DNA from: an uncultured bacterium
GTDB lineage: Bacteria; Verrucomicrobiota; Kiritimatiellia; UBA8416; CAMZLY01
Assembly (NCBI GenBank): GCA_947311825.1
Contig: CAMZLY010000033.1
Location: 1-33,706 of the forward strand
DNA length: 33,706 bases
Reading direction: 5' to 3'
Shown: positions 1-33,706 of the stretch, piece after piece
Position numbering within the stretch: position 1 is the first letter of the stretch
Layout of the letters: each line of letters starts with the position of its first letter
Notes under the pieces: model-generated
Seen by the model: only the letters and a program-made list of their open reading frames with translations
The model's database searches: none
Told to the model about the DNA's origin: nothing
Position numbers and translations under genes: made by a program

Positions 1-38
1 CCCACTTATGCAAGACCGATTGAACCACCGGAACTAAG

Positions 39-115
39 GCGACTTTAGCGAGGTAGGCGGGAGGGCGACTTTAGCGAAGGAGGCGGGAGGGCGACTTTAG
101 CGAGGTGGGCGAAGG
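39..115. repeat. 26-bp tandem repeat array, locus 1 (three units)
   Basis: Three consecutive units begin at 39, 65 and 91. Each starts GCGACTTTAGCGA and continues with a purine-rich G/A tail, with a few substitutions between units. The period is 26 bp and there are no unique spacers, so this is not a CRISPR array. The same unit recurs at 7024-7093. No open reading frame of note crosses it. Its function is unknown. Confidence 0.85.
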
Positions 116-128
116 ACGCAATTTTTTT

Positions 129-152
129 GTAGTGTCGGCTCTATGAGCCGAT
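129..152 (+). repeat. REP-like hairpin, copy A
   Basis: A GTAGTG leader is followed by a 7-bp stem, TCGGCTC (135-141) with GAGCCGA (145-151), around a TAT loop. The same leader and stem plan recurs at 24933-24960, 31951-31975 and 31999-32022, with a decayed relative at 32047-32067. This copy lies between the tandem array and the 3' end of ackA. Small dispersed hairpins of this kind resemble bacterial REP sequences; whether a RAYT transposase mobilises them cannot be told from this window. Confidence 0.75.
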
Positions 153-220
153 AGAGACGAGGTTACGAGGGGTTATATCTATTCTTGCCAGAAAAGGTTG
201 ACCATAAACTACCAATACTT

Positions 221-255
221 AAAAGAAATAATGCATAGTTATGGAGCTGTGCATT
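221..255 (-). terminator. Possible rho-independent terminator of pta-ackA
   Basis: On the minus strand just past the ackA stop, AATGCACA (255-248) pairs with TATGCATT (237-230), with one wobble pair. A T-rich stretch follows (positions 226-221 read on the minus strand). The stem has few G:C pairs, so the call is tentative. Confidence 0.4.
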
Positions 256-260
256 GGACT

Positions 261-1457
261 TTAAATTACCTGGAGTGTCTGGCTGGCAATTTCGTATTCT
301 TCGTCAGTGGGGATTATTAGTAGTTTTACATTACTTTCGGTTGCATCTATTTCGGTGATTTTTTTAGCACGAAGATTATTTTTCTGTTTGTCAAGCTTTA
401 TGCCTAGGCGTTCTAGACCTTGACATGACAGTTCGCGGATATCTATACAGTTTTCGCCAATACCGCCGGTGAATACTATGCAGTCTACACCGCCAAGTGC
501 GGCAATATAGGAACCGATATATTTTTTTATTCTATAGCAGAACATGGTTCTAGCAATTCTGCATTTGTGGTCACCTTTTTCGGCATTTTCACTGATTGTT
601 CCCATATAGTTTGTTCCACAAATACCTTTAAGGCCACTTTCCTTATTAAGAAGTTTATCAAGTGCATCAATATCCATACTGTTTTCTCTACTGAGATAGA
701 AAAGAATACCCGGATCGACATCACCGCTTCGAGTACCCATAACAAGGCCTTCGAGTGGTGTCATCCCCATTGATGTATCAATACATTTTCCTTCTTTGAT
801 GGCTGCGACACTTGTTCCGTTTCCGAGGTGAAGCGTGATAATATTTAGTTCTTCAATAGGTTTATTTAGATGTTTTGCCGCTTGGCGGGCAACATAACTA
901 TGGGATGTGCCGTGGAATCCGTAACGACGAACTTTTTTATCTTTATATAAGTCATAGGGCAGGGCATAAAGATAGGCATGTTCGGGAATTGTTTGATGGA
1001 ATGCAGTATCAAAAACAGCAACTTGTGGCACATCGCCTACAAGCTCTATAGTGGCCTTAATTCCTGTTAGATTTGCCGGATTGTGAAGAGGTGCCAAGGG
1101 GATGAAGTCTTCAATAGTTTTAATGACTTTCTTGTTTATAAGAGTTGGCTTGTAAAAACTTTCACCGCCGTGAACAACTCGGTGCCCAACTCCTGCAAGT
1201 TCATTTGTGTTGCTAAGAGTTTTTGTTTCTTTAAGCATAGATGTCATGGCGTTTATTGCTTCTCGATGATCTTTTACAATTTCACTTCGTTTAAGATCTG
1301 ATTGTTCTCCGTCCGAATTGGTAAAAGAGAGTTTTATATTGCTTTTTTCGCTACCTATTTCTTCTATTATACCGGACGCAATAACTGATAGATCAGTTTT
1401 TGTGAAGAGTTGAAATTTTAGGGAAGATGAACCGGAATTTAAAACTAGAATTTTCAT
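261..1457 (-). CDS. ackA: Acetate kinase
   Basis: Converts acetyl phosphate plus ADP to acetate plus ATP in the cytoplasm, the last step of the Pta-AckA overflow or fermentation route; it is reversible for acetate activation. The 398-residue length is normal for the family. Visible signatures of the ASKHA fold are the N-terminal VLNSGSSSLKFQLF phosphate loop, GHRVVHGGESF, VFDTAFHQTIP, RRYGFHGTSHSYV, LHLGNGTSVAAI, MGTRSGDVDPG and the C-terminal FTGGIGEN. The start ATG follows an AAGGAT-like site. The gene sits 24 bases after the pta stop codon on the same strand, so the two are almost certainly co-transcribed. Nothing looks broken. Confidence 0.97.
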   Translation of the reverse strand: MKILVLNSGSSSLKFQLFTKTDLSVIASGIIEEIGSEKSNIKLSFTNSDGEQSDLKRSEIVKDHREAINAMTSMLKETKTLSNTNELAGVGHRVVHGGESFYKPTLINKKVIKTIEDFIPLAPLHNPANLTGIKATIELVGDVPQVAVFDTAFHQTIPEHAYLYALPYDLYKDKKVRRYGFHGTSHSYVARQAAKHLNKPIEELNIITLHLGNGTSVAAIKEGKCIDTSMGMTPLEGLVMGTRSGDVDPGILFYLSRENSMDIDALDKLLNKESGLKGICGTNYMGTISENAEKGDHKCRIARTMFCYRIKKYIGSYIAALGGVDCIVFTGGIGENCIDIRELSCQGLERLGIKLDKQKNNLRAKKITEIDATESNVKLLIIPTDEEYEIASQTLQVI

Positions 1458-1481
1458 AATTAATTTAAATATATCCTTATA

Positions 1482-3572
1482 TTATATAGAGTCTTGAGCT
1501 TGAATGGCCGTAATAGCCACAGTGTTAACAATATCAGTAATTAAACACCCACGTGATAAATCGTTTACCGGCTTGTTTAATCCTTGTAGTACCGGGCCAA
1601 TGGCAACGGCTCCAGATGAACGTTGTACCGCTTTATAGGTGTTGTTGCCGGTGTTAAGATCAGGGAAAATAAATACTGTTGCTTTACCGGCAACGGTACT
1701 ATTTGGCATTTTTTTGTCTCCAACAGTAGCGTCAATGGCCGCATCATATTGGATTGGTCCGTCAATTTTTAAAGTAGGTTGCCTTAATTTAGCGATTTCA
1801 ACAGCTTTACGAACTAGTTCTACGTCAGCACCTGTGCCGGAAGCCCCGGTTGAGTATGATAGCATGGCTACTACTGGTTCGATGCCGAAAGTTTCTGCAG
1901 TTCGTGCTGAACTGATGGCTATTTCGGCAAGTTGCTCTGAATTTGGATTGGGATTTATTGCACAGTCACCATAAACAAGTACCCGTGTATCCATACACAT
2001 TAAAAAGATCGAAGATACAATTAGTACATCAGGTGGGGTTCCTATAAACTGAAAGGCGGGACGAATGGTATGAGCTGTAGTGTGTGATGCTCCTGAAACC
2101 ATACCGTCAGCCATATCTAAATTTACCATCATGGTTCCGAAATAACTGACATCATCCATGGAATCAAGGGCATTGTCCATAGTAATGCCTTTATGTTTTC
2201 TAAGTTCAAAGAATTTCTTTGCAAATTCTTTGTGCAAGCGAGATTCAGGTGGATTAATAAAATTTATGCCGTCTAGTTTTAAGCCAAGAGTTGCAGCTCT
2301 AGTTTTAATTTTGTCTTCCTCGCCAAGGATTGTCAGATCTACCACATCGCGAAGGCGTAGAATCTCGGCTGCTTGAAGAATGCGGTCGTCATCTCCTTCG
2401 GGGAGAACAATATGTTTCTTTTGGCTTTTGGCACGTTGAAATAGTGAATATTCAAACATGAGTGGTGACATTGTTGAAGATGGTGTTGCTCGTATTTTTT
2501 CTTCTAGGGCGGTAATATTCACATTATTTTCGAAAACACCAAGTGCACGGGCTATTTTTCCTTCTTGTCCCGGCTGTATTGTGCCGGTTACTGATGCGGC
2601 TAACATGATTGTTCGGTAGGTATCGGTACTTACTTTATAAATGGGAACTGCTAGTTCATCAAGTCCTTCTAGTAAGCTGAGAATAGGTGGATCGGGCGGG
2701 AGGTTGCCGGATAGAAGTATTCCCACAGGAGATGAATAGTTTTTGGACGCAATTGCACATATAGTAGTAAGGATAATGTCGGCACGGTCGCCAGGGGTGA
2801 TGATTAAATCATCTTTTTCAAGATGGGTTAAGAAGTTAGAAGGTCCCATAGCTGCTACTTTGAAGTCATGCACACTACGTTGTGCTCTATCTTTTGGACC
2901 GCTGATCCATTCACCATTAAGTTTTTCAACTATCTCACCCAAACTTGGGTTTCTTAACTCTTCAATTTCCGGTAATAAATCAATTAGTAGTTGACCATCA
3001 AATAAATTTTTAAGTTCAGATTTAGCCTTTTCTATAATATTGGGATTAACGCGATTAATTAGTACTGCTAATAGTGGGCAGTTGAATTTTCTAAAAGTTT
3101 TTTCTGCTACTCTTACATTTTCTAGTAGATCGGTAATTTGCTCATTGAAACCGGAGGATACGTAAATAGATGGAGCTCCAAGTTCTCTGGCGATGCGGAT
3201 TGACAAATCGTAGTCAAGAGCGTCAGAAAGTTGAGTTAAGTCTGGGCCTTCGCAGAGAAGAAAATCGCATGATGCTTCTGCTTGCTTGTATCTGGAAACA
3301 ATTTCTCGGAGTAGTTTTTTCTCATCACCGGCAGCTATCCATGCTCTAGCTTGTTCATGGGTAACACCGACCATTTGCTTTGTTTTCATGGATAGACTGA
3401 AACGATCGGCAATCAATTTAATGTGAGTATCTTTTTCGGCTGTTCCGGTGGATATAGGGCGGAAAAAACCCAGTCGATCAATTCGGCTGGAAAGCATTTC
3501 CATAATACCAAGAGAAACAACAAGTTTGCCGCTATTGGCTTCAAGGCTGGCTATATAAAGACTTTCTTTCAT
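1482..3572 (-). CDS. pta: Phosphate acetyltransferase, long form
   Basis: Interconverts acetyl-CoA plus phosphate and acetyl phosphate plus CoA, feeding the acetate kinase encoded just downstream. At 696 residues it is the long, three-part type also found in enterobacteria. An N-terminal P-loop-like domain related to cobyric-acid/dethiobiotin synthases fills about residues 1-215, a DRTGG-type regulatory domain about 216-330 (IITPGDRADI visible), and the catalytic PTA_PTB domain about 370-690 (LPEGDDDRILQAA, GMVSGASHTTAHTIRPA, SYSTGASGTGADVELVRKA). An AGGAAA site precedes the ATG. The N-terminal extension in known long Pta proteins tunes activity allosterically; which effectors act here is not visible. 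Confidence 0.96.
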   Translation of the reverse strand: MKESLYIASLEANSGKLVVSLGIMEMLSSRIDRLGFFRPISTGTAEKDTHIKLIADRFSLSMKTKQMVGVTHEQARAWIAAGDEKKLLREIVSRYKQAEASCDFLLCEGPDLTQLSDALDYDLSIRIARELGAPSIYVSSGFNEQITDLLENVRVAEKTFRKFNCPLLAVLINRVNPNIIEKAKSELKNLFDGQLLIDLLPEIEELRNPSLGEIVEKLNGEWISGPKDRAQRSVHDFKVAAMGPSNFLTHLEKDDLIITPGDRADIILTTICAIASKNYSSPVGILLSGNLPPDPPILSLLEGLDELAVPIYKVSTDTYRTIMLAASVTGTIQPGQEGKIARALGVFENNVNITALEEKIRATPSSTMSPLMFEYSLFQRAKSQKKHIVLPEGDDDRILQAAEILRLRDVVDLTILGEEDKIKTRAATLGLKLDGINFINPPESRLHKEFAKKFFELRKHKGITMDNALDSMDDVSYFGTMMVNLDMADGMVSGASHTTAHTIRPAFQFIGTPPDVLIVSSIFLMCMDTRVLVYGDCAINPNPNSEQLAEIAISSARTAETFGIEPVVAMLSYSTGASGTGADVELVRKAVEIAKLRQPTLKIDGPIQYDAAIDATVGDKKMPNSTVAGKATVFIFPDLNTGNNTYKAVQRSSGAVAIGPVLQGLNKPVNDLSRGCLITDIVNTVAITAIQAQDSI

Positions 3573-3693
3573 TTTTTATTTCCTATTAGGATAAGTTAGT
3601 GATTTCTTTTGTTCGATTAAAAATAGATGTGCATTTAACTGAATTATTTCTTACTTTACAAGAAAAACTATAAAATATCATTCTTTTATTATT

Positions 3694-3856
3694 GAGGCAC
3701 TTTCAAAACTACCTGCTGGCACTTTTTGTTTTATGTGGCATATTCCGCTTTTTCGCAATTTTACAGACCCTACGGGTATGCTTAATTGCTCAAAAGGAAG
3801 AATCTGCTCGCCTAAAATGCTAAAAACTGCCTCGCACAGTAGTTTTGCAATCACCT
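3694..3856. mobile_element. 163-bp imperfect-palindrome element, copy 1 (MITE-like)
   Basis: This stretch fills most of the gap between dedA and pta. It matches 13433-13596 along its whole length with about 12 differences by my count, including one single-base indel. The ends are inverted repeats of one another: left CACTTTCAAAACTACCTG, and right, reverse-complemented, GATTGCAAAACTACTG. Two internal hairpins are kept in both copies: GTGG/CCGC around CATATT, and ACCC/GGGT around TAC. No open reading frame of note lies inside. Size, terminal inversions and intergenic placement suggest a non-autonomous element; a structured RNA is the other option. Confidence 0.7.
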
Positions 3857-3883
3857 CTATTTTCTGGGAAAATTATAGAGGTG
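3852..3883 (-). terminator. Hairpin at the 3' end of the dedA-like gene
   Basis: A perfect 9-bp stem, CACCTCTAT (3852-3860) with ATAGAGGTG (3875-3883), has a 14-base loop. It spans the last codons of the dedA-like gene, and its far arm uses the last five bases of the 163-bp element. No T-tract follows on the minus strand, so it is a weak or partial terminator at best. The repeat end may have created it by chance. Confidence 0.4.
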
Positions 3884-4613
3884 TTTGGGTTGTTTTTTTG
3901 TTGATTAGGTAGCGAACAACAGTTGTAGCAATAATCATTATGACAAGAACTCCGACGGCGATTGCATAGAATAGTGGTTCTGGTTTTTTCATTAATTTAC
4001 CCCAGGCGACATACATTAACGTGGATGGGATCATGCCGAGAAATGAAGCGAGTAGGTATGAACGAGTTGATATATTCATTGCACCTGCCAGTACATTTGT
4101 GGCGGCGGAGTTTGATATTGGTACGGCACGTAAAATAAAGATAGCCCAGAAGGAGTTCATATTGCGTAGTCTGCTTTTGCCAAGATTGAACTTCTTTAAA
4201 AGTTTTTCTGAACTGTCTGCCACAAGTTTTTTTGCGGTTATATAATGAATCCACGCACCTAGAAGGCTGGCTATATTTCCGATTACACTGCCCCAAAAAA
4301 GCCCGTATAACATGCCGCCGATAAAACAAACAGGCCAGCGCGGTAAGAACATAATTGGGGAAATGGCTCCGATTGCTAGTAGCGTGACAGGGCCCCATAT
4401 ACCTAAAGTTTCGGCAAAGGAGCGGATAGATTCTATTGTGAGGGATTGCTTTACTGGCGTAAAGAAACCAATGCATATCCCAATTATGGCAATAGCAACA
4501 AAGGCTAGTGGTTTTACAATATCACGGCTAAATGGTGTTTTTTGTGGTGGGGAATCTTCGTAATCTATTTTCACTTTTTTATCCGGTAGTTGAAAGCTCT
4601 TTTTCTTAGCCAT
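3873..4613 (-). CDS. DedA/TVP38/TMEM64-type integral membrane protein (VTT domain)
   Basis: A 246-residue polytopic inner-membrane protein. The hydrophilic N-terminus (about 28 residues) is followed by around six hydrophobic segments. The VTT-domain hallmark spans about residues 88-125, with RWPVCFIGGMLYGLFWGSVI and a following ALGAWIHY-like stretch. Relatives in this superfamily include lipid scramblases and transporters (undecaprenyl-phosphate and PE recycling); the substrate here is unknown. It is encoded directly after a glycosyltransferase that probably uses a polyprenyl carrier, which would suit carrier recycling, but that is inference. The ATG at 4613 overlaps the upstream gene by 43 bases and has no clear ribosome-binding site. 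An in-frame GTG at 4574 would give a compact GTGA stop-start overlap and is a serious alternative. Confidence 0.85.
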   Translation of the reverse strand: MAKKKSFQLPDKKVKIDYEDSPPQKTPFSRDIVKPLAFVAIAIIGICIGFFTPVKQSLTIESIRSFAETLGIWGPVTLLAIGAISPIMFLPRWPVCFIGGMLYGLFWGSVIGNIASLLGAWIHYITAKKLVADSSEKLLKKFNLGKSRLRNMNSFWAIFILRAVPISNSAATNVLAGAMNISTRSYLLASFLGMIPSTLMYVAWGKLMKKPEPLFYAIAVGVLVIMIIATTVVRYLINKKTTQTPL

Positions 4614-5296
4614 AATACACCGGTTACATCAGCAATGCCAACCCACATTCTGTTCCATGTGGTATATTTTGATGTGCCAAGTTCTCGTTGCCGGTGGTTT
4701 ACAGGGATTTCCGTGATTTTGAAGCCTTGCATGGAAACAAAGGTTGGCAGAAAGCGATGCATTCCCTTAAAACGTGGTAGTTCCTGAACGCATTCACGTT
4801 TAAATGCACGAGTAGAGCAACCTACATCTCTTACTGTTTTTCCGGTGACAGCGTTACGAACTCCGTTGCCTATTTTTGAGACCATTTTACGCCACCAGTT
4901 ATCATTTCTGGTTGCACGGTAGCCGTTAACCATATCCCAGTCTTCGCTGATGATTTTTTCTACAACGAGAGGTATATCTGCCGGATCATTCTGGCGGTCA
5001 CCGTCAATAGTAGCAATTATTTTTCCTTTTGCGGCATGAAAGCCTGCATGAAAGGCTGCTGATTGCCCTGCATTTTCTTCAAGTGTTATAAGTTTATGCC
5101 GTGGATTTTTTTCGGATATAGCGGTAAGAATTTCATTACTTTTATCCGTTGAACCGTCATCAATCCAAATACATTCCCATTCCCACGATTGTGATTTAAA
5201 GGCATTATTTACCTCTTCGGCAAGTAATAGTGCATTTTCTTCCTCATTTTTTATGGGAATAACTACGGATATATCAGTATAGTTACTAGTATTCAT
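4571..5296 (-). CDS. Family 2 glycosyltransferase, dolichyl/undecaprenyl-phosphate sugar transferase type
   Basis: A GT-A fold glycosyltransferase of 241 residues resembling DPM1/GtrB/ArnC, which move a sugar from a nucleotide donor to a polyprenyl-phosphate carrier on the cytoplasmic face. Visible landmarks are SVVIPIKNEEENALLL at the N-terminus, the donor-binding IWIDDGSTD near residue 43, the metal-binding TIDGDRQNDPADI near residue 96, and GCSTRAFKRE around 159. Unlike GtrB and ArnC there is no pair of C-terminal membrane helices; the protein ends shortly after the catalytic domain, as in the short DPM1 form. No Shine-Dalgarno sequence is visible before the ATG. The next gene encodes a DedA-like membrane protein that overlaps its stop codon, so the two probably form an operon. 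Sugar and acceptor are unknown. Confidence 0.88.
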   Translation of the reverse strand: MNTSNYTDISVVIPIKNEEENALLLAEEVNNAFKSQSWEWECIWIDDGSTDKSNEILTAISEKNPRHKLITLEENAGQSAAFHAGFHAAKGKIIATIDGDRQNDPADIPLVVEKIISEDWDMVNGYRATRNDNWWRKMVSKIGNGVRNAVTGKTVRDVGCSTRAFKRECVQELPRFKGMHRFLPTFVSMQGFKITEIPVNHRQRELGTSKYTTWNRMWVGIADVTGVLWLRKRAFNYRIKK

Positions 5297-5622
5297 TGTG
5301 ATTAATTATTAAATCTTTCTATATATTTTCAGAAAATCGTATTAAAACACCGAAAATGATATAATGCACGAATAATATATAATAAATTTTAGTTGTCATT
5401 TCCATTTATTTAAGATACCTTGACTTAACTTGATAGTTGTAGGTCTGATTTTTATCAGTTTTGTAATATAGTAAAGTAGTGTTAATGGAGTATTAAATTA
5501 TAGAAAAACAAGTTTTTAAGGTGTTATTGCCCGAAACATTAATAAAACATTTTTTAATGTTTTTTATTGCAGTCGGTAAACACTTTTTGTAGAGTTGTTG
5601 AAAATTATTGAAAGGGAATTTT
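5297..5622. other. Divergent AT-rich intergenic region
   Basis: These 326 bases separate the glycosyltransferase (-) from the coiled-coil gene (+) and should hold promoters for both. I see no convincing gene. The clearest structure is an AT-only-like hairpin, AAAACATT (5544-5551) with AATGTTTT (5556-5563), followed by a T-tract. A weak sigma-70-like pair, TTGCAG then TAGAGT with 17 bases between, lies just before the plus-strand gene, but its match to consensus is too poor to call. Confidence 0.5.
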
Positions 5623-6762
5623 ATGAGCAAGTTGTTGAAAACAATGGTATTTATTCTTTTGATTTTAGGCAGTATTGCCTTGGTACTTGCAAGCATGTTG
5701 TTTGCTAAACGAGAATTAATGGTTGGTCGAACCCGTAAACTTGAACGCTCTATAATTGCTTTAGGTGATACTATAGAGAAAAAAGCTGCCGTTGTTGAGA
5801 GTACTCCACATTATCCTGCTAAGGATATTTCTGAAGTTTCTAGTGAGGAACTTGATACACCACAATTTTCTACGTTCTGGGATAATTATGCTGCTGAGCT
5901 TGAATTGTCGGATCAGCCTGTTTTGGATCTATCTAAGCAGGGTAAAGATTTAATGAATTATTACAAACTTGATCCTGTTACAGGAAAGTTTGCACGTGAC
6001 CTTCAGGGCAATAAGATTACTTCTGGTGAAGGTACAATGCAGGGGGTGCTTGATGACATCCTCCTTAAATCAAGTGAACAGCTTGACCGTCTTAATGCAA
6101 CTCGCCAGCAGTTGGTTGATGTACGCAAAGAGTTAGTTTCTACAATTACAGAACTTAACGAATTAAAGCGTGCGGAACGTTCTTCATTAAAAGAGGTTAA
6201 AAATTTCAAATCAAATATGAGCATATTACAATCTGATATTCTTACTCAAAAACAAAAAATTGAAGAGTTGAACGAGGAAAAACGGGGGATTGAAGATCAG
6301 ATTGCTGAACAACGCAGAACAATTGCTGATAATGAGGATCAGATTGCTGAGTACCAAATGGAAATAAAGAATCTTAAAGCTGAAATTAAAAAGATTCAGA
6401 ATGGTTCTACGAAAACTCCTGTCGCTAGCGGTACTACTACTACTACAGAGAATGTTAATACCAAGAAGTTTACTGGTCAGATTGATCCGGGTGAGAAGGG
6501 GGTAGTTATTGCGGTTAATTCCGAATGGAATTTTGTGATAGCCAAGCTTAATGACCAGTTCTTTAGTGAAATAATGTCTGATGAACAGGCTGGTATCCCA
6601 CAGGTTGTTCTTATGATTAAACGTAAGGATAACAATGGTGAACAGTTTGTAACTAAAGCTAAGCTTATTCAGGTTAAGAAATCTGAAAAGATCGGTATTT
6701 TTGATATGCTTCCCGATTGGCAACAGATGCCGGCAGCTAAGGGTGACGCTATTTTTTACTAG
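5623..6762 (+). CDS. Inner-membrane-anchored coiled-coil protein of unknown function
   Basis: Not recognised as a named family. The 379-residue protein has one N-terminal membrane helix (about residues 5-27), then a soluble region presumably in the periplasm. A segment near 75-135 contains FWDNYAAELELSDQP. A long heptad-rich coiled coil spans about 140-265. A Thr-rich linker precedes a C-terminal beta-rich domain (about 290-379) with GVVIAVNSEWNFVIAKLND, which resembles a small SH3-like barrel. I place the start at ATG 5623 because AAAGGG (5611-5616) sits 6 bases upstream; an in-frame TTG five codons earlier lacks such a site. The gene ends at a strong terminator and is followed by a tiny lipoprotein gene. 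A periplasm-spanning scaffold or transport adaptor would fit, as inference only. Confidence 0.8.
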   Translation: MSKLLKTMVFILLILGSIALVLASMLFAKRELMVGRTRKLERSIIALGDTIEKKAAVVESTPHYPAKDISEVSSEELDTPQFSTFWDNYAAELELSDQPVLDLSKQGKDLMNYYKLDPVTGKFARDLQGNKITSGEGTMQGVLDDILLKSSEQLDRLNATRQQLVDVRKELVSTITELNELKRAERSSLKEVKNFKSNMSILQSDILTQKQKIEELNEEKRGIEDQIAEQRRTIADNEDQIAEYQMEIKNLKAEIKKIQNGSTKTPVASGTTTTTENVNTKKFTGQIDPGEKGVVIAVNSEWNFVIAKLNDQFFSEIMSDEQAGIPQVVLMIKRKDNNGEQFVTKAKLIQVKKSEKIGIFDMLPDWQQMPAAKGDAIFY

Positions 6763-6785
6763 GTCGAAATAGTTAGAACTATTTG

Positions 6786-6820
6786 ACGCCACTCATTTTA
6801 TATGAGTGGCGTTATTTTTT
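6786..6820 (+). terminator. Strong intrinsic terminator between the coiled-coil gene and the lipoprotein gene
   Basis: An 11-bp perfect stem, ACGCCACTCAT (6786-6796) with ATGAGTGGCGT (6802-6812), has a 5-base loop and a T-tract at 6815-6820. The GGAG ribosome-binding site of the lipoprotein gene starts at 6821, immediately after the T-tract. A smaller A/T-rich hairpin (about 6768-6783) lies just upstream. Confidence 0.88.
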
Positions 6821-6833
6821 GGAGTATGAAAGT

Positions 6834-7028
6834 ATGTTGAATATAATAAAAAGTTTTTCTAAAAATAAAGCATTGTGGGCAATTGCAGTGATTACTGTTC
6901 TTATAGGATCTATTATTACGTTGTCTGGATGTATGTCTACTAATACTGAATCTGATTTACCTTGGAATGCTCCACAGTCGTGGGAAGGAAGTGTTCAGTT
7001 GCCAGGTATGAGTGGTGGCGGGTATTAG
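6834..7028 (+). CDS. Small lipoprotein of unknown function (64 residues)
   Basis: The start at ATG 6834 is fixed by GGAG at 6821-6824, nine bases upstream; the reading frame is open further upstream, but that part crosses the terminator. The precursor has a lysine-containing n-region, a hydrophobic core (about residues 13-29) and a lipobox TLSGC with Cys33, so signal peptidase II should leave a mature lipopeptide of about 32 residues. The mature part, with SDLPWNAPQSWEGS and LPGMSGGGY, is short, proline/tryptophan-rich and uncharged at its end. It follows the coiled-coil membrane protein and may work with it, like the small lipoproteins that seat envelope complexes; that is inference. The stop codon lies inside a copy of the 26-bp repeat. 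Confidence 0.78.
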   Translation: MLNIIKSFSKNKALWAIAVITVLIGSIITLSGCMSTNTESDLPWNAPQSWEGSVQLPGMSGGGY

Positions 7029-7093
7029 CGAAGGAGGCGGAGGGGCGACTTTAGCGAAGGAGGCGGAGGGGTGACTTTAGCGAAGGACGGGAG
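7024..7093. repeat. 26-bp tandem repeat array, locus 2
   Basis: This is the same unit as at 39-115. A truncated unit begins near 7024, a full unit starts at 7045 (GCGACTTTAGCGAAGGAGG and on) and another starts at 7071 with one changed base. The first unit supplies the TAG stop of the lipoprotein gene (7026-7028). Beyond it, up to the asd gene, the sequence is plain AT-rich spacer. Confidence 0.82.
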
Positions 7094-7154
7094 TAACATA
7101 ACTCAAAAACTGTCAACGCTATATCTTTATTTTATGAAACCCTAAGATCTGACT

Positions 7155-8168
7155 TTACATTCCCATTTCAATAAGTTTTTCAGCAATCTGAATGGCATTT
7201 AAGGCAGCACCTTTTCTTATGTTGTCACCTGCTACAAATAGTGCAAGGCCATTATCAGTGCTATCGTCAGGTCGGATTCTCCCTACTTGTACATTGTCTG
7301 TTCCTGCTGTATTTAATGGCAATGGATATTCTGCTTTTGCAACATCATCAATAACGGTTACACCATCGGCATTTGCTAAAATTTCTCTAGCTTCTGCCGG
7401 TGACATTGGGCGTTCAAATTCAATATTGATTGATTCCGCATGACCGTAGAATACAGGTACCCGAACACATGTTGAAGAGACACGTATGTCGTTGTCGCCT
7501 AATATTTTTCTGCTTTCAAATAGCATTTTTGCTTCTTCGCTTGTATAGCCTGGTGTTTCTTTTTTTAATCCACCAATTTGAGGTAATACATTAAATGCTA
7601 TCTGGTGTGGATATGCTTCGTGAACAAGAGGTTTATTTTCAACGTAATTTTTAACCTGTTCTTCAAGTTCTATGATTGCATTGCGACCTGTGCCGGATAC
7701 TGATTGATATGTGGAAACGACAAGTCGTTTTATCCGGTTTGCACGGTGTAACGGACCTAATGCCATTAGTGCCACAATGGTGCTGCAGTTAGGATTGGCA
7801 ATAAATCCCTGATGGTTTTCCAGAGCCTCTGGGTTAACTTCGGGGATTACTAGTGGTACGCGATCATCCATACGGAAGTCGTCACCATTATCAATAACTA
7901 CTGCTCCGCGTTTAACTGCTTCCCAGCCATAAAGCTGTGATGCACCTTTTGCACCTTCTGTTCCGGCAAAGAATGCAAAGTCGAGAGCTTCAAATGCTTC
8001 AGGACAAGCTTTTGCTACGTGGAATGTTTCACCGGCAACTTCTTCATCACGTTCAGAGCGGGCGAGGAATATTATTTCTGAAGCAGGGAAATTCCGCTGT
8101 CGCAGAATTTTTACCATTTCGGTTCCTACAGCCCCGATACCGACAATGCCTACACGATATTTTTTCAT
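7155..8168 (-). CDS. asd: Aspartate-semialdehyde dehydrogenase
   Basis: Reduces L-aspartyl phosphate to aspartate semialdehyde with NADPH, the branch-point reaction leading to lysine, diaminopimelate, threonine and methionine. The protein is 337 residues from the chosen start, normal for the family. Seen in the sequence are the nucleotide-binding GIVGIGAVGTEMVKIL at the N-terminus, the catalytic cysteine in NPNCSTIVAL (Cys128), STYQSVSGTG, FNVLPQIGG, and the substrate/dimer region STCVRVPVFYGHAESINIE. I start at ATG 8168 because AGAGGT lies five bases upstream; an in-frame ATG at 8213 would add 15 unlike residues and overlap leuB. Only 16 bases separate it from leuB, so the two are co-transcribed. 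Confidence 0.96.
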   Translation of the reverse strand: MKKYRVGIVGIGAVGTEMVKILRQRNFPASEIIFLARSERDEEVAGETFHVAKACPEAFEALDFAFFAGTEGAKGASQLYGWEAVKRGAVVIDNGDDFRMDDRVPLVIPEVNPEALENHQGFIANPNCSTIVALMALGPLHRANRIKRLVVSTYQSVSGTGRNAIIELEEQVKNYVENKPLVHEAYPHQIAFNVLPQIGGLKKETPGYTSEEAKMLFESRKILGDNDIRVSSTCVRVPVFYGHAESINIEFERPMSPAEAREILANADGVTVIDDVAKAEYPLPLNTAGTDNVQVGRIRPDDSTDNGLALFVAGDNIRKGAALNAIQIAEKLIEMGM

Positions 8169-8184
8169 TATTACCTCTGTTTTC

Positions 8185-9246
8185 TTATATTCTTTCGGCA
8201 ACAAGGTCGCCAACTTCAGTTGTTGAATAGCCCATACGACCAGCTCCCATGCTTTTCATCTTGGATCCGGTTACATCAGCGACGGCTTCTTCGATTTTGT
8301 TAGCGGCATCAAATTCGCCAAGAGTATCAAGCATCATTGCGCCCGCACAGATTGCTGCTAGTGGGTTGATTACATTTTGTCCAGTATATTTAGGTGCAGA
8401 TCCGCCGATAGGCTCAAACATGCTTACACCTTCAGGGTTGATGTTTCCTCCTGCGGCGATACCCATTCCGCCTTGTGTCATAGCACCGAGGTCAGTGATA
8501 ATGTCACCAAATAAATTTCCTGTTACTAATACGTCAAACCACTCAGGGTTTTTAACCATCCACATACAAGTTGCATCTACGTGGTAATAGTCTCTTGTTA
8601 CTTCTGGGAAGTCTTTGGCACCCATATCATTGAATGTGCGCTCCCATAAATCATAAACATAAGTAAGAACATTAGTTTTGCCTACTAGCCCGAGTGTTTT
8701 CTTTTTGCCACGTTTTTCCGCATATTCGAATGCGTATTTTAAACAACGTGCTACTTGAAAATGGGAATATACCATACTTTGAACTGCAACTTCATGCTCT
8801 GTACCGATCATAGTAATACCACCGGAACCGGTATAGATACCACCGGAGTTTTCACGGACTACAACATAGTCAATCTCTGCTGGGCCTTTATCCTTGATTG
8901 GTGTTTCAACACCTGGGTAGAGTTTTACCGGACGTAAATTGATATATTGATCAAGTTCGAAACGCAAACGTAAAAGAATACCTTTTTCTAGGATACCTGG
9001 TTTGACGTCTGGATGCCCAATAGCACCTAGAAGGATTGAATCGAACTTGCTTAATTCATCTGCTGCAGAATCGGGAAGTGCTTCACCGGTACGAATATAG
9101 CGGTCGCCGCCAAAATCAAAATCAGTGTAATTTAATTTAAAACCGTACTTTGCTGCGGCTGCATCAAGTACTTTTACAGCTTCGACTGTTACTTCGGGGC
9201 CTGTTCCATCTCCGCCTAAAACGGCAATATTGTAGCTTTTGCTCAT
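8185..9246 (-). CDS. leuB: 3-isopropylmalate dehydrogenase
   Basis: Oxidatively decarboxylates 3-isopropylmalate with NAD+ in leucine synthesis. The 353-residue beta-decarboxylating dehydrogenase shows [12 protein letters not shown] at the N-terminus, the substrate arginines in [32 protein letters not shown], the metal/substrate aspartates in [16 protein letters not shown], and the cofactor loop [16 protein letters not shown]. The usual HGSAP histidine of the cofactor loop is a glycine here (IGGSAP). AAGGAG lies just upstream of the ATG. The neighbouring asd follows in the same operon; leuA, leuC and leuD are not in this window. Related tartrate or homoisocitrate dehydrogenases are possible but less likely. 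Confidence 0.9.
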
Positions 9247-9533
9247 TATTACTCCTTAATTATCTGTTGTCATTATTAAAATATGCGTGACAAAATACGC
9301 TACCATCGATATTTCTGCAAGTAGTAAACGTATTTTTATTTTTATTAAAAAGTTAGTTTTTGTAAAATGGTGCTCTGTGCCGTTTGTTGTGCGGGGTAGA
9401 ATACTGTGATATGGGAAAATCAGTAATTTATATTTTTTCTGTTTATTTAGATAATAACGTGCATTTTTATACTTAAAATAGTTTAATACTTACGATTGCT
9501 TGAATAAATAAAAAGTTTTAAAGGGAAAATAAA

Positions 9534-10268
9534 TTGTTAGATAATATTAGGATAGTTTTGGTTAGTCCTTTGTATGGGGGTAATATTGGGTCTGTTTGCC
9601 GGGCAATGGCAAATATGGGGCTTTCAGACTTGGGAATTGCGGCTCCGCGGCGAAATGATATGGGGGAGGCACGGATGATGGCGTGTCATGCAACAGATAT
9701 TCTTGAAAGTCGTGTTGAATACCCTGATCTGGCAACGGCAGTTGCGGATTGCGGATTGGTTATGGGAACAACAGCTAGGCTGGGGCTTTATCGTCAACAT
9801 GTAAAAAGTGCTAGAGATTGGGCACCCACGGCGTTAGCTGCGTCAGAAAACAGTAAGGTTGCACTGGTTTTTGGGCGGGAAGATAATGGTTTGTCAAATC
9901 AAGAATTGTCACTTTGCACGCAGTTGATACGTATTCCAACCACTAATGAGTTTGAATCTATAAATATGTCGCAGGCGGTTTTGATCTGTTGTTATGAGCT
10001 TTTTGTTGCAACCGAGCAGTATGAGCCTCCAGTAGAAAAATCAGAAATAGCGACATCGGAATTTAGAGAGAGAATGTTTGAATTGTGGAAAGAAACATTA
10101 TTTGCCATTGGATTTATGAAAGATGATAAGGCCGAACACATGATGCTTGGTTTGCGCAGGTTACTTTCTCGCGGTTCGCTTTCTGTTGATGATGTTAAAA
10201 TTATGATGGGGGTCGCGAGGCAATCATTATGGGCGGCGACAAGAAAGGATGTTGAGCCTGAAGACTAA
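9534..10268 (+). CDS. trmJ: tRNA (cytidine/uridine-2'-O-) methyltransferase, TrmJ-type SPOUT enzyme
   Basis: A SAM-dependent SPOUT methyltransferase that in characterised bacteria methylates the ribose of position 32 in the tRNA anticodon loop. The 244 residues contain the three SPOUT motifs: NIGSVCRAMANMG (motif 1, about residues 16-28), ALVFGREDNGLSNQE (motif 2, about 110-124) and LIRIPTTNEFESINMSQAV (motif 3, the knot and SAM loop). A helical C-terminal extension follows, as in TrmJ. The start is TTG, supported by AAAGGG at 9520-9525 eight bases upstream and by the position of motif 1; no ATG fits. It stands alone between the leuB-asd operon and gspE. Confidence 0.88.
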   Translation: MLDNIRIVLVSPLYGGNIGSVCRAMANMGLSDLGIAAPRRNDMGEARMMACHATDILESRVEYPDLATAVADCGLVMGTTARLGLYRQHVKSARDWAPTALAASENSKVALVFGREDNGLSNQELSLCTQLIRIPTTNEFESINMSQAVLICCYELFVATEQYEPPVEKSEIATSEFRERMFELWKETLFAIGFMKDDKAEHMMLGLRRLLSRGSLSVDDVKIMMGVARQSLWAATRKDVEPED

Positions 10269-10300
10269 ATTGTGTATTCTTCTTGAATTATTTTGTAGGT

Positions 10301-10321
10301 AGATAGTTTTGCAAGTGCCTC
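10301..10321 (-). repeat. Solo end of the 163-bp palindromic element
   Basis: AGATAGTTTTGCAAGTGCCT (10301-10320) matches the reverse complement of the left end of the copy at 13433 in about 19 of 21 positions. The interior of the element is absent. It lies 40 bases before the gspE start, so it is either a remnant of a deleted copy or a functional site shared by these elements. Confidence 0.6.
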
Positions 10322-10360
10322 AGTAGTGAATATTTATTACGAATTGGATAGTATTATATT

Positions 10361-12067
10361 ATGACAACAGCAAATACAACGTATGTAGAACGACTTTTAA
10401 AGCGGACGGGATTATTTGATGACAGCAAATTGACCGAGATAATGGCCGTTGTGCGTTCTGACGGAGATAGCATTACTGATGCTGTTGTGCGTCAGTCTGG
10501 CTTAAGAGAAGATGAGTTCTTTGAAAAACTGGCACCTGTTATAGGTTTATCTTTTGTTCAACTTAGTTCGCTGGATATTGATTCGGCGGTTTTATCGTGT
10601 TTACCGACAAAAGCTGTTTTTCAGTATAAAGTCATTCCTCTTGAAGTTATAAATGGAGCATTATTAATTGCAACTAGTAATCCTTTTGATGCAGACTTAG
10701 TTGATGCAATTAGGCTGGCAACAGGAATGCGGGTTAAGCTGGCACTTAGTACCTCCGAAGAAATCTCTCAAGCATCTAAAGGCTTTTATGGTGTTGGTGC
10801 CGAAACTGTTGATCGTATGATTCAGGATGACCGCTATGAGGTAGGAGTTGACGATGATTTAAGTAAAATGGACATTAGTTCACTTAACCAAGAGGCGTCA
10901 GTTGTAAAATTTGTGAACCAGATTATCTGGGAAGCTGTACAGCAGGGAGCCACGGATATTCACCTTGAACCAATGGAAGATGCTTTTCGTATCCGTTATC
11001 GCATTGATGGCGTATTGCATGAAACTCCGGTGCCAAAAGAGTTGGTTCGCTTTCAGTCTGCAATTACTTCACGTATAAAGGTTATGGCAAATCTAGATAT
11101 AGCTGAGAAACGATTACCGATGGATGGTCGTATTGGGTTGCGGGTACAGGGGGAAGATATTGATATTCGTGTTTCAACAATGCCGACAGTTTACGGCGAA
11201 AGTATAAGCTTGCGTCTTCTACAACGCAAAGGACAATTTATCAATTTACAGGGGTTGGGGTTGAGTGATCGTGATAGCGATATTATAAAAACTGTTGTTC
11301 ACCGTCCTAATGGCATTATTCTTGTTACAGGTCCAACGGGATCAGGTAAGTCAACTTCACTTTATGCATTTTTAACAGAGATTAATAGTGTTGATAGACG
11401 GATTTTAACTGTTGAAGAACCAATTGAGTATGAAATTGCCGGTATTAATCAGGTTTTAGTGCGACCGGATATAGGTCTTACTTTTGCGAGATCGTTACGT
11501 GCTTTTTTACGGCAGGATCCAGATGTTATTATGGTTGGTGAAATCCGAGATCAGGAAACAGCAGAAATTGCTATTCAGGCGTCTCTTACCGGGCATTTGG
11601 TTTTCAGTACTTTGCATACAAATGACTCTGCTGGTGCATTTACCCGTCTTCTTGATATGGGAGTTGAACCGTTTTTGGTTGCTTCTGCAGTTGAGGCTGT
11701 TGTTGCCCAACGGTTGGTGCGTTTATTATGTCCACATTGTCGGCAACCGGTTGATACTGACCTAGAGTACCTAAAAAAACTAGAATTTCCGATAGATAAA
11801 TTAGCAGGTGGACATGCCTATGGTGTTAACGGTTGCCGCGAATGCAGAAAGACCGGCTTTAAAGGTCGAGGCGGTATTTTTGAACTATTAGCGGTATCTG
11901 AAGAGATAGAATCAATGGTGATCAGCCGTAGTTCCTCAAATGAAATTAAACAGCAGTCGATAAAAGAGGGCATGTTGACTTTACGTGATGACGGCTGGGA
12001 TAAGGTTATAAACAAAGTTACAACAATTGAAGAGATTCTTCGTGTAACAGAAGAAAATGCTCAATAA
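10361..12067 (+). CDS. gspE: Type II secretion / type IV pilus assembly ATPase (GspE/PilB family)
   Basis: A cytoplasmic hexameric ATPase that powers pseudopilus or pilus extension. The 568 residues comprise an N-terminal T2SSE_N-type domain (about 1-150), an N2 domain with AVQQGATDIHLEP, and the motor. The motor shows the Walker A GPTGSGKST (about 324-332), an Asp box in TVEEPIEYE, the Walker B RQDPDVIMVGEIRDQETAE, and the His box LTGHLVFSTLHTNDS. Two CxxC pairs (Cys457/460 and Cys492/495) form the zinc-binding C-terminal element of assembly ATPases, absent from PilT retraction motors. No strong ribosome-binding site is visible before the ATG. gspF follows 58 bases later; pilins, secretin and prepilin peptidase are not in the window, so the GspE/PilB choice is open. 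Confidence 0.94.
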   Translation: MTTANTTYVERLLKRTGLFDDSKLTEIMAVVRSDGDSITDAVVRQSGLREDEFFEKLAPVIGLSFVQLSSLDIDSAVLSCLPTKAVFQYKVIPLEVINGALLIATSNPFDADLVDAIRLATGMRVKLALSTSEEISQASKGFYGVGAETVDRMIQDDRYEVGVDDDLSKMDISSLNQEASVVKFVNQIIWEAVQQGATDIHLEPMEDAFRIRYRIDGVLHETPVPKELVRFQSAITSRIKVMANLDIAEKRLPMDGRIGLRVQGEDIDIRVSTMPTVYGESISLRLLQRKGQFINLQGLGLSDRDSDIIKTVVHRPNGIILVTGPTGSGKSTSLYAFLTEINSVDRRILTVEEPIEYEIAGINQVLVRPDIGLTFARSLRAFLRQDPDVIMVGEIRDQETAEIAIQASLTGHLVFSTLHTNDSAGAFTRLLDMGVEPFLVASAVEAVVAQRLVRLLCPHCRQPVDTDLEYLKKLEFPIDKLAGGHAYGVNGCRECRKTGFKGRGGIFELLAVSEEIESMVISRSSSNEIKQQSIKEGMLTLRDDGWDKVINKVTTIEEILRVTEENAQ

Positions 12068-12125
12068 AAAATGTTTAAATTGAATGGGTAATGGTAAAAT
12101 ATGGGTAAAAGAAAGAGTTTTTTAA

Positions 12126-13355
12126 ATGCCAATATATAATTATACAGCAAGGACACGATCTGGAGACAAAATAGAGGGTTCAGTTGAGGCAACAACTAAA
12201 CGTGCCGCCTTATCTGAAATAGAGAAAAAAGGTGAAATCCCCGTTTCAGTGACTGCCAGCAGTGATACTACAGTTGGTGGTAAAAAAGGCAAGAGTTTTA
12301 CCTGGCGTCGAACTACTAAAATGGGTACTCGTGATGTCCTTATTTTTACAACTGAACTTAGTGACTTACTCGCCTCTGGCATGAACCTTGGTAATGCACT
12401 TAACTGTTTGGCTAATCGCAAAGATGGATCTGGCAAAGATATTATTGTAGCTGACCTTAGGGATGATATTATGCGTGGATCTAGTCTATCAGAAGCACTT
12501 TCCAAACATTCTGATACGTTTACTACATTGTATGTAAGTATGATAAATGCAGGAGAAGCCAGTGGGGCTCTTTCGGTGGTTCTTAATAGGTTGGTTTTGC
12601 ATTTTGAAAGGATTCAGGCAGTTAAAGAAAAAGTTGTTATGGCTTTAGTTTACCCGCTTATTGTTATGGTTATGGGGGCGGCAACATTGATTTTTTCAAT
12701 GATATTTGTGGTGCCAAAATTTCAGATGGTGTTCGAGCAACTTGGGCAGGCCTTGCCGTTACCGACAAAAATATTGATAGCTAGTAGCACTTGGCTTGCA
12801 CATTATGGCTGGTTCGCACTGATTATTATTGTTCTCGGCTCTATAATGATGAATCGTTTTGTAAAGACCCCAAAAGGAATGCGTTGGTGGCATGGAGTTT
12901 TATTGACTATGCCGCTGGTTAAAGGGGTTATTGCATCAGGAATATTTGCCAATTTTGCACGGACATTAGGAACATTAATGGATAATGGAGTTCCTATATT
13001 GAGTGCTCTTGGTATTGTAGAAAAAACAGTTGGAAATGTGGTTATAGGTGAAGAAATTCATAATGTCCGGCAACGGGTTACTGATGGTACAACTATTTCT
13101 GCTCCTTTTGCGGCTGGAAAAGTGTTTCCTGTGATGCTCACTGATATGCTTTCTATTGGAGAGCAAACTGGAGATATGACTACTGCATTAACTCACATTG
13201 CACGCCGTTATGAAAATGAGTTAGACAGGAATGTTATAATATTTACTACAGCGTTAGAGCCTATTCTAATTGTTGTTGTTGCACTTTTAGTTGGCTTTGT
13301 TGCTGTCGCTATTCTTATGGCGGTATTCAATCTTACTAACGGACTTAATGTTTAA
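12126..13355 (+). CDS. gspF: Type II secretion / type IV pilus inner-membrane platform protein (GspF/PilC family)
   Basis: The polytopic inner-membrane platform on which the assembly ATPase acts. The 409-residue protein opens with the typical MPIYNYTARTRSGDKIEGSV beta-strand region. It carries two T2SSF helical domains in tandem (about residues 75-200 and 275-400), each beginning with a TTELSDLLASGMNL- or FARTLGTLMDNGVPI-like segment. Three strongly hydrophobic stretches lie near 175, 230 and 380. Length and layout are normal. It lies directly downstream of its partner ATPase in a two-gene unit. A hairpin and the second 163-bp element follow. Confidence 0.94.
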   Translation: MPIYNYTARTRSGDKIEGSVEATTKRAALSEIEKKGEIPVSVTASSDTTVGGKKGKSFTWRRTTKMGTRDVLIFTTELSDLLASGMNLGNALNCLANRKDGSGKDIIVADLRDDIMRGSSLSEALSKHSDTFTTLYVSMINAGEASGALSVVLNRLVLHFERIQAVKEKVVMALVYPLIVMVMGAATLIFSMIFVVPKFQMVFEQLGQALPLPTKILIASSTWLAHYGWFALIIIVLGSIMMNRFVKTPKGMRWWHGVLLTMPLVKGVIASGIFANFARTLGTLMDNGVPILSALGIVEKTVGNVVIGEEIHNVRQRVTDGTTISAPFAAGKVFPVMLTDMLSIGEQTGDMTTALTHIARRYENELDRNVIIFTTALEPILIVVVALLVGFVAVAILMAVFNLTNGLNV

Positions 13356-13396
13356 AAATAGCAGAAAGTAAAAAAAACTCTTTCTCTTCTAATATT

Positions 13397-13428
13397 ATCA
13401 ATGTAATATACGTTTATATTACATTGAT
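13397..13428. repeat. Perfect 14-bp hairpin downstream of gspF
   Basis: ATCAATGTAATATA (13397-13410) pairs perfectly with TATATTACATTGAT (13415-13428) across a CGTT loop. No T-tract follows on the plus strand, so it is not a classic terminator, though it could protect the gspF mRNA end. It stops five bases before the second 163-bp element. Confidence 0.75.
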
Positions 13429-13432
13429 GGGT

Positions 13433-13596
13433 GAGATACTTGCAAAACTATCTGCGGGCACTTTTTGATTTTATGCGGCATATTCCGCTTTTTCGCAATT
13501 TTACAGACCCTACGGGTATGATCAATTGCTCAAAAGACAGAATCTGCTCGCCTAAAATGCTGAAAACTGCCTCGCACAGTAGTTTTGCAAGCACCT
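13433..13596. mobile_element. 163-bp imperfect-palindrome element, copy 2 (MITE-like)
   Basis: A near-identical partner of 3694-3856. Its ends mirror each other: left ACTTGCAAAACTATCTGCGG, and right, reverse-complemented, GCTTGCAAAACTACTGTGCG. The inner hairpin GCGG/CCGC around CATATT (13475-13488) has a G-T wobble in the other copy, so pairing is preserved. ACCC/GGGT around TAC (13507-13517) is identical in both. It fills the gap between gspF and the toroid-protein gene. Confidence 0.72.
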
Positions 13597-13641
13597 AGGG
13601 TAATAAATGTATATTAATGCTTTATGCTGGAGAATAGTATT

Positions 13642-15231
13642 ATGGATGAAAATCAAGAAGTTCTTGAAGATGTCGGTGAAAAAATTGCTGAAGAAGACAT
13701 GTTGCATCATGATTTGCTTGGGTTATTTGATGAATTATCCCCTAAAGAAAAATTTAATAAATTTGTTTATGGTTTAAGTCAGCCTCGTGATTCTGGTGCG
13801 TATAAATGGTCGCATTTGCAGATGATTAGGTTGTTTGCACCTGCTTCTGCTGTAATTATACCACTCGTATTTTTTGCACTTTTAATGGTTTTAGCTGGTG
13901 TTCAGCAAAAGTCATCAAAGCAGGTTAATGTAAAAGTCAAGGAAGAGAAGCAGGTAGAAAAACTGGATGAAAAGATTGAGTTTGAAGATGAGCCGATTGA
14001 ACCGCCGGAGCCTGTAGAAATTGATTTTGTTACAGATCAACAATTATCAGTTGATGTTCAGTCGCCTGTTGCACCAACTGCCGAGGTTAGCCCTATGCCA
14101 GCAGCAATGGACACAGTTGCCCAGATTAAAAGTCCTGTCAAAATGCGTGGTATTTTTGGTAGCCGCAGTGGTGGTGCCCGTGGTGCTGCACTAAAAACTT
14201 ATGGCGGAAGTGGTATCACTGAAGGTGCTGTTTTGCGTGCTTTACGTTGGCTTAAATTGAATCAAAATGAAGATGGTTCTTGGCCAAAAAGCAAATCGGC
14301 AATGACTGCATTAGCATTACTTACATATCTTGCACATGGAGAAACGCCTGCATCAGAAGAGTTTGGACCAACAGTGGAAAAGGCGATTAAGTATCTCGTT
14401 AGTACTCGTGATGCTACCGGTGGGTGGCCGAGAAGTTATCAGCATGCAATATGTACCTATGCTTTATGTGAGGCTTATGCATTAACAAGAGTTCCGATGT
14501 TGAAAGAAGTTTGCACAACTGCAATTGATATTATTATTAATGCTCAAAACCCAACAGGTGGATGGCGTTATTCATTTAAGCCGCCGGACCAAGATGATAC
14601 TTCAGCTATGGGGTGGTGTGCCCAGGCATTGAAAGCTGCTAAGATGGGGGGAATCAAGCCTCCCAAGATGCATGATTCTATTAAACTGGCTATTATGGGA
14701 TTTCAGAGAAATGCTGATCCGCGAGGTGGTTTTGGATATACTAGTCCTGGTAGAGGTGGTCTTACGGGAGTAGGAGTACTTTGTATGCAACTTTTGGGAG
14801 CAGCTAGTAAGAGTGAATGTAAAAAAGGGTTGGAATTCCTTGATACCTGGACTTATAATTGGGATGAACCGCAAGGTAGAAGCCCTATTTATTACTGGTA
14901 TTATATTACTCAAGCAAAGTTCCATTCCGGTGGAGATCGTTGGGCTAAATGGAATGATATTTTTTGGAAGCAGTTGGTTAAGAATCAACTGATAGATAAA
15001 GACGCAATTGAAGATGTTAAGGGAAATCTAAAGGCCATAGGACATTGGGAATCACCTGCAAAAGCTGAACATAATGGGGGTAATATCGTGATGGATACGT
15101 GTTTATCTGCCCTACAGTTACAGGTTTATTATCGCTATTTGCCGACTTATAAGAAAGATGCAACTTTGGAGGAAGATGACGCTGATTTTGTTGAAAATGA
15201 AGGTGATCTCGATATAGAAATAGATATTTAA
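13642..15231 (+). CDS. Membrane-anchored alpha/alpha-toroid protein (prenyltransferase/squalene-cyclase-like fold)
   Basis: Function unknown. An acidic cytoplasmic N-terminus (about residues 1-60) leads to one membrane helix (about 65-87). A charged, proline-rich linker follows with KIEFEDEPIEPPEPVEIDF, like the TonB periplasmic spacer. The C-terminal domain (about 190-480) contains repeated helical hairpins with GSWP, GGWPRSYQ, GGWRYS and GGFGYTS turns, the signature of the terpene-cyclase/prenyltransferase alpha/alpha toroid. A DQDDTS stretch (about 316-321) resembles the DxDDTA acid motif of squalene-hopene cyclase, but sits where relatives in PVC bacteria, as I recall them, carry DxDTS; cyclase activity is not implied. 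ATG 13642 is preferred because GGAG lies nine bases upstream; an ATG six codons earlier has none. It heads an operon with lpxK, waaF and murJ. Confidence 0.82.
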   Translation: MDENQEVLEDVGEKIAEEDMLHHDLLGLFDELSPKEKFNKFVYGLSQPRDSGAYKWSHLQMIRLFAPASAVIIPLVFFALLMVLAGVQQKSSKQVNVKVKEEKQVEKLDEKIEFEDEPIEPPEPVEIDFVTDQQLSVDVQSPVAPTAEVSPMPAAMDTVAQIKSPVKMRGIFGSRSGGARGAALKTYGGSGITEGAVLRALRWLKLNQNEDGSWPKSKSAMTALALLTYLAHGETPASEEFGPTVEKAIKYLVSTRDATGGWPRSYQHAICTYALCEAYALTRVPMLKEVCTTAIDIIINAQNPTGGWRYSFKPPDQDDTSAMGWCAQALKAAKMGGIKPPKMHDSIKLAIMGFQRNADPRGGFGYTSPGRGGLTGVGVLCMQLLGAASKSECKKGLEFLDTWTYNWDEPQGRSPIYYWYYITQAKFHSGGDRWAKWNDIFWKQLVKNQLIDKDAIEDVKGNLKAIGHWESPAKAEHNGGNIVMDTCLSALQLQVYYRYLPTYKKDATLEEDDADFVENEGDLDIEIDI

Positions 15232-15240
15232 GATTTTAAT

Positions 15241-16419
15241 ATGAGTAGTAATGCGTTTGAACAAAATGAACGGGCATTAGTTGCTCTTATTGAAAAAAAA
15301 GGAGCAGACCAAGGGCATGGTTGGAAGGTTAACGTATTGCTTTTTTTCCTGAAACAGCTGTCTGTACTTTATAGTGGTGTGATGCAGTTGCGGTTATTTC
15401 TCTATGAAAATGCTATTATTCGCCCTAATGCTTTAGGGTGTCAGGTTGTAAGTGTTGGCAATATTACGGTTGGTGGAACAGGAAAAACTCCAGTCGTGGA
15501 AATTTTTGCCCGTAAGCTACAACAAGAAGGTAGAAAAGTTGCAATTCTTAGTCGTGGTTACAAAAAAGAAGAGCCGGCATTTCTAAATCGCCTAATAAAT
15601 AAAGTTACTATGTACGAAAAAAGATGTCCGCCGAGGGTTGTGTCAGACGGTAGTAGTCTTTTGCTTAACTCCTCCATGAGTGGTGATGAACCATATATGT
15701 TGGCATCAAATCTTGATAATGTAGCAGTGTTAGTTGATAAAGACCGAGTTAAAAGTGGTCGCTATGCTATAAAAAAACTTGGCTGTGATACTCTTGTACT
15801 TGATGACGGTTTTCAATACCTAAAGCTTAAGCATCGCTTGGAAATAACATTAATTGATTCAAAGAATCCGTTTGGAAATGAAAATGTTTTGCCGCGAGGA
15901 ATATTAAGAGAACCCATTAAGCATATTAAACGTGCTGATTTTATTTTTTTAACAAAATGTGATGGGAGTAGTAATGATGAATTAAAGGCTCGTCTTCGTG
16001 AATACGGTGCTACATCTGAAATTATAGAGTGCTGTCATACTGCACGACATTTAAGAAATGTTTATACCCGTGAAATGAAAGAATTAAGTTTTTTACAGGG
16101 TCTAAATGTTTTTGCGTTATCTGGGATTGCATCACCTGAGGGATTTGAAAAAGAGATTGAGAAGCATGGTGCAACAATTTCTGAGAAATTTCGTTATGCT
16201 GATCATTACCGTTATACACAGCAACAACTAATTGATATTGTTAATCAGGCACATAAAGCTGGTGTCGATGCAATTATCACTACTGAAAAAGATGCCGTTC
16301 GTTTTCCGCGTCTTGAAAGGTTGGATGTGCCTATATATTTTCTGCGTGTGGATATTGAATTGCTTAGTGGTCATGAAGATTTTGATGCCTGCATATCACG
16401 TATTTGTTTTAAAGGATAA
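15241..16419 (+). CDS. lpxK: Tetraacyldisaccharide 4'-kinase (lipid A)
   Basis: Phosphorylates the 4' position of the lipid A disaccharide at the inner face of the cytoplasmic membrane, giving lipid IVA. The 392-residue protein has an N-terminal hydrophobic anchor region, then [19 protein letters not shown] (a Walker A variant, about residues 75-93), ILSRGYKKE, the conserved [31 protein letters not shown], and ADHYRYT in the C-terminal half where the catalytic histidine region lies. It starts 9 bases after the toroid-protein stop without a clear ribosome-binding site, suggesting coupled translation. Its presence shows that the organism makes lipid A. waaF begins two bases after its stop codon. 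Confidence 0.95.
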
Positions 16420-16421
16420 TT

Positions 16422-17426
16422 GTGATTGAAAAATGTCAAAAAGTTTTACTATGTGGCACGAACTGGTTAGGTGACAGTATTATCAGTATGCCAGCCATAC
16501 AATTATTCAAGAAAAAATATCCCACCGTAAAAACATCAATGTTGGTTAAACCGGCACTTAAAGATATTTGGGATATGCATAGTGCTATTGATGAGGTGAT
16601 TACTTATTTACCGGACAAAAAAGGAACCTTTGCAATTGCATCACTACTTAGGAAACAGTCTTTTGATATTGCATTTATTTTCCCGAATTCATTTAGGTCG
16701 GCGGTTATTCCCTATGTAGCAAAAATAAAACAACGGCGTGGTATGGTTGGTAAATGGCGTTCATTGATGTTGACTGATATCGTAAATAACAACTCAGATA
16801 AGCAACATCAGGTTTATGAGTATATGAATATTCTTGATGTTCCCTGTAGATCGGGGGAGCTTGTTCCTTCACTTGAGATCACTTCTGAAGTAATTGATTC
16901 TGTACAAAAACGATTTTTACTGAAGAACGAAAATAGATATGCTGCTATTATTCCTGGTGCTGCCCGAGGTGATTCCAAGAGGTGGCCTACTGAATATTTT
17001 GCTGAAATTGGTCAATATTTGATTAAGCAAGGTATTGAACTACTGATATTAGGCAGTCCTGGAGAAAGTCAGCTGTGTCAGATGGTTGCTGATAGTTGCG
17101 GTAATTTAGCAGTTAATCTTGCAGGAAAAACTTCCTTACCGGATTTTGCTGCTGTTTTGAGCTTATGTGAACTTACTGTTTGTAATGACAGCGGTGGTAT
17201 GCATCTTGCATCAGCTGTTGGTTCAAAGGTCATTGCCATATTTGGGTTGACAGATCCAATCAAGACTGGTCCGCTTGGGGAAAATTGTAAAGTTGTTGCG
17301 GCAGAAGGTGTTGAGGTGAGCCGTGATATTTCTCGCAGTTCTGAACGTGCAACTGATTGTTTGCGTTCAATAAAGCCAGAGAAGGTTAAAGAAGAAATTG
17401 AGTTTGTTTTACGAGTTGTGGGCTGA
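16422..17426 (+). CDS. waaF: ADP-heptose:LPS heptosyltransferase (WaaF/RfaF family)
   Basis: A family 9 glycosyltransferase that adds heptose to the LPS inner core. The 334 residues show LLCGTNWLGDSIISMPAIQL at the N-terminus, IIPGAARGDSKRWPTEYFAE at the start of the second Rossmann domain, and the donor-binding stretch CNDSGGMHLASAVGSKVIAI with FGLTDPIKTGP. The GTNWLGD form matches WaaF (heptosyltransferase II) better than WaaC. The start codon is GTG with AAAGGA five bases upstream, overlapping the end of lpxK. Together with lpxK it makes the LPS part of the operon; murJ follows after 51 bases. Confidence 0.9.
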   Translation: MIEKCQKVLLCGTNWLGDSIISMPAIQLFKKKYPTVKTSMLVKPALKDIWDMHSAIDEVITYLPDKKGTFAIASLLRKQSFDIAFIFPNSFRSAVIPYVAKIKQRRGMVGKWRSLMLTDIVNNNSDKQHQVYEYMNILDVPCRSGELVPSLEITSEVIDSVQKRFLLKNENRYAAIIPGAARGDSKRWPTEYFAEIGQYLIKQGIELLILGSPGESQLCQMVADSCGNLAVNLAGKTSLPDFAAVLSLCELTVCNDSGGMHLASAVGSKVIAIFGLTDPIKTGPLGENCKVVAAEGVEVSRDISRSSERATDCLRSIKPEKVKEEIEFVLRVVG

Positions 17427-17477
17427 GTGTGGAGCGGGCTAAGAGTGTGAGACTAAGAGGAAAGACTAAGTGTGTAA

Positions 17478-19025
17478 GTGAAAAAAGAGAGAAATATATT
17501 TCATTCTACAGCTATAATAAGTATTTGTACTGCAATGAGTCGCGGATTAGGTCTTATTCGGGAAATACTGATGGCAAATTATTTTGGAACTTCACTTGCC
17601 AAAAGTGCCTTCGATGTTGCCTTTAAAGTACCTAATCTTTTTCGGCGGCTATTCGGCGAAGGGGCATTATCTGCCGCATTTATTCCGGTATTTTCTGAAA
17701 GTCTACAGAAAGAGGGGTTAGAAGAAGCTGGCAAGCTCGCTAATCGTATAATGACCATGCTGATGATGACGCTGTTACTTATAGCAGTTGGTGGTGTTAT
17801 TGTTATTTCTATTGGACTGCATTTTATTAGTTTTGGTGAAAAGGCAACAGCTGTTTTGCCATTATTGCGTATAATGCTTCCTTATGTCTTTTTCATTTGT
17901 CTAGTAGCACTTGCGATGGGGATATTGAACTCATTTCACCATTTTACTATTCCTGCATTTACGCCGGTATTATTAAATGTAGTCTGGATTATTGCATTGC
18001 TATTTGCGTTACCGTATTTTGGGGATAATGCGATGGAACAAATATATGGAGTGGCATGGGCTGTTTTGTTGGCAGGTGTATTGCAGTTATCACTGCAGAT
18101 TCCGGCACTGATAAAATTTGGATTTAAACCAAGACTTTCTTTTGACTGGAAAGATCAACGTGTTAAAAAAGTATTATTTTTAATGGCTCCAGTAGCTATT
18201 GGAATGGGGGTTGTACAGATTAATGTAATTGTTGATGGAGTTTTGGCATTATACGTTGGGGATTGGGCTCCAGCGGCATTGACCTATGCCGAACGATTGA
18301 TTTATCTTCCTTTGGGGATTTTTGCTACTGCATTGGGAACTGTATTGTTGCCTACATTTTCGCACCAAGTTACCAGAGGGCAGGGCGATGATATGTGCAA
18401 AACCATGAGTGGTGCTTTAAACGCTTTAATGCTTGTAATGATCCCTGCATCAATAGGGCTTATTGTTCTTGCAGAGCCGTTGGTCACTTTGTTGTTTGAG
18501 CGTGGAAAGTTTGATGTAAGATCAACTATTTACACAATGCGTGCTGTTTGGTTTTATGCTCCAGGCTTGCTTTTTTTTAGTATATATAAAGTTTTTGTAC
18601 CTGCATTTTATGCAATGCAGGATACTAAAACTCCAGTTAAAGTTGCTGTTAGTATGGTTTTTCTTAATTTGGCATTAAATATATTGTTTATTATAACGTG
18701 GCCAGCGGGATATCGTCATGCAGGATTGGCTTTTGCAACGGTTTTAACAAGCATTATTTCTTGTATAATTCTTGGATGGCTATTGCATAATAGAGTAGGG
18801 CGGTTGGAGTGGTTAAATATCTTTTCTGTTGCTGTACGGGCATTTGTTGCCTCAATATTTATGGGGTTAACTTCATGGTATTTATATCGCATGATAATAG
18901 AAAGTGATGTGTCTCAGATATTGGCTATTGCGGGTGCTGTTTTTGGCGGGATACTGATATATTTTGTTTTAGCAACCTTGCTTTGTCCGCAGGAATTCCG
19001 GAGGGTTTTAAGACGTGACAGATAA
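17478..19025 (+). CDS. murJ: Lipid II flippase
   Basis: A MOP-superfamily transporter that moves lipid II across the cytoplasmic membrane for peptidoglycan synthesis. The 515 residues carry about 14 hydrophobic segments and the family hallmark at the N-terminus: SRGLGLIREILMANYFG, followed by AFKVPNLFRRLFGEGALSAA and FIPVFSE. The basic residues lining the MurJ cavity lie in this region. The start is GTG at 17478; an in-frame stop sits immediately before it, and AGAGGAAAG lies about 14 bases upstream, which is farther than ideal. It ends the plus-strand envelope operon and converges on the 1450-residue gene with only six bases between stop codons. Confidence 0.95.
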   Translation: MKKERNIFHSTAIISICTAMSRGLGLIREILMANYFGTSLAKSAFDVAFKVPNLFRRLFGEGALSAAFIPVFSESLQKEGLEEAGKLANRIMTMLMMTLLLIAVGGVIVISIGLHFISFGEKATAVLPLLRIMLPYVFFICLVALAMGILNSFHHFTIPAFTPVLLNVVWIIALLFALPYFGDNAMEQIYGVAWAVLLAGVLQLSLQIPALIKFGFKPRLSFDWKDQRVKKVLFLMAPVAIGMGVVQINVIVDGVLALYVGDWAPAALTYAERLIYLPLGIFATALGTVLLPTFSHQVTRGQGDDMCKTMSGALNALMLVMIPASIGLIVLAEPLVTLLFERGKFDVRSTIYTMRAVWFYAPGLLFFSIYKVFVPAFYAMQDTKTPVKVAVSMVFLNLALNILFIITWPAGYRHAGLAFATVLTSIISCIILGWLLHNRVGRLEWLNIFSVAVRAFVASIFMGLTSWYLYRMIIESDVSQILAIAGAVFGGILIYFVLATLLCPQEFRRVLRRDR

Positions 19026-19031
19026 AGATTT

Positions 19032-22000
19032 TTATAAATCACTAGGTGATGCTTCTTTTATTTCACCGCCGCCGCCGCCACCGCCACCGCCACCACCACC
19101 GCTTGGTTTTGTTTTCTTTTCTTTTTTAGTAGCAATCCCGTCTATAGTAGTTCTTTTTTCTGTTGTTTTAAGAACCTTATCTTTGTCTTTTTTGTCAGTC
19201 TCTTCTTTTGTGCTTTCTTCACCGCAACCGGCTCCCACACCACGTCCGCAAAGACAAATTTTATATGGAATCCTAATCACGAACATATCTTGGTTGGATT
19301 TTGTGGTGACGAGACGAAAGCCTCGGAAGTTGTCTGAGAAGTGTGGAGGAACATGAAAGCGTTGACTTAATGGTACGGATCCTGAAATCCAAGAACCACC
19401 GTAACAGGCACGCGATTTTAGAGATGAGTTTTTTCCTGGATCAACAAGCCACTCTGATATATTTCCGCTAGTATCATAGATACCGTAATGGTTTTCACTA
19501 GCTTGTGCATGGTGTAATGCGTTGCTATATTCAATGCCATCATAAAATCCTATGGGTGTTGTCTCGTAAATGGGATTTCCGCTATAATCAAGGAAGTTTG
19601 CATCAGAATCTTTGATAGAAGTACGACCAAATGCATATGGTAAATTTGTTTCTCCGTTCCAAGCGGACGCTTTATAAAATTCATTATATGGATTTGCCCA
19701 TGAGTTTGTAGCTTCGTAATTTGCCAATGCCGCAAAAATCCAGCTATCGTTATTTGTCATTATGTTGAGAGGAAGTTTTTTACCGAGGTGATTATTAATC
19801 CAGTTTTCTTGTTCTTCTTTTGTGAACTTTCCTTTTTTCCATTCTTCTTTAGAAACAGTTACCGGAGCCCAGTCTAGTTTATTGGTTCCTTCACTATAGC
19901 TAAGGTCATAAGTGGTGGCACCATCTTTTAATGTTAACCAGTTACAAAATTTTGCTTTTCCCCTATCTGTAACACCTTTTATGGGGATTGAATGGAAATC
20001 TATAAAATTATCTGTTTTTGTTGTTCTTATAGAGTATCGCATTCCTACAGGTTTTGTTTGATCATAAATAAGCAGGCTATCGTAAATATTGAAAAGCATG
20101 TCCTTGTTTTGAGTTTTCTCGGGGTTAAACCAAACGCTTCCAATTGAATCATAGTACATATTAGTACCACGAGGTTCGTTAGGTTTGCTTTCTGCATCAT
20201 TTAGAAATCTTATAAATTGATCGTTTGATACTGCAAAGTCGCCGGTAGATATTTCTGGTGGAGTTTCTGAATTATCCATAGGAATACGGTATCCTTTATA
20301 TCTTAACCAGTCTTGGCGTTCTGTATTTGTGAAATTTCCTCGCAGCCAATTTGTGAGAGAACAAGTTGTTGGACGCCAGTCCCAGGTGTTTGTTCCTTCA
20401 TGGAAGCAGCGTTCTTCCTTGCCGCGTCCAGTATCAATGGTTAGCCAGTTGCAATATTTTAGTGAACCATACCAAGAAACATTGACTACCGGATGATTTG
20501 AGTATGATTCACCGACCTCGGGGACTTTAGGTGTTACAGAGTATCGTTCACCAATCTGACCTTTTTCATTATATTTTATTCGGCTACGATAAGCGATAAA
20601 CATTTCGTCTTTTTCTTCATCCATTGCTGGGTTAAACCAGACATTACCAAGTTTATCAAAATACATATTAGCACCACGCGCATTATTTGTATTGGCTTGT
20701 GCATCATTCAAAAAACGGACATATTCAGCATTGCTAACTTCAGTTTCTGAAATATAGAAGTTGTAGTTTGGTCCATTTGGTTGTCCGCCTGCAGAAACTA
20801 TTCTAAGTTTTGGATTGGAGTGACTTTCTGGAAGTATCCGCCCTAGAATAGAGTCATATTGTCCACCGCTATATGATTTTTGTATAGCTTTGGATGTTTG
20901 TAAGTTTGTGGATGATGTGGTTCCTGCAAAGTGTGCACTCCTAGCTCCATCAACATTTATTGAATAAATTGAGTCGTCGCCATCACCTCCATAATATGAT
21001 GAAAAATTAAGAGCTTGACCAGACGGAGAAAAGCGTGCAACAAAACCATCTCCATCGACATCGCCACCAGAATATTTATCTTGTAGTGGAGTAACTAAAG
21101 GTAGGTTGTCAGAGGTTGTTGATCCTGCTAAAAATGAATCCCCCGTAGAATCTGAATCAATGGCAAACCCGCGGTCATCTCCGTTACCACCAAAATATGA
21201 TGAATATACCGCCTTAGATCCATCAGGCAGTAATTTAGTGATAAAAGCATCCCAATCACCGCCACCATAAGCTTTTTGTAAAGCATTACTCGTTATATAG
21301 AAGTCACCAGATGATGTTTCTCCTGCTAGATAAATATTACCGGCTGAATCTACACTAACAGCATTTATATGATCATCATTATTTCCTCCAATATAGGATA
21401 AGAATCCAATACCGTTGCCGCCATTAGGCAGTCTTGCGACAAAGCCATCCCATTTACCTCCGTTAAATCTGGGCGAGAGAGCGTTAACAACACCGAGGTC
21501 AGTAGATGATGTTTCTCCGCCAACAATAAGATTATGGTTGTAATCAATTGCTATGGCATTAATGGTATCATCGCCACCACCACCAAGGTAGGTAGAGTAA
21601 TCTGTGGTAAGGTTTTGATGATTTATCCGGACTATATAACCATCCCATCCACCACCACGATGGCGTTGTTGGAATCCGTTAAGGATAGGAACATCACCGG
21701 ATGATGTTTCACCTGCTAAATAGATGTTAGTAGATGAATCAAGAGCTATGCTGTAAAATCTATCGTCATCGCTACCTCCGAAAGTGGATGAGTATAAAAT
21801 ATTTGTTCCTGCAGGACCTAAGATTGTAAGAAAACCATCCCATGAGTCATTCATAGTAGTGGACTCTATTGAATTCGTTGTAGGAAAATCTTTTGATAAT
21901 GTTTCACCGCAGATATAGGCGTTACCGGCATCATCTGCGGCAATTGCAAAGGCACGGTCTGTTGATTGACCACCTATAAAGGATGTATAAATAGGTTTAG

Positions 22001-23384
22001 AGTCGGCAATACGAAATTTTGTGACAAATATATCAACATTATTACGTTGTTTTGGCATATCGGGATCATTTTGTCCAAAAAGAGGAGATGATGTTGCTCC
22101 TGTCACATAAGCAAAGCCGTTGTTATCAACGGTGATTCCGTAAGCACGGTCAAAGCCGGTGCCGCCTAAATATGAGGCATAGTCAAGCTTTGGGCTTATG
22201 ATTAAAGGTTTTTGTTGGTCGTAATCCGGTATATCAAAGCTGACTTTATCAGCGTCAAGAAGGTAATTAACGTCAATAGGAACTGGAACCCCTTTATTAA
22301 CCTGATATGCTCGTGGTGCATGTTGCACTACCCTTCCGCCCTCTAAGTTCATAACTAGGTTTCCTGTACTGTCGAGGCTTGAGCCGTTGATACCACTAGC
22401 GACAAAGTTTATATTTTTTGGATCTGCACCAGGCCAGATAACATAGACAAATTCCAGGTGGTCTTGGTTTCCATAGCATGTAAGATCAATACCTGGATAG
22501 ACATCTAAATATTCAACACTCGCATTGCCAGTTAGGCTGGGTAGCAGGCTTTTTGGATTACCTGTGGTGAAATCAGTTGTACGATTAACCTTCTTGTTTT
22601 GGGCAGCCTCATTATATTCAGGTGCAATTCTCTCTTTTTTAATTTTATTTCCACCTGCAAGAGTTTCGTGCCAATATCGAAAGTTATCAGCATTATAAAT
22701 TGAGTTAGTCTTATATTTATCTCTGGCATAAGTGTTTTCAGGAATTTGTCCAGCGGTACTTCCTTGTTGACTGCCAATCATATCAAAGCAGACATTTACT
22801 TCTGATTTGAGGTTACAGGCATCTATTGATTCAGTATCACTTGGATTATAGACAATATTGGTACCCTGCGGGATATTAATTTCTTCACGCCGCATATTGA
22901 GACATATTCTACCAGGATTAAGCTGGATATTGAAGCCTGCACCTGTAGCAGAAAAATCAAACTCATGACATCCGTTTTTTTTGTTACAAGTTTCATTAAA
23001 CGTTAGCGGCATATTATTAAAGGCATTTATAGCCTCACCTTTATTCTTTGCAACGGGTTCTTTTTGTTGAGGTGGCTCCGTTCCGTCTACAGGCTTGGAG
23101 TTCGGTATTTTTGGCTGATATTTTCGTTCGCGACCGCTTGCGGATCCACGCATAGGTTTTCGTGGCGAGGCAGCGAAGTTCATGGTTCTAACCTGCTTTT
23201 CAGGTGTGGATTCGGCCACAGACAAAATTGGCATAATTTGAGAAGATGAATCTAGTGGTACTGGTTTGCTGCTTGCATCTTCTAGTAAATTATCAAAGAA
23301 AATCCAAGCAAGAACAACACCGGCAACTAACATGGCACCCATAGCTGTAACTAAAACTGCAAAAAGTTTATTACTGTTTTTCAT
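19032..23384 (-). CDS. Giant envelope protein: SBBP beta-propeller plus one and a half FGE-sulfatase-like domains
   Basis: Function unknown; 1450 residues. A membrane helix or uncleaved signal (about 7-30) and a Lys/Pro linker lead to a region (about 125-395) like the domain usually found before SBBP propellers (YLDVYPGIDLTCYG, then APRAYQV). From about 400 there are seven repeats of the form Y[LIF]GG...DD...I..D..GN.Y..G.TSS, enough for one seven-bladed propeller. Next comes a half copy (about 865-1040) of a formylglycine-enzyme/C-type-lectin-like domain, then a fuller copy (about 1045-1370) ending in GNISEWLVDP, CYGGSW and RGFRLV. Catalytic cysteines of true formylglycine enzymes are not evident. 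A Cys-rich patch (CLCGRGVGAGCG) and a lysine-rich tail with 12 glycines close the protein. No ribosome-binding site is visible. Probably a binding or adhesion protein facing outward. Confidence 0.85.
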   Translation of the reverse strand: MKNSNKLFAVLVTAMGAMLVAGVVLAWIFFDNLLEDASSKPVPLDSSSQIMPILSVAESTPEKQVRTMNFAASPRKPMRGSASGRERKYQPKIPNSKPVDGTEPPQQKEPVAKNKGEAINAFNNMPLTFNETCNKKNGCHEFDFSATGAGFNIQLNPGRICLNMRREEINIPQGTNIVYNPSDTESIDACNLKSEVNVCFDMIGSQQGSTAGQIPENTYARDKYKTNSIYNADNFRYWHETLAGGNKIKKERIAPEYNEAAQNKKVNRTTDFTTGNPKSLLPSLTGNASVEYLDVYPGIDLTCYGNQDHLEFVYVIWPGADPKNINFVASGINGSSLDSTGNLVMNLEGGRVVQHAPRAYQVNKGVPVPIDVNYLLDADKVSFDIPDYDQQKPLIISPKLDYASYLGGTGFDRAYGITVDNNGFAYVTGATSSPLFGQNDPDMPKQRNNVDIFVTKFRIADSKPIYTSFIGGQSTDRAFAIAADDAGNAYICGETLSKDFPTTNSIESTTMNDSWDGFLTILGPAGTNILYSSTFGGSDDDRFYSIALDSSTNIYLAGETSSGDVPILNGFQQRHRGGGWDGYIVRINHQNLTTDYSTYLGGGGDDTINAIAIDYNHNLIVGGETSSTDLGVVNALSPRFNGGKWDGFVARLPNGGNGIGFLSYIGGNNDDHINAVSVDSAGNIYLAGETSSGDFYITSNALQKAYGGGDWDAFITKLLPDGSKAVYSSYFGGNGDDRGFAIDSDSTGDSFLAGSTTSDNLPLVTPLQDKYSGGDVDGDGFVARFSPSGQALNFSSYYGGDGDDSIYSINVDGARSAHFAGTTSSTNLQTSKAIQKSYSGGQYDSILGRILPESHSNPKLRIVSAGGQPNGPNYNFYISETEVSNAEYVRFLNDAQANTNNARGANMYFDKLGNVWFNPAMDEEKDEMFIAYRSRIKYNEKGQIGERYSVTPKVPEVGESYSNHPVVNVSWYGSLKYCNWLTIDTGRGKEERCFHEGTNTWDWRPTTCSLTNWLRGNFTNTERQDWLRYKGYRIPMDNSETPPEISTGDFAVSNDQFIRFLNDAESKPNEPRGTNMYYDSIGSVWFNPEKTQNKDMLFNIYDSLLIYDQTKPVGMRYSIRTTKTDNFIDFHSIPIKGVTDRGKAKFCNWLTLKDGATTYDLSYSEGTNKLDWAPVTVSKEEWKKGKFTKEEQENWINNHLGKKLPLNIMTNNDSWIFAALANYEATNSWANPYNEFYKASAWNGETNLPYAFGRTSIKDSDANFLDYSGNPIYETTPIGFYDGIEYSNALHHAQASENHYGIYDTSGNISEWLVDPGKNSSLKSRACYGGSWISGSVPLSQRFHVPPHFSDNFRGFRLVTTKSNQDMFVIRIPYKICLCGRGVGAGCGEESTKEETDKKDKDKVLKTTEKRTTIDGIATKKEKKTKPSGGGGGGGGGGGGEIKEASPSDL
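19065..19100 (-). repeat. Trinucleotide tract encoding 12 glycines
   Basis: Twelve successive glycine codons (GGC or GGT) lie near the 3' end of the 1450-residue gene. Read on the plus strand this is a run of GCC and ACC triplets. The tract is a likely site of in-frame length change through slippage. Confidence 0.9.
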
Positions 23385-23611
23385 ATTTTATGTTAGATAA
23401 ATAGTACATACGTTATTAAATGCAGTAATCATATAACAATTAAGTTGAAAATGTCGAGTATTTTACAGGATTTTTTTCGTTTTCCCATAGTGCAACAATT
23501 TTTAACAAAAAAACTTTTCGGATAATCTCTATTTATATCGAAGATTGTAAAAAATCCTTAAGCTACGCCCCACTAATCCACCCCCTACAGCCTATATTTC
23601 AACAATATTAC

Positions 23612-23639
23612 TTGAAAAGATAATATCTTTTGATATAGT
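23612..23639 (+). promoter_or_regulatory. Sigma-70-like promoter giving a probable leaderless mRNA
   Basis: TTGAAA (23612-23617) and TATAGT (23634-23639) are 16 bases apart. The -10 box ends eight bases before the ATG at 23648, so transcription would start at or next to the start codon. No Shine-Dalgarno sequence is present, in agreement with this. Confidence 0.55.
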
Positions 23640-23647
23640 TCTGTCCC

Positions 23648-24553
23648 ATGAAAAAAACACTAATAGTACTAGCGGCAGGTATCGGCAGTAGATATGGCGG
23701 ACTTAAACAGATGGATCCAGTCGGACCATCCGGAGAATTTATTCTGGACTACTCTGTTTATGATGCTATCAAAGCCGGTTTTAATAAGATTGTATTTGTA
23801 ATTAGCGAAGCTATAGAAACAGACTTTAAGGAGACACTAGGTAAACGTATTGCCGAGCATATTGAAGTGGATTATGTGATTCAACGTCTATCAGATATTC
23901 CGGCAGAATTCTCTGTTCCAACAGGCAGAGTAAAGCCATGGGGGACAGGTCATGCGGTCTTTGCCTGCCGGAATGCCGTAAACGAACCATTTGCAGTAAT
24001 CAACGGCGATGATTTCTACGGGCAAGAATCATACAAACTACTGGCAAACAGCTTGGATGCGTCTGCAAATGATGAAACTATATTCGCTATGATTGGATAC
24101 AAGCTCAGTAATACTGTATCAGAGCATGGCTCTGTTGCACGCGGAGTCTGTTCAATAGACGAGAACTCCAAACTAACAACTGTTGTAGAGCGAACACACA
24201 TAGAATCTGTTGATGGCAATATCCGCTTTCAAGATAATGATGGCAGTTGGCACGATTTATCCGGCAACGAACTAGTATCAATGAATTTATGGGGATTTAA
24301 GCCATCACTATTTGCCACACTGGAAACTGAGTTTATAGAATTTCTAAAAATATCCGGCAACGAGCTTAAGTCAGAATTCTTTGTGCCATCTGTTGTAAAC
24401 ACATTAATCAACGCAAACAAAATAAGCGTAGATGTATTGGCGACATCCAGTCCCTGGTTCGGTGTCACCTATGCCGCCGATAAACCTATTGTAGTAGCAA
24501 AGATTAAAAAACTTATCGCAAATGGCGTTTACCCCGATAATTTATGGCAGTAA
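23648..24553 (+). CDS. Sugar-phosphate nucleotidyltransferase (NTP_transferase family)
   Basis: A 301-residue GT-A-like nucleotidyltransferase expected to join a sugar-1-phosphate to a nucleoside triphosphate, releasing pyrophosphate. The N-terminal LAAGIGSRYGGLKQMDPVG is the glycine-rich signature with its catalytic Arg/Lys. KPWGTGHAVFACRNAV binds the base, INGDDFYG holds the metal-binding aspartate (about residues 118-125), and MNLWGFKPSLF lies late in the domain. It lacks the left-handed beta-helix of GlmU-type enzymes, so it activates without acetylating. The exact sugar is unknown; in some bacteria I recall relatives next to a sugar kinase, absent here. Codons differ from the neighbours (AGA, GGA, GGC, ATC and CCA are common) and a transposase remnant follows, both hinting at transfer. 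The start appears leaderless. Confidence 0.85.
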   Translation: MKKTLIVLAAGIGSRYGGLKQMDPVGPSGEFILDYSVYDAIKAGFNKIVFVISEAIETDFKETLGKRIAEHIEVDYVIQRLSDIPAEFSVPTGRVKPWGTGHAVFACRNAVNEPFAVINGDDFYGQESYKLLANSLDASANDETIFAMIGYKLSNTVSEHGSVARGVCSIDENSKLTTVVERTHIESVDGNIRFQDNDGSWHDLSGNELVSMNLWGFKPSLFATLETEFIEFLKISGNELKSEFFVPSVVNTLINANKISVDVLATSSPWFGVTYAADKPIVVAKIKKLIANGVYPDNLWQ

Positions 24554-24672
24554 AGACATAACTTAAAAAATGTAGCACTGCTAAAACAACATAATATCCA
24601 TATTTAAACCTAAATTCGACAGTCGATTCTTAAAAAGCAAGGTGGGGCGAGCTCTCCGAGCTATCTATTATA

Positions 24673-24926
24673 CGTATTTGCTGCACTCCCGAGATGCGCA
24701 GTTTTTCGGTCAAACTGTATAGAACTTGCGAGCGGGGGCGGGCACGTTTCCGCCCCAGAGACTACATTGACTTGAACGTCGTGGTTGTTAAAGAAGTCGA
24801 TGTGCCAAATGGACGCCCGTAATCCAATGGGTACTATACAGCACGCTGCCGATCGATACGCCCGAACAAATCAATAAGATTGTGCGGAACTATGAGCCAA
24901 TGGGGGGAGATGACGTTATAGATTAA
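24673..24926 (+). pseudogene. Remnant of an IS4-family-type DDE transposase
   Basis: Two reading frames joined by a one-base frameshift near 24815 give a continuous stretch resembling the region before the YREK motif of IS4-group transposases. Frame one gives EMRSFSVKLYRTCERGRARF and then DLNVVVVKEVDVPNG. Frame two gives PVIQWVLYSTLPIDTPEQIN and then KIVRNYEPMG before a stop. The family pattern recalled is VREVDPPEG, IEWLLLTSLPV, TPEQA and IVRWY. The catalytic glutamate and everything after it are missing. The local G+C is above that of the flanks. The wider gap (24554-25063) holds no intact gene, only this remnant, a small AGCTC/GAGCT hairpin at 24650-24662 and a REP-like hairpin. Confidence 0.6.
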
Positions 24927-24932
24927 ACTTTT

Positions 24933-24960
24933 TTCGCTCTGAGAGCGAACGCTACAAGTT
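24933..24960 (-). repeat. REP-like hairpin, copy B
   Basis: Read on the minus strand it is CTTGTAGCG followed by TTCGCTCT pairing with AGAGCGAA (24949-24942 and 24940-24933). Compared with copy D (31999), the second pair of the stem is swapped from G-C to C-G, so both arms changed together. It lies next to the transposase remnant. Confidence 0.7.
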
Positions 24961-25063
24961 ATGTGATGTTGGGGAAGTTTTGAACTCAAAATTATAGTAA
25001 AAAACTTCGTGACTATTTGGCTGGTTATGTTTATTATTTGCAAACTTATAAGAGGAGAATGTA

Positions 25064-25663
25064 ATGGTTGAATTTCTTAATAGTTTATCAGTGGTGGAAA
25101 AAGTTTTTCTTGGTTGTTCGATCGTTGGTACGTCTTTATTTGTGTTTCGTACTATATTATTGTTTATAGGTGCTGATGCTGATAGTGATATTGGTGACAT
25201 GGGGCATACGGATATTGATATTCATGGTGATGGCTCTATGGATTCTGCTGATGTAAGTTTTCAGATTCTTTCTCTGCAGGGGTTATCTTCATTTTTTATG
25301 ATGTTTGGATTAGTGGGGCTTGCTATGACACGCTCCAGTGGTGCGACGGAGACTTGGGCTGTTGTTGCCGGTTCTGGAGCTGGCTTGTTGACGGTTTGGA
25401 TAATGGGTAAAATCTTTATTGGCATGAAAAAGCTTCAGTCTGATGGTACTTTGAATTATTCACGGGCTGTTGGCAGTGAGGGTAAGGTTTATTTGACTAT
25501 TCCTACTGAGGGAGAAGGAAAAATTCAGATAGTGTTGCAAGGTGGATTAAAAATCTGCAATGCGGTATCGGCGAATAAAGAGAAACTGGCTACTGGTACA
25601 ATGGTTAAAGTTGTTCGAGTATCCGGTAGCAGTACTATGGTTGTTGAAAAAGTTACTGATTAG
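25064..25663 (+). CDS. yqiJ: NfeD-like/YqiJ-type membrane protein, flotillin partner
   Basis: A 199-residue inner-membrane protein. Two or three hydrophobic segments (about residues 15-36, 65-85 and 98-118) flank a short acidic loop rich in Asp and Gly, and a C-terminal OB-fold-like domain (about 130-199) has SRAVGSEGKVYLTIP and GTMVKVVRVSGSSTMVVEKV. In YqiJ/NfeD families this domain faces the cytoplasm and the protein partners a flotillin. The flotillin gene follows directly here, so the assignment rests on both domain and context. AGAGGAG precedes the ATG. Four in-frame stop codons end the gene (see the hexamer repeat). Confidence 0.82.
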   Translation: MVEFLNSLSVVEKVFLGCSIVGTSLFVFRTILLFIGADADSDIGDMGHTDIDIHGDGSMDSADVSFQILSLQGLSSFFMMFGLVGLAMTRSSGATETWAVVAGSGAGLLTVWIMGKIFIGMKKLQSDGTLNYSRAVGSEGKVYLTIPTEGEGKIQIVLQGGLKICNAVSANKEKLATGTMVKVVRVSGSSTMVVEKVTD

Positions 25664-25681
25664 GATTAAGATTAGGATTAA
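25658..25681 (+). repeat. GATTAR hexamer repeated four times in the yqiJ-yqiK junction
   Basis: Four tandem hexamers (GATTAG, GATTAA, GATTAG, GATTAA) run from the last Asp codon of yqiJ into the AAGGAG ribosome-binding site (25680-25685) of yqiK. All lie in the yqiJ frame and give four consecutive Asp-stop pairs. Confidence 0.9.
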
Positions 25682-25692
25682 GGAGATAGGTT

Positions 25693-27252
25693 ATGTGGAT
25701 AGGTGTTGTGTTTGCGTTTGTTATTTTGATTGTATCAACAATTGTATTTCTGGCAGCTCGTTTTAAGCGGTGTCCTTCAGATAAGATCTTGGTTGTTTTT
25801 GGGCGGGTAGAAGGTAATCGTTCAAGTAAATGTATGCATGGTGGCGGTGTTATGGTTTGGCCGTTGATTCAGGATTTTCAATTTCTGAGTCTTACTCCTT
25901 TGACAATTTCAATTCCATTACAAGGTGCATTGTCATTGCAGAATATCCGTATTAATGTACCTAGTACTTTTACTGTGGGGGTTAGTACTGATCCGGCTAT
26001 TATGATGAATGCTGCTGAGCGTTTACTTGGTCTGGGGCAGGTGGTAATTGAGGATATGGCACGTGAAATTATTTTTGGTCAGCTGCGCTTGACTGTTGCG
26101 TCTTTGACTATTGAACAGATTAATCAAGATCGTGAAAGTTTTCTCAGTTCAATTCGCAATAATGTAGAACCGGAACTGAATAAAATTGGTTTGTATCTTA
26201 TTAACGTAAATATTACCGATATTACTGATGAATCAGATTATATTGAGAGTATTGGTAAAAAGGCTGCTTCTGAGGCTATTCAGCAGGCTCGTGTTGATGT
26301 GGCGGGATTACAAAAAACCGGTGCTATTGGTGAGTCAGAGGCTGAAAAAGAAAAAACTATTCAAGTTGCCAGTAATGTGGCACAGGCGGTAAAGGGAGAA
26401 AAGGCGGCTGAAGCTGATAGGCGTGTGTATGTTCAGCAACAAGAAGCAGCAGCAGCTATTGGTGAGTCAGAAGCTAATCGTGATAAAACTATCCAAGTTG
26501 CCAGTAATGTTGCACAGGCAGTTAAAGGTGAGAAGACCGCTGAAGCTGATAGGCGTGTATATGTTCAACAGCAAGAGGCTACTGCTGTTGATGGTGAAAA
26601 TAAAGCAAAAGCTGATATTGCTAATTATCAAGCTGAACTTGATGTTAAGACTGCATTGGCACATGAACGTGCAGAAGTGGCGAAACGTGCGGCAGAGGTT
26701 AAAATCCAGAAGGCTCAGTATTTGGCTGAACAGGAACGTCTTAATGCGGCAGAAGTTGTTGTCAAAGAAATTGAAAAACGTAAGATTGAGATTTCGGCGG
26801 AAGCAGAGGCTGAACGTGTTCGTCGTGAGGCGAAGGGTGATGCCGATGCAACATTGATGCGTTATCAGGCTGAAGCTGAAGGTGTCCGTAAGCTTCTTGA
26901 TAGTAAGGCGGAAGGGTATCGTTCTTTGGTAAGCAGTTGTGATGGTGATGCTCGTTCTGCCGCAACACTGCTTATGATCGAAAAACTTGAGGAAATTGTT
27001 AGTATTCAGGTCGAGGCTATTAAGAATCTTAAGATTGACAAAGTTACTGTTTGGGATTCTGGTTCTGGTTCGGAAAAAGGATCATCAACAGCAAATTTTG
27101 TTTCCAGTTTGGTTAAGAGCTTGCCGCCACTTCAGGATGTGGCATCTATGGCTGGACTTGATTTACCGGAATTTCTTGGCAAGATTAAAGCTGATGAAAA
27201 TAAAAATGATCTGGTAGAAAAAGAAGTAGCAACTGAAGTTTCTGAAGAATAA
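25693..27252 (+). CDS. yqiK: Flotillin-like SPFH protein (YqiK family)
   Basis: A membrane-anchored scaffold of functional membrane microdomains; flotillins are linked to fluidity, signalling and stress responses. The 519-residue protein has an N-terminal hydrophobic hairpin or helix (about 2-22), an SPFH/PHB domain (about 25-190, with GGGVMVWPLIQDFQFLSLTP and LYLINVNITDITDESDYIE) and a long Ala/Glu/Lys-rich flotillin coiled coil (about 200-430) containing EAEAERVRREAKGDADA. The C-terminal region has SFVSSLVKSLPPLQ-like sequence and an acidic tail. A 44-residue block in the coiled coil is duplicated in tandem. AAGGAG lies seven bases before the ATG. It is in an operon with yqiJ. Confidence 0.93.
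   Translation: MWIGVVFAFVILIVSTIVFLAARFKRCPSDKILVVFGRVEGNRSSKCMHGGGVMVWPLIQDFQFLSLTPLTISIPLQGALSLQNIRINVPSTFTVGVSTDPAIMMNAAERLLGLGQVVIEDMAREIIFGQLRLTVASLTIEQINQDRESFLSSIRNNVEPELNKIGLYLINVNITDITDESDYIESIGKKAASEAIQQARVDVAGLQKTGAIGESEAEKEKTIQVASNVAQAVKGEKAAEADRRVYVQQQEAAAAIGESEANRDKTIQVASNVAQAVKGEKTAEADRRVYVQQQEATAVDGENKAKADIANYQAELDVKTALAHERAEVAKRAAEVKIQKAQYLAEQERLNAAEVVVKEIEKRKIEISAEAEAERVRREAKGDADATLMRYQAEAEGVRKLLDSKAEGYRSLVSSCDGDARSAATLLMIEKLEEIVSIQVEAIKNLKIDKVTVWDSGSGSEKGSSTANFVSSLVKSLPPLQDVASMAGLDLPEFLGKIKADENKNDLVEKEVATEVSEE
26323..26586 (+). repeat. 132-bp tandem duplication inside the flotillin gene
   Basis: Residues 211-254 and 255-298 are near-identical 44-residue blocks, both starting AIGESEA and including TIQVASNVAQAVKGEK and AEADRRVYVQQQEA. 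The duplication lengthens the coiled coil by whole heptad-compatible units. DNA copies differ at scattered, mostly synonymous sites, so the event is not brand new. Confidence 0.9.
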
Positions 27253-27263
27253 GTCACTTCATA

Positions 27264-27294
27264 TTGACACTCTAAAAAACTTTGCAAGTAGTAT
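27264..27294 (+). promoter_or_regulatory. Possible promoter for the sigma-54 activator gene, leaderless
   Basis: A perfect TTGACA (27264-27269) is followed after 19 bases by TAGTAT (27289-27294). The -10 box ends seven bases before the ATG at 27302 and there is no Shine-Dalgarno sequence, so the transcript would begin at the start codon. The spacer is longer than the 17-base optimum. Confidence 0.45.
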
Positions 27295-27301
27295 CTTTTG
27301 T

Positions 27302-28645
27302 ATGAATAAGAAATCAATAGAAGTGGCAAATGTTAGTTGTGGGCATCTTGATACAATTCTTAACTGCATCGCTGAGGGTGTGTTTACTGTCGATACAGAG
27401 AAGAGGATAACCTTTTTCAATCGTGCGGCAGAGCGTATAACCGGATTTTCTTCAGAAGAAGCGATAGGAGAGTATTGTCGGGATATTTTCCGTACTGCCT
27501 GTTGCGGTACATGCTGTACGTTGGACGAAGTTGAACGCAGTGATAAATCATTATCAGGGCGGCAAGTTAAAATTCTTGATAGGGACGGTAATACTGTTCT
27601 GGTCGGTGTCAGTGCTGCTGTTTTGCGAGATAAAAACGGTGTGGTTATTGGTGGTGTTGAGACTTTTCGTGATATGACGGCAGAGACAGCATTACGACTT
27701 CAGGTAGAAAAGAATTACACATTTCAGGATATTATTAGTCGTGATCCGGTGATGCATGAAATGTTTGCGATTCTGCCTGATATTGCTGAATCTAGTGTCA
27801 GTGTTTTGATTGAAGGTGATAGTGGTACTGGAAAAGAGTTATTGGCACGTGCTATTCATAATATTGGACCAAGAAAAAAGGAACCGTTTATTGCGGTAAA
27901 CTGTGCTTCGTTGCCGGATACTTTGCTGGAATCGGAGTTGTTTGGTTATAAAAAAGGAGCATTTACTGATGCAAAGAATGATAAATCGGGGCGTTTTGAG
28001 CTTGCTGGCAATGGAACATTATTCCTTGATGAAATAGGGGATATCTCACCGGCTTTACAAGTTAGGTTATTACGTGTATTGCAGGAAAAAACTTTTGAGC
28101 CACTGGGCGGTACTAAGCCGGTCACGAGTAATGCTAGAATATTAGCGGCAACGAATAAAAAATTACTTTCCAAAGTTCATGATGGTTCTTTTCGTGAGGA
28201 TCTTTATTATCGTCTTAATGTTTTACGCTTAGAGTTACCGCCTCTTGCTGATAGGATGGGGGATGTCCCGTTGTTGATTGAGCATTTTAGAAATATGCTT
28301 AATGCAGAAACGAGTAAGAATATTGAGGCTGTTGATGATGAGGTTATGGATTTGCTAATGCAGTATGATTTTCCAGGAAATATTCGTGAGCTTGAAAATA
28401 TCATGCAACATGCTTTTGTGCTTTGCCGTGATTCTGTTATTCAACGTAAACATTTACCAAGAGACTTGCAGTCTAAATTTTCGGATGATGATAGTAGTAA
28501 AGCCGTGTCTATGACTGATAGGGAGAAAAAGGCTATTCAAGAAACATTGCGTGCATGTAATAATAATCGCACCGCTACTGCCAAAATGCTTGGTATCAAT
28601 CCAAGCACTTTATATCGCAAAATGAAATTGTATAAAATAAAATAG
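27302..28645 (+). CDS. Sigma-54-dependent transcriptional activator with a Cys-rich PAS sensor
   Basis: A bacterial enhancer-binding protein of 447 residues. The N-terminal PAS domain (about 18-135) carries a cysteine cluster: Cys59, Cys67, Cys68, Cys71 and Cys72. The AAA+ domain (about 145-380) has Walker A EGDSGTGKELLARAIHN, the sigma-54 contact loop ELFGYKKGAFTDAKNDKSGR, Walker B GTLFLDEIGDI, and the arginine-finger region REDLYYRLNVL. The loop reads GAFTDA instead of the canonical GAFTGA (residues 219-224), a natural variant seen in other activators. A Fis-type helix-turn-helix ends the protein (RTATAKMLGINPSTLYRKMK). There is no receiver domain, so the signal probably enters through PAS. 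Its targets are not evident; the yqiJ-yqiK operon lies just upstream. Confidence 0.93.
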   Translation: MNKKSIEVANVSCGHLDTILNCIAEGVFTVDTEKRITFFNRAAERITGFSSEEAIGEYCRDIFRTACCGTCCTLDEVERSDKSLSGRQVKILDRDGNTVLVGVSAAVLRDKNGVVIGGVETFRDMTAETALRLQVEKNYTFQDIISRDPVMHEMFAILPDIAESSVSVLIEGDSGTGKELLARAIHNIGPRKKEPFIAVNCASLPDTLLESELFGYKKGAFTDAKNDKSGRFELAGNGTLFLDEIGDISPALQVRLLRVLQEKTFEPLGGTKPVTSNARILAATNKKLLSKVHDGSFREDLYYRLNVLRLELPPLADRMGDVPLLIEHFRNMLNAETSKNIEAVDDEVMDLLMQYDFPGNIRELENIMQHAFVLCRDSVIQRKHLPRDLQSKFSDDDSSKAVSMTDREKKAIQETLRACNNNRTATAKMLGINPSTLYRKMKLYKIK

Positions 28646-28730
28646 AGTTTTCAATCGTTGCACATTTGTAGTTACACTGTAAGGCGGTATCTGATCAAAA
28701 TGAGAATTACTGAGGCTGATGGCGTTATCT

Positions 28731-29042
28731 TTATTTCGGTTTTTGAATTTGTGCTTGAAGATTGATGGGGAGCTGTTGCCAGAGCTTTGGATGAGCCTCG
28801 ACTAGGCGTGCAATATCAGCTAAGTCTTTGATTTTCTTGCTTTGTCTGCGACTGGAATCTGACCATGCTTGAATTTTTCCTTGCAATGTATCATTGAGGG
28901 AGGCAACTCGCATAAGTATTCCATGTACATCTGCCGGTACACGGTGTGACGGAAAAGGTTCGATAGAATGATGGGTGACAAAATAATTTTTGTGTGATGG
29001 TAAAGAAAACGGACCAGAGGACCGTTTTACGACCACGTACAA
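28731..29042 (-). pseudogene. C-terminal fragment of a nucleotidyltransferase-like protein
   Basis: A 103-codon frame whose second half, VASLNDTLQGKIQAWSD followed by RRQSKKIKDLADIARLVEAH, matches my memory of the C-terminus of small nucleotidyltransferase-fold proteins (LQGKxxA, RRxSKRxKDLADIxRL). The first 45 codons look unlike that family, and the expected N-terminal GSxxxxDxD nucleotidyltransferase core is missing from all frames I inspected upstream. It is therefore probably a decayed gene. It sits in the gene-poor stretch 28646-29336. Confidence 0.5.
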
Positions 29043-29143
29043 CGGTGCTCTGTGCAGTTATGCCCAGCTTTATTATTGCTGCAGGAATCGTTTTAGCAAG
29101 CTCATGAGACAGGCAGGCCAAATTAGCCGGAATTGTGAATATT

Positions 29144-29304
29144 CTACGACAGCTTATGGCTGATAGTTTTTTCTACCCGTTGTTCAAATTCTACATATAG
29201 TTCTTTAAGCGTATAAAGTAGATAGTTGATATGTCGTTTAATAACCATACTGTTGACATGGGAATTGTTGGTATATGTTGTGTAAATTGTTTTAATGTTT
29301 TCAT
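29144..29304 (-). pseudogene. Decayed coding remnants upstream of the nucleotidyltransferase fragment
   Basis: Two short frames overlap here. One (29304 to 29191) reads MKTLKQFTQHIPTIPMSTVW then LLNDIS before a stop, and faintly recalls the N-terminus of some Fic-family proteins. The other (29248 to 29144) contains LYTLKELYVEFEQRVEKTIS. Neither is long enough to be a credible intact gene, and the residue patterns look protein-like rather than random. The remainder of 28646-29336 shows nothing else that I can name. The Fic resemblance is weak. Confidence 0.3.
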
Positions 29305-29336
29305 TTTATGTTACCGTTTGTTACTATACATTGCCT

Positions 29337-30338
29337 TTAGAGTGCGCCGAAGAAGATGCTGGTGAAGGTTACGACTGGTGAGGTTTCTCGGTAGTCGTCT
29401 AGTACTTCCATTGCTTCGCTAATAATACCGCTAAGTTGATTGTAGAGTTCATCGTCTGTTAGCATTTTTCCTAAGAGTCCATCGCCATCTTTTAGGTGCT
29501 TGGTTACAGTTTTTAGTGATGCCATGGTGCTGGATAGATCGTTGTAAAGCGTGTCATCTTCAGAAAGGAGATGTCCGAGTGTTCCTTTGCCGGATTCTAA
29601 GCGTCTGGTAATGGTTTTTAGGGAGTTTAGGCTGGCTTGTAGGTCGTTGTACATGGTGTCGTCTTCAGAGAGCAACTTTCCTATGGTGCCTTTGCCAGAT
29701 TCTAGGCGGTCGGTAAGTTTGCGTAATGATGTCATACTGGCTGATAAATCGTTATACATAGTGTTGTCATCGGATAATAGTTTACCAACGAAGCCTTGAC
29801 CATGATTAATTCTTTCAGTTACTTGGTATAGGTTGTCGGCGGCTTTTCCTAGATTAGCAATAGCATCACCGTCTACTAGACTTGATTTAAGGGTATTTAT
29901 TACTTCTCCGGCATCGGCCATTATATCATGAGGTGTTAAGCCTATAAAAACTGTTTTTGGTGGTATTTTCTCACTGGAGGCAGATCCGGTGTCAATTTCC
30001 AGTTGGCGACCACCAAGAATAGATGTTTGCGCAATGGAAATTTTGTATCCTTTGTGTAGGATAAGTTCTTCGTTAAGTGTGCCTGTTACTAGCACTCCAT
30101 TAGCGGTTAGTTTAATATCAGTTACTTTGCCGGCTGTCATGCCGCGTACAACGATACTGTCGCCATTTCTGATTCCCATTACTTTTTCAAATGAAATAGT
30201 TATGGGGTATTCTTTTTTAAATATTTTATTACTTGAAAGTATGATGGTGAAGTATGCTAATCCGAGTAGGATCATTACCATAAAAACGCCAACTATAGCT
30301 TCCATTGTGAGCTCGCGGGCAACGCAGTCTTTTCTCAT
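29337..30338 (-). CDS. mlaD: MCE/MlaD-family substrate-binding protein of a lipid ABC transporter
   Basis: The periplasmic, membrane-anchored lipid-binding subunit that works with MlaE and MlaF to move phospholipids between inner and outer membranes. From ATG 30338 it is 333 residues: one membrane helix (about 13-35), an MCE domain (about 40-120, with VMGIRNGDSIVVRGMTAGKV and SILGGRQLEIDTGS), then a C-terminal region with a 35-residue motif repeated nearly four times (LESGKGTIGKLLSEDDTMYN type). The start is set by AAAGGAAA just upstream; an ATG six codons earlier would overlap mlaF. It is the last gene of mlaE-mlaF-mlaD, two bases after the mlaF stop. No mlaB, mlaC or mlaA is in the window. 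Confidence 0.93.
   Translation of the reverse strand: MRKDCVARELTMEAIVGVFMVMILLGLAYFTIILSSNKIFKKEYPITISFEKVMGIRNGDSIVVRGMTAGKVTDIKLTANGVLVTGTLNEELILHKGYKISIAQTSILGGRQLEIDTGSASSEKIPPKTVFIGLTPHDIMADAGEVINTLKSSLVDGDAIANLGKAADNLYQVTERINHGQGFVGKLLSDDNTMYNDLSASMTSLRKLTDRLESGKGTIGKLLSEDDTMYNDLQASLNSLKTITRRLESGKGTLGHLLSEDDTLYNDLSSTMASLKTVTKHLKDGDGLLGKMLTDDELYNQLSGIISEAMEVLDDYRETSPVVTFTSIFFGAL
29400..29792 (-). repeat. 105-bp repeats encoding the 35-residue MlaD motif
   Basis: Units start (minus strand) at 29792, 29687 and 29582, with a shorter fourth from 29477. Each encodes [LHK]LLS[ED]D[DN]T[ML]YNDL, an S-rich helix, then R.LESGKG or a close variant. Similar GKGT[IL]GKLL repeats are known in other MCE proteins, where they probably form the helical or coiled stalk. 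Confidence 0.85.
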
Positions 30339-30340
30339 TG

Positions 30341-31102
30341 TTATTTCCTTTCCCAAGCGCCTCGGCGCGTTATATATTGTGCAGCAAGAAATTCTTTTAC
30401 TTCTTGATCTGTAGAGTTGATGAAATCTTCAGGTGTTGCTAATTCTACGATATCACCATGATATAGCATGGCAATTCTTGTGCCGATTGAAAGAGCACTA
30501 TGCAGATCGTGGGTTACAACAATGCTGGTTCCGTTCATTTCGGCTCGTAAAGAAACAATAAGCTTATCTATATGACGTGATGTTACTGGGTCTAGTCCGG
30601 AGGTCGGTTCGTCGTAAAGAATTATTTCTGGAGATTCTATGATTGCTCTGGCTAGTCCTGCACGTTTAATCATACCGCCGGATATATTTGCAGGTAGTTT
30701 TTCTGTATCATTTTCCAGACCTACCATTTTAAGGGTATCGTGAACTTTGTCCATGATTGTACAGTCGTCTAAGTCGGTATGTTCTCTTAGTGGTAATGCA
30801 ACATTTTCGGCAATAGTCATCCATGCTAGTAATGCTCCGCCTTGGAACAGGTAGCCGAATTTCCGACGGATTAAGGTTAGTTCATTGCCTGCGGCTGTGC
30901 TTACGTTATCATTACCTACCATGACATTACCTTTGTCGGGGGTCATAAGCCTTACCATGTGTTTTAATGATACGCTTTTGCCTGCACCGGACGGACCGAC
31001 TATGACAAAGACATCACCTTTTTTGATATCAAAACTGACATCATTAAGGATGACTTTGCCGCCAAGTGTTTTGGATACATTCTGGAAACTAACAGCGTTC
31101 AA
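30341..31102 (-). CDS. mlaF: Mla-type lipid ABC transporter ATP-binding protein
   Basis: The cytoplasmic ATPase of the MlaFED complex. The 253 residues show Walker A GPSGAGKS (about 36-43), the Q-loop FQGGALLAWMT, the ABC signature ISGGMIKRAGLARAI, Walker B ILYDEPTSGLDP and the switch histidine in VVTHDLHSAL. The start codon is TTG, overlapping the mlaE stop as TTGA, with GAGG about eight bases upstream inside the end of mlaE, a sign of tight translational coupling. It is between mlaE and mlaD in one operon. Confidence 0.94.
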   Translation of the reverse strand: MNAVSFQNVSKTLGGKVILNDVSFDIKKGDVFVIVGPSGAGKSVSLKHMVRLMTPDKGNVMVGNDNVSTAAGNELTLIRRKFGYLFQGGALLAWMTIAENVALPLREHTDLDDCTIMDKVHDTLKMVGLENDTEKLPANISGGMIKRAGLARAIIESPEIILYDEPTSGLDPVTSRHIDKLIVSLRAEMNGTSIVVTHDLHSALSIGTRIAMLYHGDIVELATPEDFINSTDQEVKEFLAAQYITRRGAWERK

Positions 31103-31908
31103 TAGAATAACCTCGTTATAAAATAGCCCGAAATAAGAATTAGTAGAAATGATGTGATAACAGATTGTCTGGTTCCCAGACCAACCCCGACCGCACCTTG
31201 CGTGGTATCAAATCCTTGTTTACATGCTACGATAGTGATGATGATACCAAAGATGAAGGCTTTTAGAAGTCCTACATAGAGATCTTTTGTTTCAGCATAC
31301 ATGGTGGCATTCTGCATATATTTTACCCACGGCACGCCGAGCTGAGTTATTCCGACAATCCCGCCGCCGAGGATTCCTATGATGCTGGTGTAGAATGCTA
31401 GTAACGGAGTCATAATCATCATGGCTACTAATCGCGGCATTACTAAAAATCGTACAGGGTCGATCCCCATAAGTTCTAGAGCTGCGATTTCTTCTGATAT
31501 GGTCATGGTTCCGATTTGTGCGGCAATGGATGAACCAACGGCGGCGGCTAGAATTAAGCCGGTCATGAATGGGCCCATTTCTCTAAGCATAGATACCATG
31601 ACGGCGGTTCCGATATTGACTTCTTGATTAAATTCACGAAGAGCGATGCCGGTTTGTAGGGCAAGAATCATGCCGGTAAAGAATGCAACCACTGTTATTA
31701 CGCCGAGACTTCTGATGCCGGAAGCAAACATTTGGATGACGATTTCTCGCTGTGCTCGCTTGGTAAGGGCGTAGCGTATATTGATAATAGCAAGAATCAA
31801 CAGGATTACTGCTTGTCCAGTCCTGCGCAATGAGAATAGGACTGTTCTCCCCATACGCCCAACAGTGTTTACTGATGGCGGAAAATGTTCTGGTTCACGT
31901 GTTAGCAT
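31099..31908 (-). CDS. mlaE: Mla-type lipid ABC transporter permease
   Basis: The membrane subunit of the MlaFED lipid transporter. The 269 residues include a basic N-terminal amphipathic region, then about five membrane segments. The family signature is MLREMGPFMTGLILAAAVGS followed by SIAAQIGTM and EEIAALELMGIDPVRFLVMP, the coupling-helix region that docks on MlaF. AAGGAT lies five bases before the ATG. It is first in the operon; the 163 bases upstream hold three REP-like hairpins, and any promoter must lie among or beyond them. Confidence 0.94.
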   Translation of the reverse strand: MLTREPEHFPPSVNTVGRMGRTVLFSLRRTGQAVILLILAIINIRYALTKRAQREIVIQMFASGIRSLGVITVVAFFTGMILALQTGIALREFNQEVNIGTAVMVSMLREMGPFMTGLILAAAVGSSIAAQIGTMTISEEIAALELMGIDPVRFLVMPRLVAMMIMTPLLAFYTSIIGILGGGIVGITQLGVPWVKYMQNATMYAETKDLYVGLLKAFIFGIIITIVACKQGFDTTQGAVGVGLGTRQSVITSFLLILISGYFITRLFY

Positions 31909-31950
31909 TTTTATCCTTATTTAATTTATACGTACATTCTCGCACAGCCC

Positions 31951-31975
31951 ATCGGCTCACAGAGCCGACACTACA
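31951..31975 (-). repeat. REP-like hairpin, copy C
   Basis: The stem TCGGCTC (31952-31958) pairs with GAGCCGA (31962-31968) across ACA, followed by CACTACA, the reverse complement of the TGTAGTG leader. Inverted relative to copies A and D. Confidence 0.75.
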
Positions 31976-31998
31976 ACTCACATTCTTGCACAAAACTT

Positions 31999-32022
31999 GT
32001 AGCGTTGGCTCTATGAGCCAAA
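31999..32022 (+). repeat. REP-like hairpin, copy D
   Basis: A GTAGCG leader, then the stem TTGGCTC (32005-32011) with GAGCCAA (32015-32021) across TAT. Compared with copy A the outer pair is T-A plus T-A instead of T-A plus C-G, so pairing is kept. It is head-to-head with copy C. Confidence 0.75.
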
Positions 32023-32046
32023 AATGCTTAATCTGTAACGCACGCA

Positions 32047-32067
32047 ACTCGCAGAGCCGACACTACA
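32047..32067 (-). repeat. REP-like hairpin, copy E (one arm decayed)
   Basis: GAGCCGACACTACA matches the right arm and leader of copy C exactly, but the left arm keeps only CTC. It lies a few bases from the stop codon at 32072. Confidence 0.6.
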
Positions 32068-32071
32068 TTAT

Positions 32072-33643
32072 TTAATTTATATTTTTACCATATTTGAATT
32101 TGATGAAGTATAGCAGTTTGATTTGTTTTTGCAAACCTTCTCTTTTGTAACCGCAGAGTCCGTATAGAATATTCCATTTACAAGAATCATTATCTTCTGA
32201 TATTTGTTTATTGCTTGAGTATAGGGGGAATAGTCTGAGATCTTTATTGCCGTCGGTGTCTCGTCTCCATCGGAATAGTCCCCAGAGAATAGTGTCTTCT
32301 TTTGTGTCATTTACCTTGTCATGGCTATAAATTGTCCAAAGTCTGCCGTAGTTTCGTTCTACATTACCAGTTGAACGGAAAGGCCATAATGATAGAACTC
32401 CTAAGTGGCTTGCGTTGTTTTCTCGACGGTAGTTCATGATGGGCCAAAGTTTAAGGCTTCTAGCTATTGCTTTATCTGTTTCTCCCCATTCTTGTCTGTT
32501 CTTTGTTTTTCCCTGTTCTGCGTAGCGGTATTTTGCTTCGTTTTGGTAAAATGGCAGAACTAAGAGTCGCTTGGCGTAATATTCGCGACGGTAGAGCTTT
32601 TTGCGGGATATAATAGGCCATGCGGCAAACCATTTTTTTTCTATTTCTCTGTTTCTGTATCCCCACAAAGGCCATATATATAATTTTTTCTCTTGAGGCC
32701 CAGATACATAGCGAATAAAAGGCCAAGGGCACATTCCTTCTTTGTATTCTTGTCTTCTATGTTGCCCTTTTGAAAAGCGGAAGAATGGTGGTATTATCAT
32801 TAATGATCTGGAATGCTCGCCAACTTTTGCACGACCATAAATGGGGAATAAGATATAAGCATATCCTTCGAAACCGGGAGCTTTATAGGTTGTATGGTTC
32901 CAAAATGGCCATAGTACATATCTTTTTGTCCATTGATTTAGTTGATCTTTTTTTGAATAGCCATAAAAGGGAAATACGCCGCCACGCTGAACTTTCTTGC
33001 CGGTAGTCTTGGAAAATATGGGCCAGAGATACGTTTTTGTTTTTACGTCTTTAACTTGATGGGTAAAGAAAAGAGGAAATAAGATAAATGATACTTTGTC
33101 TTGTCCGAGTATTTCGTAGATGGTTCCGCCAAAAGGAAAAAAAGCGAAGTAGTTTTTGTCATTAACGCTACGCCCTCCGTAGATAAGAGGAAATATTGAG
33201 TAGCGGTATCGAGATTGGGGGTCGTTAATATCGAAGTTCATGCCGTAAGCAAGTAGGAAACGCCAGTAGGATTGTTCATGATAAGTTTTATGCATGCCAA
33301 TAGGCCATAGATATTCAATAAGGATGCGGTCGTCTAGCTCTGATTTGCTACGGCGGTAGAAAGGGTGTATGGCGACAACGGAGTTACCGTTGGTACTTTT
33401 TCTGGATTCGTAAAACGGGCCAATGGCCGTTTTGTATTGGTTTGATTCGATATCGGTGCCTGTATAGAGAACTGGGCCGGCATCGATATTGGGGGTGTAT
33501 ATGTTTGCTGATGTACTGGATACTAACAGTGATAAAGCTAGTATTAACATGGATAAAAGGGATGGAGGGGATTGTCGCTCTACGGAAAAGAGGTTGAAGA
33601 TGGATGGAGGGGATTGTCGCTCTACTGAAAAGAGGTTGAACAT
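32072..33643 (-). CDS. Secreted or outer-membrane protein with repeated [LF]WP[FIL] segments, function unknown
   Basis: Not a family I can name. After a hydrophobic signal-like stretch (MLILALSLLVSSTSA, about residues 32-46) come roughly 12-15 segments of 20-30 residues. Each centres on an aromatic-proline core such as YLWPI, LFPLF, VFPFYGY, VLWPFW, ILFPIYG, YIWPLWGY, LKLWPI and LSLWPF, followed by a basic or polar turn. Alternating aromatic strands and charged turns suggest a beta-barrel or beta-propeller. The start is uncertain: ATG 33643 gives 523 residues but places a 14-residue tandem duplication before the signal peptide; ATG 33550 would begin exactly at the signal peptide. Neither has a ribosome-binding site. 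Three REP-like hairpins follow its stop. Confidence 0.65.
   Translation of the reverse strand: MFNLFSVERQSPPSIFNLFSVERQSPPSLLSMLILALSLLVSSTSANIYTPNIDAGPVLYTGTDIESNQYKTAIGPFYESRKSTNGNSVVAIHPFYRRSKSELDDRILIEYLWPIGMHKTYHEQSYWRFLLAYGMNFDINDPQSRYRYSIFPLIYGGRSVNDKNYFAFFPFGGTIYEILGQDKVSFILFPLFFTHQVKDVKTKTYLWPIFSKTTGKKVQRGGVFPFYGYSKKDQLNQWTKRYVLWPFWNHTTYKAPGFEGYAYILFPIYGRAKVGEHSRSLMIIPPFFRFSKGQHRRQEYKEGMCPWPFIRYVSGPQEKKLYIWPLWGYRNREIEKKWFAAWPIISRKKLYRREYYAKRLLVLPFYQNEAKYRYAEQGKTKNRQEWGETDKAIARSLKLWPIMNYRRENNASHLGVLSLWPFRSTGNVERNYGRLWTIYSHDKVNDTKEDTILWGLFRWRRDTDGNKDLRLFPLYSSNKQISEDNDSCKWNILYGLCGYKREGLQKQIKLLYFIKFKYGKNIN
33561..33640 (-). repeat. 42-bp tandem duplication at the start of the [LF]WP[FIL] gene
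   Basis: A 38-base match starting GATGGAGGGGATTGTCGCTC recurs with period 42 (33561 and 33603). The copies differ at one base, synonymous if the region is translated (FNLFSVERQSPPS twice). A partial, decayed GAGGGGAT relative follows toward the window end, which also has a run of eight G. It may be intergenic repeat rather than true coding sequence. Confidence 0.8.
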
Positions 33644-33706
33644 GGATAGAGGGGATGAAGGGGATTTGTTGCGGCTGTGCCGTTCGACGGCGGGGGGGGA
33701 TTTAAG

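Follow-up and report, generated by a model that had tools for sequence, protein, structure and literature searches.

An open reading frame of 492 aa is found on the minus strand of the window (the whole stretch of DNA analysed, 33,706 nt), with its ATG at 33550 and its stop at 32072. The product is termed here the WP-ribbon protein, a name coined in the present analysis. Genes of an Mla-type transporter follow it on the same strand, and the features of the locus are as follows.

32072–33550, minus strand: WP-ribbon protein gene, 492 aa, with about 20 hairpin repeats carrying [FW]P[FIL] turns (from sequence, relatives and model)
33506–33550, minus strand: predicted signal peptide, residues 1–15, MLILALSLLVSSTSA (from sequence; cleavage site judged by eye)
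32090–33469, minus strand: repeat region, residues 28–487, 45 predicted strands, aromatic-proline turns alternating with charged turns
31099–31908, minus strand: MlaE permease gene, the next gene downstream of the WP-ribbon gene (PF02405, E = 8.5e-68; TIGR00056, 213.7 bits, cut-off 212.2)
30341–31102, minus strand: MlaF-like ABC ATPase gene (PF00005; PRK11831.1, an MlaF model, E = 6.1e-52, below cut-off)
29337–30356, minus strand: long MlaD (MCE) gene, 339 aa (PF02470 at residues 49–124)

MlaE, MlaF-like ATPase and MlaD genes are found together in the window and in relatives, which meets the criterion for an Mla/MCE locus. A first-pass annotation, made from the letters of the window alone, had named Mla neighbours and a signal peptide. 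The neighbours are confirmed by the MlaE, MlaF-like and MlaD domain matches, and a signal-peptide-like start is visible in the WP-ribbon sequence. The window MlaD displays one MCE domain followed by a repetitive region, expected to be helical (there is no model of it), and ends in TFTSIFFGAL. Hydrophobic MlaD C-terminal tails resembling TFTSIFFGAF are present in the 25 relatives listed.

The WP-ribbon open frame extends upstream of the ATG through a 42-bp tandem repeat (33564–33643), which lies just 5′ of the start codon, keeps the reading frame open and contains two exact copies of a 20-base core. This core, near the contig end, has only two copies genome-wide at ≤2 mismatches. Another short repeat, TTGTAGTGTCGGCTCTG, is found in three copies in the window at ≤1 mismatch (127–143, 31960–31976 and 32052–32068), two of the three being situated between the WP-ribbon gene and mlaE.

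The aromatic-proline repeat and its sequence family

The first-pass annotation described [LF]WP[FIL] segments that recur every 20–30 residues along nearly the whole mature chain with charged turns between them. The repetition stands, and the strict form of the motif, [LF]WP[FIL], occurs only 5 times. Beyond the first 15 residues, the remaining 477 aa contain 14 instances of the relaxed form [FW]P[FIL], versus a mean of 0.53 and a maximum of 5 in 20,000 shuffles of the sequence. The repeat is thus genuine, its excess lying far outside what chance would give. Its period is shorter than described: aligned prolines are spaced 17–22 residues apart, except for three larger intervals (37, 38 and 52), at least one of which contains a degenerate copy of the repeat (W423-G424). 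The repeats cover residues 28–487, and coevolution places a turn at each charged linker.

A repeat profile was built from an alignment of 77 members, which share 25–40% identity with the window protein. Thirteen prolines are invariant and five more are conserved at ≥90%. The consensus of the proline-aligned unit, which is about 20 residues long, is polar - F - [AV] - L - [WF] - P - [LFI] - [YFW] - [GS] - polar, and its proline is 99% conserved (18 units, 77 sequences, gaps excluded).

The WP-ribbon protein gives no Pfam or NCBIfam match at E ≤ 10, and PDB sequences show no match to the protein and none to the profile. A Pfam scan of the 77 members at E ≤ 1 yields seven unrelated families, each hit by one member (best E = 5.3e-4), and MORN is not one of the seven. 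As far as these searches reach, the repeat defines a protein family that has no name in the Pfam and NCBIfam versions used. The earlier statement that no named domain has this pattern is thus upheld, and the known-family match that would have refuted it was not found. Open-access literature searches showed no published description of the gene among the papers listed.

The NCBIfam scan of the 77 members at E ≤ 0.01 gave a single match, that of L104 (a record titled Nitrospirota) to NF047486 (LA_1737_Cterm), which is weak at 23 bits versus a cut-off of 60. The window protein itself does not match NF047486, and only 1 of 57 genomes of its class does, again below cut-off. No paper on LA_1737_Cterm was found in an open-access literature search; LA_1737 is presumably a Leptospira-style locus name. 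The sub-threshold match is a hint that the repeat may reach into the LA_1737 family and the spirochaetes.

Predicted fold and coevolving turns

The repeats had been suggested to form a beta fold, a predicted disordered chain being the outcome that would count against this. AlphaFold2, run with 77 sequences of the family, does not predict disorder. It gives an all-beta meander (pLDDT 93.7, pTM 0.84) with 45 strands, mostly of 5–7 residues, in beta-hairpin units of about 20 residues. A separate model of residues 107–310 (pLDDT 96.3, pTM 0.80) shows strands closely similar to those of the full model. Of 19 conserved positions inspected, 18 are prolines between predicted strands. At the 19th (column 403) ≥90% of alignment A1 has a proline and the window protein does not; the position falls there in a small helix.

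Mean-field DCA on 178 WP-ribbon sequences (Neff 162) gives a mean z of 0.84 for neighbouring strands versus 0.10 for distant strands. Coupling is seen across proline turns (0.74, n = 21) and across charged turns (0.93, n = 23). Centred on the proline, the hairpin score reaches 1.02; it is 0.92 at a shift of +9 and 0.81 at −10, and falls to 0.11–0.28 at shifts of 2 to 6. The analysis thereby places a turn at every aromatic-proline and another at every charged linker. An alternative of uninterrupted 16-residue strands with a proline kink at mid-strand, which would make a 22-strand barrel, was considered and rejected, because the coevolution signal peaks on the hairpin diagonal centred on the proline (1.02 versus 0.26 for off-diagonal pairs at similar separations). 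The AlphaFold2 model and the DCA share part of their sequences, so their support is not fully independent. As modelled, the chain would run as a single, unbroken antiparallel meander through about 45 short strands, curved, its path (straight, spiral or ring) being undetermined. The reading of an undescribed beta-repeat therefore holds, resting on the excess of the motif, the absence of a covering family, the AlphaFold2 model and the coevolving turns.

Structural searches show likenesses of topology. In its long antiparallel meander of short strands the model resembles the single-layer sheets of the CPAP G-box/TCP10, MORN and OspA. The best rows for the fragment are those of the CPAP G-box, at Z 11.7 (148 residues, rmsd 11.8 Å), and of MORN1, at Z 10.7 (about 10 Å). 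The large rmsd (about 10–12 Å), the low sequence identity and the lack of a MORN Pfam match set the WP-ribbon protein apart from the G-box and MORN proteins, and we know of no aromatic-proline edge in G-box, MORN or OspA sheets. Since the topology resembles known single-layer sheets, novelty appears to lie in the family and in its edge chemistry. Foldseek TM for the fragment (residues 107–310) is ≤0.35 among the matches listed. Beta-propellers (LRP2, WD40 proteins) form the top Foldseek rows for the whole model and were rejected, as their TM is about 0.1. Matches to apoB100 (Z 7.5–10, rmsd 3.7 to 18.9 Å) were not taken as kinship.

Linkage to mlaE and distribution

A scan of genome contigs confirmed 110 stretches, and the best 80 of the 110 were kept, giving 79 distinct loci. 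In 76 of these mlaE lies directly after the WP-ribbon gene on the same strand, with a median gap of 22 bases between profile matches. In the remaining three (L090, L103, L107) the contig ends 1–6 bases after the WP-ribbon match. All of mlaE, mlaF-like and mlaD are present in 70/79 loci, and seven others are cut by contig ends. L049 and L100 have mlaE following, with mlaF and mlaD not found in the stretch despite room. The genomes taken as theirs (G024 and G027) show MlaD matches on contigs other than that of the ribbon gene. The best other same-strand neighbour cluster, which we take to be ornithine carbamoyltransferase-like, is found at 22 of the 79 loci and a phosphoglucosamine mutase-like one at 20 (antisense frames excluded).

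The order in L101 and L105 is mlaF-like - ribbon - mlaE - mlaD. With mlaF-like just upstream and mlaE and mlaD just downstream, the ribbon gene here stands inside the operon. Of 16 full-length copies picked in other classes and in divergent families, 14 keep the usual order, and mlaE is the next gene in all 20 chosen loci of the Planctomycetota-labelled phylum (that of G316, the genome of L109). This conservation across phyla is beyond what a reading of the single sequence of the window could reveal.

Twenty further loci were chosen from divergent families specifically to seek exceptions. Seven have mlaE adjoining, 12 lack it although 1 kb or more was available, and in one the stretch leaves only 110 bases. 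These last 13 belong to families f39 (8), f41 (4) and f72 (1); linked copies (L262, L263, L272) occur in f39 and f41 too. Copies without adjoining mlaE are seen at L264–L271 and L278–L281, and also at L150, L152 and L009. Genomes with an unlinked ribbon gene keep MlaE elsewhere, e.g. G128, G230 and G262. Linkage is therefore very strong overall, with losses in some lineages.

The WP-ribbon gene is single-copy in its own genome. It is found in 50 of the 57 class genomes (its own included), in 35 of the 36 that are ≥90% complete and ≤5% contaminated, and, by profile search, in 92 of 97 sampled genomes of the class. The same search matches 147 of 288 genomes of the phylum. Strong copies (E below 1e-20) are present in 127 and weak ones in 20, those examined being long repeat proteins; the 55 matching genomes outside the class consist of 35 strong and 20 weak. 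Universality across the phylum is excluded, since only 127/288 genomes have a strong match. MlaE is present in 267 of the 288, thus many Verrucomicrobiota have MlaE without a WP-ribbon gene. For the 21 genomes without MlaE, no strong copy is found in the 20 listed, and G104 has a weak match. In the phylum of G316, 99 of 196 genomes match at E ≤ 0.001.

The records of the 79 loci are mostly titled Kiritimatiellae, Kiritimatiellia, Lentisphaerae, Verrucomicrobia, Pontiella or PVC group. Single records are titled Poribacteria (L101), Nitrospirota (L104), Abyssobacteria (L105), Desulfuromonadaceae (L108), Planctomycetota (L109) and Neomarinimicrobiota (L063), though titles of MAG records may be wrong. 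The gene is also present in the cultured Pontiella sulfatireligans F21 (L094).

L153, L154, L155 and L156 are long proteins (811–1292 aa) of the WP-ribbon type of repeat with no Pfam family. They display a signal peptide or lipobox by eye, with no mla genes in the fetched stretch. These paralogs indicate that the repeat is used in other contexts too.

Proposed place of the WP-ribbon protein in the Mla pathway

MlaD domains occur in 55 of the 57 class genomes, and the two without (G021, G056) are also without the ribbon gene. MlaA (PF04333) is found in 8/57 and MlaC (PF05494) in 7/57, and both are absent from the window's genome. The ribbon gene is not a simple replacement for MlaA/MlaC, since seven of the eight genomes with MlaA also carry it. 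In one genome (G002) both types occur: contig C24 has a short MlaD (168-aa frame) together with MlaA, MlaC and MlaE, and contig C40 a long MlaD (358-aa frame) together with the ribbon gene.

In a 2023 survey (PMC10665443), MlaABC is placed mostly in Proteobacteria and the MlaD barrel is given as completely absent in the PVC group; for barrel-less MlaD it is speculated that the hexamer makes a small barrel or that unidentified proteins help barrel folding. According to the same survey, Veillonella parvula has a 10-stranded barrel fused to MlaD at its C-terminus (PMC10665443). That barrel and the WP-ribbon protein are alike as beta elements proposed for the outer-membrane end of a system with MlaEFD only, and differ in that the WP-ribbon protein is encoded by a separate gene, has about 45 short strands and occurs in the PVC group, for which the barrel is reported missing.

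Around the repeat proline, positions −4 to +2 (the proline itself excluded) are 64–99% hydrophobic, and farther out the figure is ≤40%. Hydrophobic residues do not alternate between inward and outward positions here, as −4 to −1, +1 and +2 are all hydrophobic. Both strand faces are hydrophobic near the proline tip, and mostly polar and charged near the opposite edge. The ribbon is amphipathic edge to edge, not face to face. This suggests that the tip edge either packs on itself or faces the MlaD needle, lipid tails or a membrane.

Export is inferred as well. A simple, crude signal rule applied to 175 distinct members gives 19 lipobox-like, 114 SPI-like and 42 without a clear call. The lipobox-like members have A, V or M after the cysteine, which would fit a periplasm-facing membrane anchor. 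The envelope location suggested in the first-pass annotation remains an inference from signal peptides and lipoboxes and has not been shown.

The edge-to-edge amphipathicity, together with the lipoboxes and signal peptides, leads to the proposal that the WP-ribbon protein is a dedicated, exported fourth component of a long-MlaD Mla/MCE transporter, acting on the periplasmic or outer-membrane side. We consider this probable for the Kiritimatiellota-type Verrucomicrobiota, the Planctomycetota and some other phyla. No experiment, proteomics or complex prediction stands behind it. That the protein belongs to the Mla pathway appears highly probable, while its physical membership in the transporter, including a complex with MlaD, is inferred only from linkage and co-occurrence. 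For a function at the outer-membrane or periplasmic end the balance is only slightly favourable, and direct guiding of lipid, a mechanism that is inferred, remains a doubtful possibility.

As proposed, the protein would be exported by its signal peptide (with a lipobox in a minority of relatives) and would fold into one antiparallel meander with the [FW]P[FIL] tip row on one edge and the charged turns on the other. It would be sited on the outward side of MlaEFD, a position that other systems fill with MlaA/MlaC or a fused MlaD barrel. There the hydrophobic tip edge might touch the acyl chains of lipids or the outer membrane itself, and phospholipid could be received or guided on its way between this membrane and the MlaD tunnel. 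Lipid contact and the direction of transport are both inferred.

In this role the protein would be comparable to E. coli MlaA and MlaC, also extra-cytoplasmic partners of MlaEFD in a lipid pathway. It is unlike them in lacking PF04333 and PF05494 domains (no Pfam match at E ≤ 10), and MlaA and MlaC are not known to be built from hairpin repeats. Chloroplast TGD4 and the AsmA/TamB/LptA bridges resemble the proposal in being proteins of beta sheet through which lipids move from one membrane to another; bridges of the AsmA/TamB/LptA type differ in their longer strands and face-lined groove. TGD4 and AsmA-type proteins were not among the structural matches listed, which does not imply their exclusion.

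Three other readings were weighed. The protein could serve as a scaffold or stalk in the periplasm, holding the long MlaD needle or setting the distance between the two membranes, with no lipid contact. Its topological relatives include the extended sheets of MORN and CPAP G-box proteins, and about 45 strands, at a strand spacing of 4.8 Å, would give a contour near 210 Å if straight. We regard this as unlikely, as it leaves a conserved tip edge that is hydrophobic on both faces unexplained unless the edge binds MlaD.

A barrel in the outer membrane, partnering MlaEFD like the C-terminal barrel of Veillonella MlaD and with strands that cross the membrane, is quite unlikely. The chain does end in an aromatic-rich strand (LYFIKFK), and the fragment aligns with whole porins, e.g. 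OmpF (155 residues at 5.2 Å) and OmpU (152 at 4.6 Å). Several porin rows give 4.6–5.4 Å over 152–155 residues, and others are worse at 7.4 and 17.1 Å. However, strands of about 6 residues are short for crossing a membrane, and the hydrophobic residues around the proline do not alternate as described above. DCA shows no coupling of the first and last strands in the 178 sequences (Neff 162), although the data are few. A lipobox is present in 19/175 members, and lipoboxes are unusual for outer-membrane barrels.

Very unlikely is an envelope assembly or quality-control factor merely co-transcribed with mlaEFD, as might be read from the unlinked copies in f39 and f41 and the long repeat paralogs without mla next door, against which stand the linkage across several phyla, including the position within the operon, and the absence of strong copies from the 20 MlaE-less genomes listed.

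With the WP-ribbon protein taken as the outward fourth component, the transporter is of a known kind, and the component, its repeat and its edge chemistry are new as far as searched. The ribbon gene becomes a concrete candidate for the missing outer end of the lipid route to the outer membrane in bacteria with MlaEFD but without MlaA, MlaC or an MlaD barrel. This candidacy rests on the adjacency to mlaE in almost all of the class and a large part of a second phylum, and the occurrence in cultured P. sulfatireligans F21 makes the question of the missing outer end testable. A further speculation, rather unlikely to hold, is that the edge-amphipathic beta-ribbon is a new class of lipid-handling structure, in which about 20 tips would form a hydrophobic rail or tube from the MlaD needle tip to the outer membrane and so supply the missing outer end of the barrel-less Mla systems of Planctomycetota/Verrucomicrobiota.

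Two other genes were observed. The window's genome carries a second MCE-domain gene away from the mla operon (G000:C198:2236-2535). In the window, positions 19032–23384 hold a 1450-aa gene that displays DUF7948, SBBP beta-propeller repeats and sulfatase-modifying-factor-like domains.
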